The translations under genes and the position numbers were made by a program. A model generated the notes under the pieces. That model saw only the letters and a program-made list of their open reading frames with translations, had not been told where the DNA came from and ran no database searches. Below are positions 1-64,000 of a stretch of DNA of 64,000 nucleotides, in pieces. Positions within the stretch are counted from its first letter, which is position 1. Each line of letters opens with the position of its first letter. The DNA is from Candidatus Chloroploca sp. Khr17. GTDB lineage: Bacteria; Chloroflexota; Chloroflexia; Chloroflexales; Chloroflexaceae. The stretch is from assembly GCF_004138165.1 (NCBI RefSeq), contig NZ_RYFF01000030.1, forward strand, positions 1 to 64,000, given 5' to 3'.

Positions 1-78
1 ACCGCCCTCGGGGACGGTGGCCGATAGGTTGCCGGATGAACCGAGAAGCCCAATTCTTTAGAATTGGGAGTTGTCACC
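1..78 (+). mobile_element. Right end of an IS200/IS605-type element (omega-RNA-like tail)
   Basis: The sequence has the layout typical of the 3' end of IS605-group elements: a GGTGGCC..GGTTGCCGG segment, then CCGAGAAGCCC, then a hairpin CCCAATTC-TTTA-GAATTGGG (49-68) and a GTTGTCACC end. In TnpB-bearing elements this part forms the 3' scaffold of the omega RNA and ends at the transposon boundary. Only the end lies in the window, so a tnpA or tnpB gene upstream is inferred. The exact last base (about 74-78) is not certain. The element interrupts the propeller gene that follows. Confidence 0.75.
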
Positions 79-392
79 TTGATGCGTATCCTGCCTGGGC
101 GCCTTCAGGTGAAGCCATCGCTTTTCGCAGCAACCGACGAGGCAGTAAAGATATCTATATTCTTGATCTTGCAACTGGGCAGACGCGCCTCTTTACGCCT
201 CATCAGGCTGATGATGATCAGCCTTCATGGTCGCCTGACGGAACGCGGATCGCTTTTATCTCTAACCGTAGCGTTGCTGGTTCCTCAAGTGGGAGTTACG
301 ATCTCTATATCAAGAACCTGGAGGGCGGCGGTCTGGTTCAACTTACGGCAACCACCGACGATGAGCAATTTCCTCATTGGCGACCCCGTTGA
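76..392 (+). pseudogene. C-terminal remnant of a TolB/PD40-type beta-propeller protein
   Basis: About 105 codons encode two PD40 (WD40-like, TolB-type) blades, recognisable by YPAWAPSG..IAFRSNR and DDQPSWSPDGTRIAFISNR, plus the start of a third (DEQFPHWRPR) before the stop. The frame stays open back to the window edge, but the residues before about position 76 come from the transposon end and do not resemble a propeller. An in-frame ATG at 36 lies inside the transposon tail. I read this as the 3' end of a larger surface or periplasmic propeller gene truncated by the IS605-type insertion. It could instead be the C-terminus of an intact gene if the insertion boundary is misjudged. Confidence 0.6.
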
Positions 393-514
393 CGAGCAGT
401 GCATCTTTTGCCGTTGCCGTACACGGCTTGGCTCATGGTCAGCCAAGGTTATCTTGCTGGCCTCATCACATTGGCGTAGGCCGGTTCAGAGCTATGTTTG
501 TTGTTGCTGGGCCC

Positions 515-1120
515 CTACGCTACCCGCACGACCGGCAAATGCAGGTTGCCGCGCATCGCGAGCACGCGCAAGACGACGATCAGGCCAAAGCCTGACCAGA
601 AGGCGATGTCGTGCGCAACGGTAAAGTAGTCAAGAGCCAGGTAGAGCACAATGCCACTGATCGCTGCCGTTGCGTAGATTTCGCGTTGCAAGATCAGTGG
701 CACGCGCGCCGTGATGACATCGCGCAGCACGCCGCCCGCTACGCCCGTCATTGTACCCATGATGACCACGATCATCGGGGCGTGGTTGGCCGCAAAGGCC
801 AGTGTGGCTCCCGACATAGCAAACAGGGCCAGCCCGAGCGCATCGGCAATCAAGAACAGGAACCCGGGGGCTGGCCGCCACCTCAGGTAGAGGATGGTCA
901 CGAGCGTCGCTGCAATGATCGTGGTGAGGTACCACGTATCAACGATCCAGAAGATGGGATGGCGATTGAGCAGGAGATCGCGGATGGTGCCACCGCCAAT
1001 CGCGGTCAGGGTTGCCACAATGATCATCCCAAAAATATCGAGCTGACGATCACGCGCCGCCAGCACGCCACTTGCCGCAAAGACCGCCACGCCGATCAAG
1101 TCTAGATAGTAGAGTAGCAC
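515..1120 (-). CDS. TRIC-type (UPF0126/YicG family) membrane channel
   Basis: 201 residues with about seven hydrophobic segments in two similar halves. Each half carries the glycine-rich family motif: GGGTIRDLLL near residue 43 and GGVLRDVIT near residue 130. This duplicated Gly-rich/Arg-Asp pattern is the hallmark of prokaryotic trimeric intracellular cation channel homologues (formerly UPF0126), which act in the cytoplasmic membrane as potassium-permeable channels. The start is GTG at 1120, preceded by AAGGAGATCCT at good spacing. The gene stands alone, convergent with the propeller remnant. The family is clear; the transported ion here is inferred. Confidence 0.85.
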   Translation of the reverse strand: MLLYYLDLIGVAVFAASGVLAARDRQLDIFGMIIVATLTAIGGGTIRDLLLNRHPIFWIVDTWYLTTIIAATLVTILYLRWRPAPGFLFLIADALGLALFAMSGATLAFAANHAPMIVVIMGTMTGVAGGVLRDVITARVPLILQREIYATAAISGIVLYLALDYFTVAHDIAFWSGFGLIVVLRVLAMRGNLHLPVVRVA

Positions 1121-1154
1121 AGGATCTCCTTATTCCAATTATTTTTGAGGCGTT

Positions 1155-1303
1155 CCACGAATGGGGCCACGAAGGAACGAGAATCCTGCACAGAGCCGCC
1201 CATATTCGTTTATTCGTTACCAATATTCGTGGTCGGCGGTGCGACCGGGAAACTTTTGTTCCACACTGTCGAGATACGCTGCGCTCAATCGCCAATCGCC
1301 CTA
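1155..1303. repeat. Imperfect inverted repeat and a MITE-like terminal relic
   Basis: The 180-base gap between the channel gene and the M23 gene holds an inverted pair CCACGAAT (1155-1162) and ATTCGTGG (1225-1232) with extra copies of the same words between. It ends with CCAATCGCCCTA (1292-1303), which matches the outer end of the MITE terminal repeat at 61280-61474. The final CTA is the complement of the M23 stop codon, so the relic overlaps the end of that gene. No gene is seen here. Confidence 0.4.
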
Positions 1304-3136
1304 CCTCCTGATCACCGGCATCCACGTAAACGGTTCGTGCGCGTAGGGCACAATGTCGGGTGGCACGGCAAAGCGGATGATCGCCCCCGGGCCGACGCTG
1401 TGTGTTGCTCCATTGCTGTTCAGTTTGTAGATCGCCCGCGCCTGCGCAGTCCCGGTCTCCCCACTCACCATGCCGCTCGCCCGTACTTCAACGCGGTAGT
1501 AGCCGTCACTCGCGCTCGGGTCGGTGACAAGGATCAGTTCGACTTCGCCGTCGCCCAGGCTGGCGACGATGCCCAAGTCGCTGCCGTTAATGCTCAGCCG
1601 TAGTTCGCTGTATGGCTCGAAGTTAGTTCCCTGAACCAGAATCTCGCTGCCCGGCGTAACTTCGCTGGCACTCAAGGCAAGCACCGGTTGCACCACTGGC
1701 TCTGGCGTCGCCGTGGGCGATGGGGTCACGGTGGGCGTCGCGGTCGGCGAAGAGGCTACGGTGGGCGACGGGGTCGGCGAGGGCTCGGCAGTCACGGTCG
1801 GCGATGGGGTCGCCGTTGGTGTGGGTTCTGGTACCCCCGGCGGCTCTTGGTCAAGCCAGAGCCAGACACTTGCTACGCAGCCTTTGTACGCTCCGCCAGG
1901 CCCAGGCCCGAGCGGACACGGGTCAGGCCCTCCGCCGTACCACCCCATCGGGTTGGTCTGGCGACCACCGTAGCGGACTTCAAAGTGGATATGCGGTAGC
2001 CCGCCCGCAGTGCCGCTCAAGCCAAGCGTTTGCCCCTGCGTAACCGCCACCCCCACCTGCGATCCCGGCTGGCCGATGTAGACCGCGCTCATGTGCCAGA
2101 TGACTATTTCATACGCTCCGCTAACAATGATCAGGCCGCCGTCGCTGGCGCCACTCGGGAGCCGGTTGTAGAGCAGGCCGCCCGCCGGGGCGATGATCGG
2201 TGTGCCAATCGGCATGCCAAAGTCGTCTCCGTCGTGCGTGTCGTACGAAGTTGTCGTGCGACCTAGGTAATCCAGCATCCCAGGGATGTTCGGGCTTTTG
2301 TTGTTGTCAACCGATGGGTAGGTGTGGTCATAGTAGGCCCGCGAGAGCAAGGGAACATTGTAAGGGCGGATCAAGAACGGCTCGCGGGTCTGCTGCGGCA
2401 CAAATTCGTCGACCGTCGGATCGCCGAAATGGGCGCGATAGAGCGTCAGAAAGCGTTCTTGCCACGGTGCGACGTTGCCATCTTGCGTCAGTGGGCTCAG
2501 CAACAGGGCCAACCCGAGTTCAGCCGTCTGGCTGACGGGCATGATCGCGCCGTGCTCACAATCGCCTACATACACATAGGCACCTGCATGCGGGCCAAGC
2601 GCTGCCCGCGTACGGGCAATCTGCACCGCCAGCCAGCGCTGCCACGCCGCTTCGTCGTGCGCCGGTGTAGCCTGGTCAAGCACGGCCATCACCAGCAAGA
2701 GGCGGGTATTGACGCCGTGAAGGATCGCCGCTTGTTCCAGCGTTTGCAATTGGTCTGGCGTCAGATCAAGCCCAAGCTCTTGCGCCGCCCTGCTCAGTGG
2801 TTCGCCGTACCAGCCGTTGCTGTAGAGCAGCAGCGTATCGGGATAGGCCGATGCTGCACTGGTTGTTGTTTCGCTCGCGGCTGGTGCCGGTGCGGATGTG
2901 ACATTGACCAGGCTTGTCGCGGGTGGTGCATTGGCCGTAAAGAGGCGTGCGGTCGGTTCGTCCCACGCTGGATCATCAAGCGGTACGGTTGGTAGGCACT
3001 GGGTCGCCTGGGTTGCGGCAACCCGCTGCATTGCGACCCGCTCGTCAGGCAAACGCAACGTGGCGACCAGGCCAACGGTAAGGAGCAGGCCGATGGTGAC
3101 TGGTAGGGTGTAAGCGGCTGAAGCGAGACGTTTCAT
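1301..3136 (-). CDS. Secreted M23-family metallopeptidase with Pro/Thr linker and IPT-like domain
   Basis: 611 residues. An N-terminal membrane/signal segment (about 10-28) is followed by a helical region (100-240), an M23 (LytM-like) domain at about 296-400, a low-complexity P/T/S linker (about 434-482) and a beta-rich IPT/TIG-like tail. The zinc ligands of LytM enzymes are visible: H301 and D305 in HDGDDFG, H384 in PHIHFEV, plus H348 and H382. Such proteins normally cut peptidoglycan peptides or remodel the envelope, so an extracytoplasmic role is inferred. The last residues (TWMPVIRR) resemble a C-terminal motif found on other exported proteins in the window. The start follows AGGATAAC, 5 bases after the stop of the upstream acyl-CoA synthetase gene, so the two are probably co-transcribed. 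Confidence 0.85.
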   Translation of the reverse strand: MKRLASAAYTLPVTIGLLLTVGLVATLRLPDERVAMQRVAATQATQCLPTVPLDDPAWDEPTARLFTANAPPATSLVNVTSAPAPAASETTTSAASAYPDTLLLYSNGWYGEPLSRAAQELGLDLTPDQLQTLEQAAILHGVNTRLLLVMAVLDQATPAHDEAAWQRWLAVQIARTRAALGPHAGAYVYVGDCEHGAIMPVSQTAELGLALLLSPLTQDGNVAPWQERFLTLYRAHFGDPTVDEFVPQQTREPFLIRPYNVPLLSRAYYDHTYPSVDNNKSPNIPGMLDYLGRTTTSYDTHDGDDFGMPIGTPIIAPAGGLLYNRLPSGASDGGLIIVSGAYEIVIWHMSAVYIGQPGSQVGVAVTQGQTLGLSGTAGGLPHIHFEVRYGGRQTNPMGWYGGGPDPCPLGPGPGGAYKGCVASVWLWLDQEPPGVPEPTPTATPSPTVTAEPSPTPSPTVASSPTATPTVTPSPTATPEPVVQPVLALSASEVTPGSEILVQGTNFEPYSELRLSINGSDLGIVASLGDGEVELILVTDPSASDGYYRVEVRASGMVSGETGTAQARAIYKLNSNGATHSVGPGAIIRFAVPPDIVPYAHEPFTWMPVIRR

Positions 3137-3141
3137 CGTTG

Positions 3142-4761
3142 TTATCCTGCATGTTCTTGCTTGAGCACGTGCTTCTGGACTTTGCCCATCGCATTGCGTG
3201 GCAAGGCGGTGAGAAGCCGGATTTGGCGGGGGCGTTTGTAGGCCGCCAGCCGTTCACGGCAAAAATGTTCGAGTTCGGCATCTGTCGGGGGATTGGCCGG
3301 ATCACGAGGCACAACTGCTGCAACGACCTGTTCGCCAAAGGTCGCGTCAGGCAGTCCAAAGACGGCACACTCGGCAAGGCCAGGGTGATCCAGCAGCACC
3401 TCTTCGACCTCACGCGGATAAATATTGTAGCCCCCGCTGATGATCAACTCTTTGGCACGCCCGGTGATCGTATAGTAGCCATCGGCGCTACAATGACCCA
3501 GGTCGCCGGTGCTAAACCAGCCATCCTCGCCCAGCACTTCGGCGGTCGCCGCCGGGTTGCGCCAGTAGCCGGCAAAGACGTGTGGCCCTCGCACCTGAAT
3601 TTCGCCAATTGTGCCCGCCGACACTGGCTGCCGACTCTGTACCTCAACAATGCGCGCCTCTTGTCCTGGGAAGGGGCCGCCCACACTGCCCGGACGACGC
3701 TCGCCCGCATACGGGTTCGTCAGGTTCATCCCGGTCTCGGTCATGCCATACCGCTCAAGGATCGGCTGACCGGCCAGCGCCGCAAAATCGGCAAAGGTCT
3801 GCGGGCTGAGCGCCGCCGAGCCTGAGACAAAGAGCCGGACATGCTTGCCTGCGTCGCGCAGCGCCTCGCCCGCCCCAACGGTGTCGATTAGTCGGGTATA
3901 GATCGTCGGTACGCCAAAAAACATCGTACACCGCCCCTCGCGCAGCGTCGCCAACGTCTCTTCAGGCTCAAACCGGGGCCGCAGCACCAGACTCGCCCCG
4001 CGCAACAGGGTGCCATGCACGCCAACCCCAAGCCCGTGAATATGAAAGAGCGGCAGCACGAGCAGCAAGCGATCACTCGCCTGCCAGTTCCAGGCCGTAC
4101 ACACCGCCTCGCTATTGGCAATCAGGCCACCATGGGTCAGCATCGCCCCCTTCGAGCGCCCTGTCGTCCCCGAGGTATAGGCGAGGATCGCCAGATCCTC
4201 GGGCCTGGGCAGTTCCTCGTTGATCGACAACGGTGCATGCTGCTCAAGGGCAGCAGCCAGTTGCCCCTCAGGGTCGCTCATTGAGCCCGGATCATCGACG
4301 GTATGCTCGCCACGGTGATGAGGCAAGGTGCCTGGCGCGAGCTCAACGAGCGCAGGCTTCAGCCGGGTCGGGTCGGTCAGCAATTGCGCCCAGGGTCGTG
4401 CAGCGAGTTCCCCCAGATGCATTGCCCCTTCGGCATCACACACCACCACGCGGGGTTCGCTATCGCCGAGAATATGATCCAGTTCAACCCGGCGATACTG
4501 CGTATTGATCAGCACCACCGCCGCCCCCGCCAGATGAGCACCCAGGTACGCGCCGAGAAAAGCCGGTCCACCGGCGAGATAGAGCCCAACGCGGTCGCCA
4601 CGGATGACCCCGTGCTGCCGATAGTGCAACGTCCAATACCTGGCAGCTGCGATCAGATCCCCATAGGTAATCGTCGTGGCCTCCCAGATAAGACAAGGGC
4701 GTTCAGGATCAGTCTCACCATACGCGACGGCTGCCGCCAAAAGAGAGGAGAATTGGCTCAT
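3142..4761 (-). CDS. Acyl-CoA synthetase (AMP-forming), malonyl-CoA synthetase-like
   Basis: 539 residues of the ANL adenylate-forming family, which activate a carboxylic acid with ATP and transfer it to CoA. The P-loop YTSGTTGRSKG lies at 195-205. It is followed by RYGMTETGMN, the GWFSTGDLGH hinge region, GRAKELIISGGYNIYPREVE and the C-terminal PRNAMGKVQK with the catalytic lysine near 530. The GMTETGMN..NPY stretch and MGKVQK ending are closest to malonyl-CoA synthetases (MatB/ACSF3), but a short- or medium-chain acyl substrate cannot be excluded. Upstream lies the divergent 5'-nucleotidase gene and downstream the M23 gene. The ATG at 4761 has no strong ribosome binding site. Confidence 0.85.
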   Translation of the reverse strand: MSQFSSLLAAAVAYGETDPERPCLIWEATTITYGDLIAAARYWTLHYRQHGVIRGDRVGLYLAGGPAFLGAYLGAHLAGAAVVLINTQYRRVELDHILGDSEPRVVVCDAEGAMHLGELAARPWAQLLTDPTRLKPALVELAPGTLPHHRGEHTVDDPGSMSDPEGQLAAALEQHAPLSINEELPRPEDLAILAYTSGTTGRSKGAMLTHGGLIANSEAVCTAWNWQASDRLLLVLPLFHIHGLGVGVHGTLLRGASLVLRPRFEPEETLATLREGRCTMFFGVPTIYTRLIDTVGAGEALRDAGKHVRLFVSGSAALSPQTFADFAALAGQPILERYGMTETGMNLTNPYAGERRPGSVGGPFPGQEARIVEVQSRQPVSAGTIGEIQVRGPHVFAGYWRNPAATAEVLGEDGWFSTGDLGHCSADGYYTITGRAKELIISGGYNIYPREVEEVLLDHPGLAECAVFGLPDATFGEQVVAAVVPRDPANPPTDAELEHFCRERLAAYKRPRQIRLLTALPRNAMGKVQKHVLKQEHAG

Positions 4762-4786
4762 CGCTTAACCAAAATCTTGTAAAAGC

Positions 4787-4815
4787 TTAACAAACCGGCA
4801 AACATTTGTTAGTAT
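4787..4815 (+). promoter_or_regulatory. Sigma70-type promoter for the 5'-nucleotidase gene
   Basis: TTAACA (4787-4792) and TAGTAT (4810-4815) are separated by 17 bases, about 80 bases before the ATG at 4897. No experimental support; position and spacing fit. Confidence 0.5.
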
Positions 4816-4896
4816 GAGGCACGTAGGATTATGGTTCATGGAACTACCCCGATATGGTTATCGGGATCAAAACCTACCAGTAAAAGGGAGTATAGC

Positions 4897-6843
4897 ATGA
4901 CCAGGATGTCACGTCGCGCATTTTTGCGTGGCACGGTTGCGCTCGGTGCCGGGGCTATTCTCTATAAGTTTACCAATGGATGGTCAATTGCCACGGCGGC
5001 CAATGGTGACGAAGCCTATCAACTGCGCATTGTGCATACGAATGACCATCATGCACGGATCGAGCCGACCGCCAGTGTCACGATTGCCTCGGGGGTTACC
5101 CGGGACCTTGGCGGTGTTTCGCGCCGGAAGACACTTTTTGATCAGATTATTGCCGACAATACACCTCCTGTCGGTATTCCACGCGATCTGCTCTTCCTCG
5201 ATGCTGGCGATGTCTTCCAGGGTACGCTCTATTTTAACCAGTATCAAGGCCAGGCCGATCTTGAGTTCTACAATCAGCTTGGCTATGCCGCGATGGCCAT
5301 CGGCAACCACGAGTTTGACTCGGGCGATCAGGTGCTGGCCGATTTCATCGCCGGGGCGAATTTTCCTATTCTCGCCGCCAATATCACCGCCGGCGCGGCC
5401 TCGCCCCTCGCGGCGCTCTATGAAGAAGGCAGTGTCACAGGCGGCAAGTGGGGCCCCTGGACGATTATTGATAATACCACTACTGGTGGCAAGAAGATTG
5501 GTATTTTTAGCCTGACGACGGCTGATACGGCCAATATTAGCAGCCCCAGTGCGGCCGTTACCTTCAATGGCGATTATATCGCTGTGGCTCAACAGCGGAT
5601 TGACGCGCTCCGCACGACCCTCGGGTGTGAAATCGTCATTGCCCTCACCCACATCAGTTACCTCGATGATGTTGCGCTCGCCCAGGGTGTGCGTGGGCTC
5701 AACCTGATCGTCGGTGGTCACTCGCATTCGTCGCTGCTCAGCGCTGCGCAGAGTACGCAACCCACCGGGGCCCCTCGGGTCGATGGCCCGTATCCTACCG
5801 TCGTTGAAGATCTCGACGGCAAGAGCGTGATCGTCGTCACCGACTGGGAGCATGGTAAGTGGGTGGGCGATCTGCTCGTCAGCTTTACCGCTACCAACGA
5901 GATCCGCGAGGTTGTCGCAGCTGACACCTTGATCCGTCCGGTCTGGGCCGGTGGAATCAGAGATGGACGCGAGCTGATCGCGGATGAAGGCGCTGAAATC
6001 GTGCCCAATGCAGCCTTCGAGACTCGCATTGCTGAACTGGCCGGTCCGCTTGATGAGTTGCGCCGCACGAAGATTGGTGAGACTACCGTGCTGCTCAGTA
6101 ACGCCGCCTCGGTCGTTCGCGAGCGCGAGGCTCCGCTTGGCAATCTCGTCGCCGACGCGCTGCGCGAACTGGCGTTGGGCTTTGGCGGCAATCCTCAGAA
6201 CCTTCCGATTGTGACGATCATCAATGGTGGTGGTTTACGCTCAACGATCCCGGTTGGTGATATTACCATTGGCAGCATGCTCGAAGTCTTGCCCTTTGGC
6301 AATACGGTGGCTCTGGTAGACCTGACGGGGGCGCAACTCTTGGCGGCTCTCGAGAATGGCGTCAGCGCCCTGGGCGGAACTGCCGGGACGGGACGTTTTG
6401 CCCAGGTCGCCGGTCTGCGCTTCAAGTTTGCGCGCACCCGTCTGCCAGCCATTCAGGGCAATCCCACAGGAACGCCGCCGGTCGCAGCTCAGCGTGGTGA
6501 GCGTGTGCTGAGTGTCGAGGTTCGCGAAGGCACTACCTTCCAGCCGCTCGATCTCCAGAAAGTCTATCGCGTGGTGACGAATGACTTTATGGTGCGCGGG
6601 GGCGACAGCTACTTTGTCTTCACTGAGGGTGGCGATCGCGCTGACCCGACGGTTGGGGGCGGAACCAATCAGGTTGACACCAAATTGCTGATGGTTGATG
6701 CCGTGATTGATTATATTCGCGCTCAAACAGGTGGCATCGTCAGCCCGGAAGTCGAAGGTCGCATCACCGAAATTCGGTACGCGTATCTCCCCTTCGCGGC
6801 CCAGCCGACTGTCGCTGCCCCAGAGTTTGTGACCGTCCGCTAA
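4897..6843 (+). CDS. Tat-exported 5'-nucleotidase / cyclic phosphodiesterase (UshA family)
   Basis: The ATG at 4897 is chosen over an in-frame ATG at 4831 because AAAAGGGAG sits just before it and a twin-arginine signal then begins the protein (SRRAFLRG, residues 5-12, followed by a hydrophobic run). The 648-residue product has an N-terminal calcineurin-like metallophosphatase domain with D50-x-H52, GD (104-105), NHE (137-139) and GGHSHS, and a C-terminal 5'-nucleotidase domain (INGGGLR, MLEVLPFGNT) that binds the nucleoside. The family dephosphorylates extracellular nucleotides or cyclic nucleotides outside the membrane. The gene is monocistronic and followed by a hairpin. YAYLPF close to the end resembles the C-terminal motif of other exported proteins here. 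Confidence 0.92.
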   Translation: MTRMSRRAFLRGTVALGAGAILYKFTNGWSIATAANGDEAYQLRIVHTNDHHARIEPTASVTIASGVTRDLGGVSRRKTLFDQIIADNTPPVGIPRDLLFLDAGDVFQGTLYFNQYQGQADLEFYNQLGYAAMAIGNHEFDSGDQVLADFIAGANFPILAANITAGAASPLAALYEEGSVTGGKWGPWTIIDNTTTGGKKIGIFSLTTADTANISSPSAAVTFNGDYIAVAQQRIDALRTTLGCEIVIALTHISYLDDVALAQGVRGLNLIVGGHSHSSLLSAAQSTQPTGAPRVDGPYPTVVEDLDGKSVIVVTDWEHGKWVGDLLVSFTATNEIREVVAADTLIRPVWAGGIRDGRELIADEGAEIVPNAAFETRIAELAGPLDELRRTKIGETTVLLSNAASVVREREAPLGNLVADALRELALGFGGNPQNLPIVTIINGGGLRSTIPVGDITIGSMLEVLPFGNTVALVDLTGAQLLAALENGVSALGGTAGTGRFAQVAGLRFKFARTRLPAIQGNPTGTPPVAAQRGERVLSVEVREGTTFQPLDLQKVYRVVTNDFMVRGGDSYFVFTEGGDRADPTVGGGTNQVDTKLLMVDAVIDYIRAQTGGIVSPEVEGRITEIRYAYLPFAAQPTVAAPEFVTVR

Positions 6844-6896
6844 CCGACGAGGTACGCTGACTCTACCATAAGTGACGCAGAGGTTCTACCGTTTGC

Positions 6897-6925
6897 TAGC
6901 ACCTGTCGTTCTACGACAGGTGCTA
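6897..6925. terminator. Hairpin between convergent genes
   Basis: A perfect 12-bp stem (TAGCACCTGTCG and its complement) with a TTCTA loop sits between the ends of the 5'-nucleotidase and corA genes. There is no proper T-tract on either strand, so it is a probable bidirectional terminator or mRNA-end stabiliser rather than a textbook intrinsic terminator. Confidence 0.55.
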
Positions 6926-6928
6926 AAA

Positions 6929-7969
6929 TTATAACCATTTACGTGAGCGAAAAAAGATCAAAAAACCTACTCCAGTAGCAATCATTAAAGCAAGTGCCCA
7001 GAGATACCCAAAACGCCATTGTAACTCGGGCATGTGGGCAAAATTCATGCCATAGATGCCGGCGATGAGGGCGGCTGACATCAGGATGATCGAGGTGATG
7101 GTAAGGACTTTGACAATCTGGTTGAGTTGATTTGATTGCACCGAGAGGAAGGCATCAAGCGCACTGGAGAGTAGCTCACGGTAGGTGTCAATGCTATCGG
7201 TGATGCGGACGATATGATCGTAGATGTCCTGGAGATAGATAACGGTCGTGTGTTCGAAGATGGGCACGTCGCGGCGGATCAAGACATTGAGCACATCGCG
7301 TTGTGGCGCAACAATGCGACGAACATGGAGCAATTCGCGCTTGAGGGCGAAGATATCGCGCACAACGTCTTCGCGGAAACGGGCAAAAATTTGTTCTTCG
7401 ATTGTCTCGATGCGTTCGGCCAGTTCATCAATCACGGGAAAATAGTCATCTACGATTGCATCAAGCAATTCGTACAAGATGCCGCCACTCCCGTGGTTGA
7501 ACTGCTGTTCGTTGCGCTGCCAACGGGCAAGCGTCTGGTCAAGCACCGCCATTGTCCCGGCGTGAATGCTGACGATATAGTTTGCGCCGACGAACAGATT
7601 GAGCGCCTGCGTGACCAGTCGTGTATTTTCAGAGTCGTAACCGATCGCATAAAAGACCAGAAAATAATAATGGTCGTACGCATCGAGTTTTGGCCGTTCA
7701 TGGTGGCGGGTCGCATCCTCAATGGCGAGTGGATGGAAGCGGAATTCTTCGCGCAAAAGCTGGATATCTTCTTCTTCGGGGTTTTGCATATCAACCCAGA
7801 TGAAGACATCCGGATCCATCAACACATCACTAATCGTCTTGAAATCGTTTATAAGGTTGATCTGCCCATAACGCCGACAGAGCATAATCCGCCGCGGCTG
7901 TGACCGATCGGGCAACGCTGCTCGTTCGATCCTATCGGTCATATCATCCGCAAGCGACCGGCTTGTCAT
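6929..7969 (-). CDS. corA: CorA-family divalent cation transporter
   Basis: The ATG at 7969 is preferred over the upstream TTG at 7984 because GGAGGG lies 7 bases before it; this gives 346 residues. The long N-terminal domain is cytoplasmic and rich in charged helices. Two transmembrane helices lie at the end, the first closing with the YGMNF signature that forms the selectivity loop, followed by the short second helix and a basic RSRKWL tail. CorA proteins are homopentameric Mg2+ (also Co2+/Ni2+) channels of the cytoplasmic membrane. Magnesium supply is relevant to a bacteriochlorophyll maker, but no link to the bch genes is shown by position. Confidence 0.93.
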   Translation of the reverse strand: MTSRSLADDMTDRIERAALPDRSQPRRIMLCRRYGQINLINDFKTISDVLMDPDVFIWVDMQNPEEEDIQLLREEFRFHPLAIEDATRHHERPKLDAYDHYYFLVFYAIGYDSENTRLVTQALNLFVGANYIVSIHAGTMAVLDQTLARWQRNEQQFNHGSGGILYELLDAIVDDYFPVIDELAERIETIEEQIFARFREDVVRDIFALKRELLHVRRIVAPQRDVLNVLIRRDVPIFEHTTVIYLQDIYDHIVRITDSIDTYRELLSSALDAFLSVQSNQLNQIVKVLTITSIILMSAALIAGIYGMNFAHMPELQWRFGYLWALALMIATGVGFLIFFRSRKWL

Positions 7970-8020
7970 CGCGCGACCCTCCAACAGTGGTGGCTATGCT
8001 CTTCTGATCTACAGACGAAG

Positions 8021-8992
8021 CTATTTGGTACTCCGCACCAGCAACACAACCCCGCCGATCAGACTGATCAGCAAGCGAATGCTAAACACGGTGAAGGCCA
8101 GGGCGAGCGCTGTGGCATCGGGTACGCCTGCTTGCCGTAAATAGAGCGTAAAGACAAGATCACGTGCGCCAACATTGTTGAAAAAGATCGGTACCATCCC
8201 AATAATATCGGTCAAGGGTACCATCAACAGATAGAGCAACCATGCCGCCTCGATGCCAAGCGCCCGGCTTGCAATGACGTGCATACCAATCCAGAGGGCA
8301 TGCACCAGCAGCGAGATCATCAGCACCGCGAGCAAGGTGCCTCGGCTGTGACGATACTCATCAAGCGCCTGCGCAATTGTGCTCAAGGGTTGCCGTACCA
8401 GCACGGGCAGCCAGTGTCCAAAGCGCCGCAGCAGCCACGGTGCCGCAAAAGCCCCGCCGGTTGCAACCAGCGCCACCAGCGCAAAGCCGGCGGTTGCTGT
8501 GATCAGGGTTGGTTCGGTGACGGGTTGGCGCGCAACAAGCGCACTTGCCCCGACCAGCAGCGCCCCGAGCGCAATCAAGCTCAATGCCAGCAAGCCCGTC
8601 AAGCGTTCCATAAAAACCGAAGCGCTCGCCTGAGCATAACTCCCGCTCTTTCGCCCCAGCGCCACGACCCTCATTGCATCGCCCCCAACCGAGGTCGGCA
8701 GAAAATTATTCGCAAAGAGGCCGAGAAATGAGGTTGCGAGCAACCAGCGATAGGGTTGGGGCCGTTGGTTCGCCTGCAACAGCAAAGCCCACTTCCAGCT
8801 ACTGAGGGCAATGCCCCCCAGTTGCACCACTACCGCCAGCAGCAACAGGCGCCAATCCGCCTGCTGCCACTGAATCCAGATCGTCCGTGGATCAGCCCGC
8901 CAGACCAGATACCCCAGGAGTCCGCCACTCACGCCAAAGCGCAAGAGCAGCCAAAGCAAAGAGCGTAACGAACGACTACTCCCAGTTTGCAA
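8021..8992 (-). CDS. YbhN/AglD-type flippase-like integral membrane protein
   Basis: 323 residues, almost entirely hydrophobic, with about eight membrane segments. It matches the lysylphosphatidylglycerol-synthase transmembrane-region family (UPF0104), including SVGGDAMRV near residue 100, the IFFNNVGARDLVF loop and the C-terminal glycine-rich helix. Members are thought to move or modify lipids or lipid-linked sugars; no soluble synthetase domain is attached, so aminoacylation is not expected. The start appears to be TTG at 8992 with GGGGA upstream; there is no ATG near the N-terminus. The gene lies 50 bases upstream of corA on the same strand. Confidence 0.8.
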   Translation of the reverse strand: MQTGSSRSLRSLLWLLLRFGVSGGLLGYLVWRADPRTIWIQWQQADWRLLLLAVVVQLGGIALSSWKWALLLQANQRPQPYRWLLATSFLGLFANNFLPTSVGGDAMRVVALGRKSGSYAQASASVFMERLTGLLALSLIALGALLVGASALVARQPVTEPTLITATAGFALVALVATGGAFAAPWLLRRFGHWLPVLVRQPLSTIAQALDEYRHSRGTLLAVLMISLLVHALWIGMHVIASRALGIEAAWLLYLLMVPLTDIIGMVPIFFNNVGARDLVFTLYLRQAGVPDATALALAFTVFSIRLLISLIGGVVLLVRSTK

Positions 8993-9012
8993 ACGTCAAT
9001 CCCCCATCCTGC

Positions 9013-9067
9013 GAGCGCGGGCGTCCCGCCCGCTGGCGCTCCCGAAGCGGGCGGGACGCCCGCGCTC
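9013..9067. repeat. GC-rich REP-like hairpin
   Basis: Perfect 21-bp inverted repeat (9013-9033 with 9047-9067) around a 13-base loop. The outer bases read GAGCGCGGGCG and CGCCCGCGCTCCCAGG, the same words as at 48554-48619 and, less exactly, at 10159-10191. Confidence 0.7.
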
Positions 9068-9130
9068 CCAGGAAGGCCAGAAAACTTAGGTTACAGACTA
9101 CAAAACCTTGACGTGCCTAACCTCACAAAC

Positions 9131-9158
9131 TTTGCGCCTTTGCGCCTTTGCGTCAAAA
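9131..9158 (-). repeat. Short GACGCAAAGGCGCAAAG repeat
   Basis: On the minus strand this reads as tandem CGCAAAGG units after TTTTGA. Related units occur at 36363-36410 and 45451-45480, always between genes. Confidence 0.5.
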
Positions 9159-9165
9159 GTTGATG

Positions 9166-9981
9166 TTAGATCAGCTCAAAGCCAAGCTTTTGCAATGCCT
9201 CACGCAGCCGATGGCGTCCTGCTAGGCTCTCGGGGCCGGCGACCCGGCGGGCCGAATGCTCAACCCAATCACCCTCCACCTTCATCTGTTGTTCGGTGTA
9301 AAACGCGGCCATCGTCGCACTGTACGCACTGATCTGGCTATCCTGATCAGCCTGATACTGCTCACGATGGAGCACAGCGTCGAGGGGCAATCGTGGTTTG
9401 ACGGCAGCGGGCCGTTCGGGATCAGGGTAGCCAACGGCCATCCCAAAGACCGCGAACGTACGTGGTGGCAACCCGAGCTCAGCCGCGACCTCTTCAGGCT
9501 TATTGCGCATCGCCCCGACATACACCATGCCAAGGCCAAGGCTTTCGGCGGCGATGGCGGCATTCTGCGCGGCAATGGCCGCATCAACCGACCCCATCAA
9601 AAAGGTTTCGAGATAATCAAGCGCCTGATGCGGCATCTCACGGGCCTCGGCGGCGCGGGCCACGCGGCCTAGATCGGTGAGCCAGACCAGAAAGAGCGGG
9701 GCGCGTGCAATGAAATTTTGCTTGCCACCGAGCTCAGCAAGCCGCGCCTTGCGCTCGGGATCAGTCACTGCGATCACACTCCACGATTGGAGATTCGACC
9801 CCGTCGAGGCCGACTGTGCGGCGGCAATCATCACTTCCAGCGCACCCTCCGGCACCGGCTCGTTGCTATATGCACGCACCGAACAATGCCCCAACAAAAC
9901 ATCTACCGTTTCGTTCCAGAGTTCGGCTGGCAACGCCAGGCCACTGCCGTAGCGTGCCGTGGTTGCTTCACTAACTCCCAT
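9166..9981 (-). CDS. NAD(P)H-dependent nitroreductase-family flavoprotein
   Basis: 271 residues from the ATG at 9981, chosen because AAGGAG precedes it; the longer frame lacks a binding site. The fold is the FMN-dependent nitroreductase family, closest to the NfsA/FRP subgroup: HCSVRAYSNEPVPEG near the start (FMN-binding Arg/Ser), SASTGSNLQSWSVI, then GSVDAAIAAQNAAIAAESLGLG and the GMAVGYPDPERPAAVKPRLP segment. These enzymes use NADPH to reduce nitro compounds, quinones or flavins in the cytoplasm; the real substrate is unknown. It is a single gene with no obvious operon partner. Confidence 0.88.
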   Translation of the reverse strand: MGVSEATTARYGSGLALPAELWNETVDVLLGHCSVRAYSNEPVPEGALEVMIAAAQSASTGSNLQSWSVIAVTDPERKARLAELGGKQNFIARAPLFLVWLTDLGRVARAAEAREMPHQALDYLETFLMGSVDAAIAAQNAAIAAESLGLGMVYVGAMRNKPEEVAAELGLPPRTFAVFGMAVGYPDPERPAAVKPRLPLDAVLHREQYQADQDSQISAYSATMAAFYTEQQMKVEGDWVEHSARRVAGPESLAGRHRLREALQKLGFELI

Positions 9982-10158
9982 GGTTGCATACTCCTTATCA
10001 GGCGAATTCTTCTGTTGCGCAGTATACCATAGGGCTGTTGCCCTCAAAATCCATCCCAAACCTGGCTGCTTGCGCTAAACACTAGTCAGCCTCTAAGCAT
10101 CCTTCCCCACCCTGGCGGCTTGCGCTAGTACAGCGTTCCATCCGCCCGCCCGAAGTTG

Positions 10159-10191
10159 CTGGGAGCGCGCGCGGCCCGCCCGCGTTCCCAG
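10159..10191. repeat. Imperfect GC-rich hairpin (CTGGGAGCGCG type)
   Basis: CTGGGAGCGCG and CGCGTTCCCAG form a 10-of-11 stem. Just before it, CTGGCTGCTTGCGCTA and CTGGCGGCTTGCGCTA occur as a direct repeat (about 10062-10135). The gap 10060-10205 shows no gene. Confidence 0.5.
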
Positions 10192-10205
10192 GCTGCCAAG
10201 CCATC

Positions 10206-10577
10206 CTATGGTCGTGGCAATACGACCAGCACTCCCTCTTCGGTATGGCCTGGCACAGAACAAGCAAAGCGAAACCTTCCAGCTTGATTAATTGGAAAGG
10301 TCATAATCGCATCAACCCCTACCTCAGCTGCAACAATGCGTGTGCCGGTTGGCAACTCAAGCATTAGGGCGTGGGCAATCGTATCGCGGTTGCGAAAACG
10401 GATCGAAACAATTTCACCTACATACGCCTCGATTTCGGCTGGTTCGTAGCCTGAAGAAGTTACGGTCAATTCGATCAACCGTTCGGGTGGTAGGGCTTGA
10501 CCACAACCAGCGAGCAGCATGAGCAGCATCAGACCGATGACGACACGACGGACATGGTTCACAGAGACACAAAACAT
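10206..10577 (-). CDS. Cupredoxin-like lipoprotein lacking an axial Met
   Basis: 123 residues. A hydrophobic signal ends in the lipobox LLAGC (lipidated C25), so the protein should be anchored outside the membrane. The rest is a small beta-sandwich of the cupredoxin type: H69 in the RDTIAHA strand, and C106 and H111 in ACSVPGHTEEG. The position where azurin-like proteins carry the axial Met is G or V (residues 115-116). The site may therefore bind copper with a weak axial ligand, or act in copper handling instead of electron transfer. It is divergent from the mrp operon, with promoter sequences overlapping in between. Compare the complete auracyanin-like protein at 60130. Confidence 0.75.
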   Translation of the reverse strand: MFCVSVNHVRRVVIGLMLLMLLAGCGQALPPERLIELTVTSSGYEPAEIEAYVGEIVSIRFRNRDTIAHALMLELPTGTRIVAAEVGVDAIMTFPINQAGRFRFACSVPGHTEEGVLVVLPRP

Positions 10578-10622
10578 AACGCAACCTCATCATGGCTTGC
10601 AAGAATACCGAAAAAGTGTAGT

Positions 10623-10652
10623 ACAATACTGCACAAGATCCCCTTTTGACAA
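10623..10652 (-). promoter_or_regulatory. Promoter of the cupredoxin lipoprotein gene
   Basis: Reading on the minus strand, TTGTCA and TATTGT are 18 bases apart, about 45 bases before the start at 10577. A weaker plus-strand pair, TTGCAA and TACAAT with 19 bases between (10597-10627), overlaps it and could serve the mrp operon. Confidence 0.4.
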
Positions 10653-10746
10653 GAAGAAATAGTCTCAAGCAGACCGACCTCTCTGGCGGGCGCGTGTAAA
10701 GCAAAGGGTTGGTCCGTGTATGATTGTGAATGCATAGAGGATCATC

Positions 10747-13137
10747 ATGCTGTTGTGGATTGTACTGTTTGCGTTGGTCACATCGCCGCTTGGCCTGCTC
10801 GGCCGGCGGACACCGCGTCCACTGATTGGATGGGGGCTGGCGGTGCTGCCGTTGAGCCTCTTTGTCCTGCTTGCCCTGCAGATTCCCTTGATCGCCAGTG
10901 GCGGTCGTCTTGACGAGGCGGTACCCTGGGTGCCGGCGATGGGGCTTGAGTTGCGCTTTAGCCTGGACGGGTTGGGCATGCTCTTTGCCCTGATTATTAC
11001 GGGTATTGGTACGCTCATCGTGGGCTATGCCGGGGCCTATATGGCGAACGATGCCGGTCTGGGGCGTTTCCTCGTCTACATGTTCCTCTTTATGGGGGCG
11101 ATGCTTGGCGTGGTGCTCGCGGGCAATATCCTGACGATGTTTGTCTTCTGGGAGTTGACCTCGATCACGTCGTATCTGTTGATCGGGTACAAACACGACT
11201 ACCCCGATGCCCGGCGCGGTGCTCAGCAATCGCTCTTGATTACCGGCATTGGCGGGCTTGCGCTGTTGCTCGGCCTGCTGATCCTCGCTGCGGCAGCCCA
11301 GCAGGTCGGGGTGTCCGTCGCCGATTCTTATCGCTTTGATGCCCTGATTGCCGCTGGTGAACAGATCCGTCAGACGGCACTCTATGCGCCAGCCGTCGCG
11401 TTGATCTTTCTTGGCTGCTTCACCAAATCTGCCCAGTTCCCGTTTCATTTCTGGTTGCCCGGTGCGATGCAGGCTCCGACGCCCGCCAGTGCGTTTTTGC
11501 ACTCGGCCACCATGGTCAAGGCCGGCATCTATCTGCTGGCGCGCCTCTCGCCAGCGCTCGGTGAGACGCTGCTCTGGAATGGGACGCTGGTGGCTGTTGG
11601 TGGCTTTACGTTTGTCTTTGGTTCGATTGTGGCCTTCCGCCAGTATGATATCAAGGCGTTGCTTGCCTATACGACCCTCAGTATGCTGGGTGGCCTGGTG
11701 ATGATGATCGGGCTTGGGGGCAAGTATGGGGCCGAAGCCGTGGTGACAGGTATTCTCGCTCACGCGCTCTATAAGTCTTCGCTCTTTATGGTGGCGGGTA
11801 TTATTGACCACGAAGCTGGCACCCGTGATCTCAATAAGCTTGGCGCATTGCGGCGCTATATGCCGATCACGATGGTCGTGACGGCGATCGCGTTGCTGTC
11901 GCAGATGGGTATTCCGATTCTGATGGGCTTTGTCTCCAAAGAGTGGATGCTCAAAGCAGCCCTTGAGAGTTCACTGCCAGCTCCTTGGCCTCTGGTGGCT
12001 CTCGTTGCCCTTGTGATTGGTGCCGTTGGCTATATTATCGCTGCATGGCGACTCTTTCGCAATGCGTTTCTCGGCGAACCTTCGCCCACGGTGCAGAAGC
12101 ATCACCTCGTCGATCCGAAATGGTCGATGCTCTTGAGTCCGGCGGTGCCGTCGGCGCTCTCGCTGATCCTGCCGCTCGGGTTGTTGCCTGCCGTTAGCTC
12201 GTTGCTCAGCCCGGCCGCCTCGGCGGTCTATGGGGCTCCCTTTACCTTTGAACTCTACCTCTATCGCGAGGTCAATACGGCGTTGCTCATTAGCCTTGGG
12301 GTCATTGCGGTTGGGGCGCTGTTCGCAACCCAGCAGCAGCGTTTGGCCGCCCACAAGATCATTGCCTCGATTGATGGGGCGGTGGTCTTCGATAAAATGA
12401 TCGAAGGGTTGCTGGCCTTCGCGACAGGCATGACGCGGATGATCCAGTCGGGGCGCCTGCGTACCTATCTGCTCTACGTTGTCCTTGTCTTTATGCTCTT
12501 TGTCGGAACACCTTTTGTGGCCTATGGCCTTGATGATATTCGTTTTGTCCTTGATGAGAATCTGCGCTTCTATGAGGTGGTGATAACCGCCTTGATTCCG
12601 ATCTCGGTAATTGCTACGATTGCGGCCCGCTCACGCCTTGGGGCGATTATTGCGATCGGGGTGGCCGGGGCGATGGTTGCCCTGATCTTTGTGCTCTTTA
12701 GTGCGCCTGACCTCGCGCTGACCCAGTTGCTGATCGAGGTGCTCTCGACCGTCTTTTTGCTCTTTGTCTTTTCGGTTTTGCCCTCGCGCTTTGCGAGTTT
12801 GTCACCTGCGTGGGTGCGCTGGCGCGATGCAGTCATCGCGACGGTGTTTGGGGTGATGATGGCGCTGCTGGTGCTGGCTACCTCATCAAATACCGACTTC
12901 CCGTCGCTGGCACCCTGGTTCCTCGCCAATAGCCTGAGCGAAGGCAAAGGGGCTAATGTCGTCAATGTCATCCTGGTCGATTTCCGTGGTTTTGATACCC
13001 TCGGTGAGATCACGGTGCTCTTTATTGCTGTGCTTGGTATCTATGGTTTGTTACGCTTCCGACGAGTAAAACCGGATGAGCGTGCTTCGGGACGTGATGC
13101 GCAGACGATTATGCCCGGCGAGGATCTGAATCTCTAG
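10747..13137 (+). CDS. mrpA: Mrp antiporter subunit A (with MrpB-like C-terminal part)
   Basis: 796 residues, the usual length for MrpA. The N-terminal two thirds is a proton-pumping-type module related to NuoL, with the conserved [17 protein letters not shown] segment, [11 protein letters not shown] and [14 protein letters not shown]. The C-terminal part (from about 600) holds the MbhE/MrpB-like membrane domain with [19 protein letters not shown]. MrpA is the largest subunit of the multi-subunit Na+(K+)/H+ antiporter in the cytoplasmic membrane, driven by the proton motive force. AGAGG precedes the ATG. It is the first gene of a seven-gene operon in the standard order. Confidence 0.93.
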
Positions 13138-13157
13138 TCCAGAGAAGGACGCAAACG

Positions 13158-13610
13158 ATGTATGAGTCAGTGATTTTGCGTACGGTCGCCCGCGTGATGA
13201 TGCCGTTGCTCTTGCTTCTGTCGGTCTTTATGTTGCTGCGTGGTCATAATTTGCCTGGTGGGGGTTTTATTGGTGGTCTACTCGCTTCTGCGGCCATTAT
13301 TATGCAGATTATTGCCTTTGGGCCGACGTTTGCGCGCAAGGTCATCCGCGTTGGCTACCTAAATATGGCCGCTTTCGGAGTCTTTTTTGGGGCGATCTGG
13401 GGCCTTCCCGCGCTCTTCTTCAATCTGCCCTATATGGATGCCTTCTGGATTAATGACCCGATCCCTGGGATTGGCAAGATTGGTACACCCGTACTCTTCG
13501 ATCTCGGGGTCTTTTTTACGGTGGTTGGGGTGACAACCCGCGTTGCGCTCTTGCTCGCTGAAGAACCTGAACTCTTTCCAATGTATGTCCAGGCTGAAAC
13601 TGAAGAGTAG
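13158..13610 (+). CDS. mrpB: Mrp antiporter subunit B
   Basis: 150 residues with four hydrophobic segments. The family signature is the loop [17 protein letters not shown], followed by the [17 protein letters not shown] helix. MrpB is a core membrane subunit of the Mrp Na+/H+ antiporter. It starts 20 bases after mrpA with GAAGGA upstream and reads in step with mrpC. Confidence 0.92.
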
Positions 13611-13633
13611 TCAGAATAAGAAGAGGCATCTCG

Positions 13634-13984
13634 ATGAGTATTTTGCTTCCCATAGCGATTGGCTCCCTCTTTGCCGGCGCAGTCTATTTGCTCTTACGCC
13701 GTAGTGTCGTCAAGCTCTTCCTGGGCCTGACCCTCTTGAGCCACGGCGTTAATCTGTTGATTTTTAGCATGGGTGATGGCCTCCGCCGTGGTGTGCCACC
13801 GATTACCGCCGCTGATGGTACGACTCTTCCAGGTACCACCGATCCGCTGGTGCAGGCCCTGATCTTGACGGCAATTGTGATCAGTTTTGGCATCTTGGCC
13901 TTTATCCTCGCCCTGGCCTATCGGGCCAATCAGGCGGTGAAGAGTGACGATCTTGACGATATGGTGACAACGGATCGACTGTAA
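13634..13984 (+). CDS. mrpC: Mrp antiporter subunit C (NuoK-like)
   Basis: 116 residues with three membrane helices, homologous to NuoK. Visible motifs are LGLTLLSHGVNLLIFSMG and TDPLVQALILTAIVISFG, which hold the conserved region of this subunit. AAGAGG lies before the ATG. The gene sits between mrpB and mrpD with short gaps. Confidence 0.92.
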   Translation: MSILLPIAIGSLFAGAVYLLLRRSVVKLFLGLTLLSHGVNLLIFSMGDGLRRGVPPITAADGTTLPGTTDPLVQALILTAIVISFGILAFILALAYRANQAVKSDDLDDMVTTDRL

Positions 13985-14001
13985 CTACGGAATTTTGATC
14001 T

Positions 14002-15519
14002 ATGGCAAATCACCTGTTTCTTCCAATTGTTTCATTGATGGTCGGGGCTTCACTGACGGTGCTCTTTGCGCGCCAGCGTTGGCTTGCCCGGGGCATTGTT
14101 GTCGGCAGTGTGCTCTTTCACTTGATCTATAGCCTCCGGTTGCTCTGGGTTGTGGCTGCGCACGGCCGTCAGGTGAGTCAGGCGGGTGGCTGGCTGGCCC
14201 CCTTTGGCATTACGTTCGTCGCCGATGGTGCGACGGCGATTATGCTCGCAGTGGCCTCGCTCTTGACGCTGATGACGGTGTTGTATAGTTTTGCCTCCCT
14301 CGACGAGGGCTACGAGCGCTATTTTTACTATCCGTTGATCTTGCTCCTCTTGCTGGGGGTCAGTGGCGCCTTTATGACCGGCGATCTCTTTAACCTCTAT
14401 GTCTGGTTTGAGGTGCTGCTGCTTGCGTCGTTTGGCCTGATTACGCTTGGTGGTACCCGCGCCCAGCTCGAAGGTGGCCTCAAGTATGTGGTGCTTAATC
14501 TGATGGGTAGCATTGCCTTCCTGATTGGGTGCGGTCTGGTCTATGGGGTTGTCGGTACCCTCAATATGGCCCACATTGCCGAACGAATGCAGACGATCCA
14601 GCAACCAGGGATTATGACGGCGATTGCCTGTATCTTTCTCTTTGCTTTTGGTAGCAAGGCCGCCATCTTGCCACTCTTCTTCTGGCTGCCGACTAGTTAC
14701 CATACGCCTCCTGTGGCCGTTACTGCGATTTTTAGTGGCTTACTCACCAAGGTTGGCGCGTATTCACTCTATCGCGTGTTTGGTACGGTGATGCAGAATG
14801 AGTTGATTCACCTCGCGCCCTGGATTCTGACGATTGCCTGGCTCACGATGCTCGTCGGGGTCTTTGGGGCAATGGCGCAGATGAATGTGCGCCGGATCCT
14901 CAGTTTCCATATTGTGAGCCAGATTGGCTATTCGGTGATGGGCCTTGGCCTTGCGAGTTCGCTCGGTCTCGCCGCTGGTCTGCTCTTTACCGCCCACGTG
15001 ATGATTGTCAAAACGGCGCTCTTCTTCATTGGTGGCGCCGCCGAGCAGATCTATGGCACCGGTGATATCAAAAAGATGGGTGGCCTCGCCCGCCGTGAAC
15101 CGGCCCTCGCGATGTTCTGGTTCCTTGGCATTATCTCGTTGGCTGGCCTGCCACCCATGAGTGGCTTCTTTGGCAAGCTTGCCCTCTTGCAGGCTGGGGT
15201 GACCCAGGGGGCCTGGCTCGTAACCGGTGTGGCAACCCTGACCGGCATCCTTACCCTCTTCTCGATGCTTAAGATCTGGAATGAGGTCTTCTGGAAGAAG
15301 TCCTATGCCGATGTAAGCAAGTTGCCCAGGGTTTCACCTGGTTTGCTGCTGCCCGGGGCGCTGCTTGTGATCGTGAGTCTTGCCCTCGGTCTCGGGGCCA
15401 GTGTGCTGGTTGATTATACGACGGTTGCTGGGATGCAACTCTTTGATCAGGCCGGCTATATTCAAAGTGTCTGTGGCCTTGATGGCTGTGAGGCTGTCTT
15501 TCAGGCGGCAATCAGGTGA
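14002..15519 (+). CDS. mrpD: Mrp antiporter subunit D (NuoM/N-like)
   Basis: 505 residues with about 14 membrane helices, a proton-channel-type subunit related to NuoM/NuoN. Conserved features are FNLYVWFEVLLLASFGLI near residue 130, AAILPLFFWLPTSYHTPP near 218 and LTKVGAYSLYR just after. The Lys and Glu residues in these helices line the proton path in the family. It works with MrpA in the antiporter complex. Confidence 0.93.
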   Translation: MANHLFLPIVSLMVGASLTVLFARQRWLARGIVVGSVLFHLIYSLRLLWVVAAHGRQVSQAGGWLAPFGITFVADGATAIMLAVASLLTLMTVLYSFASLDEGYERYFYYPLILLLLLGVSGAFMTGDLFNLYVWFEVLLLASFGLITLGGTRAQLEGGLKYVVLNLMGSIAFLIGCGLVYGVVGTLNMAHIAERMQTIQQPGIMTAIACIFLFAFGSKAAILPLFFWLPTSYHTPPVAVTAIFSGLLTKVGAYSLYRVFGTVMQNELIHLAPWILTIAWLTMLVGVFGAMAQMNVRRILSFHIVSQIGYSVMGLGLASSLGLAAGLLFTAHVMIVKTALFFIGGAAEQIYGTGDIKKMGGLARREPALAMFWFLGIISLAGLPPMSGFFGKLALLQAGVTQGAWLVTGVATLTGILTLFSMLKIWNEVFWKKSYADVSKLPRVSPGLLLPGALLVIVSLALGLGASVLVDYTTVAGMQLFDQAGYIQSVCGLDGCEAVFQAAIR

Positions 15520-15545
15520 TCCTGCGCTAGTGGTGGAGGCGAATT

Positions 15546-16055
15546 GTGCTGGTATTGAATTTTGTCTTTGCGCTGATCTGGATGGCCCTCAAAGAGGAGT
15601 TTAGCTTTATCGACTTCATTGTTGGCTTTAGCCTTGGCTTTGCCATCATTGCTCTCTCGCAAAAGGTGCTGCAAGATCAGATTATCCGTACCACCAAATT
15701 ACGCTCTGATGGCAGCTATATCAGCTATCCCGAGCGCACGATGAAGACGTTTAGCCTGATGGTCTTTATGTTCTGGAGCATCATCAAGGCGAATATTGAC
15801 GTTGCCCGCATTATTATTCGCCCGCGTCTTGATATTCAACCGGGGATCCTCGCGATTCCGCTTGATGTCCAGAGCGAGATTGGCATCACGTTGCTCTCGA
15901 ACCTGATTACGCTCACCCCCGGTACGGTGACGCTCGATATTTCGCATGACCGCAAGACGCTCTACGTCCATGTTATGGATATCAAGGATCCCGATGCGGC
16001 TCGGAAAGAGATTAAAGAGGATTTCGAACGTCGGGTGATGGATATCTTTCCCTAA
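15546..16055 (+). CDS. mrpE: Mrp antiporter subunit E
   Basis: 169 residues with a GTG start at 15546 preceded by GGAGGCG. An N-terminal pair of helices precedes a soluble C-terminal domain. The family segment SNLITLTPGTVTLDIS, followed by LYVHVMDIKDPDAARKEI, is clear. MrpE is needed for assembly or full activity of the antiporter. Confidence 0.9.
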   Translation: MLVLNFVFALIWMALKEEFSFIDFIVGFSLGFAIIALSQKVLQDQIIRTTKLRSDGSYISYPERTMKTFSLMVFMFWSIIKANIDVARIIIRPRLDIQPGILAIPLDVQSEIGITLLSNLITLTPGTVTLDISHDRKTLYVHVMDIKDPDAARKEIKEDFERRVMDIFP

Positions 16056-16080
16056 GATGGGCCTTCGCGCTATGCGCTAT

Positions 16081-16176
16081 GGTTTCAGGCTACTTTAGAG
16101 TTCTGAGGGAGACATCGTATTCTGATGCGTTCGGCCTATTTTCTCTTTGCTAGCTCCTACATTCTTGTCTGAGGTG
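16081..16176. repeat. 95-bp dispersed inverted-repeat element, copy 1
   Basis: This insert in the mrpE-mrpF gap aligns, at roughly three quarters identity by eye, with 50812-50906. Shared words are GGTTTCAGG, TTCTGATGCG, CTCGGC and TAGCTCCTA. The ends are partly complementary. It separates two genes that are tightly linked in most mrp operons. Confidence 0.6.
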
Positions 16177-16180
16177 AAGC

Positions 16181-16450
16181 ATGTCCCTCTTTGAGACTAT
16201 TATTGCTGTCTTGATGGCGATTACGTCGATCTCGCTGGTGATGACGACGATACGCCTGTTGCTCGGGCCGACCATTCCCGATCGGGCCGCCTCATTTGAT
16301 CTGGTGATGAGCCACGTGGCCGCGCTCGTTGCGCTCTATGTGATCTTTGTGCGCCAGGAGATTCTGATTGATGCCTTGATTGTCATCGCGATCCTCGGTT
16401 TCCTCGGTACGGTTGCCGTTGCTCGCTATATTGAGGAGGGACGTAGCTAA
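16181..16450 (+). CDS. mrpF: Mrp antiporter subunit F
   Basis: 89 residues with three predicted helices and the family core LLLGPTIPDRAASFDLV followed by ILIDALIVIAILGFLGTVAVARYIE. It is a small subunit of the Mrp complex. GAGGTG precedes the ATG, and the last base of its stop overlaps the mrpG start. The 125-base gap upstream carries a repeat element, so mrpFG may have separate mRNA processing or initiation. Confidence 0.92.
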   Translation: MSLFETIIAVLMAITSISLVMTTIRLLLGPTIPDRAASFDLVMSHVAALVALYVIFVRQEILIDALIVIAILGFLGTVAVARYIEEGRS

Positions 16451-16800
16451 TGACCATTCTTGAGATGCTAACGGTCTTTTTTGCTACGGTCGGGGTTGCT
16501 TTTATGCTGCTCGCCTCTTTTGGTGTGCTGCGCCTGCCTGACCTCTATACGCGTGTCCACGCGGTTGGTAAAGCAGGTACCCTCGGGGTGATCGGGGTGC
16601 TGCTTGGGGTCGGTTTTTATTTTGGCAGTCTGCTGGTGCTCGCCAAGATGCTGGCGCTGATTGGCTTTTTTCTCTTGACGTCACCCGTTGCGGCGCATAT
16701 GGTTGATCGGGCTGCCTATCTGACGAAGGTCAAGGCTATGCCAAGCAAGGCCCCCGATGAGCTTGCCGGTCGTTATGATGAGCGTGGCCGTTTGTCGTAG
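16450..16800 (+). CDS. mrpG: Mrp antiporter subunit G
   Basis: 116 residues with three helices. The signature GVLRLPDLYTRVHAVGKAGT near residue 26 is diagnostic, and it is followed by LTSPVAAHMVDRAAY. It overlaps mrpF in a TAATG junction and closes the mrpA-G operon. It is convergent with lgt, with only 21 bases between the two stop codons and no clear terminator hairpin. Confidence 0.92.
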   Translation: MTILEMLTVFFATVGVAFMLLASFGVLRLPDLYTRVHAVGKAGTLGVIGVLLGVGFYFGSLLVLAKMLALIGFFLLTSPVAAHMVDRAAYLTKVKAMPSKAPDELAGRYDERGRLS

Positions 16801-16821
16801 GGGCGCTTTATCGGCGGCAGG

Positions 16822-17688
16822 TTATTGTACCGCGCTGCGCCCTGACCTGCTTGGCGGTCGCCGCCAGTGATTGATCAGCAAACCGACGACGCCTGCACTC
16901 ATCAGCACCAGGCTGATGACCTGCGCTGCGCGCAATGGCCCGAGATAGAGGCTGTCAAGGCGTAACCCTTCGATCCAGAAGCGTCCCGCTGAGTAAAAGA
17001 TGGCGTAGATGAAGAAGAGATCGCCCGGGCGTAACCGGCGCTCCTTGACAGGCGCACCATGGCCGAGCCGCTGATCGAGCAACAACAACAACCCGAGCCC
17101 GATGAAACTCCAGACCGACTCGTAGAGGAACGTTGCGTGAAAAACGGTGTCGAGCGGGTATTCTTGCAGGTTGGTGTAGGGCGGTAGCCGATAGTTGGCG
17201 TCAATCCGTACCCCAAACGGCAGATCCGTCGGTCGCCCGTAGGCCTCCTGGTTAAAGAAGTTGCCCCAGCGCCCGATCGCTTGCCCGAGCACAAAGCCGG
17301 GTACGCAAAGATCCAACCACTCCCAGAAGGGCAGGCGGTTCCAGCGCGTGTAGATCAAGACCGAGAGCACCGCGCCAATCAAGCCACCGTGAATCGCCAA
17401 CCCACCTGTCGTCAGGTTGAGCACACTCCACGGATTCGGCGCAAAGCGATCCCATTCAAAGATGACATAATAGATGCGTGCCCCGGCGATGCCCATGATC
17501 AACCCGAGCATCAATTGGTTCCAGACATGATCGGGGTCATAGCCACGGGCTACCGCCCGACGCGAGGCCAGGTAGGCCCCGAGCAGCGCCCCACTCATAA
17601 TCAAGACGCCATACCAACGCACTGCGATGGGCAGACCAAAGAGCGTAAAATAAAACAGAAATGGATCGTCAGGCGGATAGAGTATCAT
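16822..17688 (-). CDS. lgt: Prolipoprotein diacylglyceryl transferase
   Basis: 288 residues with about seven membrane helices. The Lgt signature region is visible as GGLAIHGGLIGAVLSV and GQAIGRWGNFFNQEAYG, with the essential His-Gly-Gly and Arg/Asn residues. Lgt attaches diacylglycerol from phosphatidylglycerol to the lipobox cysteine of prolipoproteins in the cytoplasmic membrane. Likely clients in this window are the two cupredoxin lipoproteins and the ABC binding protein. It starts 8 bases after purQ ends, so it is the third gene of a kinase-purQ-lgt operon. Confidence 0.94.
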   Translation of the reverse strand: MILYPPDDPFLFYFTLFGLPIAVRWYGVLIMSGALLGAYLASRRAVARGYDPDHVWNQLMLGLIMGIAGARIYYVIFEWDRFAPNPWSVLNLTTGGLAIHGGLIGAVLSVLIYTRWNRLPFWEWLDLCVPGFVLGQAIGRWGNFFNQEAYGRPTDLPFGVRIDANYRLPPYTNLQEYPLDTVFHATFLYESVWSFIGLGLLLLLDQRLGHGAPVKERRLRPGDLFFIYAIFYSAGRFWIEGLRLDSLYLGPLRAAQVISLVLMSAGVVGLLINHWRRPPSRSGRSAVQ

Positions 17689-17696
17689 AGCCTCGT

Positions 17697-18488
17697 CTAT
17701 AAAGCTGCGGCGTAGCGCACCGCATTGCGAAAGAGCAGCAAGCCGTCACCTTCGTCGCGGGCCTCTTCACGGGTCCAGCGTGGATGTTGTTGTGGCAAAA
17801 TGGCATTTTCGGGATGCGGCATCAGGCCGAGCACATTGCCCTGCGCATTGCAAAGCCCGGCGATATGGCCGACCGAGCCATTCGGATTGGCAGGATAGCT
17901 GATGGCTTGATCGCCCATTGCGGTCGTGTAGCGCAACGCAATCAACCCCTGAGCTTCAAGCAGCGCCAGCGTGGCTTCGTCGCGTAGGGCGATCCGGCCC
18001 TCGCCGTGCGCGACAGGAACTTCGATTGGGCACGTGAGATCGCGGACAAACGAGCAGCGTGTCCCAGGGTTGGCTTCAAGCGTCACCCAACGGCACTCAA
18101 ACTGTTCCGAGGCATTGTCGGTCAACGTAACCGCCGGCGCACAGTCAGGCTCAGCAAGGCATCCCGGCAACAGGCCCGCCTTGACGAGCACCTGAAACCC
18201 ATTGCAGATCCCGATCACGGGGCGACCATCCTCAACAAAACGGTACAAGGCTTCACCAAGCCGATGCACCAGATCAATCGCGAGGAGCCGACCGGCCCCC
18301 AGATGATCGCCATACGAAAACCCACCAGGGATCAGCACCATCCCATAATCGGCGAGGCGAACAGACCCCTCGGCCAACTGGTTAATATGAATGCGCTCAG
18401 GGGATGCCCCAGCCAATTCACAGGCAAGCGCCGCATCGCGATCACGGTTGATGCCAGGGGCGCGTAGGATCAAAGCTCGGACTTGCAT
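17697..18488 (-). CDS. purQ: FGAM synthetase glutaminase subunit
   Basis: 263 residues, a class I glutamine amidotransferase. The nucleophile elbow is GICNGFQVL (Cys near residue 96), and the His/Glu pair lies in GLMPHPENA. PurQ supplies ammonia to PurL in the fourth step of purine synthesis, making formylglycinamidine ribonucleotide; the partner genes purS and purL are not in the window. GGAG lies 6 bases before the ATG, inside the end of the kinase gene. The linkage with a kinase and lgt is unusual. Confidence 0.94.
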   Translation of the reverse strand: MQVRALILRAPGINRDRDAALACELAGASPERIHINQLAEGSVRLADYGMVLIPGGFSYGDHLGAGRLLAIDLVHRLGEALYRFVEDGRPVIGICNGFQVLVKAGLLPGCLAEPDCAPAVTLTDNASEQFECRWVTLEANPGTRCSFVRDLTCPIEVPVAHGEGRIALRDEATLALLEAQGLIALRYTTAMGDQAISYPANPNGSVGHIAGLCNAQGNVLGLMPHPENAILPQQHPRWTREEARDEGDGLLLFRNAVRYAAAL

Positions 18489-18490
18489 AA

Positions 18491-19906
18491 TTAACTCCAG
18501 CGGAACTCGATCTCAACTTCACCAATCTTGATCCGATCACCCTGACGCAACCGATGCGCAATGCGTGGGGTGATCAAGGTGCCATTGACCAGGGTGCCAT
18601 TGGTACTCCCCAAATCAGTGACCGTATAAAAATCACCATCGCGCCGGATCGTAGCGTGGTGGCGTGAGGCAATGCCGCGGTCATGCTCGGCGAGATCAAT
18701 TTCAGGATAATGATTCTGGCGTGGGTCACGGCGCCCAATCCGCATAGGCGTACTGCCGAGCTTCAACTCCCAGGTGCGATGGGGTGAACTGACAAGCAGG
18801 CGGGCGGTTGCCGGCGGCGCGAGCGGTGTGCCACAGGTTGCGCAAAAACGGGCGCGGGGCTTATTCAACCGCCCACAACTCGGGCAGGCAGTGGTGGTTG
18901 CTGTGTCAAAGACCGGGACTGGTTGCGGTGTAGGTGCTGTTACCGGCGGGATCGGCAGCGGTGCTGGTCGTGGGGGCACCGGGGGCGCAGTTTGTGGTGC
19001 CGGGGGGGGCGTGGCTGGCACAGGACGAACCCGCTGCGTCGGATCAACAAAAGGCCCATCGAGGCACTGCAAGAGTGCCTGTTCGACTTCGACACAACTC
19101 GCAAAGCGGTTCTCGGGCTGCAAGGCCATTGCCTTGATCACCACCGCCTCGGTGCGCTCGTCCACCGAAGGATTCAGCTTGCGGAGCGAACCCGGCAGGG
19201 GGCTTTGCAGGGGTACCGGCGGCAGGTTGGTCAACAGATGCAACAGGGTCGCACCCAGCGCATAGACATCGCTGCGCGCATCAGTCTGCCCGCGCCCATA
19301 CTGCTCGGGTGGTGCATAGCCCGCCGAGCCCATCGCAATTGTATCCTTCTTTTTGCCCTGCTTGTGGGTTCGCGCCACCCCAAAATCAAGCAACTTGAGC
19401 ACGCCCTCAGGGGTCAACATCACATTCGAGGGCTTCAAATCACGATAAATGATTGGTGGCGTCTGGCGGTGAAGATAGGCCAGCACCCGGCAAAGCTGGA
19501 TGCCAAAGCCAATGACGTCACGCCTGAGCAGCGGGGCATTGGCATCGTGGATGCGTTTCTCGAGCGTCTGCCCGGGGACAAACTCCATCACCATGGTTGG
19601 GCGTCCCGTGTGCTCAAAGAGTTCCAGCACGACAGGCAAGGCCGGATGCTGCAGCGACTTGAGCAGCAGCGCCTCACGCTCAAACAACTGGCGATTATCC
19701 GCTACCTCTTCGGGCGAAGGTTCCCCCTGGGGGCGCATCTCTTTGAGTGCCCAGATGGTACCATCGCTCGCACGGGTGACGCGATAGACAACCCCCATCC
19801 CGCCACGACCAATCGTATGAAGGATCGTATAACGATCAATACCACCCTGTACCACCGTGTTTGGGGCAAGCTGATCCAGTGTTATCAAAGCTCTCGTCCC
19901 GGGCAT
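18491..19906 (-). CDS. Ser/Thr protein kinase with zinc ribbon and FHA domain
   Basis: 471 residues. A Hanks-type kinase domain at about 26-285 has the glycine loop GRGGMGVVYR (33-42), K55, the catalytic YRDLKPSN (D156) and DFG (174-176), with an APPEQY activation segment. A Pro-rich linker (about 295-333) leads to a zinc ribbon with C341, C344, C355 and C358, and then an FHA domain (about 388-450) carrying RIGRR, SRHHA and GSTNGT. No transmembrane segment is evident, so it should be cytosolic. The FHA part would bind phosphothreonine, possibly its own. No convincing ribosome binding site is seen before the ATG. It leads the operon kinase-purQ-lgt with a 2-base gap. Confidence 0.92.
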   Translation of the reverse strand: MPGTRALITLDQLAPNTVVQGGIDRYTILHTIGRGGMGVVYRVTRASDGTIWALKEMRPQGEPSPEEVADNRQLFEREALLLKSLQHPALPVVLELFEHTGRPTMVMEFVPGQTLEKRIHDANAPLLRRDVIGFGIQLCRVLAYLHRQTPPIIYRDLKPSNVMLTPEGVLKLLDFGVARTHKQGKKKDTIAMGSAGYAPPEQYGRGQTDARSDVYALGATLLHLLTNLPPVPLQSPLPGSLRKLNPSVDERTEAVVIKAMALQPENRFASCVEVEQALLQCLDGPFVDPTQRVRPVPATPPPAPQTAPPVPPRPAPLPIPPVTAPTPQPVPVFDTATTTACPSCGRLNKPRARFCATCGTPLAPPATARLLVSSPHRTWELKLGSTPMRIGRRDPRQNHYPEIDLAEHDRGIASRHHATIRRDGDFYTVTDLGSTNGTLVNGTLITPRIAHRLRQGDRIKIGEVEIEFRWS

Positions 19907-20312
19907 AGACTGACAATGGGCAACTCCGCGGGCATTATACCATGCCCCTTCTGGGAAGATAAGCCGCTGAAGGCCTTTGCCTAGGGGGATTGCCGATTGC
20001 CGATTGGGCGCAGCGCATCTGTCGCCAACCTAGGGCAATTGCATCTTGCGTTGGTGCGTGCCACCATGCTCGCGGATTGCCTCCATCCACCCCACCGTCG
20101 CCGTCAACGGCTCGGCTACCGCATACGAAGCCGGCCTTTGCCGACTGGATCAGGCCACGCAGGTGGCCTTCGCTGCCTAAGAGCCGAGCCGTGTATGGCG
20201 ATGGCAGAAGATGCAAGCGCCCTGTGACTCCCTCATCTTTGAAACCTTGCCTGCGCTAACTTCGCGTATAATGCATTGATATGCTACCACCTGTGCTATC
20301 GGAGCCTGACAT
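19907..20312. other. Intergenic region with repeats, no gene
   Basis: About 400 bases between the divergent kinase and NUDIX genes. It holds GGGGGATTGCCGATTG..GGGCGCAGCGCATC (similar to the minus-strand sequence at 1270-1303) and a complete MITE-like element (20031-20224). GCGTATAATGC near 20264-20274 contains a possible -10 box for the NUDIX gene. No coding potential was seen. Confidence 0.5.
20031..20224. mobile_element. MITE-like element, copy A
   Basis: Ends AGGGCAATTGCATCTT (20032-20047) and AAGATGCAAGCGCCCT (20208-20223) form a 16-base terminal inverted repeat with two mismatches. The inside has ACCGTCGCCGTCAACGGCTC and an opposed AGCCGAGCCGT, forming a second, inner hairpin. The same structure in reverse orientation lies at 61280-61474. 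There is no coding capacity. A TA lies at the left end and TG at the right, consistent with a decayed TA target duplication. Confidence 0.7.
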
Positions 20313-20804
20313 ATGTATCGCCAGCATAGCTATTGCTCATTTTGCGGACGCCCCTTCCTTGACGGTCAGCGCTGGCCCCGTGTCTGTGCGCACTGTAGCA
20401 GCACGACCTATCGTAATCCACTGCCGGTGGCCTTGATTCTTCAGCCCGTAGATGATGGCATTCTGGTGATTCGCCGTGCGGCAACACCTCGGCAAGGGCA
20501 ACTCGCCTTGCCAGGCGGCTTTATCGAGATGGGCGAGAGTTGGCAACATGCGGCGGCCCGCGAACTTCGCGAAGAGGCTGGCGTTACGGTTGCGGCGGAA
20601 CAGATTACCGATTTTGGTACCCGCAGTACCCCAGATGGGTATCTCCTCGTCTTTGGCCTGGGGCCACAACTCCACAATAGCGATCTGTCACCCTTCCGGA
20701 GCAATCGCGAAGCCGAAGCACGCCTGATCATCACCAATCCGGTCGAACTGGCTTTTCCATTGCACACCGAAATGGTGCATCGTTTTTTTGCCCGTCGTTC
20801 CTAG
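20313..20804 (+). CDS. NUDIX hydrolase with N-terminal zinc ribbon
   Basis: 163 residues. C8, C11, C27 and C30 in CSFCG and CAHC form a zinc ribbon. The NUDIX box follows: GGFIEMGESW then AARELREEAGV. Arrangement and length resemble NudC-like or MutT-like pyrophosphatases that cleave nucleoside diphosphates linked to another group, but the specific substrate is not predictable. GGAG is found upstream of the ATG. The gene stands alone, followed by a GC-rich hairpin and a convergent sensor gene. Confidence 0.88.
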   Translation: MYRQHSYCSFCGRPFLDGQRWPRVCAHCSSTTYRNPLPVALILQPVDDGILVIRRAATPRQGQLALPGGFIEMGESWQHAAARELREEAGVTVAAEQITDFGTRSTPDGYLLVFGLGPQLHNSDLSPFRSNREAEARLIITNPVELAFPLHTEMVHRFFARRS

Positions 20805-20808
20805 TAGC

Positions 20809-20827
20809 GGCACGGCGGCGCCGTGCC
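20809..20827. terminator. GC-rich hairpin between convergent genes
   Basis: GGCACGGC-GGC-GCCGTGCC is a perfect 8-bp stem directly after the NUDIX stop codon. The C-rich remainder up to 20877 carries no T-tract. Confidence 0.4.
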
Positions 20828-20877
20828 CCCCGTGCCCTGGCCCCCGCCCCACGGTCACGGCGCCGCCCCCTGTCGCG

Positions 20878-23526
20878 TTACGTCACTGACTGCTCAAGCG
20901 AGCTACTGTTTGTTTCACTCCAGATCCGTACATTATTCCGTCCGGCATCTTTGGCAGCATAGAGCGCTTGATCAGCCCGGTTGATCAGTTCATCGAGGTG
21001 CGTATTGTGGAGGCTTGTCTCCACGACAACGCCAATACTCGACGTGACCTGGATCTCGTGTTCGTCGACCGAGACACGCAGGCTTTCGATCGCGTGCCGA
21101 ATCCGCTCAGCCACGCGGGCGGCTCCTTCAAAATTGGTATTGGGCATCAAGACGGATAATTCTTCCCCTCCATAGCGCCCGACAAGATCGTCGGCCCGTA
21201 CGCACGCCTGACAGGTCTGGGCAACACTCTGTAAGACGCGATCGCCTGCCTGGTGCCCATAGGTGTCGTTGATGAGTTTGAAGTGATCAAGATCGAGCAA
21301 GAGCAGCGCAAGCGGCTGGCGTTGTCGCCGTGCGGTCAAGATGGTCTGCCACATCACGGCGAAAAAATGGCGCCGATTCGCTAGGCCCGTCAGCGGATCG
21401 GTCGTTGCAAGCCGCTCGACCTCGGCAAAGAGCGTGCAATTCTCCATCGCCGTTGCTACATGCGAGGCAAGCAGATCAAAGAGGGCCAGATCATCGTCAG
21501 TATACGCAAAAGCCTGCGGGTTATGAATGACCATCATGCCGATGACATCTTCGCGCCCATGCAGCAGCGTGGCCAGCACGGTGCGGCTCGTGAGCCTGAA
21601 GCCTGGGAGTTCGGGGTGGAACTCGGTATCATTGAGATGTGTGAGGCACCAGGTTTGACCGCGAGTCACCAGGGTTTCGGCAAAACTATTGGCAAAGGCA
21701 TAACAACCGCCCTCGCGACTTTCACGCGGATCAGCGATATAGAGATCGCAAACCTCACTGCACGCGAGGTCAAAACGGCTGATCACGAGGACTTCAGCCC
21801 CCAGGAGGCCCTCGACCGCACGATAGACTTCGTGAAAGAGGGCCGCCGGGTTGGCGCTATGGGCCGCAATCTGGCGGGCCGCCTGTTGCAATTCGGTCAG
21901 GCGGCGCTGCATGCGCACCTCACGCCCGTACATCTGGGCTTGCTCAAGGGAGACCGCGACGTGGCTGGCAAACATCCGCCCGATACTCGCGTCTTCTTCG
22001 GTGAAAAAATTCGGCTGCTGGCTGTCAATCGTCAGAATGCCGATCACCCGCTCGCCAACAATCAGGGGCAAGGCGAGCCACGAGCGGATGATCATATCAG
22101 GCGGATGGGTAAACTCAGGATGTTCTAGTTTGGTGTCGGCCAGTCGGATTGTCTCGGCTCGCTCGTAGATGGCCTCTTCATAGCTCCCTGGTTTGATCGG
22201 AAAACGCAGGCCTTTGACCTGCGCTGGATGGGCAAAACCGCGGCAATCGAAGATTTCACTGTATCCGCCGCGCCGGAGTTGCACCGATGCGCTGTCATAA
22301 GGCACGACGTGGGCCAGTTGCTCCATCATCCGGCCAACGGCTTCGTTAGCATCTAGGGTGGCGGCGACCGTGGCGACAGCCTGCCGTAAGGTTTCGACCT
22401 GATCGGCCCGCTTCTGGGCCTCTTCATAGAGACGGGCATTCTCAAACGCGAGTTCACGAAAGGCTCCTTCACTCTCCCGCAGCGCCTCGTTCGCTTCGGC
22501 CTGCGTCGTAATATCGCGCAGCACGACCAACATCCCTCCGACCCTGCCCCAACGGTCGTGTAGGCGCGTGACAACGGCTTCATAGAGCACCCGTTCGCCG
22601 CTGGCTTCCGTATGGTTCAGGTTTGTGACGAGCAGATCGCTGTTGTTCGGCTTCGTCGTCGGCCCGAGCTCTGGCAGCAGGCTCGTTAGGCTGACGGGTA
22701 GGCGTTGTTTTGCCCCCAGGCGCTCGTATCCCTTTTGATTCATTGCCACGACCTGGTTGTGCTCATCAAGAATGAGCACACTATCAGGCAATTTCTCAAA
22801 GAGCATATCATAGGCAATGGGCATCAACTCAAAGAGCCGTTTGTAAAAGATGCTCCAGGCCATAATCGGGTGGGCCACCAGAAAACTGATTGGTGAAACC
22901 TCAAAGTCGGGGATGGCTGGCATCGGGACGATCTGCATCACGACCAGGATCGAGATCAAGGCGGGCAAGAGCAGGCTCAAGGGCAAGGCCCAGGCTTCCA
23001 GTCGGGCATGGCGCGTTGCCTTCGCCGCAGCCTCGGCAAGAATCAGAATGGCTGTACCAATTAAGAGGTATTGATAGCTTGTTATGACCCAGAACCATGG
23101 ACCGTAGCTGTAGAAGAGCCAGGGGAACGCGCCATCAGTGAGCATCGTAACATGAGTGCGTACCAGGCCGTGGAACGCATCCGTCCAGATGATCAGGACA
23201 TTGAGGAATGGAATGATCATCAGCAGGTAGCGTAGCTGACGGGCCAGTTCTTGACGCCCAGTATAGCTGAGGGCAAAGAGCAAGGCCCCGACAACCGTCA
23301 GGTCAACCGCGAGAAAGATCAGGTTATCCCAGATGATCTGTCCTGTGAGGGTAGGGGTTAAGGTTTTGCCGAGGGCAAAAGCTGCCCACGCGCTCTGGCC
23401 GCCGAGCATCAAGCTAAACGAGACGGCGCCGGGCATCGCCCGGTGGCGTAGGGTATAGAGGGCCAATAAAAAGGCCACGATGGATGATAAGGTAAGAAGT
23501 AAGATGATCATGCTATTGATTGACAT
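20878..23526 (-). CDS. Membrane sensor diguanylate cyclase (7TM-PAS-GAF-GAF-GGDEF)
   Basis: 882 residues. The N-terminal 220 residues form about seven membrane helices of the histidine-kinase N-terminal 7TM type. A PAS-like domain follows (ILDEHNQVVAMN), then a short coiled coil, two GAF-like domains (about 385-530 and 550-700) and a C-terminal GGDEF domain. The active site reads RYGGEEL, and RADD five residues before it matches the inhibitory I-site RxxD. It should make cyclic di-GMP from two GTP in response to a membrane and small-molecule signal, with product inhibition. No EAL domain is attached. It is a single gene; GAGG lies very close to the ATG. Confidence 0.9.
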   Translation of the reverse strand: MSINSMIILLLTLSSIVAFLLALYTLRHRAMPGAVSFSLMLGGQSAWAAFALGKTLTPTLTGQIIWDNLIFLAVDLTVVGALLFALSYTGRQELARQLRYLLMIIPFLNVLIIWTDAFHGLVRTHVTMLTDGAFPWLFYSYGPWFWVITSYQYLLIGTAILILAEAAAKATRHARLEAWALPLSLLLPALISILVVMQIVPMPAIPDFEVSPISFLVAHPIMAWSIFYKRLFELMPIAYDMLFEKLPDSVLILDEHNQVVAMNQKGYERLGAKQRLPVSLTSLLPELGPTTKPNNSDLLVTNLNHTEASGERVLYEAVVTRLHDRWGRVGGMLVVLRDITTQAEANEALRESEGAFRELAFENARLYEEAQKRADQVETLRQAVATVAATLDANEAVGRMMEQLAHVVPYDSASVQLRRGGYSEIFDCRGFAHPAQVKGLRFPIKPGSYEEAIYERAETIRLADTKLEHPEFTHPPDMIIRSWLALPLIVGERVIGILTIDSQQPNFFTEEDASIGRMFASHVAVSLEQAQMYGREVRMQRRLTELQQAARQIAAHSANPAALFHEVYRAVEGLLGAEVLVISRFDLACSEVCDLYIADPRESREGGCYAFANSFAETLVTRGQTWCLTHLNDTEFHPELPGFRLTSRTVLATLLHGREDVIGMMVIHNPQAFAYTDDDLALFDLLASHVATAMENCTLFAEVERLATTDPLTGLANRRHFFAVMWQTILTARRQRQPLALLLLDLDHFKLINDTYGHQAGDRVLQSVAQTCQACVRADDLVGRYGGEELSVLMPNTNFEGAARVAERIRHAIESLRVSVDEHEIQVTSSIGVVVETSLHNTHLDELINRADQALYAAKDAGRNNVRIWSETNSSSLEQSVT

Positions 23527-23796
23527 GGCCTCAACCTTGGTTTGCCAAGACTGTGCCTATTGTAACATATGGCCTTTACCACAACATAATTCCTTGTGAA
23601 AAAAGGTCTTTATTATGAATAGTAGCAAGCCCTAAACATTGGTTTACCTCGTCAGAATGGCAAATAGCATCTGAGGATGAACCTTGCACAGGTTTTGCAT
23701 ATACACATGCAATGTTGACTATAGTGCTATAATCTTGTTGCACGAACGTAGTTTGCAGTCTGCACTACGAAACCTGTCTGGAAGTGTGGGTGGTCT
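23527..23796. other. Regulatory region upstream of bchM
   Basis: 270 bases between the divergent sensor gene and bchM with no coding potential. The half next to bchM is AT-rich and holds a TATAAT at 23728-23733, without a well-spaced -35 hexamer, and the palindrome described separately. Confidence 0.5.
23748..23768. promoter_or_regulatory. Palindromic operator candidate upstream of bchM
   Basis: The 21-bp site reads GTAGTT, TG, CAGTCTG, C, ACTAC. It matches 18 of 21 bases of the site at 24541-24561 before bchH. It lies 14 bases after TATAAT and 28 bases before the bchM ATG, a position where a bound repressor would block initiation or early elongation. The factor is unknown. The site differs from the TGT-N12-ACA motif of PpsR/CrtJ. 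Confidence 0.65.
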
Positions 23797-24477
23797 ATGG
23801 ATCTGGTTCGGCACAAGGCTCAGTTGCGCCAGTATTTCAATGGAGTAGGTTTTGAACGCTGGTCGGCAATTTATGGCCAGGCCGAACTTTCACCGATTCG
23901 ACGGTCGATTCGGCAAGGCCATACCACCATGCTTGCCGTTGCTAGTCAGTGGCTCGACGCAACGGCTATGCCGGCTGATGCGACAGCCCTTGACGCAGGT
24001 TGTGGCACCGGGCTCTTTACCCTCGAGCTAGCCCGCCGTGGTTTTCAGGTCACGGCGACTGACCTGGCCCCTCAGATGGTCGCGGCAACCGCCGAGGCCG
24101 CAACTCAGGCAGGCCTCGCTCAGCGCGTCACGACTCGCGTGGCCGATGTCGAAGAGTTGCAGGAACGCTATGACGTGGTTGCCTGTTTCGATGTCCTCAT
24201 TCACTATCCAGCCCAACCCTTTGCCTTGATGTTGGCCCAGTTGTCCAATTGCTGCGAACAGACTCTCCTCTTTACCTATGCACCTCACAGCACGCTGCTC
24301 GCTGCACTCCATCGTGTTGGTGGGTTTTTTCCCCGCAGTCAGCGTCGCACGACTATCCAGATGATCCCTGATGCGCTGGTGCGCTCAACCCTTGCTGATG
24401 CCGGAATGAAGGTGTGTCGCGCCCAGCGCATTAGCTGTGGTTTCTATCACGTAACGCTGGTGCAGGCCCAGCGCTAG
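23797..24477 (+). CDS. bchM: Mg-protoporphyrin IX O-methyltransferase
   Basis: 226 residues, SAM-dependent class I methyltransferase with motif I LDAGCGTGLF (about 65-74). The N-terminal YFNGVGFERWSAIYG and the downstream SIRQGHTTML are characteristic of BchM/ChlM. The C-terminus has CGFYHVTLVQ, typical of the family end. It methylates the ring C propionate of Mg-protoporphyrin IX, the step after magnesium chelation and before ring E formation. Position directly before bchH supports this. The palindrome 28 bases upstream suggests regulation together with bchH. Confidence 0.93.
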   Translation: MDLVRHKAQLRQYFNGVGFERWSAIYGQAELSPIRRSIRQGHTTMLAVASQWLDATAMPADATALDAGCGTGLFTLELARRGFQVTATDLAPQMVAATAEAATQAGLAQRVTTRVADVEELQERYDVVACFDVLIHYPAQPFALMLAQLSNCCEQTLLFTYAPHSTLLAALHRVGGFFPRSQRRTTIQMIPDALVRSTLADAGMKVCRAQRISCGFYHVTLVQAQR

Positions 24478-24540
24478 CCGGGGTTCCGTCGGATTGATAG
24501 ACCTTTTCAGGCGAAATAATCATTGGCTTAAAATGTTGCT

Positions 24541-24561
24541 GTAGTTCACAGTCTGAACTAC
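24541..24561. promoter_or_regulatory. Palindromic operator candidate upstream of bchH
   Basis: The 21-bp site reads GTAGTT, CA, CAGTCTG, A, ACTAC. Around its central base, 9 of 10 pairs are complementary. It is 28 bases before the bchH ATG at 24590, the same distance as the related site before bchM. A TAAAAT (24529-24534) lies just upstream and could be a -10 element. Confidence 0.7.
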
Positions 24562-24589
24562 GATCATCCTCTCGGGGAAGGGTTTGCGC

Positions 24590-27500
24590 ATGCGGATTAT
24601 CTTTCTCACCATTGATGGCAATCACGCCGCGGCTCTGCACGCTGCCGCTGCCCGGATCAAGGCCGAGCACGGCGTTGAGGTGCATGCCGCCTGTTACGAC
24701 GCCGCTTCGCTTCGCGATGAGTCGGGTTGGCAGCGCCTTGAGCGTGATCTCAAGGGGGCTGCGTTGGTCTTTGGGGCACGCCTTTTTGGTGAGGAGTATG
24801 TGCGCCCCCTCGAGCGTTTGCTTGGCGCGGCGTCGTGTCCGGTGCTGGTTATTACGTCCAATCCGGCGCTGATCCGTCTGACCCGCATCGGCAAGTTTAG
24901 CCTTGCCCCCCAAGCCGAAGAGTCGGGCGGCATGCTGCGTCAGTGGGTCAAAAAGCTTCGTCCTCAGGGTGGGGCCGGCGAGGCTCGTCGCCAACTGGCG
25001 GTGCTCCGCAATCTCAGCAAGGTGCTCAAGCTCATTCCCGGCAAGGCGCGTGATCTCTATACTTATATTGTTGCGCATCAGTACTGGACGAATAGCTCGC
25101 CCGAGAATGTCTATCGCCTCGTCTGTCTCTTGATCGAGGCGTATGTGCCAGGCTATAAGGGTAAGTTGCCCGTGCTCGATCCTGTGACCTACCCCGACCA
25201 GGCGCTGATCCATCCTGATGCCCCGGCCCCCTTTGCGACGCTTGAGGAGTATCAGAAGTGGCGGCGTTCGCTGCGAGGCAATAAGCGGGTTGGTGAGCAG
25301 GGCAGTGTGGGGATTCTGGCGATGCGTACGGTGGCGCTCAGTGGCAATACGGCCCACCTCGATGCGCTGGTACGTTCACTTGAAGCCCGTGGCATCGAGG
25401 CGCGGATGGCCTATGCGACCGGCCTTGATATGCGGCCTGCCATCACGACCTTCTTTCAAGCCCACGGCCATAGCAAAGCGAAAAAGGCTGCCCCTACGAC
25501 CAATGGACACGCTGCGACTGTCGATCTCCTGGTGAATGCGAGTGGTTTTGCCCTCGTCGGTGGCCCCGCCGAGAGCCGTCCCGCCGATGCCCGCGCTGCG
25601 CTCGGCGCACTCGATGTTGGCTATCTTGCGCCGGTGCCGCTTGCCTTTCAGCGGGTGGAGGATTGGCGGAGTGACTGGGCCGGGCTGTCACCGGTGCAAG
25701 CGGCACTGAGTGTGGCGGTGCCTGAACTCGAAGGGGCCGCTGATCCGCTGGTCTATGGTGGGCCCACCGCGGCTGGTGATGGCTTTGTCCCGGCGACGGC
25801 TGAGGTTGAGTTGCTCGCCGGGCGGATTGCCCGCCGTTTGGCGCTGCGCCGTACCCCTAACCATGCCAAACGACTCGCTCTGGTGCTCTTTAGCTTTCCC
25901 CCTAACCTGGGTAACCTCGGCACCGCTGCTTACCTTGATGTCTTCCGTAGTCTCCATAAGCTGCTGCAGGCGCTCAAGGAGGAAGGCTATCAGGTGGAGG
26001 TGCCTGACGATGCCGAAGCCCTGCGCAATCTGGTGGTTGGCGGCAATGCGCTGGCGCACGGGGCTGATGCCAATGTGGCGGCGACCTTCCCCGTCGAACA
26101 CTATATGCGCCTCTTCCCCAGTTATACCGAGATTGAGCCATGCTGGGGGCGGGCACCGGGTGAGTTGTTGAACGATGGGCGCCGCTTCCGCATCCTCGGG
26201 CGGCAATTGGGCAATATCTTTATTGGGGTGCAGCCGCCGTTTGGCTACGAGCGCGATCCGATGCGGATGCTGATGGCTCGTGATGCGGCCCCCAACCATG
26301 CTTTTGCCGCTTTTTATACCTGGTTGCGCCATACGTTTGACGCGCATGCCGTGGTGCATATCGGTACCCACGGGGCGCTCGAATTTATGCCCGGCAAGCA
26401 GGTTGGCCTCGGTGCTGATGATTGGCCTTCACGCTTGATTGGCGAACTGCCCAACTTCTACCTCTATAGCGTCAATAACCCGAGTGAGGCCGCGATTGCC
26501 AAGCGTCGCAGTGCGGCTACACTCGTCAGTTACCTGGTGCCCCCCTTGCAGCAGGCCGGTCTCTACAAGGGGCTGCGTCAACTTAAGGATAGTATCGACG
26601 CCTATCGCCAGCGGCCCGACCCCGGGATGCTCGACGTGATCCGTGAGCAGGCCGCTAAACTGGGCATGCAGCAGGCCAAGGCGACCTTGCAGCACGGTGT
26701 TGGTGAGGCGCACGCGACGCTTGAGGTTGCGCCAGATACCTACCTGGCCGCGTTGAGCCACGAGTTGCTGCAGATCGAAGAGCGCATGATCCCTGCTGGC
26801 CTGCACGTCTTTGGGCAACCCCCCGAACCAGTGGAGATGGTTGATCTGCTGAGTCTGACCGCCACCTTCCATCAGTTCCCGTTGCGGGGTGCGCTCGTGA
26901 CCTTCCCAGCGTTGATCGCACGCAGCCTCGGCCTGGAATATGCTGCCCTCCGCGAACGCCTCGCAACCGATCTTGAGGCACAGACTGACTGGCAGCGGAT
27001 CGAAGGACTTGGCAAGGACGCGATCCGTCGGTTTGTCGAGGGGGGGCCGTTTCACGTGCCCGGTCTTCATCATCGCGATCTTGATCCGCTCGCTGATTTC
27101 CTTGGCGATCTCCTCAATCGCCTCAGTAGCGATAATGAACTCGCCGGTTTGTTGCACGGGCTCGAGGGTGGCTTTGTGACGCCATCGCCGAGCAACGATA
27201 TTGTGCGCGATCCGTCGGTGGTGCCAACGGGGCGCAATGTCTATAGCCTCGATCCATCGCGTGCGCCAACAGCCCAGGCGGTCGAGAAGGCCGAGCGCCT
27301 GACCAATGAGTTGCTGGCTCGTGCCGTTGCTGATGCTGGTGCCCCGCCCGAAAGTGTGGCGGTGGTGCTCTGGGGGAGTGACAATCTCAAGAGTGACTGC
27401 GAAGGCGTGGCGCAGGTGCTGGCCCTGATGGGTGCACGCCCGGTGCCTGACGAACTCGGCAACATTTCGGATGTCACCCTCATTCCGCTCATTGAACTGG

Positions 27501-28423
27501 GTCGCCCCCGCGTTGACGTGGTCGTGACGGTGAGCGGCATCTTCCGCGATCTCCTTGGGCATCAGATGCGCCTGATTGACAAGGCGGCCCGTCTGGCTGC
27601 CTGTGCCGATGAGCCCCTCGAGGGCAACGCGGTGCGGCGCCACGCGCTGGCAACCGCTGCCGAACTTGGCCTTCCTCTGGAAGAGGCCGCTATCCGCGTC
27701 TTTGCCAATGCGCCTGGCAGCTATGGTGCCCATATTAACCACATGGTCGAGAGCGGTTCGTGGGAAGATGATGAGCAATTGAGCGAGACCTTCCTCAGTC
27801 GCAAGGGTTTCACGATGGGCAAAGGTGGCGAATGGAACGACTCGCGCCCGTTACTCGAAAAAGCCCTCGCTAATGTCCAGGTTACCTTCCAGAATGTCGA
27901 TAGCTTCGAGGTGGGTATCTCGGATATTGACACCTATTACGAGAGCCTGGGCGGCGTTACCAAGAGCATTGAGCATCTGCGTGGCGAGCGCCCCTCGATC
28001 CTTGTCTCGGACGCGGTCAGCACGGGGGCGAACCGGGTCGGCTCGCTAGACCAGATGGTACGCTTGGAGACGCGGGCCAAGTTGCTCAATCCGAAGTGGT
28101 ACGAAGCAATGCTGGCCCATGGCTACGAAGGTGCCCGCGAAATCGAGGCGCGCCTGAACAATACCTATGGCTGGAGTGCGACGACCAATGCGGTGGAGGG
28201 CTGGGTCTACCAGGGGGTTGCCGAGACGTACGCACTCGACGACGAGATGCGCGAGCGCCTGGCGAAGTTGAACCCGCACGCTGCGGCTGGCATGGTTCGC
28301 CGTCTCCTTGAAGCCAATGGCCGCGGTTTCTGGGATGCGGATGAAGCAACCATCGAGCGGCTGCGCACGCTCTATGAGGATCTGGAAGACCAGCTAGAGG
28401 GTATCGGAGTAGCGCAGGCATAA
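24590..28423 (+). CDS. bchH: Magnesium chelatase subunit H
   Basis: 1277 residues from the ATG at 24590; GGGAAGGG before it decides against the TTG six bases earlier. The length and the CobN/BchH domain match the porphyrin-binding large subunit of Mg chelatase. Characteristic segments include VHIGTHGALEFMPGKQVGL near residue 590, GSYGAHINHMVESGSW near 1045, SRKGFTMGKGGEW and GGVTKSIEHLRG. BchH holds protoporphyrin IX while BchI and BchD hydrolyse ATP to insert Mg2+; bchI and bchD are not in this window. Chloroflexales often have several H-subunit paralogues (BchH, BchS, BchT), so assignment to the main one is likely but not proven. Gene order bchM-bchH-hemN puts chelation at the branch point. 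Confidence 0.94.
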   Translation: MRIIFLTIDGNHAAALHAAAARIKAEHGVEVHAACYDAASLRDESGWQRLERDLKGAALVFGARLFGEEYVRPLERLLGAASCPVLVITSNPALIRLTRIGKFSLAPQAEESGGMLRQWVKKLRPQGGAGEARRQLAVLRNLSKVLKLIPGKARDLYTYIVAHQYWTNSSPENVYRLVCLLIEAYVPGYKGKLPVLDPVTYPDQALIHPDAPAPFATLEEYQKWRRSLRGNKRVGEQGSVGILAMRTVALSGNTAHLDALVRSLEARGIEARMAYATGLDMRPAITTFFQAHGHSKAKKAAPTTNGHAATVDLLVNASGFALVGGPAESRPADARAALGALDVGYLAPVPLAFQRVEDWRSDWAGLSPVQAALSVAVPELEGAADPLVYGGPTAAGDGFVPATAEVELLAGRIARRLALRRTPNHAKRLALVLFSFPPNLGNLGTAAYLDVFRSLHKLLQALKEEGYQVEVPDDAEALRNLVVGGNALAHGADANVAATFPVEHYMRLFPSYTEIEPCWGRAPGELLNDGRRFRILGRQLGNIFIGVQPPFGYERDPMRMLMARDAAPNHAFAAFYTWLRHTFDAHAVVHIGTHGALEFMPGKQVGLGADDWPSRLIGELPNFYLYSVNNPSEAAIAKRRSAATLVSYLVPPLQQAGLYKGLRQLKDSIDAYRQRPDPGMLDVIREQAAKLGMQQAKATLQHGVGEAHATLEVAPDTYLAALSHELLQIEERMIPAGLHVFGQPPEPVEMVDLLSLTATFHQFPLRGALVTFPALIARSLGLEYAALRERLATDLEAQTDWQRIEGLGKDAIRRFVEGGPFHVPGLHHRDLDPLADFLGDLLNRLSSDNELAGLLHGLEGGFVTPSPSNDIVRDPSVVPTGRNVYSLDPSRAPTAQAVEKAERLTNELLARAVADAGAPPESVAVVLWGSDNLKSDCEGVAQVLALMGARPVPDELGNISDVTLIPLIELGRPRVDVVVTVSGIFRDLLGHQMRLIDKAARLAACADEPLEGNAVRRHALATAAELGLPLEEAAIRVFANAPGSYGAHINHMVESGSWEDDEQLSETFLSRKGFTMGKGGEWNDSRPLLEKALANVQVTFQNVDSFEVGISDIDTYYESLGGVTKSIEHLRGERPSILVSDAVSTGANRVGSLDQMVRLETRAKLLNPKWYEAMLAHGYEGAREIEARLNNTYGWSATTNAVEGWVYQGVAETYALDDEMRERLAKLNPHAAAGMVRRLLEANGRGFWDADEATIERLRTLYEDLEDQLEGIGVAQA

Positions 28424-28447
28424 GTGGCATAAGATGAGGAGTTTGTG

Positions 28448-29806
28448 ATGAACCGTGTGCGCGTGACGCCCGAACAGATCGATCACTACAATAAGCCCGG
28501 CCCCCGCTACACCAGTTACCCAACGGTACCTGTCTGGGATCAGACTTTTGGTGAGGCTGACTATCGTGAGGCGCTGGCTGCGGTTGCAACCCAGCCTGAT
28601 GATGGACTATCGGTCTATGTTCACTTGCCTTTCTGTGCCGAGCGCTGTGCTTACTGTGGCTGCAACGCAACCGTGACCCGCCACCCCCATGTGGTCGATG
28701 CCTATCTTGATCGTGTCGAGCGCGAGCTTGCGCTGGTGGCGCCCCAACTTGGTGGGCGACGCCAGGTGGTGCAGTTGCACTGGGGTGGTGGCACCCCGAA
28801 TTTTCTGAACGAAGCCCAGACGCGGCGCTTGATGGCGATGCTTGACGAGGCCTTTCTTATTGACCGCAATGGCGAAGTTTCGCTTGAGATGGATCCCCGG
28901 ATCGGTAGCCGCGCCCAGGTTGAACTCTACCGTGAGCTTGGCTTCAATCGGGTGAGCCTCGGTGTGCAGGATATTGACGCGCAGGTACAGGTTGCGATTG
29001 GGCGGATTCAGCCTTTCAGCCAGACCGAGGGCCTCTATGAAGCCTGTCGTGAACTTGGCTTTGCGAGTGTCAACGTTGATCTCGTCTATGGCCTGCCTTA
29101 TCAGACGGCTACGGTCTTTGGACGGACGCTTGATGCCATTATCGGGTTGCGGCCTGACCGGTTAGCCTGCTTTAGCTATGCGCACTTGCCCCAATCGCGC
29201 TCTAATCAGAAGCAGGTTGATACCAATGGCCTGCCCGAACCCTACGCCAAGTTTGGGCTCTTCCAGATGGCGATCGAGCGCCTGACTGATGCGGGCTACG
29301 ATTGGGTCGGGATGGATCATTTTGCACTTGAGGCTGATGAAATGGCCGTGGCCGCCCGTGAACTCAGGCTGCACCGCAATTTTATGGGCTATACCACCCG
29401 CCCGGCGATGCACATGGTGGCCTTTGGGGTCAGTTCGATCGGTGATATGGCTGGCTACTATGTGCAAAATGATGTCGGTCTGGGGCGCTATCAGAAGAGT
29501 CTTGATGCGGGCAAATTGCCGGTTGTCCGGGGTATGAAGCTCACCGAAGATGATCAGCGGCGGCGAGCGGCGATCACCCATCTGATGTGCAACCTCGAAT
29601 TGCCTTTTGCGATGGCGGCTGATGACGCCATGCACGCATCCTTCTTGCGGGTGGCCCGGTACGCTGATGAAGGCCTGGTCATTGTCCATCCTGATCGGCT
29701 TGTCGTGACCCCGCTCGGGCGGTATTTTGTTCGCAATCTCTGCATGGAACTGGATGCCCATCTGTCGCAGACGGCTGGTCGTCCGATCTTCTCCAAGACG
29801 GTGTAA
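28448..29806 (+). CDS. hemN: Oxygen-independent coproporphyrinogen III oxidase
   Basis: 452 residues from the ATG at 28448, with AGGAG 6 bases upstream. It is a radical SAM enzyme with C63, C67 and C70 for the iron-sulfur cluster and C72 next to it (CAERCAYCGC), as in true HemN. The N-terminal GPRYTSYPT motif, typical of genuine HemN and absent from many HemW proteins, supports the assignment. The enzyme decarboxylates two propionates of coproporphyrinogen III to vinyl groups without oxygen, giving protoporphyrinogen IX. It starts 24 bases after bchH. Confidence 0.94.
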   Translation: MNRVRVTPEQIDHYNKPGPRYTSYPTVPVWDQTFGEADYREALAAVATQPDDGLSVYVHLPFCAERCAYCGCNATVTRHPHVVDAYLDRVERELALVAPQLGGRRQVVQLHWGGGTPNFLNEAQTRRLMAMLDEAFLIDRNGEVSLEMDPRIGSRAQVELYRELGFNRVSLGVQDIDAQVQVAIGRIQPFSQTEGLYEACRELGFASVNVDLVYGLPYQTATVFGRTLDAIIGLRPDRLACFSYAHLPQSRSNQKQVDTNGLPEPYAKFGLFQMAIERLTDAGYDWVGMDHFALEADEMAVAARELRLHRNFMGYTTRPAMHMVAFGVSSIGDMAGYYVQNDVGLGRYQKSLDAGKLPVVRGMKLTEDDQRRRAAITHLMCNLELPFAMAADDAMHASFLRVARYADEGLVIVHPDRLVVTPLGRYFVRNLCMELDAHLSQTAGRPIFSKTV

Positions 29807-29813
29807 CCTTGCT

Positions 29814-29844
29814 CGGCCTGCCCCTTGCTGCAAGGGGCAGGCCG
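29814..29844. terminator. Hairpin after hemN
   Basis: A 15-bp self-complementary stem CGGCCTGCCCCTTGC with its complement directly follows the hemN stop. There is no T-tract, so it may attenuate or stabilise rather than fully end the bchMH-hemN transcript. Confidence 0.5.
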
Positions 29845-29879
29845 CTTGCGCTTCCAACCACATGCAGATCAGGCATCTT

Positions 29880-29926
29880 CGGGGAAGGTTGGTTGGACGT
29901 AGCGTTCAGGTGCCCTGACCTTCCCG
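29880..29926 (+). promoter_or_regulatory. Structured leader before the ABC transporter genes
   Basis: GGGAAGGT (29882-29889) pairs with ACCTTCCC (29918-29925) and encloses a smaller CAGG-CCTG hairpin (29907-29917). The structure ends about 39 bases before the ATG of the binding protein. It does not match a riboswitch class I recognise. Confidence 0.3.
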
Positions 29927-29964
29927 CAAGATGTCACGGATAGGTGTCTAGTGTGGAGAGAGTT

Positions 29965-31662
29965 ATGCGAACGTTTCGTGTGGTGTTATCGCTCGTTGTT
30001 TTGCTGGTGCTGGTCGCCTGTGGCAGTGCCCCGGTGGCCGCCCCGACTGCGGCCCCGACAGATGCTCCTGTGGCTGAACAGCCGGCCACAACCGTCCCCG
30101 AGGCTACCATTGCGCCGACCGAAGTGCCCACGCAAGAGCCCCAGGTGCAACCAACTGGGCCAGTGCGTGGTGGGTTTGTCACCCGTGCGTTGACGACCGA
30201 GCCAACCGGGCTCGATCCAGCAGGTGCACAGGGTTCTGGTCAGAATGTTGTTTTGCCCTACCTCTTTGATACGCTGGTCGCGGCTGATGTGACGAACACA
30301 ACCCAGCCGTTGCTCGCGGAGAGTTGGGAAGTCAGTGAAGATGCTTTGAGCATCGTCTTTACGCTACGCGAAGGCATTACCTTCCACGACGGGACGCCGC
30401 TGGATGCTGCGGCGGTGGTCTACAGCTTCGAGCGCCTGCGTGCCCCTGATAGTACCTCGCCAATGGCGGCTAGCCTGCAGAGCGTCGCAGCGATTGAAGC
30501 GGTTGATGCACGGACGGTGCGCTTTGATTTTAGCGAACCCTCGGCGGTCTTTTTTGCGACGATTACCTCGCCGTATGCCAGCATCGTCAGCCCCACGGCG
30601 GTCGAGGCGCTCGGCGAAGGCTTTGCGCAGCAGCCCGTTGGCAGTGGTCCCTTCAAGCTGAAAGAGTGGAACCAGGGCATCGCGATTACTCTTGAACGCA
30701 ACGAGGATTATGCGTGGGCTCCCCCAATGGTGACGAATGAGGGCGCTCCCTACCTCGACGGTGCCATCTTCAAAGTTGTCCCTGATGCCTCGACCCAGTT
30801 GACTGCCCTCCAGGCAGGTGAGGTTGACCTGATCTTCCTCAATTTGCCCGATCAGATTGCTCGGCTTCGTCAGGATACCACGATCAATCTGCTCCCCCTG
30901 ACGCTCAACAGCTTGACCTATATGGGCTTTAACATGGTGCGAGCGCCTTTTGACGACCTGCTGGTGCGTCAGGCCGTTGCGCACGCGATCGATAAAGACG
31001 TTATTGTCCAGGCTGCTGCCGGTGGCGAAGGTACGCCTGCCTTTGCGCCGATGGCGGTAACGCTACCCGGTTTTGACCCGAGTTTGCAGAGTGGTGAACT
31101 GGCCTATGACCCCGAGGCGACCGCAACGCTCTTGACTGAGGCTGGCTTTGTGCAGGAGAGTGACGGTTCCTGGAGCAAAGATGGGACGCCGCTGGCGTTG
31201 ACGTTGCTCACCTTTACGCGCGCACCAAACCAGGATATTGCGACGGTTATTCAGGCTCAACTTCAGGACGTTGGCATTCCGGTCGAGATTCAGCAACTTG
31301 ACGCACCGGCGGCGGGCCGCCAGGCCGTCGAGGGTCAGTATGACCTGTTGCTCTGGCGCTACGACTGGAATGACCCGGATGTGTTGAATATCAACCTCAG
31401 TTCGAGCCGGATTGGGAGCACGAATCGGGTGGCCTATAGCAACCCCGAGGTTGATGCGCTGCTTGATGCCGCCAGTCGTGAGCTTGATCCGGCGGCACGC
31501 GCCCAGATCTATGTTGAAGCGCAACGGCTGATTATGGCCGATGCCCCGTGGCAGCCACTCTATACGCCAGTCGATATGCTAGCTGTGCATGGACGGGTCA
31601 ACAATGTGGTGCTGTCGGCGATGGGACGGGTGTTGTTGAACGATGCCACGGTAGAAGAGTAA
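29965..31662 (+). CDS. ABC transporter substrate-binding lipoprotein (family 5, dipeptide type)
   Basis: 565 residues from the ATG at 29965 (GGAGAG before it). A signal segment ends in LVLVAC, the lipobox, followed by an Ala/Pro/Thr-rich tether of about 45 residues. The body is the SBP_bac_5 fold: LAESWEVSEDALSIVFTLREGITFHDGTPLDAAAVVYSF is recognisable by its parts (FTLREGITFHDGTP), as is VRQAVAHAIDKD. Such proteins capture peptides, nickel, heme or related compounds outside the membrane. Being inside a tetrapyrrole block, this one may bind a tetrapyrrole precursor or peptide; E. coli DppA binds heme and 5-aminolevulinate. This is inference. It is followed by two permease genes. Confidence 0.9.
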   Translation: MRTFRVVLSLVVLLVLVACGSAPVAAPTAAPTDAPVAEQPATTVPEATIAPTEVPTQEPQVQPTGPVRGGFVTRALTTEPTGLDPAGAQGSGQNVVLPYLFDTLVAADVTNTTQPLLAESWEVSEDALSIVFTLREGITFHDGTPLDAAAVVYSFERLRAPDSTSPMAASLQSVAAIEAVDARTVRFDFSEPSAVFFATITSPYASIVSPTAVEALGEGFAQQPVGSGPFKLKEWNQGIAITLERNEDYAWAPPMVTNEGAPYLDGAIFKVVPDASTQLTALQAGEVDLIFLNLPDQIARLRQDTTINLLPLTLNSLTYMGFNMVRAPFDDLLVRQAVAHAIDKDVIVQAAAGGEGTPAFAPMAVTLPGFDPSLQSGELAYDPEATATLLTEAGFVQESDGSWSKDGTPLALTLLTFTRAPNQDIATVIQAQLQDVGIPVEIQQLDAPAAGRQAVEGQYDLLLWRYDWNDPDVLNINLSSSRIGSTNRVAYSNPEVDALLDAASRELDPAARAQIYVEAQRLIMADAPWQPLYTPVDMLAVHGRVNNVVLSAMGRVLLNDATVEE

Positions 31663-31675
31663 GAGGATTGCGCTT

Positions 31676-32605
31676 ATGCTGCGTTTTCTCGTCCGTCGTC
31701 TGCTTGGTGCGTTGGCAGTCTTGCTGGCGGTCAGTTTCTTCACCTTTGTGATGCTGGAACTGGCCCCTGGTGATGCGGCCGATACGCTGGTGGGTGAAAC
31801 CGCCAGTGCCGAGCAGATGGCGGCGATCCGCAGCAGTATGGGGTTGGATCTGCCGTTGCTGGTACGGTACAGCAATTTTCTGACGGCGGCCGTCTTTGAT
31901 GGTGATCTGGGGCATTCGGTGATCTCGGGGCGTCCGGTGGGCACACTGGTAGCCGAGCGGTTCAAGTACACGTTTGTGCTTGCGGTGACGGCGATGAGTG
32001 TCGCCGTTGCCGTTGGTGGACTGGCTGGTGCCGTCGCTGCGGCGCGCCCGCGGGGTTGGTTTGATCTGCTGGTGATGGGTTTTATGACGCTGGGGCAGGC
32101 GCTGCCGACCTTCTGGATTGCCCTGTTGATGATCCTGGTCTTTGGCCTGCATTTGCGCTGGTTACCTGTGCTTGGTGCAGGCACACCACAGCATCTTATT
32201 TTGCCGACGATCGCGCTGGCCTTGCCAGCGGCGGCGGTGGTGGCACGGCTGGTGCGGGCTAGTCTGCTTGATGTGAAGGGTGCCGATTATGTGCGTACCG
32301 CTCGCGCCAAGGGGCTCGGGCCAGTTACGGTCTGGGGGCGGCATCTCTTGCCCAATAGCCTGATGCCAGTCATTACGCTGATCGGGCTTTACCTTGGGCA
32401 AATGCTCGGCGGGGCCTTTGTGATCGAGACGATCTTTGGGTGGCCTGGGTTGGGGCGGTTGCTCGTGCAGGCGGTCTTTGACCGTGATTTGCCGGTGGTG
32501 CTTGGGTCGGTGCTGTTGATTGCGGTGATCGTTGTGTTCCTGAATGTGCTGGTAGATGTTGTCCATGCGTTGCTTGACCCACGCATCGGGCACGAGGCAG
32601 TCTGA
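31676..32605 (+). CDS. ABC transporter permease, DppB type
   Basis: 309 residues with about six membrane helices, beginning MLRFLVRRLLGALAVLL as usual for DppB-like permeases. The EAA loop, where the ATPase docks, is visible around RASLLDVKGADYVRTARAKG. It forms the inner-membrane channel together with the next gene, from which it is separated by 2 bases. The gap to the binding protein is 13 bases. Confidence 0.92.
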   Translation: MLRFLVRRLLGALAVLLAVSFFTFVMLELAPGDAADTLVGETASAEQMAAIRSSMGLDLPLLVRYSNFLTAAVFDGDLGHSVISGRPVGTLVAERFKYTFVLAVTAMSVAVAVGGLAGAVAAARPRGWFDLLVMGFMTLGQALPTFWIALLMILVFGLHLRWLPVLGAGTPQHLILPTIALALPAAAVVARLVRASLLDVKGADYVRTARAKGLGPVTVWGRHLLPNSLMPVITLIGLYLGQMLGGAFVIETIFGWPGLGRLLVQAVFDRDLPVVLGSVLLIAVIVVFLNVLVDVVHALLDPRIGHEAV

Positions 32606-32607
32606 CG

Positions 32608-33570
32608 ATGACAGTGCGAATCGAGCCAGGCCTTCATCAGGGTGAGCAGGCGCAAGCCTCGTTAGGGCGGGGGTTGCGCCGTGTGCGCACCCGGCAGCGG
32701 CGTGGTCTGATGTGGGCACTGCAACGGTTGAACCTGACGGTTGGGGGCCTCTTGATTGGGACACTCCTGCTAACGGCGCTTTTTGCGCCGCTCCTTGCGG
32801 TGGCATCCCCTGATGCGATCGCTCCGGCGAGCCGCTTTCAGCCGCCCGGTCTGGCGCATCCGTTTGGCACGGATGGCCTCGGACGAGATCTTTTTAGTCG
32901 GGTTGTCTATGGTGCGCGGACGGCCTTGCAGATGGCGGTGCCGGCAGTGATGATCGGTTCGTTTGCAGGGATCATCCTTGGTTTGCTGGCTGGGTACTAT
33001 TGCGGCACGCTTGATCAGATCCTCTCGCGGATGATGGATGCCTGGTTGGCCTTGCCGGGCCTGCTGCTGGCGATTGTCTTTGTGGCTCTGCTCGGGCCTT
33101 CGTTGCAGACGACTGTCATTGCGCTGGGGCTTGTTGGTATCCCTGGGTACTATCGTATGGTACGGAATGGTACCCTCTCGGCGCGTGAGATGCTCTATGT
33201 CGAGGCGGCCCGTACGCTGGGGCTTGGTGATGGGCGTATTTTGCTGCGTCACATCTTGCCCAATCTTACCTCGCCCCTGGTTGTGCTCATTACCCTGCGC
33301 CTGGGGACGGTCATTCTGGCGGGAGGCGCGTTGAGCTTTATTGGCCTTGGGGCGCAGCCACCAACCCCCGAATGGGGGGCGTTATTGGCCTCGGGGCGGG
33401 ATAGCATGGATCGGGCCTGGTGGGTCGCTTTCTTTCCGGGGATGGCAATTACGGCTAGTGTGATGGGGTTCAATCTGCTGGGCGATGGCTTGCGGGATCT
33501 ACTTGCTCCCGAAATGGCGCAGGAATATCGGACGCACGCCGGGGCGGATGAAGATGAAGGTCGATCTTAG
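32608..33570 (+). CDS. ABC transporter permease, DppC type
   Basis: 320 residues. HPFGTDGLGRDLFSRVVYGARTAL, recognisable in parts (FGTDGLGRDLFSR), is the DppC signature, and the EAA loop lies at SAREMLYVEAARTLGLGD. There are about six membrane helices after a charged N-terminal 40 residues. It pairs with the DppB-type protein. No ATP-binding protein gene follows: the next gene is hemY. The ATPases must therefore be encoded elsewhere or shared. Confidence 0.92.
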   Translation: MTVRIEPGLHQGEQAQASLGRGLRRVRTRQRRGLMWALQRLNLTVGGLLIGTLLLTALFAPLLAVASPDAIAPASRFQPPGLAHPFGTDGLGRDLFSRVVYGARTALQMAVPAVMIGSFAGIILGLLAGYYCGTLDQILSRMMDAWLALPGLLLAIVFVALLGPSLQTTVIALGLVGIPGYYRMVRNGTLSAREMLYVEAARTLGLGDGRILLRHILPNLTSPLVVLITLRLGTVILAGGALSFIGLGAQPPTPEWGALLASGRDSMDRAWWVAFFPGMAITASVMGFNLLGDGLRDLLAPEMAQEYRTHAGADEDEGRS

Positions 33571-33584
33571 GGTGGAGTAGCAAG

Positions 33585-34997
33585 ATGCATACGTATGATG
33601 CGGTCATTGTTGGCGGTGGAATCAGTGGTTTGAGTGCAGCGTATACGCTCTATAAGCGCGGCTTTGAGGTGCTGGTCATTGAGGCGCATGCTGAGGTTGG
33701 CGGCTCGATGCAGAGCATGACGACTCGTGATGGCTATGTGCTCGATTGCGGCCCCAATACGGTAACCACCAAAGATGCCCGTCTGTGGGCTGAGTTTGCT
33801 GATCTGGGGCTGCTTGATTCGCTGATCGCGGCTGATCGCAGTGGTACCAAGCGCTATATTCTGCTTGATGGCAAGCCGGCCATTATCCCCTCCTCGCCCC
33901 CCGCGCTCATCAAGACCCCGCTGCTCTCGACGGCGGCTAAGCTGCGTTTTGTTCGCGAGCCGTTTGTCCCGCGCAGTGGTGCTCCCGATGAGAGTGTCGC
34001 TGATTTCTTTACCCGTCGGCTTGGCCCTGAACCGACCGAACGTCTGATTGATCCGTTTGTTTCGGGCGTCTATTCGGGTGATCCGCGCAAGATGTCGGTC
34101 AAGGCGGCTTTCCCTTCGCTCTGGGAGGCCGAACAGCGTGGCGGCAGCATTGTGCGTGGCATGCTGAAAGGACGCCAGCGACCAGCCAAGGGTACCCCCA
34201 AAGACCCGAAGATGCGCAGTGTGCTTTTTGGCTTCCCCGGCGGGATCGCCGATTGGCCCAAGGCAATTGCGCGGACGCTTGGGCCAAACCGAGTCTGGTC
34301 TTCAGCCAGAGCAACCGATCTCTTCCAGGAAGGGGCAAACTGGCGGCTGGTGGTCGAGCGCGATGGGCGTACCGAGCCGGTCGTGGCGCGGGCGGTGGTG
34401 CTGGCTATCCCGGCCTTTGCTGCCGCTGACCTGATTGACGCCATTGCGAACTCGGCGGCGGCGGCGCTGCGCGAAATTCCGTATGCCCCCGTCAATGTGG
34501 TCCATCTTGGCTATCGGCGAGACCAGGTCGCTCACCCGTTGGACGGCTTTGGCGTCCTGGCTCCCTCGTGTGAGCAGCGCAATTTCCTCGGCATCCTCTG
34601 GTCCTCCACGCTCTTCCGTGGACGCGCCCCCAAGGGCAAGGTCTTGACGACAACGCTGGTTGGTGGCTCGTTGCGGCCTGATCTGACCGAACTGGACGAT
34701 GCCAGTCTGGTCAAGACGATTGCCGCCGAGAATGCCGCTGTGCTGGGCATCACCGGTCTCCCCGCGATGAGTAACGTCGCACGTTGGCCGCACGCGCTGC
34801 CGCAGTACACTTTTGGGCATACCGAGCGCATTGCTGCCCTCGAAGCGACTGAGCAACGCTTGCCAGGACTCTTCTTTGTTGGCAACTATCGGGGTGGGGT
34901 TGGGGTGCCGAAATGCTGGAAGAACGGGGCCACGATGGGCGAACGGGTCGCCGCAGCGTTGCACGCTCAGCCCGCCCATGTGGCGGTAGAGAAATAA
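33585..34997 (+). CDS. hemY: Protoporphyrinogen oxidase, FAD type
   Basis: 470 residues. The N-terminal dinucleotide-binding motif is VGGGISGLSAAY (8-19), followed by EVGGSMQS and LDCGPNTV, which are typical of HemY-type protoporphyrinogen oxidases. The C-terminal FAD motif is FFVGNYRGGVGVP. It takes six electrons from protoporphyrinogen IX to give protoporphyrin IX, normally with O2 as acceptor. The gene begins 14 bases after the permease gene and is likely in the same transcript. Confidence 0.92.
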   Translation: MHTYDAVIVGGGISGLSAAYTLYKRGFEVLVIEAHAEVGGSMQSMTTRDGYVLDCGPNTVTTKDARLWAEFADLGLLDSLIAADRSGTKRYILLDGKPAIIPSSPPALIKTPLLSTAAKLRFVREPFVPRSGAPDESVADFFTRRLGPEPTERLIDPFVSGVYSGDPRKMSVKAAFPSLWEAEQRGGSIVRGMLKGRQRPAKGTPKDPKMRSVLFGFPGGIADWPKAIARTLGPNRVWSSARATDLFQEGANWRLVVERDGRTEPVVARAVVLAIPAFAAADLIDAIANSAAAALREIPYAPVNVVHLGYRRDQVAHPLDGFGVLAPSCEQRNFLGILWSSTLFRGRAPKGKVLTTTLVGGSLRPDLTELDDASLVKTIAAENAAVLGITGLPAMSNVARWPHALPQYTFGHTERIAALEATEQRLPGLFFVGNYRGGVGVPKCWKNGATMGERVAAALHAQPAHVAVEK

Positions 34998-35058
34998 GCA
35001 CTGAAGGCTCTCGTATGGCCTACGATGAGGCAAGGATAAGGATCGCAGGGAGAAGTGT

Positions 35059-36357
35059 ATGAACATCGTCAAGAACTTTCGCCTGGGGTTGCTCCATATG
35101 GCTGTGGCTGTCTGTCTCGTGCCGATTACCGGCATCCTCAACCGGATTATGATCCACGAGATGCAGTTGATGGCAACCCTGGTCGCGGGCCTGATTGTTT
35201 TGCCTAACCTGATGTCACCGTTGCAGCCCTTTCTCGGCCAATATTCTGATCACCATCCTCTTTTTGGCTATCGGCGTACGCCCTATATTGCGTTGGGCCT
35301 GTTGCTCTGCATTACCGGCTCGGTGCTGACCCCGATGGCTGCGCTCACAATGGATGCAACCTTTTGGCCTGGCCTGGCCTTCTCGATTCTTGCCTTTGCG
35401 CTCTGGGGGGTGGGTTATAACCTTTCGGTGGTCTCATACCTTTCCCTTGCTAGCGATATGTCGGGCGAAAACGATCGCTCGCGTACGATTGCGGTCATGT
35501 GGTTTATGATGATCACCGCGGTCATTTTGACGGCGACGATCACCGGACGTGCGCTGGAAAACTATAGCTCTGAGGCGCTGGTTCGTGTCTTTATGGCATG
35601 TGGCTTGGTGGCGTTTGTGTTGAGTGCAATCGGCCTGATTGGCCTTGAGCCGCGCAATGCGGTGGTTGATGAACAGGCGCGACATAGTGTGCGCGAAGCG
35701 GTCGGCGCCGTGGTGAGCAATCCCCAGGCTCAGGTCTTTTTTGTCTATCTGATGCTGTTGCTCGCCGCCATCCTTGGTCAGGATGTTTTGCTTGAGCCGT
35801 TTGGGGCGCAGGCGTTTGGCATGAGTGTGCGTGAGACGACGCAGCTCACGGCGATCTGGGGGAGTGCGACGCTCTTCTCACTGTTGCTGCAAGGGCTCTT
35901 GTTGAGCCGCTTTCTGGCCAAAAAGACGGCGGCGACGATCGGGGCGGCTGTGGCGGCCAGTGGTTTTATCCTGATCGCTTCCAGTGGTCTGTTGCATATA
36001 CAACCCTTGTTCATTGCCGGCATCGTCGTGCTTGGTCTGGGGACGGGCATTGCGACGACGACCAATCTGGCCTTGATGCTCGATATGACCACCCCGGCGA
36101 ATGTTGGTCTCTTCATTGGCGCTTGGGGCATGGCCGATGCCGCTGCACGAGGCGTCGGCAATGTGATGGCCGGGGCAGTGCGTGATGTCATGAGCGCCAC
36201 TCTCGGTAGTGCGGTTGGCGCGTATGTTACGGTCTTTACCCTGGAGGCGCTGATGCTCTGTGCGGCGCTGCTCTTGCTCCGACGGATTGATGTGTCGGCG
36301 TTCCGTAGCGAACAGCAGAAGATCACGACGCTGATTGCTGTGGCCGGCGATGCGTGA
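35059..36357 (+). CDS. PucC/BCD-family major facilitator protein, first copy
   Basis: 432 residues with 12 membrane helices. The PucC/LhaA signature is present near the start: FRLGLLHMAVAVCLVPI, NRIMIHEM and QPFLGQYSD, then GYRRTPYI. These MFS proteins bind or deliver bacteriochlorophylls during light-harvesting or reaction-centre assembly in the cytoplasmic membrane. GGGAG lies before the ATG. The 61-base leader contains TCGTATGGCCTACGA, a small palindrome. Its paralogue follows directly. Confidence 0.88.
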   Translation: MNIVKNFRLGLLHMAVAVCLVPITGILNRIMIHEMQLMATLVAGLIVLPNLMSPLQPFLGQYSDHHPLFGYRRTPYIALGLLLCITGSVLTPMAALTMDATFWPGLAFSILAFALWGVGYNLSVVSYLSLASDMSGENDRSRTIAVMWFMMITAVILTATITGRALENYSSEALVRVFMACGLVAFVLSAIGLIGLEPRNAVVDEQARHSVREAVGAVVSNPQAQVFFVYLMLLLAAILGQDVLLEPFGAQAFGMSVRETTQLTAIWGSATLFSLLLQGLLLSRFLAKKTAATIGAAVAASGFILIASSGLLHIQPLFIAGIVVLGLGTGIATTTNLALMLDMTTPANVGLFIGAWGMADAAARGVGNVMAGAVRDVMSATLGSAVGAYVTVFTLEALMLCAALLLLRRIDVSAFRSEQQKITTLIAVAGDA

Positions 36358-36362
36358 GTAGG

Positions 36363-36410
36363 TAGAGGCGCAGGGTTTTTTTAACGCAGAGGCGCAGGGG
36401 CGCAGAGGTC
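36363..36410 (+). repeat. CGCAGAGG-type short tandem repeat
   Basis: Contains AGAGGCGCAGGG, a T7 run and AACGCAGAGGCGCAGGGG with CGCAGAGG. It is related to the repeats at 9131-9158 and 45451-45480. It lies between the two carrier genes. Confidence 0.5.
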
Positions 36411-36451
36411 GGTTGATTGGCTTGACTGGTGTCTAAGGTTTGGAGGATGGC

Positions 36452-37807
36452 ATGGATCCCAATTCCGAAAAGCTGAATGTGCTGCGGACGTTCAAGATTG
36501 GCTCGTTTCACATCGGGTCGGCCTTTGCCGATATGCTTACCTCGGCAGTCTGGAACCGTATTCTCATCAGTGATCTTGGCATCGTCGCGACACCGGTGGC
36601 ACTGCTTTCGGCCTTGCGTTACCTGCTGGCCCCCCTGAGCATCTGGGCAGGCAATCGCTCCGATACCAAACCAATCTTTGGTCGCCACCGCCTGCCGTAT
36701 ATCTGGGGGGGCAGACTCTTGATGGCGCTTAGTCTCCTGCTCTTGCCCTTTTCGGTTGTGCTTTTGGCTGAAAACTCTTCTTCGGTTGCGGGATGGGCAG
36801 TGGCTGCTCTTATGTTCTTTATCTACGGGATTGGAACGCTGCTTTCGGGAAGCCCCTTTATGGCGCTGATCCGCGATCGTACACCGCCAAGCAAACGCGG
36901 TCAGGCTCTCAGCATTGCCCAGATTATGCTGCTTGTCGCGATGGCCGTGGTGCCTGGCATTTATGGGGTGATGCTGCGTTCGTATAGCCCTGAAGCCTTC
37001 TTCCGTACCGTCTTGATCGGGGCGGGTCTGGCCTTGCCCTTCTGGTTCTTCTCGGTGGCCGGTGAAGATCGCCGGGTGCTCCCGACGACTGAGGCGACGT
37101 CCGAGGGCGCTGCGGCAGAACCTGCGCCCTCTTTCCTCGTCTTGCTGCGTGAGATCTGGGCTGATCCGCGGGCGCGGGCTTTCTTTTTGCTGCTCGCCCT
37201 CGGTTCGATCAGTGCCTTTGCCCAAGATGCCCTGCTTGAACCTTTTGGCGGTGATGTCTTTGGTATGGATGTTGGTGAAACAACCCGCTTTAATGCCTTC
37301 TGGGGCGTTGGGGTGCTGATCAGCATGATTGTCACCACGGTCTTGACCCGTAAACGCGCACCGCACGAGCAGACCTCGACGGCCCGGATCGGGTTGATGC
37401 TCAGTGCTGTCCCGATGGCCTTGCTTGGCCTGGTTGCCGTCTTTCAGCTTGAAGCGTTGCTCATCCCAGCGATCCTGCTCTTTGGGGTCGGGTTTGGTGT
37501 CTATACCGTCGGGGCGATTGGTCTGTTGATGGCAATGACGTCAGATAAACATGCCGGAGCCTACCTGGGGTTATGGACGGTGGCGCAACTTGTGTTCCGT
37601 GGGGTTGGCATGGCGCTTGGTGGCATTGTCTTTGACCTTGCCAATCTGATCACCCGCGGGCCCCATCTTGCCTATGGCTCGGTCTTTTTGCTGTCAGCAG
37701 TTGGTTTTGTGGTCTGTATCGGCATCCTGGCACGGGTCGATGCCCCTGGTTTCGCCGCTGGACGTGTCTCGATACACGAACCAGCGCTCGCGATGGCTGA
37801 CGGATAA
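36452..37807 (+). CDS. PucC/BCD-family major facilitator protein, second copy
   Basis: 451 residues from the ATG at 36452, chosen because GGAGGA lies 5-6 bases before it; the in-frame TTG at 36440 overlaps that site. The PucC-type N-terminal features are FKIGSFHIGSAF, NRILI and WAGNRSD, then GRHRLPYIWGG, followed by 12 helices and the FAQDALLEPFGGDVFGM segment shared with the first copy. Sequence divergence between the copies suggests different pigment or antenna clients, for example bacteriochlorophyll a against c. That is inference. Confidence 0.88.
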   Translation: MDPNSEKLNVLRTFKIGSFHIGSAFADMLTSAVWNRILISDLGIVATPVALLSALRYLLAPLSIWAGNRSDTKPIFGRHRLPYIWGGRLLMALSLLLLPFSVVLLAENSSSVAGWAVAALMFFIYGIGTLLSGSPFMALIRDRTPPSKRGQALSIAQIMLLVAMAVVPGIYGVMLRSYSPEAFFRTVLIGAGLALPFWFFSVAGEDRRVLPTTEATSEGAAAEPAPSFLVLLREIWADPRARAFFLLLALGSISAFAQDALLEPFGGDVFGMDVGETTRFNAFWGVGVLISMIVTTVLTRKRAPHEQTSTARIGLMLSAVPMALLGLVAVFQLEALLIPAILLFGVGFGVYTVGAIGLLMAMTSDKHAGAYLGLWTVAQLVFRGVGMALGGIVFDLANLITRGPHLAYGSVFLLSAVGFVVCIGILARVDAPGFAAGRVSIHEPALAMADG

Positions 37808-37935
37808 ACAAACCTGTATACGCACAGCGAGAAGCGCACGTACCACAAGAGAGTGATCGACTCTCCAGTACGTTCTGTGTTTCTTGTGTGCCTAGATTTG
37901 CGTAGATTTATTAAGAAATACTGAGGATCTCAGGT

Positions 37936-39252
37936 ATGAAGCTTCTCCTTGCTGGGCTCGATCATACAACGGCACCGGTGGAGATTCGCGAACGGCTGGC
38001 CTTTAGCACGACGGACATTCCGGCGGCACTGATGCAATTGACAACCGCTCACGATGATTGTCCCGCACTGCTCTCTGAAGCGGTGATACTCTCGACTTGT
38101 AATCGGGTTGAGATCTATGGCGTTACGCACGGCGCAACGACAGCACAGAGTCTTGTGCGCTTCCTGGCCGATTTTCACGGCCTGGAAGAAGAGCAATTTG
38201 CCCAGGCGCTCTTCTTTTTCAGTGGCGAAAGTGTTGCGCGCCATCTCTGTGCGACGGCGTCTGGGTTGCGTTCACTCGTGCTGGGTGAGGCGCAGATCCA
38301 GGGTCAGGTACGAACGGCGTTTGAAGCCGCTCAGTCAGCGGGGAGCATTGGGCCGATTCTGCACCGGCTCTTCCAACATGCGTTGACGTCTGGCAAGCGT
38401 GTCCGTAGCGAGACGGCCCTCGGGCAGGGGGCGGCCAGTGTGTCGCAGGCGGGGGTTGAACTCGTGCGCCATCGTCTGGGCAATCTGGCCGGATGTCGGG
38501 TTTTGCTTGTCGGTGGCGGTGAGGTGAGTGAACTGGCTGCCCAGAATCTGCTCGCCAATGGCGCCGAATCGCTCATTATCGTGAACCGTACGTCAGCGCG
38601 CGCCCAGCAACTGGCCCGGCAGTACAACGCGATGGCGATGGGGTTCGATGATCTGCCCGAGGCACTGTCGCTGGCTGATATCGTGATCAGTTCGACGGCA
38701 GCACCTGTGCCGATCATCTATCGTGAGCACGTTGTGAATGCGATGACGACCAAGACGCAGGCGCGAGCCGTTGGTGTGTCGGGCCCGCGCGAACAGCCCT
38801 GCATGCTCCTGATTGACCTGGCTGTCCCACGTGATATTGCCGGTGATGTCGCCTCTGTGCCTGGTGTCCATCTCTGCACGGTTGATGATCTGCAAGAGGT
38901 GGTACGGGCGACGCTGGGGCATCGCGCCGGGGCTGTCAGCACGGCCGAGGCGATTGCGACGGCCGAGGTGGCGGCGTTTCAAGCTTGGTGTCAAACCCAG
39001 GATGCCGTGCCAGCTTTGACGCGCCTGCGCGAACGGGCCGAGACGGTGCGCAATGCCGAGCTTGATCGCGCCCTGCGTCGCCTGCGTGATCTCTCGCCCG
39101 AGCAGCGCACGGTGGTCGAGGGCCTGACGCGCAGCCTGGTGAACAAGTTGTTGCATCCACCCACCCGTTGCCTTCGTGATGCTGCGGCGCACGGTGATGG
39201 GCAGCGTTATGCCGCAATGGTGACGGAACTCTTTAATCTTGAGACGATGTAA
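37936..39252 (+). CDS. hemA: Glutamyl-tRNA reductase
   Basis: 438 residues. [17 protein letters not shown] begins the catalytic domain, and the nucleophilic C55 lies in [10 protein letters not shown]. An NADPH-binding domain ([17 protein letters not shown]) follows, with a C-terminal helical dimerisation domain. It reduces glutamyl-tRNA(Glu) to glutamate-1-semialdehyde, the first and usually controlled step of tetrapyrrole synthesis. It opens a hemACDBEL run. The 128 bases upstream hold an imperfect inverted repeat (ACGTAC..GAGAG with CTCTC..GTACGT, about 37838-37875) and no identified operator. Confidence 0.94.
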
Positions 39253-39272
39253 CACCATCTGGCAAGGACAGA

Positions 39273-40256
39273 ATGCGTATGGAACGTCCGCTTATTCTTG
39301 GCACGCGTGGTTCACGACTCGCTCTGGCGCAGTCAGAAATGATGGCAGCAACGCTTCGGATGTTGCACCCCGGTCTGGTGATCGAGTTGAAGGTGATTTC
39401 GACCAAAGGCGATCGGGTGCTCGATGTGGCCCTCTCGGCGGTTGGCGATAAGGGTCTCTTTGTGAAAGAACTCGAGCAGGCCCTGCTCGATCACGAGGTG
39501 GATCTCTGTGTGCATAGTTGCAAAGATCTGCCTTCCCTGGTTCCTGATGGGTTGACCCTGGCTGCTTTCCCCGAGCGGGTGTCGCCACTTGATGTGCTGG
39601 TGGTGCCTGACCGGGGGCAGGGCTCGCTTGATGGGGTGCTCGGGTTGGCGCGGGGCGCTGTGGTCGGGACGAGTTCGCTGCGGCGTGCCTGCCAGTTGCG
39701 GGCGATCCGGCCTGATCTTGATCTGCGCGATGTGCGCGGCAATGTTGATACGCGCCTGCGCAAATTGGCCGAGGGTCAGTATGATGCGTTGATCCTTGCG
39801 GCGGCTGGTCTGGCTCGTCTTGGCCTACTCGAACCAGATGGTTCGCTCGAGAGCGATGGTGTGGCGTTTGTCGCTTACCCGATCCCTGCCGAGATGATGC
39901 TGCCTGCCGTAGCCCAGGGGACGCTGGCCATCGAGTGCCGCGCCGATGATCACGTGACCCTCGATCTGCTTGCGCCCCTTGATCATGCCGTCACCCGGGC
40001 GACGGCGCTGGCTGAACGCGCCTTCTTGCGTCGGCTCGAGGGCGGTTGCCAGGTGCCGATGGCTGCCTATGCTGAACGTGAGGCCGATGGAACCTTGTAT
40101 ATGCGTGGTCTCGTTGGTTCGATTGATGGCACCACCGTTGTGCAAGGCGTATGCTATGGGTCGCCTGACGAGGCCGCAACGCTTGGACTGGCACTGGCTG
40201 ATGACCTGCTGGCACAAGGGGCGGCGGCAATTTTGCAGCAGGTCGTCGGTGGCTAG
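39273..40256 (+). CDS. hemC: Porphobilinogen deaminase
   Basis: 327 residues. LGTRGSRLALAQ starts the enzyme; KDLPS and GTSSLRRACQLRAIRPDL form the substrate site, and C259 in RRLEGGCQVP carries the dipyrromethane cofactor. It joins four porphobilinogens into hydroxymethylbilane in the cytosol. AAGGA precedes the ATG, 20 bases after hemA. A second in-frame ATG two codons on is possible. Confidence 0.95.
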   Translation: MRMERPLILGTRGSRLALAQSEMMAATLRMLHPGLVIELKVISTKGDRVLDVALSAVGDKGLFVKELEQALLDHEVDLCVHSCKDLPSLVPDGLTLAAFPERVSPLDVLVVPDRGQGSLDGVLGLARGAVVGTSSLRRACQLRAIRPDLDLRDVRGNVDTRLRKLAEGQYDALILAAAGLARLGLLEPDGSLESDGVAFVAYPIPAEMMLPAVAQGTLAIECRADDHVTLDLLAPLDHAVTRATALAERAFLRRLEGGCQVPMAAYAEREADGTLYMRGLVGSIDGTTVVQGVCYGSPDEAATLGLALADDLLAQGAAAILQQVVGG

Positions 40257-40277
40257 CGGGAAGAAGGGACGTCAACG

Positions 40278-41081
40278 ATGAGCGTTGCACAACCGATGCC
40301 CCTGGATGGGGTGCGTGTGCTGGTGACGCGGGCGGCAGAACGCTCGGATGGCCTGGTTCAACGTCTGCGCAACCTGGGCGCCATCCCCGTGGTGCGTCCA
40401 ACCATCGCCTATGGCCCTCCCGCCGAGCCAACCATGCTCGTCGAAACGCTGAGTCGCTTGGCGGCAGGCACCTATCACTGGTTGCTCTTGACGAGCGTGA
40501 CTGCGGTCGAGGTGGTTGCCCGTGGTCTGGGTGATCAGGTGGATCAACTGCGTGCGCAGCCACTGTTGCAGATCGGGGCCGTTGGCCCAGCGACTGCCGA
40601 TGCGTGTCAACGGTTATTGGGGGTGACCCCCGCTGCTATGCCCGAGCGCTTTCTTGGTGAAGAATTGGCCGGGGTGATGGGGGAACTTGCCGGACGCCAC
40701 GTCCTCTTACCCAACGCCGACCTGTCGCGCCCGGTGCTCGAAGAACGGCTCCGGGCTGCCGGGGCAAGCGTTGACCGGGTGATTGCCTACCGCACTATCC
40801 CGGCCCCTGGTGGCGAGGAACTGGCGGCCCTGCTTGCTGCAGGCGAGCTGGAGGTCATTCTTTTTACCAGTGGCTCGACGGCACGCTATTTTGTCGAACA
40901 GATCGGCGTGCATGGCCTTGACGCAGCTCGGCATACGAAGATCATCTGCATTGGCCCGGCGACCGCCGCTGTCTGCCGTGAATTGACCCTCATCCCCGCC
41001 GCCGTCGCTGACCCATATACCGAAGAGGGTTTGATCGCGGCGTTGCTTGCCTTGAAGGGCCAGCAGCCTGCTTGCTGTTGA
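40278..41081 (+). CDS. hemD: Uroporphyrinogen III synthase
   Basis: 267 residues in two alternating Rossmann-like halves. Conservation in this family is low; GVRVLVTRAAERSDGL at the start, the LLLTSVTAVE loop, GAVGPATADA and VILFTSGSTARYF are the recognisable parts. It cyclises hydroxymethylbilane with ring D inversion. Position directly behind hemC, with AAGGGACG before the ATG, supports the assignment. Confidence 0.9.
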   Translation: MSVAQPMPLDGVRVLVTRAAERSDGLVQRLRNLGAIPVVRPTIAYGPPAEPTMLVETLSRLAAGTYHWLLLTSVTAVEVVARGLGDQVDQLRAQPLLQIGAVGPATADACQRLLGVTPAAMPERFLGEELAGVMGELAGRHVLLPNADLSRPVLEERLRAAGASVDRVIAYRTIPAPGGEELAALLAAGELEVILFTSGSTARYFVEQIGVHGLDAARHTKIICIGPATAAVCRELTLIPAAVADPYTEEGLIAALLALKGQQPACC

Positions 41082-41149
41082 GATTGTTCTCCCTCCCCCT
41101 GCTTCTTCCGATGGGGGTGGGAGATGTCCGCCTCTGCGGTGAAAATAAG

Positions 41150-41201
41150 CTGGGTGCGCGGGCCTCCGACCCGCATGCGAACCGGAGGTTCGCGTACCCA
41201 G
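41150..41201. repeat. Hairpin repeat between hemD and hemB
   Basis: CTGGGTGCGCG pairs with CGCGTACCCAG, and an inner GCCTCCG with CGGAGG. This gives a long imperfect stem of the same design as the CTGGGAGCGCG hairpins elsewhere. The whole 254-base gap 41082-41335 has no gene. Confidence 0.5.
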
Positions 41202-41335
41202 GCCCGTTTTCATCGCGTGTTGTGCGCCCCGCGTATGTCTGCCTGCGGCGTCGGAGGAGGAAGCCCGCCTCCTCAGCGTGCCAGCAAAGAAACGAGTCGT
41301 AGGGCGACCGCTCTGCTAAAAGAAAGGTTCACCGC

Positions 41336-42355
41336 ATGGCTGGATATCCCCACATTCGCCCGCGCCGCTTACGGCGGACAGACGCCCTGCGCCGGATGGT
41401 GCGTGAGACGACTGTCCGGGTTGATCAGTTGATCGCGCCGCTCTTTATTCGTCATGGGACGGGCGTGAGTCGCTCGATTGGTTCGATGCCCGGGCACGCG
41501 CAACTGTCGGTTGATCGTGCGGTGCGTGAAGCCGAGGAGTTGGCTGAGCTTGGTTTGCCGGCAGTTTTGCTCTTTGGCATTCCCAACCACAAAGATGCAT
41601 GTGGCAGTGAAAATTTTGATCCCGAGGGCATTGTCCCACAGGCAGCCTATGCCATCAAGCAAGCCGTGCCGCAGTTGATCGTGATTTCGGATATGTGCTG
41701 CTGCGAATATACCGACCACGGCCATTGTGGTCTCATTAACCAGCCCGGTATGCCTGGGTATGATGAGCACGAGAGCGAAGGTTATCTGCTCAACGATGCA
41801 ACGCTTGAACTTCTCGCCAAGGCGTCGGTTGTTCATGCGCAGGCCGGGGCTGATGTCATCGCCCCCTCGGGCATGATCGACGGCATGATCCGTACGATCC
41901 GTACGTCACTTGACGAGGCCGGCCTGATCAATACAGCGATCATGAGCTACGCTGCCAAATATGCCTCGGGCTTCTACGGTCCCTTCCGTGACGCCGCCGA
42001 GAGTCCTCCTGGCTTTGGGGATCGCAGCCAGTACCAGATGGATCCGGGCAATGCTCGCGAGGCCATGCGCGAAGTCCGCCTTGATGTCGAGGAAGGGGCC
42101 GATATGCTGATGGTCAAACCGGCCCTCGCCTACCTCGATATTATCAGCAAGGTCCGCGACAACTTTGATCTACCGCTGGCGGCCTACCAGGTGAGCGGTG
42201 AATACAGCATGGTCAAAGCCGCCGCCGAGCGTGGCTGGATCGACGAGCGCCGTGTCGCCATGGAGAGCCTTACCTCGATTGCACGCGCCGGGGCCGATAT
42301 GATCATCACCTACTGGGCAAAAGATGCCGTTGGATGGCTCCGTGCCGGGGGCTAA
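41336..42355 (+). CDS. hemB: Porphobilinogen synthase (ALA dehydratase), Zn type
   Basis: 339 residues. The zinc site [14 protein letters not shown] supplies C121, C123 and C131, with an additional C122; this marks the Zn-dependent class. The two active-site lysines are K208 ([17 protein letters not shown]) and K261 ([10 protein letters not shown]), the latter forming the Schiff base. It condenses two 5-aminolevulinate molecules into porphobilinogen. AAAGG precedes the ATG. The larger gaps before and after hemB suggest its mRNA may be processed or separately initiated. Confidence 0.95.
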
Positions 42356-42367
42356 TCTTTCGTTTTT

Positions 42368-42420
42368 GCTTTCACTGGCGAAAACAGCCAGCTTCGCTGG
42401 CTGTTTTCGCCAGTGAAAGC
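42368..42420. terminator. Perfect 25-bp hairpin after hemB
   Basis: The two 25-base arms (42368-42392 and 42396-42420) are exactly complementary around a TTC loop. No T-tract follows directly on the plus strand. It may end or stabilise the hemACDB message. Confidence 0.6.
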
Positions 42421-42425
42421 ATAGG

Positions 42426-42449
42426 TTTTGAGGGCGTCAGCCCTCAAAA
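42426..42449 (+). terminator. Second hairpin before hemE
   Basis: TTTTGAGGGC-GTCA-GCCCTCAAAA forms a 10-bp stem immediately behind the long hairpin and 19 bases before hemE. It resembles a small terminator or leader hairpin. Confidence 0.45.
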
Positions 42450-42467
42450 AAAGACAAAGGACACTAC

Positions 42468-43508
42468 ATGACCAGGTTACTCATCCGTGCGTGTCGGCGC
42501 GAGCCGGTCGAACGCACTCCAATCTGGCTGATGCGCCAGGCCGGACGCTATATGTCGGTCTATCGGGCGGTGCGCGAGCGCCACGGTTTTCTGCAGATGG
42601 TCAAGCAACCCGATGTGGCTGCTGAGGTGACGTTGCAGCCGATCGAGGCCTTTGGTATGGATGCGGCGATTATTTTTGCCGATATCCTCCCGCCCCTCGA
42701 GGGTTTGGGCTTGCAGTTGACCTTTGAAAAGGGCGAAGGCCCCGTTATCCATAATCCCATTCGGGTACCGGCTGATATTGCGGCGCTGCGCCCCTACGAG
42801 CCCGAGGCGGTTTCGGGGTATACCCTTGAAGCGTTGCGCATCGTCCGGGCGGCCCTTCCCGAAACAACCGCACTCTTTGGCTTTAGTGGCGCGCCATTTA
42901 CGCTGGCGAGTTACGCGATTGAGGGCGGTGGTAGCCGCGAGTACCGGCGTACCAAGCTTATGATGTACCGCGACCCGGCTTCCTGGCAGACCCTGATGAC
43001 GAAGCTGACTGATCTTGTCGTGGCCTACCTGATTGCCCAGGCTCATGCCGGGGCCGATGTGGTGCAGATCTTTGACTCGTGGGCAGGCGCGTTGAGCCCC
43101 GACGATTTCGCCGAGTATGTGCTGCCCTATGTGCAACGGGCCGTCGCTGAAACCCGTGCGGCAACCGGCGTGCCGATCGTCTATTTTGGCACCGATATGA
43201 ATGGGATGCTGCCTCTCCTGCGGGCGACTGGGGCCGATGTACTTGGGCTCGACTGGCGCATCAGGCTCGCCGACGGATGGGCACAGTATGGCTACGATGT
43301 CGCCGTCCAGGGCAATCTTGACCCGACGACGCTCCATGCGCCCTGGCCTGAAATTGAGCGACGGGCGAAAGCGATCCTCGATCAGGCCGCCGGTCGTCCA
43401 GGCCACATCTTCAATGTTGGTCACGGTATCATCACCGAGACCCCCGAAGAGCACGTCGCACGCCTCGTTGAGTTTGTCCAGAACTATCGTTATGCGGGAG
43501 AGGCCTGA
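42468..43508 (+). CDS. hemE: Uroporphyrinogen decarboxylase
   Basis: 346 residues. The signature [12 protein letters not shown] lies near residue 18, and [13 protein letters not shown] and [12 protein letters not shown] are also characteristic. It removes four acetate carboxyls from uroporphyrinogen III to give coproporphyrinogen III, the substrate of HemN. AAAGGA precedes the ATG. It ends 2 bases before hemL starts, so the pair is translationally linked. Confidence 0.95.
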
Positions 43509-43510
43509 TC

Positions 43511-44827
43511 ATGTCTGAACGCTATACGCGCTCGCAAGAGCTCTTTGCCGCCGCGCAGCAGGTGATCCCTGGTGGGGTTAATTCGCCCGTACGTGCCTTT
43601 CGCGGGGTTGGTGGCACCCCGATCTTCTTTGCCAGCGGTGCGGGAGCTTGGCTCACTGATGTTGATGGCAATCGTTACCTCGACTATGTGCTTTCGTGGG
43701 GGCCGCTCTTGTTGGGCCACGCCCACCCGGTTGTCGTCAAAGCGATTGCTATGCAGGCGGCGCACGGCACAAGTTTTGGTGCCCCGACCAAGCAGGAGAC
43801 CGAGCTTGCCGAAGAAGTGATCAAACTCATGCCGGGGATCGAGCAGGTCCGTTTCGTCAATTCCGGTACCGAGGCGACGATGAGCGCCTTGCGCCTGGCG
43901 CGGGCCTATACCGGGCGCGAAAAGCTCCTCAAGTTTACCGGATGCTACCATGGTCATGCCGATATGCTGCTGGTACAGGCCGGTTCGGGCGTCGTAACCC
44001 TCGGCCTCCCTGATAGCCCTGGCGTCACCGCAGGTGCCGCAGCGAACACGCTGACTGCCGAATACAACGATCTCGAGGCGGCCACCGCGATCTTCCGCGA
44101 ACAGGGCAACACGATCGCCGCGATCATTGTCGAGCCGATTGCGGCGAATATGGGCTTTGTCTTGCCCGAACCGGGCTATCTCGCAGGCTTGATTGAACTC
44201 GCCCACAGCTATGGTGCGTTGCTGATCCTCGATGAAGTCATGACCGGCTTCCGTGTGGCCCCCGGTGGCGCCCAGGGTCTCTGGGGGCTCAAACCGGATC
44301 TGACCTGCCTCGGCAAAGTAATCGGCGGCGGTTTGCCCGTGGGTGCCTATGCTGGGCGGCGCGAGATTATGCAGCATGTTGCGCCGGCTGGCCCGATGTA
44401 CCAAGCTGGCACCCTCTCGGGCAACCCACTGGCGATGGCGGCGGGCCTGGCGACGTTGCAGACGGCGTTTGGCCTCCACGGTGATGAGCAGGCAAGCCCT
44501 TTTGCACAGGCCGAGGGGCGGGCGCGAGCACTCGCCGAGGGTATGCGGAAGATCGGTGAAGAACTCGATGTGCCTTTGCAAGTCGGCCAGGTTGGCACCA
44601 TGTTTGGCTTCTACTTCCTCAAAGAGCCTGGCCTTCACGTGCGCTCATACGCCGAAGCCAAACAGATGGTCGATCCGACTCGTTACGCCAGTTTCTTCTG
44701 GGCCATGTGCGAACGTGGTGTCTACCTGGCCCCCTCACAATTCGAAGCAGGCTTCATCAGCGCTGCCCACACCGACGAAGATGTTGCCCGTACCCTCGAT
44801 GCCGCCCGCGAGGTCTTGAAGGCGTAG
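43511..44827 (+). CDS. hemL: Glutamate-1-semialdehyde 2,1-aminomutase
   Basis: 438 residues, class III PLP enzyme. [13 protein letters not shown] is the typical start, [17 protein letters not shown] binds the cofactor phosphate, and K269 in [14 protein letters not shown] holds PLP. It moves the amino group of glutamate-1-semialdehyde to form 5-aminolevulinate, completing the C5 route with HemA. It is the last gene of the block and is followed by a strong hairpin. Confidence 0.95.
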
Positions 44828-44841
44828 TAGTCCCATGCACG

Positions 44842-44902
44842 TTTAGCTTCTGGCTGGGGTTTTGCGAGCCGTAGGCCCGCAAAACCCCAGCCAGAAGCTA
44901 AA
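44842..44902. terminator. Perfect 25-bp hairpin closing the hem block
   Basis: Arms at 44842-44866 and 44878-44902 are exactly complementary, and the loop has its own GCC/GGC pairs. It lies between hemL and the convergent Rrf2 gene, touching the latter's 3' end, and probably serves both. Confidence 0.65.
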
Positions 44903-45338
44903 TATAGTACATCACATTGCCCGTACGCTGGCGCTTGCGCTGACACAGATCATCAAGCGTCGTTTCGCGGAGCATCCGTTCCATCCGCGTGCGGAGATCA
45001 ACCCAGACTTCACTCACTACTTCGTGATCCTCAGGCACAGTAGGCGCCAGATCCTCACGTGTTGGTTCATCAGGCAACAGTGGGCCTTCAAGCGCGGTCA
45101 GGATCTCAAAAAGATTGATTGTCTCGGGGGCACGGGCGAGCATATGGCCGCCCTGCGGCCCGCGGACGCTCTCGATCAAGCCGGCGCGGCGCATCGTGAT
45201 CAGCAACTGATTCAAATAGTTGACCGGAATCCCCTGACGGTTGGCAATTTCTTCGCTCTGCACAAGACCTTTGCCATATTGCTGGGCTAGATCAAAGAGT
45301 GCCCGCAGGCCATAATCACCCTTGCTTGAAATACGCAT
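44898..45338 (-). CDS. Rrf2-family transcriptional regulator
   Basis: 146 residues. The winged-helix start MRISSKGDYGLRALFDLAQ and the VNYLNQLLITMRRAGLIESVRG recognition region, followed by GGHMLAR, identify Rrf2. IscR, NsrR and RsrR use three Cys ligands around residues 90-110 for an iron-sulfur cluster; here that loop has none, and the only Cys is near residue 131. It is therefore more like cluster-free members such as CymR. It sits convergent to the tetrapyrrole block, whose enzymes include a radical-SAM protein, but no target is shown. The last residues overlap the hairpin. Confidence 0.88.
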   Translation of the reverse strand: MRISSKGDYGLRALFDLAQQYGKGLVQSEEIANRQGIPVNYLNQLLITMRRAGLIESVRGPQGGHMLARAPETINLFEILTALEGPLLPDEPTREDLAPTVPEDHEVVSEVWVDLRTRMERMLRETTLDDLCQRKRQRTGNVMYYI

Positions 45339-45450
45339 TGTCTCACTTCTTGGCTCGCTTTTTCCGTGTAGCTCTTTCTATGATAGCATAGCTATGGGCT
45401 CTGGTCTTTGGGCAATGCAGCTCAGGGTTCGCGCACCTACACGAAAACCG

Positions 45451-45480
45451 TTGCGCCGTTGCGCCTTTGCGTCAAAAAAA
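45451..45480 (-). repeat. CGCAAAGG-type short repeat
   Basis: On the minus strand it reads GACGCAAAGGCGCAACGG after a T-run. It is a relative of the repeats at 9131-9158 and 36363-36410, in the gap between the Rrf2 and TaqI-like genes. Confidence 0.45.
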
Positions 45481-45505
45481 CCGCCTTATTTGAAAGCTAT
45501 GGCAC

Positions 45506-46393
45506 TTAGCTCTCGACTAGCGCGGCTACCTGGGTATTGATGGCCTCAATGATCGAGCTAAGGCGTGCGCTCGCCTTGGCGTGCGTTGTCCGCTGGTCAT
45601 GATGGATCTGTTCCCATGTAGGTCGGTAGCGCTCGGGAATGTCATTCCTCAATTCATCAAGCACCGCCTGGTGCAAGTGGTCAAAATCGAGTAGCCACCA
45701 GCGAAGCAGGCGCGGGCCTGCTTGGCGCCCCGGTGGGCCAAAGTCGGCCAGGATGCGCCGCAAGACGGCCTCTTCTAATTCATCAATCTGTGAGGCGAGA
45801 TGTGCTGCTTCAAGGGCGAGACCCGCAAGGTTGCCCTGGGTTGGTCCTGGTAATTCGGGAATCTGCAATGCGGCTAGTGAAATCCCCTTGCGTAGCGCAG
45901 CCTGCCCGGTTGCCGATCCGAGCCATGCCAGCCAGAAGGGGTCGGCATCCGCGATGATCTGGGTCGGTCCGGCGATCATGGCCGTTGTGTCATCCCACGC
46001 AACGGTTGCCTCATCCTCACGCACAAGAATGCGTGGGGCAGCGACTGGACGTAGTGCCTCATCAGGAAGAACCCACCAGGGGGGCGCCGCGCCTGCCTTT
46101 TCTCGTGGCGGCGTCAGGCTATCTAGATGACGCGCCAGTGCCGTGTACTGCTGTATCGTTGCGGCCTGTGATGCTGGAATCGCGATAATCCAGCGCTGTT
46201 CTGCGCGAACCCGCCACGGCAACACCGCTTCAGCGCGTATCAGAGGCCGCAGCAGCTGTGCCGACGCTGGATCAAAGATAACCAGACGATCGCGTGTGGC
46301 CCGGTCGATACTCAGGGTTTGTGCGAGCGCTGGCTCAAGCCCATGATACAAGCGCTCTATGCCAGGCGTGTGACGTAACGTTTTATCATGCAT
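45506..46393 (-). CDS. Stand-alone TaqI-like specificity-domain protein
   Basis: About 295 residues from the ATG at 46393; further in-frame starts upstream (46420, 46468) run into a hairpin and lack a binding site. The sequence resembles the C-terminal target-recognition part of type IIG restriction-methylation enzymes and BREX PglX: LPWRVRAEQRWIIAIP, then ILVREDEATVAWDD and DPFWLAWLGSATGQAALRKG, where such proteins count remaining DNA-contacting loops. A helical tail follows. No methyltransferase motif (NPPY) or nuclease motif is present. It may be a remnant, or a specificity or regulatory protein. The match is by eye and low in similarity. Confidence 0.5.
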   Translation of the reverse strand: MHDKTLRHTPGIERLYHGLEPALAQTLSIDRATRDRLVIFDPASAQLLRPLIRAEAVLPWRVRAEQRWIIAIPASQAATIQQYTALARHLDSLTPPREKAGAAPPWWVLPDEALRPVAAPRILVREDEATVAWDDTTAMIAGPTQIIADADPFWLAWLGSATGQAALRKGISLAALQIPELPGPTQGNLAGLALEAAHLASQIDELEEAVLRRILADFGPPGRQAGPRLLRWWLLDFDHLHQAVLDELRNDIPERYRPTWEQIHHDQRTTHAKASARLSSIIEAINTQVAALVES

Positions 46394-46432
46394 AACAGAT
46401 CTATCGCCTTCATAAAGCATTTGCGCAGGTGC

Positions 46433-46471
46433 TGTGTGCTTGCTCGTGGCGTAGCCACGAGCAAGCACACA
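46433..46471. terminator. Perfect 18-bp hairpin
   Basis: TGTGTGCTTGCTCGTGGC and its complement surround a GTA loop, just downstream of the glycosyltransferase gene end (minus strand) and upstream of the TaqI-like gene. Confidence 0.55.
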
Positions 46472-46503
46472 AACACTTTTACAAACTCGTTCGGATTGTT
46501 CTA

Positions 46504-47718
46504 TTATACCAGTTTCGTTGTGTGCGCCGCTTGCACGTTCGCATAGATTGCCTCGATCTGCTGGGCAGCGCGATCCCAGGACAATTCCGCCACGGCACGC
46601 TCACGTGCCGCCTGACCAAGCCTGGCCGCCAGCTCGGGCTCATCAACCAAGCGTTCAAGCTTGGCCCCCAGATCCTCGGCGCTGCCGTGGCGCGCATAGA
46701 CCCCTGTGTCGCCCAGGATTTCGCGTGCGACCGGCGTGTCAAAGGCAACGGTTGGCAGGCCCATTGCCATATAGTTTGCGATCTTGCCATTGCCTTCGGT
46801 CAGACTCATCTTGGGGGCCACAGCAAGCTCACCAAGGGCCAGGTAGCTGTGCAGATCACGGTAGATAATCCGTCCAGGCAAGGTCACGTGGTCCTCGATC
46901 CCCAGACTCGCCGCATAACGACGGTAACTCTGCGGATCAGGATGGCCCATAATTAAAAAATGGACATCGGGACGACGGGCAACGAGCAGGCGTGCGGCCT
47001 CAAGCAAGACGTTCGTTCCTTGGTACGGGGCAAGTAGGCCAATATACACCACCACCCGTCGCCCGTCGGGAATGCCCAGTTGTTGCCGCAATTCTTGTCG
47101 TTGCGCAGCCCATGCCGATGAATGATCGTATGGCCGAAATCGTTCGGTGTCAACGCCATCAGGAACGGCATGCAACTGGTCGTCGGCCAGACCCCCATCG
47201 CGCCGCAAGAGTTCCGCCGCATTATGGGTTGAGGTCAGGACGGCATCAGCCTGTTGATCAAGCAGTCGTTCGAGGCGTACGAGTGGTAGATAGAGGGGGC
47301 TCGTCTTGCGCAAAAAGCCGTGATCGAGCATCTCGCTGGTCATGCTCCCCTGATAATCGAGGATCAGCGGAACCTTCAAGAGCCGCTGCAGAGGCAAGCC
47401 AATTGCGGCAGCCTCGTGGGTATGAGCGTGAATAACGGTCGGACGCTCTCGGAAGGCCACGCGGAGGGCGCGCCAGGCTAGACCAACATCAAGATAGAGC
47501 TTGTGGCGCGAAGAACCGACCACGGCGCGTTTGATCCAGGGCACATCCCACGAACGCCGAATGTCAAGCCCGGGCATATTATCGCCGTTATGATAGGTTG
47601 CTAGGATGACTCGATGGCCGCGGCGTTGAATGGCCCGCACCTCTTCCCAGATGCGCACATGGTTGCCATAATCCGAGAAGAAACTCGTCGAGGCAAGCAT
47701 AAGAATGGTCTGCAACAT
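46504..47718 (-). CDS. GT4-family glycosyltransferase
   Basis: 404 residues with the GT-B fold. The N-terminal half has HAHTHEAAAIGLPL and the linker HAVPDGVDTERFRP. The C-terminal half binds the nucleotide-sugar (VVVYIGLLAPYQGT), and its E-x7-E region is TEGNGKIANYMAMGLP. It likely adds a hexose to a lipid or polysaccharide in the cytoplasm or at the membrane; donor and acceptor are not predictable. It is not in a visible polysaccharide cluster. Confidence 0.9.
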   Translation of the reverse strand: MLQTILMLASTSFFSDYGNHVRIWEEVRAIQRRGHRVILATYHNGDNMPGLDIRRSWDVPWIKRAVVGSSRHKLYLDVGLAWRALRVAFRERPTVIHAHTHEAAAIGLPLQRLLKVPLILDYQGSMTSEMLDHGFLRKTSPLYLPLVRLERLLDQQADAVLTSTHNAAELLRRDGGLADDQLHAVPDGVDTERFRPYDHSSAWAAQRQELRQQLGIPDGRRVVVYIGLLAPYQGTNVLLEAARLLVARRPDVHFLIMGHPDPQSYRRYAASLGIEDHVTLPGRIIYRDLHSYLALGELAVAPKMSLTEGNGKIANYMAMGLPTVAFDTPVAREILGDTGVYARHGSAEDLGAKLERLVDEPELAARLGQAARERAVAELSWDRAAQQIEAIYANVQAAHTTKLV

Positions 47719-47790
47719 AACAGGCTATCACGATTCCTACTATAGAGCGCTCGCATAGCGCCGCGCCATTGTACGGCAGCCACGCGCCCT

Positions 47791-47819
47791 CTGCAACTCG
47801 GATTATCCTGGGGTATACT
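47791..47819 (+). promoter_or_regulatory. Promoter of pdxH
   Basis: CTGCAA and TATACT are 17 bases apart, about 78 bases before the start at 47897. The -35 box is poor. Confidence 0.4.
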
Positions 47820-47896
47820 ATGGAAGGGTCATCCCTGACCGTAATACGCATAGCGCCTGCGACCCCCAGGCATCTCATAACCACGAGTTTTTACCG

Positions 47897-48526
47897 ATGC
47901 AAGAGCTCCGCAAAGAGTATACCCTGCGTGGGTTAGCCGAACATGAAGTTGCGGCTGATCCAATCACGCAGTTCCAACGTTGGTTCGATGATGCCATTGC
48001 CTCAGGTCTCCGTGAACCAAATGCGATGACGTTGGCAACGGTTGATCGTGATGGTCGCCCCTCGGCGCGCATTGTCTTGATGAAAAGCTTTGATCAGGCT
48101 GGCTTTACTTTTTTTACCAACTATGCCAGTCGTAAAGCACAGGCCCTCGATGCTTCCGGTCTGGCCGCACTCATTTTTTACTGGACTGACCTCGAGCGCC
48201 AGATTCGTATCGAAGGTACGGTTACTCGTCTCGACTCTGCTGCATCAGATGCCTATTTCGCTGAACGCCCCCTTGCGGCGCGCCTCGGAGCCTGGGCTTC
48301 ATCGCAGAGCCAGGTGGTCGCTGATCGCGCTGAACTTGAGGCCCGTTTCAATGCGGTGGCTCAACAATTCCACACCCAAGATCCGCCACGTCCATCCTTC
48401 TGGGGTGGCTATCGAGTTACCCCCGATCGGTTGGAGTTTTGGCAAGGCCGTCCCAGTCGCCTGCACGACCGGATCCTCTATCAACGCATCGCTCAGGGTT
48501 GGCAGATCGTTCGCCTTGCGCCTTAG
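47897..48526 (+). CDS. pdxH: Pyridoxamine 5'-phosphate oxidase
   Basis: 209 residues, the normal length. Features include EPNAMTLATVDRDGRPSARIV and FTFFTNYASRKA (FMN site), and the C-terminal end RLHDRILYQR..GWQIVRLAP with the RLHDR substrate-binding segment. It oxidises pyridoxamine or pyridoxine phosphate to PLP with FMN and O2. PLP is needed by HemL and the aminotransferase in the same window. It is monocistronic. Confidence 0.94.
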   Translation: MQELRKEYTLRGLAEHEVAADPITQFQRWFDDAIASGLREPNAMTLATVDRDGRPSARIVLMKSFDQAGFTFFTNYASRKAQALDASGLAALIFYWTDLERQIRIEGTVTRLDSAASDAYFAERPLAARLGAWASSQSQVVADRAELEARFNAVAQQFHTQDPPRPSFWGGYRVTPDRLEFWQGRPSRLHDRILYQRIAQGWQIVRLAP

Positions 48527-48553
48527 AGAACGTGGTAAGCCTGTTCACACTTC

Positions 48554-48619
48554 TCCTGGGAGCGCGGGCGACTCGCCTGCTCTGGTCTGGATGCGGGTGA
48601 GCCGCCCGCGCTCCCAGGA
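48554..48619. repeat. GC-rich REP-like hairpin
   Basis: TCCTGGGAGCGCGGGCG (48554-48570) and its exact complement (48603-48619) enclose 32 bases. Same family as 9013-9067. Confidence 0.65.
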
Positions 48620-48663
48620 TGGTGCTTTGCCCCAAGTTTGAACAGCTACTATGCCCACTTCAG

Positions 48664-48692
48664 TTGCTGGTTAAAGCCAGGTAGATTATAAT
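48664..48692 (+). promoter_or_regulatory. Promoter of the bactofilin-divIC unit
   Basis: TTGCTG and a perfect TATAAT (48687-48692) are 17 bases apart, about 114 bases before the start at 48806. Confidence 0.55.
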
Positions 48693-48805
48693 AGATCACG
48701 CTGCATACCATTGATCTGCGCATCCTCATTGCCCTCAGCCCTGATCGCATCCCCAACTCATAGGTGGCACGTGTATGCAGCACCAGCGAGGAGGTTCCGT
48801 CTATT

Positions 48806-49219
48806 ATGTTTGGCAGTTCGAAAAAAAATCAGCCGACGCCGTCAACAATGAATAGTAAGCCCGAAACTATTATCGGTGCCAATACGCGTTTTCAGGGTAC
48901 GCTTACCTCTGATGGCAATGTGCGTATTGATGGTTCGGTTGAGGGCGATGTCGAGATCTTGGGTAACTTGATCGTTGGTGAGACCGGGCGGGTTGTGGCG
49001 ATGATTAAAGCGCAAAACGTTCACGTCTCTGGTGCCGTCAAGGGCGAAATTACGGTGATTGAGCAGCTCGAGATTTCACCGACGGGTAAAGTCTGGGGTG
49101 ATATTACTGCAGGCGCGTTGCATATTGAACCCGGTGGTCTCTTCCGTGGGCAGAGTTCGATGGTCAGCAATATTGATGAGCCATTGATGCTCGAAGCGCC
49201 GCGCCCAAGCGAAACATAG
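48806..49219 (+). CDS. Bactofilin (polymer-forming cytoskeletal protein)
   Basis: 137 residues from the ATG at 48806, with GAGGAGG upstream at slightly long spacing; the in-frame GTG/ATG further up adds residues unlike the family. The core is a right-handed beta-helix of short repeats: FQGTLTSDGNVRIDGSVEGDV, split here as FQGTLTSDGNVRID and GSVEGDVEILG, followed by GRVVAMIKAQNVHVSGAVKG. Bactofilins polymerise without nucleotides at the membrane and guide cell-wall growth or shape. The stop is one base from the next gene, a DivIC-like protein, which fits a role in envelope or division. Confidence 0.9.
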   Translation: MFGSSKKNQPTPSTMNSKPETIIGANTRFQGTLTSDGNVRIDGSVEGDVEILGNLIVGETGRVVAMIKAQNVHVSGAVKGEITVIEQLEISPTGKVWGDITAGALHIEPGGLFRGQSSMVSNIDEPLMLEAPRPSET

Positions 49220-49220
49220 G

Positions 49221-49736
49221 ATGTGGATGAAGCGACGGTTACAGCATGCGCGTCGGCGCCTCTTTGGACGTCCGCACGTACGACGCCAGACGACAGGCTT
49301 GCGCCTACGCACTGACTCGATGCTTGGCATGTTGCACTTGAGTGGCAAAAGTGCGCTCACGGTTGGTCTGGCACTGGTGATGATGACCTTCATCGCCTTG
49401 CTCATCGTCAATTTTGTCGGTCAGGTGATGCAGAGTGGGCGTCTTGAAGCACAGCGCATCGACAGTGAAGCTGAGCTCCAGCGTATCTATGCCGAAAACG
49501 CACGGCTCGAAGGAGCCGTTGCGTTTACCGAGTCTGATGTGTATGTGGAGCGTGCCGCCCGCGATCACCTGAGCTACGCCTATCCCGAAGATACGGTCAT
49601 TTTACCGCGCCTCGTGACCCCTGTGCCTGCTGATAATTCAGCCTCAGAAGCACCTGAACCTTCTGTCCTCTTAGAAACGGTGCGTCGTGAAAACTGGCGC
49701 CTCTGGTGGGCGGCCTTCTTTCCAGCAGAATCCTAA
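49221..49736 (+). CDS. FtsB/DivIC-type septum protein
   Basis: 171 residues. A basic N-terminus of about 45 residues precedes one membrane helix (about 50-70), then a short coiled coil (RIDSEAELQRIYAENARLEG) and the family segment VYVERAARDHLSYAYPEDTVI. Proteins of this kind join FtsL and FtsQ to activate septal cell-wall synthesis. The Pro/Ser/Glu-rich tail ends in WRLWWAAFFPAES. It overlaps the convergent lactonase gene by 4 bases. Confidence 0.82.
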   Translation: MWMKRRLQHARRRLFGRPHVRRQTTGLRLRTDSMLGMLHLSGKSALTVGLALVMMTFIALLIVNFVGQVMQSGRLEAQRIDSEAELQRIYAENARLEGAVAFTESDVYVERAARDHLSYAYPEDTVILPRLVTPVPADNSASEAPEPSVLLETVRRENWRLWWAAFFPAES

Positions 49737-50794
49737 GCTACGATCACGCACGCTATCTGCGGAACCTTGGCCCGTGCAATAGGCTCTCCCAGAGCCTCGT
49801 CATGCTCTAGTATCGGCAGCACCACAAGTTCGCCGCTGTACTGGTTGGCAACGATGAGAAAGTTGCCTTCTGGGCTGAGCGTGAAGTTGCGGGGCCAGTT
49901 GCCGCCGCATGGCTTGAGCGTGGCTAAATGCAAACTACCGTCACGTTCAACCCCAAAGATGGCAATAGTGTTGTCGCCCCGGTTTGAAACATAAAGCCGC
50001 GAGGCTTGTTTGTCGAGGTGAAGATCCGCAACCTGGTTTGCGCTTGTCTTGCCCAGAAGCGTGCTGATAATCTGGCGCTCAACCAGGGTGCCTTTGCCTG
50101 GATCATACCCGTAGACGGCAATGGTGTTGTCCAGTTCATTCGCGACATAGAGGATGCGCCCGTTTGGGTGCCAGCACAGGTGCCGTGGGCCAGCTCCGCG
50201 ACGGGCCAGTGTATGGCTGTGCGGTGTGAGACATCCGTGCGTGGTGTCAAGCGTATAGATCCGTAGCTGATCGATCCCGAGATCAGTCGCAATGACAAAA
50301 TGTCCATCCGCACTCACAATACTAGCATGCGGATGGGGATGTTGTTGCCGTTCAGGATCAACACTGCGCCCCTCGTGTTGCGCTACATCACGCAGCGGCC
50401 CAAGCACGCCTTCGGCTGTGAGAGACAAGAGGCCAAGGCTGCCCCCTCCGTAGTTGGCAACAACCGCCCATGCCCCACGCGGATCTAGCGTGACATGGCA
50501 CGGCCAATCGCCACCCGAGCGTTGCCATCCGAGGATCGCCAGGGTCTGTGTGGCCCGATCAAGCCGCAGGGTTGCCACTCCTCCTGGGTTGCCATCCCCC
50601 GCCCCGGTCTCACTTGTTGCCAGTACAAGGTCGCCCCCAGGGTGTAAGGCGAGAAACGAGGGATTTGTTACCCCGGCACACGCTCCAAGTGGGGTCAGTT
50701 CTCCTGTTGTGCTGGTAAGTGCGAAGAGATAGATCCCAGGCTGATCAGCGGCAGCATAACTACCTGCAAGCAACAAGACATGTTCTGATGCCAT
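49733..50794 (-). CDS. Lactonase-family seven-bladed propeller protein
   Basis: 353 residues matching the YbhE/6-phosphogluconolactonase-like family: LHPGGDLVLATSE, the HPHASIVSADGHFVIATDLG segment with GPRHLCWHPNGRILYVANEL, and GNWPRNFTLSPEGNFLIVANQ. No signal peptide is apparent, so it should be cytosolic. The reaction may be hydrolysis of 6-phosphogluconolactone or another lactone; many homologues are unproven. AAGGAGT precedes the ATG. The upstream region holds a dispersed repeat. Confidence 0.85.
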   Translation of the reverse strand: MASEHVLLLAGSYAAADQPGIYLFALTSTTGELTPLGACAGVTNPSFLALHPGGDLVLATSETGAGDGNPGGVATLRLDRATQTLAILGWQRSGGDWPCHVTLDPRGAWAVVANYGGGSLGLLSLTAEGVLGPLRDVAQHEGRSVDPERQQHPHPHASIVSADGHFVIATDLGIDQLRIYTLDTTHGCLTPHSHTLARRGAGPRHLCWHPNGRILYVANELDNTIAVYGYDPGKGTLVERQIISTLLGKTSANQVADLHLDKQASRLYVSNRGDNTIAIFGVERDGSLHLATLKPCGGNWPRNFTLSPEGNFLIVANQYSGELVVLPILEHDEALGEPIARAKVPQIACVIVA

Positions 50795-50806
50795 GCGTAC
50801 TCCTTA

Positions 50807-50906
50807 GACAAGGTTTCAGGTTACTTTACAGTTCGAATGCCTCCATCGCGTTCTGATGCGCTCGGCTATTCCCTCTTTTCTAGCTCCTAAATCCTTGTCC
50901 TGGCGG
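50807..50906. repeat. 95-bp dispersed inverted-repeat element, copy 2
   Basis: Outer ends GACAAGG (50807-50813) and CCTTGTC (50893-50899) are complementary, and pairing continues imperfectly inward. The sequence between matches 16081-16176. It lies between the divergent lactonase and cupin genes. Confidence 0.6.
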
Positions 50907-51003
50907 GGTACCACCCCTGAAGGTGCTGCGACCGTGTTATTATGCAGGAGTGTTGTGCAGGCCGAATAAGGTGTAGGTGCAAGTCTAGATGGAGGATGGA
51001 ACA

Positions 51004-51336
51004 ATGATGAAAGGATCGAGTGCAAACTGGTTGGAAGTCTTTCCTGGCGTACGGCGTCATCGTCTGCTTGCGACCGATCAGGCCTATCTGATGGAGGTTG
51101 CGCTCGAAGCAGGGAGTACTGTCCCGGTACATCAGCACCCACAAGAGCAGATCAGCTATGTGGTACGTGGGCGGTTACGTTTCCAGGCTGGTGATACCAT
51201 TACCGAAGCTGGACCTGGTGAAGCGGTTGCCGTGCCTGGCAACACCCCCCACGCCGTCTGGGCTCTGGAAGATGCACTGGTTATTGATACATTTGTTCCG
51301 CCACGAGCAGAGTATCTGGCGGCTGATGGTGACTAA
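51004..51336 (+). CDS. Small single-domain cupin protein
   Basis: 110 residues from the ATG at 51004 (GGAGG 8 bases upstream; an adjacent ATG follows). It is one cupin barrel: motif 1 is GSTVPVHQHPQEQISYVVRGRL read in parts (VHQHPQEQ), and motif 2 is PGNTPHAVWAL. The metal ligands His, His, Glu/Gln and His are present. It resembles cupins that bind a metal and act as dioxygenases, isomerases or sensors. The function is unknown, with no operon partner. Confidence 0.82.
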   Translation: MMKGSSANWLEVFPGVRRHRLLATDQAYLMEVALEAGSTVPVHQHPQEQISYVVRGRLRFQAGDTITEAGPGEAVAVPGNTPHAVWALEDALVIDTFVPPRAEYLAADGD

Positions 51337-51413
51337 AGTGCCATCAGGACAGGCTTATTCAGTTTGACTGGCACCAGTCGGCCCTGATCTGGAGCCATCG
51401 TACGACTGGTTTG

Positions 51414-51447
51414 AAAAAAAGCTCTGGCCTGTCATACAGGCCAGAGC
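51414..51447 (-). terminator. Rho-independent terminator of acpP
   Basis: On the minus strand GCTCTGGCCTGT-ATG-ACAGGCCAGAGC is followed by seven T. It is the only hairpin in the window with a textbook T-tract, and it ends the acpP transcript. Confidence 0.85.
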
Positions 51448-51509
51448 TTGAACATGGCTCAACAGCGTAAAGGTGGATTGCAATGATGGGATCGTTTTCC
51501 TACGCAGCG

Positions 51510-51761
51510 TTATTCACTCGCGGTCGCATGCGCATCAAGATACATGAGTGCGTCTTCAACGCTCAGGATCTTCTCGGCCTCGGCATCACTAATCTCAACC
51601 CCGAACTCTTCTTCGATTGACATAATCAGTTCAACAAGATCCAACGAGTCCGCATTCAGATCTTTCGCAAACGAAGCACTGGGAACGATTTTGCTCTCGT
51701 CCACCCCCAACTGCTCAGCGATAATCTTCTTCAGACGCTCCTCAACTTCAGGTGAAGCCAT
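51510..51761 (-). CDS. acpP: Acyl carrier protein
   Basis: 83 residues from the ATG at 51761 (AAAGGG upstream; the longer frame would run into nusB). It is an acidic helical bundle with the 4'-phosphopantetheine site S39 in [10 protein letters not shown]. It carries growing acyl chains for fatty acid synthesis. It lies 16 bases downstream of nusB and close to accC and fabG, and is followed by a terminator. Confidence 0.95.
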
Positions 51762-51777
51762 AGATATGTTACCCTTT

Positions 51778-52209
51778 CTACAATTCGTCAGGTTCTGGCC
51801 GATAGCGGTTGACCACAGTTCCAAGAACCCCATTCACAAAACGACTCGAATTATCGCTTCCAAACTGTTTGGCAAGTTCAACCGCTTCGTTGATCACTGC
51901 TTTTACAGGGGTCTGCTCAACCTCATCGAGCAGAAGTTCAAACAGTGCGATTCGCAAAATCGCTTTATCAACACCTGGCATCTGAAGCAAAGGCCAGTTA
52001 GGGGCCGCTTCTTCAATAATGCGATCAAGATACGAGCGATGTTCCCAGACACCAAAAACCAGACGATGCAGAAACTCCACCCCATCACCGGTCACGTGAT
52101 CCTCTTCGCGACGACGTTCATAAACCACATCGAGTGCATGATCCGTCGCATCAACCTCAAAAAGGATCTGGAGCGTGGCTACCCGCACGCGATGACGTAG
52201 ACTACCCAC
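51778..52209 (-). CDS. nusB: Transcription antitermination factor NusB
   Basis: 143 residues, all-helical. [19 protein letters not shown] at the start, [12 protein letters not shown] in the middle and [26 protein letters not shown] at the end (seen as [11 protein letters not shown] and FVNGVLG) are typical. With NusE it binds boxA RNA to support rRNA transcription. Here it precedes acpP, so they may share a message. Confidence 0.93.
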
Positions 52210-52320
52210 AGGGAACCTCCCCGATCAGGGACAGACGTACCATCAGGCGTCGACCTGCCAGTTGATGCAACCACGTACGGTCACAGAGACAGATGACAGT
52301 TGTTAAGCAACAGGTCACAA

Positions 52321-53694
52321 TCACACCAGCGTTGCTGCGCGCTCTTCTTTCCACTGGCGCAACAGATCTGCGACGTAGCCAGTATGATGGCGGGCCGCCC
52401 GAAATTCCGGATCATCAATCAAGACTAATTGGAACGGAATCGTTGTCTTGATCCCCGTAATAACACACTCGTGCAAGGCTCGCCGCATACGATTGAGCGC
52501 ATCGTCACGTGTTTCGCCAAAGGTGATAATTTTGGCAAGCAACGAGTCGTAGTTGCCTGGAGGTGTATACCCAGCATAGAGATGCGAATCAATACGCACA
52601 CCAGGACCACCAGGCGGCAGATAAAACTCGATTTCACCGCCAGCTGGCAAAAAGTCGCGCTCAGGATCTTCGGCGTTGATGCGACACTCCACCGCATGCC
52701 GAGCTATTGTAATATCTTTCTGTTGGAGCGTCAAGCGTTCGCCGGCCGCAATCATCAACTGCCAGCGCACGAGATCGACCCCGGTGACCTGTTCCGTCAC
52801 CGGATGCTCGACCTGGATGCGGGTATTCATCTCGATAAAATAGTAATTGCCCTCTTGATCCATCAGAAATTCCAGGGTACCTGCATTGACGTACCCGATC
52901 GAGGTAATGCCACTCAACGCATCCCGGCCCATCCGCTCACGTACTTCGGGGCTCACAATTGGTGAAGGAGCTTCTTCGAGGATCTTCTGGTGGCGCCGCT
53001 GGGCTGAACAATCGCGTTCACCGAGATGGATCGCGTGGCCGTACTTATCGGCAAGTACCTGGATCTCGACGTGGCGCACTTTGGTCAGAAACTTCTCGAG
53101 CAAGAGATCGCCGCGCCCAAAGGCTGCTTCAGCTTCAGCACGTGCGGTGGGAAACGCACGCACGAGGTCGCTCTCGTCATTGGCGACACGCATCCCTCGT
53201 CCACCGCCGCCAGCCGATGGTTTGAGCAAGACCGGATAGCCGATCTGACGGGCAAGCTCAACCGCTTCTTCCACGCTCTTGAGTTCTCCCTCCGAGCCAG
53301 GTACTGTGGGGACGCCGGCTGTGCGCATCGTTTGGCGTCCAATCGACTTATCACCCATCAGTCGCATTGTCTCGGCGGTTGGCCCGATAAATTCAAGGTT
53401 GCAGTCGGTACACATCTCGGCAAAATAGGGGTTCTCCGAGAGGAAGCCGTAGCCGGGATGCACTGCATCGCACCCGGTGATCAGGGCTGCACTGATCAGG
53501 GCCGGTGGATTAAGATACGAACGCGCAGGAGGCGGTGGCCCGATACAAATTGCCTCGTCGGCCATACGTACGGCCAATGAGTCGCGATCAGCCTCACTAA
53601 AGGCCGCGACGCTCTTGATGCCCAGTTCCTGACATGCCCGTATGATCCGAACTGCGATCTCGCCCCTGTTTGCTACCAGCACTTTGTTAAGCAT
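52321..53694 (-). CDS. accC: Biotin carboxylase subunit of acetyl-CoA carboxylase
   Basis: 457 residues in the usual three-part ATP-grasp arrangement. VLVANRGEIAVRIIRACQ starts it; the glycine loop is KPSAGGGGRGMR; then VEIQVLADKYG and HLGERDCSAQRRHQK, FIEMNTRIQVEHPVTE, and the C-terminal INAEDP. It carboxylates biotin on AccB using ATP and bicarbonate. It starts fatty acid synthesis and, in phototrophs with the 3-hydroxypropionate bicycle, feeds carbon fixation; which applies here is not shown. accB and accAD are not in the window. fabG is 21 bases upstream. Confidence 0.95.
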   Translation of the reverse strand: MLNKVLVANRGEIAVRIIRACQELGIKSVAAFSEADRDSLAVRMADEAICIGPPPPARSYLNPPALISAALITGCDAVHPGYGFLSENPYFAEMCTDCNLEFIGPTAETMRLMGDKSIGRQTMRTAGVPTVPGSEGELKSVEEAVELARQIGYPVLLKPSAGGGGRGMRVANDESDLVRAFPTARAEAEAAFGRGDLLLEKFLTKVRHVEIQVLADKYGHAIHLGERDCSAQRRHQKILEEAPSPIVSPEVRERMGRDALSGITSIGYVNAGTLEFLMDQEGNYYFIEMNTRIQVEHPVTEQVTGVDLVRWQLMIAAGERLTLQQKDITIARHAVECRINAEDPERDFLPAGGEIEFYLPPGGPGVRIDSHLYAGYTPPGNYDSLLAKIITFGETRDDALNRMRRALHECVITGIKTTIPFQLVLIDDPEFRAARHHTGYVADLLRQWKEERAATLV

Positions 53695-53715
53695 TGTTCC
53701 GCCATTTCTGACAAG

Positions 53716-54471
53716 CTAGGAATGCATCACCATGCCGCCATCAATTGTTATTGTTTGCCCGGTCAGATAGGCTGCCGCATCAGAAGCCAAAAAACAGACG
53801 AGTTGCGCTACCTCACGGGCCTGACCAAAACGCCCGAGGGGAATTGTCTCAAGAATTGCTGTGCGCGTTTCGTCATTCAAGACATTGGTCATCTCAGTTT
53901 CGATAAAACCTGGGGCAACCGCATTGACCGTCACGTTGCGCCCGGCTATTTCACGGGCTGTTGCTTTGGTAAAGCCAATGATCCCCGCTTTTGCGGCGCT
54001 GTAGTTCGCCTGTCCGGCATTGCCGATTAATCCGATCACCGAGGCGAGGTTGATAATTCGCCCGCTGCGCTGTTTGCTCATCTGGCGCAACACGGCGCGT
54101 GTACAGATAAACACGCTGCGCAGGTTGGTGGCGATCACTTGGTCAAAGTCCTCATTCTTCATCCGCAAGAGCAGGCCATCACGTGTGATGCCCGCGTTGT
54201 TGATGAGAATGTCGAGCCGTCCATAGGTCGCAAGCACTGTCTTGACCATCGCCTCAACCGCGTCGCTCTCACTCACATCGGCCTGAAGCGCCATCGCTTG
54301 CCCGCCGCTGGCCGTAATGGCCGCCACAACCTCGGCGGCTCCAACGGCACTCTCACGATAGTTTACCACGACTGTTGCCCCTGCTTCGGCCAGTTCAAGC
54401 GCAATCGCCCGCCCAATGCCACGGCCTGCGCCAGTCACCAGGGCAACTCGTCCTGTCAGGTCTACCTTCAT
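53716..54471 (-). CDS. fabG: 3-oxoacyl-ACP reductase
   Basis: 251 residues, short-chain dehydrogenase. Cofactor motif VTGAGRGIG (12-20), NNAG near residue 90, and catalytic Ser, Y-x3-K in YSAAKAGI. The NADPH-dependent reduction of the 3-oxoacyl-ACP intermediate is inferred from position beside accC and acpP. Other SDR substrates are possible. It begins 5 bases after the Mrr-like gene. Confidence 0.93.
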   Translation of the reverse strand: MKVDLTGRVALVTGAGRGIGRAIALELAEAGATVVVNYRESAVGAAEVVAAITASGGQAMALQADVSESDAVEAMVKTVLATYGRLDILINNAGITRDGLLLRMKNEDFDQVIATNLRSVFICTRAVLRQMSKQRSGRIINLASVIGLIGNAGQANYSAAKAGIIGFTKATAREIAGRNVTVNAVAPGFIETEMTNVLNDETRTAILETIPLGRFGQAREVAQLVCFLASDAAAYLTGQTITIDGGMVMHS

Positions 54472-54476
54472 CCGCG

Positions 54477-55391
54477 TTAGCTCTCCGAGATATCAAAGAG
54501 GGTTTGCCCATCAATCAAGATGATATTTTTGCGATCACGCCCGCTCTTCAGCGCATCGGGCGTGAATTCGGTTGATGTGATCACCAGGCCTTTGTTGATC
54601 GAGCGTCGGCGCATATCCTGGATCAGACTCTCGAGTGTACCGGGGCGGACTTTGTCGACAACGGTCAAACGTAAGATATACGGCTCACCTTCATACACCA
54701 TATCGAGATCGAGGTGTTTATCTTTATCGGTAAACCGATAATCCGTAAATTCAAAGCCCTTCTTGCGATACAGGTTCAGCACAAAGGAGCCGAGTTGGGG
54801 CAACGAGAGCCCGCGCAGATCTTCCAACGTCCGCACGACGCCCGGTCGTTCGAGCCGCCCACCACGCTCCGCAACCTCTTGCTGCAGTTGGCGATTGCGC
54901 TGCTCGGCACGCCCCGACATGACGGTGCCAAAGGCTGGAAAGGGGATCAGGGCAAAGACCGAGAAGGTGGCATAGAAGAAGAGCAACTCTTGCATCGTGA
55001 CCTGCGTGGGTTCACCCTCAGGACTGATTTGCAAGGATGGCAATTCAACAAAGCCTGCCTCGCCGAGCCCACCGTAGATCAAAACAACAATCAGGCCAAA
55101 GAAAAATCCGCTCACACCCAGCACCAGTCCGTGCATTAACCAGTCACCTTTGACCCGACGACCAAGGTAGAGCCCCGCCATGACCGGCACAATCCCCGCA
55201 AGAATCTGCAAGATACTGCTTCCGAGAAAGAGCGCACACCAGCCAATTGCCATCATCAGGGCAATCAGGAGGGTCTGCTGCCACTCGACACGTTTGAACG
55301 AGCCGACAACGCGTTCACTCCAACTGGGCCCAGGGGTGCTTGCCTCGGGCGTCCTCTGCTCGCGCTGCTCGGGCGTGGTATCAACACTCAT
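54477..55391 (-). CDS. Membrane protein with degenerate Mrr-like nuclease domain
   Basis: 304 residues. After about 35 polar residues come four hydrophobic helices (to about 150), a short coiled coil, and a C-terminal domain (about 190-304) of the restriction endonuclease-like Mrr type: FVLNLYRKKGFEFTDYRFTDKDKHLDLDM, seen as LYRKKGFEFTDYRF, then GEPYILRLTVVDKV and NKGLVITSTEFTPDAL..IILIDGQTLFD. The QxK of active nucleases is replaced (RLTV), so cutting activity is doubtful. It may be a DNA-binding or structural membrane protein. It lies between nrdR and fabG in a long minus-strand run. Confidence 0.7.
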   Translation of the reverse strand: MSVDTTPEQREQRTPEASTPGPSWSERVVGSFKRVEWQQTLLIALMMAIGWCALFLGSSILQILAGIVPVMAGLYLGRRVKGDWLMHGLVLGVSGFFFGLIVVLIYGGLGEAGFVELPSLQISPEGEPTQVTMQELLFFYATFSVFALIPFPAFGTVMSGRAEQRNRQLQQEVAERGGRLERPGVVRTLEDLRGLSLPQLGSFVLNLYRKKGFEFTDYRFTDKDKHLDLDMVYEGEPYILRLTVVDKVRPGTLESLIQDMRRRSINKGLVITSTEFTPDALKSGRDRKNIILIDGQTLFDISES

Positions 55392-55409
55392 CCGACATTG
55401 CTCCCAACA

Positions 55410-55865
55410 TTATGAATTCTCTAAGAGTTCATCAACGGCTTCACGGAGTTTGCCAATATCGGCAAACGAGCGATAGACCGAAGCGAAACGGATATAGGCT
55501 ACATCATCGAGTTCACGAAGGCGGCGCATCACCTCATCACCGATCGCAGTACTGCTGATCTCTTGGTCGTCAATCGCCATGATCGCATTTTCCACATCGT
55601 TGACAAGTTGTTCCATCCGGGTTACGGCAATCGGGCGACGATAACAGGCGGTGCGTATCCCCCGCATCATCTTTTCGCGGTCGTACGGTTCGCGTTTGCC
55701 GTCTTTTTTGACGATCGTCAAACTGACGGTCTCGACCCGTTCATAGGTCGTGAAACGCCGTCCACAGGCGCGACATTTGCGCCGACGACGGGTCATCTCA
55801 CCGTCATTCAGCTTGCGCGTGTCCAGAACTTCAGTTTCAGCATACGAGCATGAAGGGCAGCGCAT
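55410..55865 (-). CDS. nrdR: Transcriptional repressor NrdR
   Basis: 151 residues. An N-terminal zinc ribbon has CPSC and [15 protein letters not shown], followed by an ATP-cone ([19 protein letters not shown]). NrdR senses ATP/dATP and represses ribonucleotide reductase genes by binding paired NrdR boxes. No nrd gene is present in the window. It ends 18 bases before the Mrr-like gene starts. Confidence 0.96.
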
Positions 55866-55933
55866 AGGCTATCCGTAAACCGCACAGTGTCCGCCATCCT
55901 GTGCATTATAGCACAGGCCCTGAGGTCACAACA

Positions 55934-57439
55934 TCAGCCCTGCACAATCTCAACGTCGCGCTCGAACGCTTTGCGAAAAAGGCCGGTGCGCCGGTTGGCA
56001 TCCCAGATGCCCACTGAGGCATCACCATCGGCTTCAACCACGATGCGGATGCTTTCGCCCAGTTCAACGCGCACGGATACGACAACCTGGCTTTTGCTGC
56101 GTTCCAGATACTCGGCAATGCGCAAGAGCGAACTCAGCCGGGCAATGCGCTGACTATCATCGGCTGCGAAGATCTGGGCATACGGCGAGAGATCAGCCTG
56201 GCCTTTGCGGTGGTTGCGCACCAGCGCCCCAAGAATGGCAATCTCGCGATGGGTAAAGCCCAGCAAGGTTCCGTTATGCACCAGATATTCGCTGTGTTTG
56301 TGATGGTCGTAATAGCCAACGGCTACGCCGATGTCATGAATGATCGCGGCATACCCAAGTAATTCACGTTCCCAGGCCCCGTAGCCGTGCAACGGGGCGA
56401 GTTGATCAAAGAGGCTCTGGCTCAGCGAACCAACCTTGTCGCAGTGAGCCTCTTCATAGTTGCTTAGGCGGGCCAGGTTTTTGATGCTAAAAGTCCGGGG
56501 ATTAGCGAGCAGTGGCGGTTCAATTCCCTGGAGGAAATGGGCATAGAAAAGCCCCTCGCGCACGCCCTGACCACTGACTGTCAGGCTCTCAAAGCGGCCA
56601 CAAGTCATTAGTTGTTCAATGATGATCGCTCCGGCCAGGGTGACGTCGGTGCGATCCGTTTTGAGCCCCGGAATCTGCTCGCGTTCGCGCCGATTCGAGC
56701 GACTCAAGACTTCAATGATGTTGCTCAGCGCTTCGCGACTCAACTCATATCCGTGAACCCGATCAAGAGGGTACTGTCGCTGTTTCTGGTCAATCCGGGC
56801 CAGGGTACGAATAGTTCCCCCCATCCCAGCCAGGCGATAATTGGGCTGAGCTTGCAACCATGTCAGGTTGGCAAATGACTCTTGCGCACCCTGGCGGAGG
56901 TTGCGCAGATCGCGTTTGCTAATCGGATCACTGGTGACATACCGCTCGGTAAACCGCACTACGCCGGCCTGCACCGAATAGGTCTCGGTTGGTTGCCCAT
57001 TGCGCACGGCCACAACCTGGGTCGAGCCGCCACCGGTGTCAAACGTGAAGCCATTGCGCAAGCCGAGCGCATTGGCCGTGCCGACAAAGCCGTAAAAGGC
57101 TTCTTCTTGGGCGCTGATGATGCGTAAATCAAGCGTTGTTTCGGCCCTGAGCGCGTCCCAGAATTCCTGCTGATTCTCGGCTTCCCGGATGGCGCTGGTG
57201 CCCACGGCAATGACCTGATCCACCCCCGTGCGGCGGCACAGCGTTTCAAACATGCTCAGGGCAACGACGGCTCGCCGAATAGGTTTTGGTTGAAGCCGGC
57301 CCGTCGCTCCGACCCCTTCGGCAAGGCGGACGACTTCGCTTACTTCGTCAACCAGGCGAAAGCATCGTTCTGGCTCATAGGCCATCACAATGAGACGGGT
57401 CGTATTCGAGCCAAGATCAATAATGCCGATCTTTTGCAT
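55934..57439 (-). CDS. ppx: Ppx/GppA phosphatase with HD-type C-terminal domain
   Basis: 501 residues. GIIDLGSNTTRLIVM and the GFTFDTGGGSTQVV loop give the actin-like phosphatase fold of exopolyphosphatase and pppGpp phosphatase. The C-terminal half, from about 310, has HD-domain features (IIHDIGVAVGYYDHHKHSEYL). It hydrolyses terminal phosphates of polyphosphate or pppGpp; which one is not certain. It starts 14 bases after the aminotransferase gene and the two are likely one transcript. Confidence 0.9.
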   Translation of the reverse strand: MQKIGIIDLGSNTTRLIVMAYEPERCFRLVDEVSEVVRLAEGVGATGRLQPKPIRRAVVALSMFETLCRRTGVDQVIAVGTSAIREAENQQEFWDALRAETTLDLRIISAQEEAFYGFVGTANALGLRNGFTFDTGGGSTQVVAVRNGQPTETYSVQAGVVRFTERYVTSDPISKRDLRNLRQGAQESFANLTWLQAQPNYRLAGMGGTIRTLARIDQKQRQYPLDRVHGYELSREALSNIIEVLSRSNRREREQIPGLKTDRTDVTLAGAIIIEQLMTCGRFESLTVSGQGVREGLFYAHFLQGIEPPLLANPRTFSIKNLARLSNYEEAHCDKVGSLSQSLFDQLAPLHGYGAWERELLGYAAIIHDIGVAVGYYDHHKHSEYLVHNGTLLGFTHREIAILGALVRNHRKGQADLSPYAQIFAADDSQRIARLSSLLRIAEYLERSKSQVVVSVRVELGESIRIVVEADGDASVGIWDANRRTGLFRKAFERDVEIVQG

Positions 57440-57453
57440 CTGCGATCCGTTTT

Positions 57454-58617
57454 CTATGCTAGCACCGTCTGTAGTGCTGCGATGACCTGTTCGAGGTCGT
57501 CGTAACCAATGACTAGCGGGGGTAACAGGCGCAGCACATTGGGGCCTGCAGGCAAAGCGAGCACACCCTGATCAAGCAGTGCCTGGAGGTAGGGTTGCAC
57601 CCGGGTTTTCAATTCAAGCCCAACCAACAAGCCGAGACCGCGGATTTCACGGACAGGCGGCAAGTGCAAAGCCGTCAGCCGCGCAAGCAACCAGGTGCCT
57701 TTCTCAGCCGCCTGGCGCGGCAGGTCTTCGTCGTGGTAGGCCTGCAGGGCTGCGTGGGCCGCAGCACAGAGCAGGGGGTTGCCGCCAAAGGTTGTGCCAT
57801 GCGCCCCGCCCGGCAGACTCCCGTGGCGTTTGTGGATGGCGACGGCCCCCATCGGTAAGCCTGCCGCAATGCTTTTGGCGAGCAGGAGGATGTCGGGCAC
57901 AACCCCACTGTGTTCAAGCGCAAAGAGCCGCCCAGTTCGGCCAAAGCCTGTCTGCACCTCATCAATCAGGAGCAAGGCCCCATGCCGATCACAGATCGCA
58001 CGCGCTGCCTCAAGATAGCCTGCCGGGGCGAGGCGAACCCCCCCTTCTCCCTGGACGGGCTCAAGCAACACCGCTGCGGTCGAAGCATTGACGCGGTTGG
58101 CCAGGGCTTCGGCATCGCCATAGGGCACATGGGCAAAGCCAGGCACGAGCGGCGCAAAGGGCTCGCGATACTTTGGTTCCCAGGTTGCACTGAGCGCACC
58201 CATCGTACGCCCATGGAACCCACGCATCGTCGCGACCACCTCCTGACGACCGCTCAGCAGGCGCGCAAACTTGAGGCCCGCCTCGATCGCTTCGGCCCCT
58301 GAATTGCAGAGGAAGATCCGTCCGGGAAAGGGCAGCACCCCCGCGAGTGCCTGCAAGTAGGCGGCACGCCGATCGTTGTAAAAGATCTCGGGGCAACTCA
58401 TCAGGGTTGCTGCCTGAGCCTGGATCGCAGCGACTACCGCCGGATGGCAATGGCCCAAATTGGCCGCCCCTTGTCCGCCAACACAATCAATGTAGACCCG
58501 GCCCTCTGCATCATACACCCGCGCCCCTTCGCCACGTACCAGTGCTACGCCACGCTTGGGATAGAGGCCCGATGTATGCTGCTGTTCGGTTGCGATTATC
58601 GTTGCATTGCTGATCAT
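57454..58617 (-). CDS. Acetylornithine/aminoadipate-semialdehyde-type aminotransferase
   Basis: 387 residues from the ATG at 58617. It is a class III PLP aminotransferase: NSGAEAIEAGLKFARL, DEVQTGFGRTGRLFALE, and the PLP lysine in LAKSIAAGLPMGAV. The end, LALPAGPNVLRLLPPLVIG, resembles both ArgD and LysJ; LysJ acts on LysW-linked aminoadipate semialdehyde. No LysW or arg gene is adjacent, so I do not choose. A TGG-TATACT extended -10 box lies only about 10 bases before the ATG, suggesting a very short leader. Confidence 0.88.
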   Translation of the reverse strand: MISNATIIATEQQHTSGLYPKRGVALVRGEGARVYDAEGRVYIDCVGGQGAANLGHCHPAVVAAIQAQAATLMSCPEIFYNDRRAAYLQALAGVLPFPGRIFLCNSGAEAIEAGLKFARLLSGRQEVVATMRGFHGRTMGALSATWEPKYREPFAPLVPGFAHVPYGDAEALANRVNASTAAVLLEPVQGEGGVRLAPAGYLEAARAICDRHGALLLIDEVQTGFGRTGRLFALEHSGVVPDILLLAKSIAAGLPMGAVAIHKRHGSLPGGAHGTTFGGNPLLCAAAHAALQAYHDEDLPRQAAEKGTWLLARLTALHLPPVREIRGLGLLVGLELKTRVQPYLQALLDQGVLALPAGPNVLRLLPPLVIGYDDLEQVIAALQTVLA

Positions 58618-58627
58618 AGTGCTTTCC

Positions 58628-58636
58628 AGTATACCA
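58628..58636 (-). promoter_or_regulatory. Extended -10 promoter of the aminotransferase gene
   Basis: On the minus strand TGGTATACT is seen without a good -35 at 17 bases. Transcription would start only a few bases before the ATG at 58617, so the message could be nearly leaderless. Confidence 0.4.
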
Positions 58637-58643
58637 TATTCAC

Positions 58644-58672
58644 TTGACAAAGCCCGCCTCTCCTGGTATATT
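58644..58672 (+). promoter_or_regulatory. Near-consensus sigma70 promoter
   Basis: TTGACA (58644-58649), 17 bases, TATATT (58667-58672), about 60 bases before the nicotinamidase-like gene. It is the strongest promoter recognised by eye in the window and is back to back with the divergent aminotransferase promoter. Confidence 0.8.
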
Positions 58673-58733
58673 AGTGTCGTATTTACACTAATTCAGTTAT
58701 ATGAGGTTTGTCCAGCCTCAAGGAGAAGATACA

Positions 58734-59450
58734 ATGCCAACATTGACCCATTTGACGGAACGGTCGGCTCCGTTTCTACACTATCTCGAGCAGTGGTATG
58801 CGACCTTGCCAAGCGTTGCGTTGGTCGAGGTGATCGGGACGCAGCCCGAGCGCGTGATGCTTCTCTCGGTTGATATGATCAACGGCTTTTGCAAAGCAGG
58901 CCCGTTGAGTGGGCCGCGGGTCGCCGCCTTGAGCGAACCAGTGGCGGCGTTGATGCAGCGCGCCTATGCGCTTGGTGTCCGTAATCTTGTCTTGACCCAG
59001 GATACCCACGATCCGCAGGCTCCCGAGTTTGCGGCGTACCCGCCGCATTGCCTTGTCGGTACCGAAGAGAGCCAGACGATTGTCGAACTCGCTGCGCTTC
59101 CTTTTGCCGACGAAATGACGGTCATTACCAAAAATTCGCTCAGTTCGCACCTGGGCACGACATTTCAAGCATGGCTCGAGCAGCGCCCTGAGTTGGAAAC
59201 CTTCATTGTGGTTGGCGATTGCACCGATCTCTGCATCTACAGTGCCGCAATGCATCTGCGCTTAGAAGCGAATGCCTTGAATCGTCAGCGTCGCGTCCTG
59301 GTGGCTGCCACTACAGTCGATACCTTTGATACGCCGGTAGAAGTAGCGCACCAACTCGGCATTATGGCACATGACGGTGACCTGCACCATGTGCTCTTTT
59401 TGCACCATCTGGCGCAAAATGGCGTCGAAGTCGTGGGCGCGTTCTGCTAG
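58734..59450 (+). CDS. Nicotinamidase-like cysteine hydrolase (isochorismatase family)
   Basis: 238 residues from the ATG at 58734, with AAGGAG upstream. The catalytic triad is D47 (LLSVDMINGF), K133 (VITKNSL) and C167 (GDCTDLCIYSAAM). The metal-site residues of nicotinamidases are also present: D90 and H92 in TQDTHD and H105 in YPPHCLVGTEES. It probably deamidates nicotinamide to nicotinate for NAD salvage, though related amides are possible. It is transcribed from a strong promoter and followed by efp from a separate one. Confidence 0.85.
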   Translation: MPTLTHLTERSAPFLHYLEQWYATLPSVALVEVIGTQPERVMLLSVDMINGFCKAGPLSGPRVAALSEPVAALMQRAYALGVRNLVLTQDTHDPQAPEFAAYPPHCLVGTEESQTIVELAALPFADEMTVITKNSLSSHLGTTFQAWLEQRPELETFIVVGDCTDLCIYSAAMHLRLEANALNRQRRVLVAATTVDTFDTPVEVAHQLGIMAHDGDLHHVLFLHHLAQNGVEVVGAFC

Positions 59451-59463
59451 CCTTACCGAAAAC

Positions 59464-59492
59464 TTGCCGAGAACGCAGACCCCGGCTATAGT
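59464..59492 (+). promoter_or_regulatory. Promoter of efp
   Basis: TTGCCG, 17 bases, TATAGT (59487-59492), about 48 bases before the efp ATG. Confidence 0.6.
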
Positions 59493-59539
59493 GGTACCAT
59501 TGAACAAGAGCTTCATATCCTTAAAAGGAGTAGTTTCTG

Positions 59540-60109
59540 ATGGCGGCTGGAACAACAACTGATTTGCGCAATGGTATGGTCATTCGTTACAACAATGACC
59601 TCTTTCAGGTGGTGGAATTTCAGCATGTCGCGCCAGGCAACTGGCGTGCGTTTGTGCGTGTCAAGCTGAAGAATCTTAATAATGGTAAGGTGATGGAAGA
59701 TCGCTTGCGCGCCGGGGCTGATATTGATATTGTGCGGATTGAACGTCGGCCCATGCAGTATCTCTATCGCGAGGGCGAGAGTTTGATTTTTATGGATAAC
59801 AGTACCTTCGATCAGATCCCTGTGACGGAAGCTATGATGGGTAACGCGGCTCGTTTCCTCAAAGAGAATGAGAATGCTGATCTCGTCTATGATGCCGACC
59901 GTGAGGTCTTGCTGGGCGTTGAACTGCCGATCTTTGTCGCTCTGGAAGTCGTCGAGACGACGATTGCGGTACGCGGTGATACGGCAACCAATGTGACCAA
60001 GGCGGCTACCCTCGAGACGGGGGCGGTGATCCAGGTGCCTGGGTTTGTTAATGAGGGCGATCGCTTGAAGATTGATACCCGGAGTGGTGAATATATTGAG
60101 CGTGTCTAG
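59540..60109 (+). CDS. efp: Elongation factor P
   Basis: 189 residues in three beta-barrel domains. TTDLRNGMVIRYNNDLFQVVEF starts the KOW-like domain; the C-terminal signature is VPGFVNEGDRLKIDTRSGEYI. EF-P relieves ribosome stalling at polyproline. The loop that reaches the peptidyl-transferase centre is APGNWRAF, so the tip position used for lysine or rhamnosylated arginine modification in other bacteria is N34. AAAAGGAG precedes the ATG. The auracyanin gene follows 20 bases later. Confidence 0.95.
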   Translation: MAAGTTTDLRNGMVIRYNNDLFQVVEFQHVAPGNWRAFVRVKLKNLNNGKVMEDRLRAGADIDIVRIERRPMQYLYREGESLIFMDNSTFDQIPVTEAMMGNAARFLKENENADLVYDADREVLLGVELPIFVALEVVETTIAVRGDTATNVTKAATLETGAVIQVPGFVNEGDRLKIDTRSGEYIERV

Positions 60110-60129
60110 GATCTAGAAAAAGGTTCACA

Positions 60130-60627
60130 ATGAAGAGCATGGTGCGCTCCCTGAGCGTTGTCTTGGTGCTGGGGTTGGCGCTTTTGTTGGCGGCCTGCGG
60201 TGGGCGTGAAAGTGCCACTGGGGGCGGTAGCGGTGGGCGTACGGGTACGGTAGGTAATGGTGTGACGATTGATCTTGCGTCTGATGGCGAAAGTCTTGCC
60301 TTTGATAAAACTACGCTTACCGTCGCAGCAGGTCAAGAAGTGACGCTCAATTTCCAGAATACTTCGCTTGCCCAGCAGCACAACTGGGTGCTTGTTGATG
60401 GCGGTGCAGATGTCTCGCGTCCGATTGCCGAGGCTGGGATGCTGGCTGGCTTGCAGGGCGAGTATTTACCCGCTGATCGGTCAAAGATCATTGCGCATAC
60501 GGGCGTGCTCAATGGGCGTGAGGCTGGCTCGGTCACCTTCACGGCCCCTGCGCCTGGGACATACCTCTATATCTGTACGGTTCCTGGACATTATCCAATC
60601 ATGCAGGGGACTCTGATTGTTGAGTAG
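60130..60627 (+). CDS. Auracyanin-like blue copper lipoprotein
   Basis: 165 residues. The signal ends in the lipobox LLAAC (C23), followed by a Gly/Ser-rich tether. The azurin-like copper site is complete: H84 (AQQHNWVLV), C149, H154 and M158 (CTVPGHYPIM). Auracyanins of Chloroflexus carry electrons between alternative complex III and the reaction centre on the outer membrane face. The match in length, tether and site is good. AGAAAAAGG lies before the ATG; it is probably co-transcribed with efp. A strong hairpin follows. Confidence 0.88.
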   Translation: MKSMVRSLSVVLVLGLALLLAACGGRESATGGGSGGRTGTVGNGVTIDLASDGESLAFDKTTLTVAAGQEVTLNFQNTSLAQQHNWVLVDGGADVSRPIAEAGMLAGLQGEYLPADRSKIIAHTGVLNGREAGSVTFTAPAPGTYLYICTVPGHYPIMQGTLIVE

Positions 60628-60657
60628 GCTGGAGGCACGTTAATCCGCTTTGTCTTG

Positions 60658-60694
60658 ACGCACCAGAGGCCAGCATTGCTGGCCTCTGGTGCGT
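60658..60694 (+). terminator. Perfect 17-bp hairpin after the auracyanin gene
   Basis: ACGCACCAGAGGCCAGC and its complement surround an ATT loop, 30 bases after the stop. There is no T-tract. Confidence 0.6.
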
Positions 60695-60724
60695 AGCGCC
60701 GATCAGTTTCTGAGCGATAGGGCT

Positions 60725-61156
60725 TCAGCTTTGCTCCTGTAGCTCCTTGCCGTAGGCGTGATAGAGCGCACGCAAAAAATGTTGCTCGGTTGTGATGATG
60801 ATCGCCTGTTCGGCTTCGTTAAGCGAGAGCTGGCGCACTTCCTCGAAGAACCAGCGTACCATTGCGTCTTGATGTTCAAAGGTGACGCCACGACGCGGCA
60901 AAACCCCCGAGGCCCACGCGAGTTCATTATCGGCCAGCGAAGGAAGATCAAAGAGCAAGACGGAACGTACCAGCTCATTTAACCGTTCAACGGCTACCTC
61001 CGCGAGACGCTCGATCGGCGAGTAGTTCTCTTCGAGACGCAGCGACCGTTGGAGTTCTGGAAACCTGTCGAGCATACGTGTCGCAACACGCTGACAGATG
61101 AGGGCATGTTCCTGGCTGAGCCGCTGAGCAAGCTGATCGGCAATGGTGGTGTCCAT
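60725..61156 (-). CDS. Unknown all-helical protein
   Basis: 143 residues, predicted almost wholly helical, acidic, with no signal peptide, membrane segment or Cys except one near residue 21. The stretch ELAWASGVLPRRGVTFEHQ followed by an aromatic helix (VRWFFEEVRQL) faintly resembles the N-terminal helical sensor domain of RsbR/RsbRD or PucR-type regulators. That would suggest a stand-alone signalling module, but this is weak. It starts with ATG at 61156 with a poor binding site. It is convergent with the auracyanin gene; no partner is linked. Confidence 0.6.
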   Translation of the reverse strand: MDTTIADQLAQRLSQEHALICQRVATRMLDRFPELQRSLRLEENYSPIERLAEVAVERLNELVRSVLLFDLPSLADNELAWASGVLPRRGVTFEHQDAMVRWFFEEVRQLSLNEAEQAIIITTEQHFLRALYHAYGKELQEQS

Positions 61157-61279
61157 ACATTACATTACTTTCCAGGCATACACCAGCGTGACGCTGAGGC
61201 ACATGTGGTTTCCCATTGGTGATCATGGTGATTATACCTCGTCACCTGTTCGCATGCCAGGGCAATCTCCTGGGGGGTG

Positions 61280-61474
61280 TAGGGCGATTGCATCTTCTTC
61301 CGTCGCCGTCAACGGCTCGGCTCCTGAGGAGCGAAGGCCACCTTCGTGGCCTGAGCGAGCCGGCGAAGGCCACCTTCGCACACGGTAGCCGAGGCGTTGA
61401 CGGCGACGGTATGGGCATATTGGCCCGTTTTGCCGGTCTGGCGGCACGCACCAACGCAAGATGCAATCGCCCTA
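61280..61474. mobile_element. MITE-like element, copy B
   Basis: Terminal repeats GGGCGATTGCATCTT (61282-61296) and its exact complement (61458-61472) are flanked on both sides by TA, the target used by IS630/Tc1-type elements. Inside, ACCGTCGCCGTCAACG-type arms (about 61300-61410) form a second hairpin. It has no coding capacity. It is in the opposite orientation to copy A at 20031. Confidence 0.75.
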
Positions 61475-61536
61475 TTGGGGGCTGCAGATCTTGCGGGCCG
61501 CAGGCAGGGTTGATGCAACGTCAGCTCTCGGGGGGC

Positions 61537-61650
61537 ACCGTCGCCGTCAACGGCTCGGCTCTTGCGTGCCAAGCCCGCCTGTGCGGGCTGGATAAGGCCG
61601 CGCAGGCGGGCTTCGCGACCCGTCGCCGAGGGCTTCAGCCCGACGGTGCT
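61537..61650. repeat. Partial MITE-related hairpin unit
   Basis: Begins with ACCGTCGCCGTCAACGGCTC as in both MITE copies and ends with GAGGGCTTCAGCCCGACGGT. An internal AAGCCCGCCTG pairs with CAGGCGGGCTT. The outer AGGGCGATTG ends are missing. Confidence 0.55.
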
Positions 61651-61698
61651 CCGGTCAGGTGGACGGTGCAGCAGCCCTAGGCCGCAGGCCCTCGGCCT

Positions 61699-63057
61699 TT
61701 ACTGCCGTAGCAATGGCAGATAGGTGCGATATACGGGCAGTCCCGCTAATTCGCGCAAGGCCCAGAAGGATGGCCGTCGGTAGGCCGGTTCCCCCCCAGG
61801 GACGTAACATGCCCCTCCGGTGCAACCACTATCCTCGGTGAATGGGACATGGACGATACCCCATTGCTGGGCATTGGGTCCCTCGGCTGGCGGGAAATCT
61901 TCGTATTTGAACCAGAAGATGTGGGCTAGATCATTGCGCTGAGCCAGTTGCAGAAAGACTGTTTGGAGGAAGAGACTCTGGCCTGCGATGGTCTGGCGAC
62001 TGTAGGCGACATTGTAGCCCACCTCGGTGATCCAGAAGGGCACGCTGGCACCTGCCGGGCTTGCGCCATTGGTGAGGGCTGTGCGCACATCGTTGAGCCG
62101 CTGGTTCATGCGTGCTACATCACCTTCAATCGTGGCCAGGGTGGCGACGATCTCGACTGGATAGGGGTGGTACCCTAGCCCATCAAGCGGGTACCGCCCA
62201 TTGGCAAGAAAATAGTCGCGAAACGGTTCGGTGGCAAAGAGTTCGAGCAGATAGGCGATGTCACTGATTGGCTTGCCGTCGATCTGGATGCGATTGCTGG
62301 GCAAGAGCCGTTCGCTGCCACGAGGATGCAAGCCGCCGGAAACGATGTCAAGGCCTTCACGCCAGGCCGGATCAAGTGAGGTGAAAGCGCATTCGTTGCG
62401 TTTGAAACAACGGTAGAATTTGGTGTGCAGCCGCCCTATCAGTACCGGATCAAGCCCCTCGCCACCTCCAAATTGTTCTGGTGAGACAGGCAGACGATTT
62501 TGTTCGTTGAGGATCTGATAGGCATGAAGTTGCCCTTCGTAACGCGTCGCAATCGTGAGCGCCCGATCAAGCCAGGTTCGCATGTAGCCATTGACGCCGC
62601 CGCCATAATTGGGATCAATGCCGCCTGCGACTACCAGGCCATATTCGGGGTGGCGCGGATCGACATTGATCACCAGGGCAAACCCGAGCAAGCCTAGTAC
62701 CTTGAGATTGTAGCGTGGAGCTACCTGGGTAAGGAAATAGTCGTATCGGGCCAGGTTCTCTTCAACACTCCCTACCTGCTCGTCAATGATGAATTCGAGG
62801 CGTACCCAGCGCACTCCCGCAGCGGCCAGTTCTTGTCCCATGCGATCCTGGGCAACATAATCGACCTCGTTGGGGAAATTCGGATTGGCGTTAAAGTCGT
62901 ACCAGGGATCGCGTACGACCATCCCAATCAGTTCGCGGTCAATGAGGCCCGATGGTGCTGGTGCCTCACTATAAATGTGCGCTGGTTGGACATACAGGCT
63001 TATTAGCAGGACGACGATCAGCAGACTCACGCCTGAAATTGATCTCAGGGCTATCAT
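61699..63057 (-). CDS. Secreted glycoside-hydrolase-like TIM-barrel protein
   Basis: 452 residues with an N-terminal signal segment (about 7-25). The body looks like a clan GH-A barrel (GH5/GH39-like): HAYQILNEQN near residue 190 would carry the acid/base Glu after Asn, and FWITEVGYN near 355 the nucleophile Glu. IDGKPISDIAYL, GYHPYP and FWFKYEDF fill the remaining strands. The substrate is unknown. It ends in VYRTYLPLLRQ, a C-terminal motif shared in outline with the M23 protein. There is no nearby carbohydrate operon. Confidence 0.75.
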   Translation of the reverse strand: MIALRSISGVSLLIVVLLISLYVQPAHIYSEAPAPSGLIDRELIGMVVRDPWYDFNANPNFPNEVDYVAQDRMGQELAAAGVRWVRLEFIIDEQVGSVEENLARYDYFLTQVAPRYNLKVLGLLGFALVINVDPRHPEYGLVVAGGIDPNYGGGVNGYMRTWLDRALTIATRYEGQLHAYQILNEQNRLPVSPEQFGGGEGLDPVLIGRLHTKFYRCFKRNECAFTSLDPAWREGLDIVSGGLHPRGSERLLPSNRIQIDGKPISDIAYLLELFATEPFRDYFLANGRYPLDGLGYHPYPVEIVATLATIEGDVARMNQRLNDVRTALTNGASPAGASVPFWITEVGYNVAYSRQTIAGQSLFLQTVFLQLAQRNDLAHIFWFKYEDFPPAEGPNAQQWGIVHVPFTEDSGCTGGACYVPGGEPAYRRPSFWALRELAGLPVYRTYLPLLRQ

Positions 63058-63106
63058 AGCGGTGTAACTTTCTCACAACTTCATTGACATATTCATTAAA
63101 ATCTAT

Positions 63107-63159
63107 GCTTGTGCTGGAGCAAACGGCCAACTTCGCTGGCCGTTTGCTCCAGCACAAGC
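63107..63159. terminator. Long 25-bp hairpin with one mismatch
   Basis: GCTTGTGCTGGAGCAAACGG.. at 63107-63131 pairs with 63135-63159 around a TTC loop. A second small hairpin, GGGGGCC-ACA-GGCCCCC (about 63169-63185), follows. They lie upstream of the acyl-CoA-binding gene and of the divergent secreted protein. Confidence 0.5.
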
Positions 63160-63252
63160 GAGATTCTTGGGGGCCACAGGCCCCCGGATCTTAGCTAGAG
63201 GCAACGCCCCACACTATTATAGCGATGAACGGCTTGCTCGTTTCGTTTTGAC

Positions 63253-63281
63253 TTGCACAGACGCACTACCAATGGTACGAT
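63253..63281 (+). promoter_or_regulatory. Promoter of the acyl-CoA-binding protein gene
   Basis: TTGCAC (63253-63258), 17 bases, TACGAT (63276-63281), 55 bases before the ATG. Confidence 0.5.
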
Positions 63282-63336
63282 CAGTCCTGTTCTACTCTAC
63301 GTGTTGTGCGGTAGAGAGTGTATCAAGGAGGATACG

Positions 63337-63603
63337 ATGAGTGATCTCAAGGCTCGCTTTGAGCAGGCAGCCCAGCAAGTCCAGCAGTTGCCAAAGCGCC
63401 CCGATAATGATGCCTTGCTGAAGTTGTATGCGCTCTACAAGCAGGGGACGCTTGGTGACGTAACCGGTTCTCGCCCGGGAATTCTTGATATGCAGGGGCG
63501 CATGAAGTATGATTCGTGGGTGAAATTGAAGGGTACCTCCAATGAGCAGGCGATGAACGATTATATTGCGCTGGTTGACCAACTGAAGTCTGTTGTCAAG
63601 TAG
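63337..63603 (+). CDS. Acyl-CoA-binding protein (ACBP family)
   Basis: 88 residues from the ATG at 63337, directly after AAGGAGGA; the in-frame ATG at 63253 would add residues unlike the family. It is a four-helix ACBP: LYALYKQGTLGDVTG and PGILDMQGRMKYDSWVKLKG include the Tyr/Lys residues that bind the CoA ester. It should buffer or transport long-chain acyl-CoA in the cytosol. ACBPs are best known from eukaryotes and are patchy in bacteria. Confidence 0.93.
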   Translation: MSDLKARFEQAAQQVQQLPKRPDNDALLKLYALYKQGTLGDVTGSRPGILDMQGRMKYDSWVKLKGTSNEQAMNDYIALVDQLKSVVK

Positions 63604-63606
63604 CTC

Positions 63607-64000
63607 ATGTCCAGTCTGTTCGTTCGTGACCGGTCAGGCCGCCCCCCACCGTCGAAGCGCCGGTTGCCTCTGGTGCTGGCCGGTTTGCTCTATCTCGCGC
63701 TGGCACTCGTGATGCTAAGCCCCTTTTTGCCTGCCTTTGGGTGGGCGATTCCTGGTGGGGTAATTGCCGAGGTTGATGGCTGGCAAAATGTTTGGCATCT
63801 CTGGTGGGCCTCCCATGCTCTGCGCAATGGGCTCGATCCTTTTTTTACGCCGCTGCTCTACCATCCCGGGGGGGTGGCCCTCCATCTGCAGCCGCTTAAT
63901 CTCAGCAATGGGTTGCTGGTTGCCCCAGTGACACTGCTCTGGGGGCCGATCGCAGGCTATAATCTGGCGGTGGTACTGGCTTTTGTCCTCTCGGGCCTCG
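63607..64000 (+). CDS. N-terminal part of a multi-pass membrane protein (cut by window end)
   Basis: The frame from the ATG at 63607 is open to the window end: 131 codons. After a basic N-terminus comes a hydrophobic helix, then VDGWQNVWHLWWASHALRNG and LDPFFTPLLYHPGGVALH, then more helices. The Asp-Trp-rich first loop resembles GT-C-type membrane glycosyltransferase-like proteins, whose loop contains catalytic acidic residues. Function unproven. It begins 3 bases after the acyl-CoA-binding gene and is probably co-transcribed with it. Confidence 0.65.
   Translation, partial: MSSLFVRDRSGRPPPSKRRLPLVLAGLLYLALALVMLSPFLPAFGWAIPGGVIAEVDGWQNVWHLWWASHALRNGLDPFFTPLLYHPGGVALHLQPLNLSNGLLVAPVTLLWGPIAGYNLAVVLAFVLSGL

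Follow-up and report, generated by a model that had tools for sequence, protein, structure and literature searches.

A 21-base palindrome before bacteriochlorophyll genes is very probably the docking site of a still unidentified Chloroflexota photosynthesis regulator

INTRODUCTION

In purple bacteria, PpsR/CrtJ represses photosynthesis genes through one palindromic operator, TGT-N12-ACA, that stands before many bch and related genes. Long inverted repeats likewise serve as operators of heat-shock genes, namely HAIR, read by HspR of the MerR family (CTTGAGT-N7-ACTCAAG), and CIRCE, read by HrcA (TTAGCACTC-N9-GAGTGCTAA). For green filamentous phototrophs, the transcription factors of photosynthesis genes had not been identified as of 2020, genetic tools are missing, and a PpsR homologue is absent from Chloroflexus and Roseiflexus (PMC7308566).

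Here we analyzed a 64,000-nucleotide stretch of Candidatus Chloroploca sp. Khr17 (contig NZ_RYFF01000030.1; hereafter the window), in which a sequence-only reading had proposed that two similar 21-bp sites before bchM and bchH serve as the operator through which a single regulator controls Mg-branch entry.

RESULTS

Two operator-like sites precede bchM and bchH

Inspection of the window confirmed both sites as they had been described (Table 1). GTAGTTTGCAGTCTGCACTAC and GTAGTTCACAGTCTGAACTAC differ at 3 of 21 positions (18/21 identical), the latter is palindromic in 9 of 10 pairs, a -10-like element lies ahead of each, and both stand at the same distance from the ATG, with a TTG alternative start for bchH at 24584 in the open reading frame listing. 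TGT-N12-ACA is absent from both sites, as the sequence-only reading had also held. Its impression that the window contains no additional copy agrees with our scan: at up to three mismatches, just these two sites were recovered (plus one on its own reverse strand), against a chance expectation of 0.01 sites per window (mean of 100 shuffles at the same threshold).

Table 1. Features of the bchM-bchH-hemN region, in window coordinates
Feature	Position	Strand	Remarks
Predicted extended -10 of bchM promoter	23725..23733	+	TGCTATAAT; 14 bp upstream of operator copy 1; spacing conserved across genera
Operator copy 1 (putative)	23748..23768	+	GTAGTTTGCAGTCTGCACTAC; 28 bp upstream of bchM; conserved in relatives
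bchM, Mg-protoporphyrin IX methyltransferase	23797..24477	+	Pfam PF07109
Predicted -10 of bchH promoter	24529..24534	+	TAAAAT; 6 bp upstream of operator copy 2 (inferred)
Operator copy 2 (putative)	24541..24561	+	GTAGTTCACAGTCTGAACTAC; 28 bp upstream of bchH ATG; conserved in Chloroploca relatives L019 and L020
bchH, Mg-chelatase large subunit	24590..28423	+	Pfam PF02514/PF11965
hemN-like oxygen-independent coproporphyrinogen oxidase	28445..29806	+	starts 21 bp after bchH

Transcription of bchM is predicted to start near 23740, a position inferred from the -10 element and not mapped. Because the hemN-like gene follows bchH so closely, the two likely share an operon, which would probably place hemN under operator copy 2; in Chloroflexus, hemN has an operator copy of its own, in agreement with this arrangement. 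The window's bchM shares 98% identity with its counterparts in Ca. Chloroploca mongolica and Ca. Chloroploca asiatica. A TTGAC element that precedes the -10 hexamer by only about 9 bp (TTGACTnTnnTGnTATAATC, about 23715-23733) is strongly conserved before bchM in relatives and is perhaps a second control site.

The sites outline a probable bacteriochlorophyll regulon

Using a looser pattern (up to two mismatches), we recovered two further copies from the same genome. The third copy of the core, GTAGTTTACAGTGCGTACTAC, matches fully and stands about 40 bp ahead of bchN on contig C148; GTAGTTCTAAGTCTGTAGTAC, with one mismatch, precedes a PucC-family gene. The latter gene is followed by bchF (NCBIfam TIGR02020) and then by BchC-like and BchX-like genes (Pfam), whose names are inferred from family and gene order. 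Three of the four exact GTAGT-N11-ACTAC sites of this genome precede bch genes.

Over ten genomes, 36 of 47 exact sites precede tetrapyrrole or bch operons, a count in which the few sites without inspected context were scored as misses. Random scatter away from photosynthesis genes, which would have refuted the operator proposal, was thus not seen. The targets comprise bchM, bchH (or orf-acsF-bchH, where orf is a small gene of unknown function), bchN, pucC-bchF-bchC-bchX, bchJ, a radical-SAM gene with bchE, and hemN-hemY. The proposal of a single operator is therefore supported, and its restriction to Mg-branch entry proved too narrow, given the sites before bchN, pucC-bchFCX, bchJ, the bchE operon and hemN. 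The additional products (BchN, BchF, BchJ, BchX/BchC-like, hemN-hemY) are coherent in function, and two criteria of a bacterial regulon are met: the same site before several co-functional operons, and cross-genome conservation above chance.

Target arrangement varies among lineages. In Chloroflexus, the site lies about 25 bp before hemN of hemN-hemY; in Roseiflexus-like genomes, it precedes a TIGR04053 radical-SAM gene that is followed by a BchE-like gene; and in family f4, it precedes PucC genes heading the bchN cluster. Taxonomically, the regulon is found in Chloroflexaceae and in phototrophs of two other families; beyond these, a single bchM site occurs in Candidatus Chlorohelix, which has a type-I reaction centre.

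Two neighboring genes deserve separate mention. The TIGR04053 radical-SAM/SPASM gene of Roseiflexus-like loci (L100-L103, L109) lies between bchJ and the BchE-like gene with the operator before it, and its product is possibly a tetrapyrrole enzyme. A conserved protein of about 110 aa is encoded just before acsF and bchH (L090:4954-5286; homologues, e.g., L278:12271-12606); it has one N-terminal hydrophobic stretch and a SEHEHFHxHVD motif, matches no Pfam or NCBIfam family, and is a possible partner of the oxygen-dependent cyclase.

The palindrome is conserved among relatives

The pattern GTAGTNNNNAGTNNNNACTAC is present in 43 of 82 genomes of the order. Most of these are Chloroflexaceae, mostly with one to three copies each, and a reversed control pattern gave very few matches. 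Nearly all Chloroflexaceae matches lie shortly upstream of bchM, bchH, orf-acsF-bchH, bchN or a PucC-family gene. Exact matches in non-phototrophs of the order (G042, G049, G051) fall in unrelated genes.

We also approached the question from the genes, collecting BchM loci by PF07109 and BchN loci by TIGR01279 and testing their upstream regions for all 1024 five-base half-sites at 21 spacers (0-20). GTAGT with spacer 11 ranked first in both sets, at 30 of 48 bchM loci (next-best palindrome, 12) and 14 of 30 bchN loci (next-best, 5), and at any other spacer this half-site gave at most one match in these regions. Since the genomes are related and not independent, such locus counts are not probabilities; the relevant comparison is with the controls within the same regions. 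Conservation before bchM and bchH (or the acsF-bchH operon), which the sequence-only reading would have needed, was accordingly found.

Copies in the gene-based scan were nearly always either exact or wholly missing, and the scan returned no site for its negative controls, the operon-internal bchB and acsF directly. As a point against the operator reading, bchM has no site in family f4 or in some few Chloroflexaceae, in part because it is there internal to a bchN operon. Judged from sequence, and without binding or expression data on the site, GTAGT-N11-ACTAC is probably a real, family-wide operator. At Chloroflexus bchM loci (L116, L128, L135 and others), two operator copies stand about 80 bp apart upstream of the gene. 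In a genome of genus g34 (G073; L104), no BchM or BchN passed the family cut-off, and a retained PucC-family gene has an operator-like site 22 bp before it.

Outside the order, a phylum-wide search for BchM (400 genomes drawn) yielded one hit, in a Candidatus Chlorohelix-like genome (G335). There, an exact site, GTAGTATCAAGGTCGCACTAC, lies about 140 bp upstream of bchM-bchH; base counting puts the chance of one match in 250 bp at roughly 2 in 10,000. Any reach beyond Chloroflexales rests on this one genome.

Site anatomy favors a DNA operator over an RNA hairpin

To describe the site, we built a logo from 84 distinct sites in 50 gene-by-genus groups, with the outer five bases on each side fixed by the search pattern. 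The resulting core is GTAGT-nnnn-A-n-T-nnnn-ACTAC, in which A10 (49.6/50, weighted) and T12 (46.8/50) are near-invariant, and C7 and G15 are preferred within the site. The symmetry is not complete: positions 6/16 read TT in 21 groups versus the mirror image AA in 3 (P = 0.0003), and position -5 is a purine in 43 of 50 groups. This oriented bias counts against a plain symmetric operator, which would not need it.

In 20 of 26 strong cases, mainly at bchM and bchN, the site follows a strong extended -10 (TGnTATAAT) by 12-15 bp and would thus cover roughly +6 to +26, although starts have not been mapped. In the window, the gaps are 14 bp (bchM) and 6 bp (bchH). At other targets, the -10 is weaker or absent, and none is clear at the orf-acsF-bchH sites or the second Chloroflexus bchM site; these sites, including the one that separates bchM from the acsF operon, may be operon-internal, which counts against the operator reading.

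The presumed location in the transcribed leader, in some cases directly before the ribosome-binding site, raises the alternative that the element acts as RNA, as a small mRNA-leader hairpin that is bound by protein or affects stability or translation. Such a hairpin would accommodate the gene-oriented asymmetry at positions 6/16 and -5, and both window copies can fold into one. However, the stem sequence is invariant rather than covarying; its outer pairs, being invariant, are silent on the matter, and the inner pairs occur at or below shuffle expectation, with 6/16 pairing depleted. Folding of the Chloroploca bchN copy does not give the hairpin, and the site has no Rfam match. Moreover, the distance to the start codon ranges from 11 to 162 nt, whereas that to the strong -10 stays near 12-15. 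We therefore consider an RNA element improbable. A DNA operator is favored on these sequence patterns, with the oriented bias left unexplained.

No regulator candidate is well supported

Counting against the operator reading, no regulator has been identified and no autoregulated factor was found: none of the matches read places an exact motif right at a transcription factor's own promoter, and no conserved HTH gene is common to all bch neighborhoods read. We also rejected a NarL-type response regulator encoded next to bchJ in family f4, because no other lineage had it among the loci read.

The best lead, yet a weak candidate, is a MerR-type protein encoded directly before pucC (C137:48567-49181; also L320:1501-2118), with a Chloroflexus counterpart at G007:C1:4251852-4252460. 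This protein of about 205 aa carries an HTH_17/MerR N-terminus, whose HTH resembles BldC and HspR, whereas the fold of its C-terminal domain is unknown. HspR, too, recognizes a 21-bp palindromic operator. It is present as a single copy in nearly all Chloroflexaceae, its gene adjoins pucC in 22 of 27 Chloroflexaceae loci examined, and homologues adjoin hemA in other families. Nevertheless, non-phototrophs of both the order and the class also encode this protein, its own promoter carries no site, and the protein was not detected in the Candidatus Chlorohelix-like genome, even though bchM there has a site; that genome is scored 95% complete, and its single site could be chance. Without any evidence of binding, we regard it as unlikely that this protein reads the palindrome.

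Less likely again is an Rrf2-family (CymR-like) protein, encoded beside hemL at the end of the window's tetrapyrrole block (44898-45338). Rrf2 operators are often long palindromes, and in genus g16 the gene lies beside bchJ (and bchE; L240, L258, L260, L261). It is found, however, in 77 of 82 genomes, non-phototrophs included, with mostly unrelated neighbors elsewhere and no exact site at its own promoter.

Binding by the B12-dependent light repressor CarH/LitR is the faintest prospect: CarH-like genes occur in these genomes, one of them with an exact core site upstream (G050; L372), and bchM is light-induced (PMC7308566), but CarH binds tandem 11-bp direct repeats (nnnnTnnACAn; PMC9304148) rather than a 21-bp inverted repeat, and the common homologue also occurs in a non-phototroph. 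A relative of the G050 gene is the second CarH/LitR-like gene of a Roseiflexus-like genome (G064; L302), which lies near a reaction-centre-like (PufL/PufM-like) gene.

DISCUSSION

Sequence analysis shows the element, its conservation among relatives, the genes that it precedes and its placement after the -10. In our judgment, it likely serves a single dedicated transcription factor as a DNA operator, through which the Mg branch is coordinated in phototrophs of the Chloroflexales and probably of other groups as well. Protein binding itself is inferred. The factor would probably bind as a homodimer. Its site closely follows the -10 and would fall within or close to the first 26 bases of the transcript, so that the bound protein would most likely block promoter escape or early elongation. 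Its role as a repressor is thus an inference, made because a protein placed just after the start site is best suited to block promoter escape.

The signal is likewise inferred. The genome G006, which we take to be that of C. aggregans, carries exact sites before bchM (two), the acsF operon, hemN and bchN, together with one unrelated site, and has no exact site at bchF, bchX or bchC. In mat transcripts of C. aggregans, the members of operons that carry a site (bchM, acsF, bchH-III, bchN, bchB and bchL) share one diel pattern, and bchF, bchX and bchC follow a different one (PMC8004040). As only two operons are involved, this match is supportive and not decisive. In C. aurantiacus, light induces bchM 25-fold in air, with similar behavior in oxic and anoxic light, and also induces photosynthesis genes outside the regulon, such as pufL and csmM (PMC7308566); the site is therefore not the sole light switch.

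We found no description of the motif in the literature, subscription-only work lying outside the search. The 21-base palindrome is very probably, in the absence of binding data, where a still unidentified Chloroflexota photosynthesis regulator docks, and a precise 21-bp bait combined with a defined regulon opens a route to its biochemical isolation without genetics. Only tentatively do we suggest that the palindrome is an ancestral Chloroflexota bacteriochlorophyll operator, older than the split between type-I (Chlorohelix) and type-II reaction-centre lineages, and that its reader belongs to a regulator family with no link to photosynthesis so far. If the Chlorohelix site proves genuine, pigment-synthesis control persisted through a change of reaction-centre type.

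Comparison with known systems sets the element apart in each case. It resembles the PpsR/CrtJ system in placing one palindromic operator before many bch genes, but it does not match the PpsR consensus and lies downstream of the -10. With CarH/LitR it would share repressor-based light control of pigment genes, whereas that operator consists of direct repeats; PpsR-type and CarH-type operators thus fit in neither sequence nor layout. The half-site of RccR (RpiR family), TGTAGT/ACTACA, contains GTAGT/ACTAC, but RccR reads 15-bp and 28-bp sites (spacers 3 and 16) in carbon metabolism (PMC5489143). Here only spacer 11 occurs, the pattern TGTAGT-N3 or N16-ACTACA is not met, and the flanking T/A is not needed. 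Although both differ from our element in sequence and in their heat-shock targets, HAIR is likewise a 21-bp inverted repeat, read by winged-HTH proteins, and CIRCE is likewise a long inverted repeat in the transcribed leader that serves as a DNA operator.
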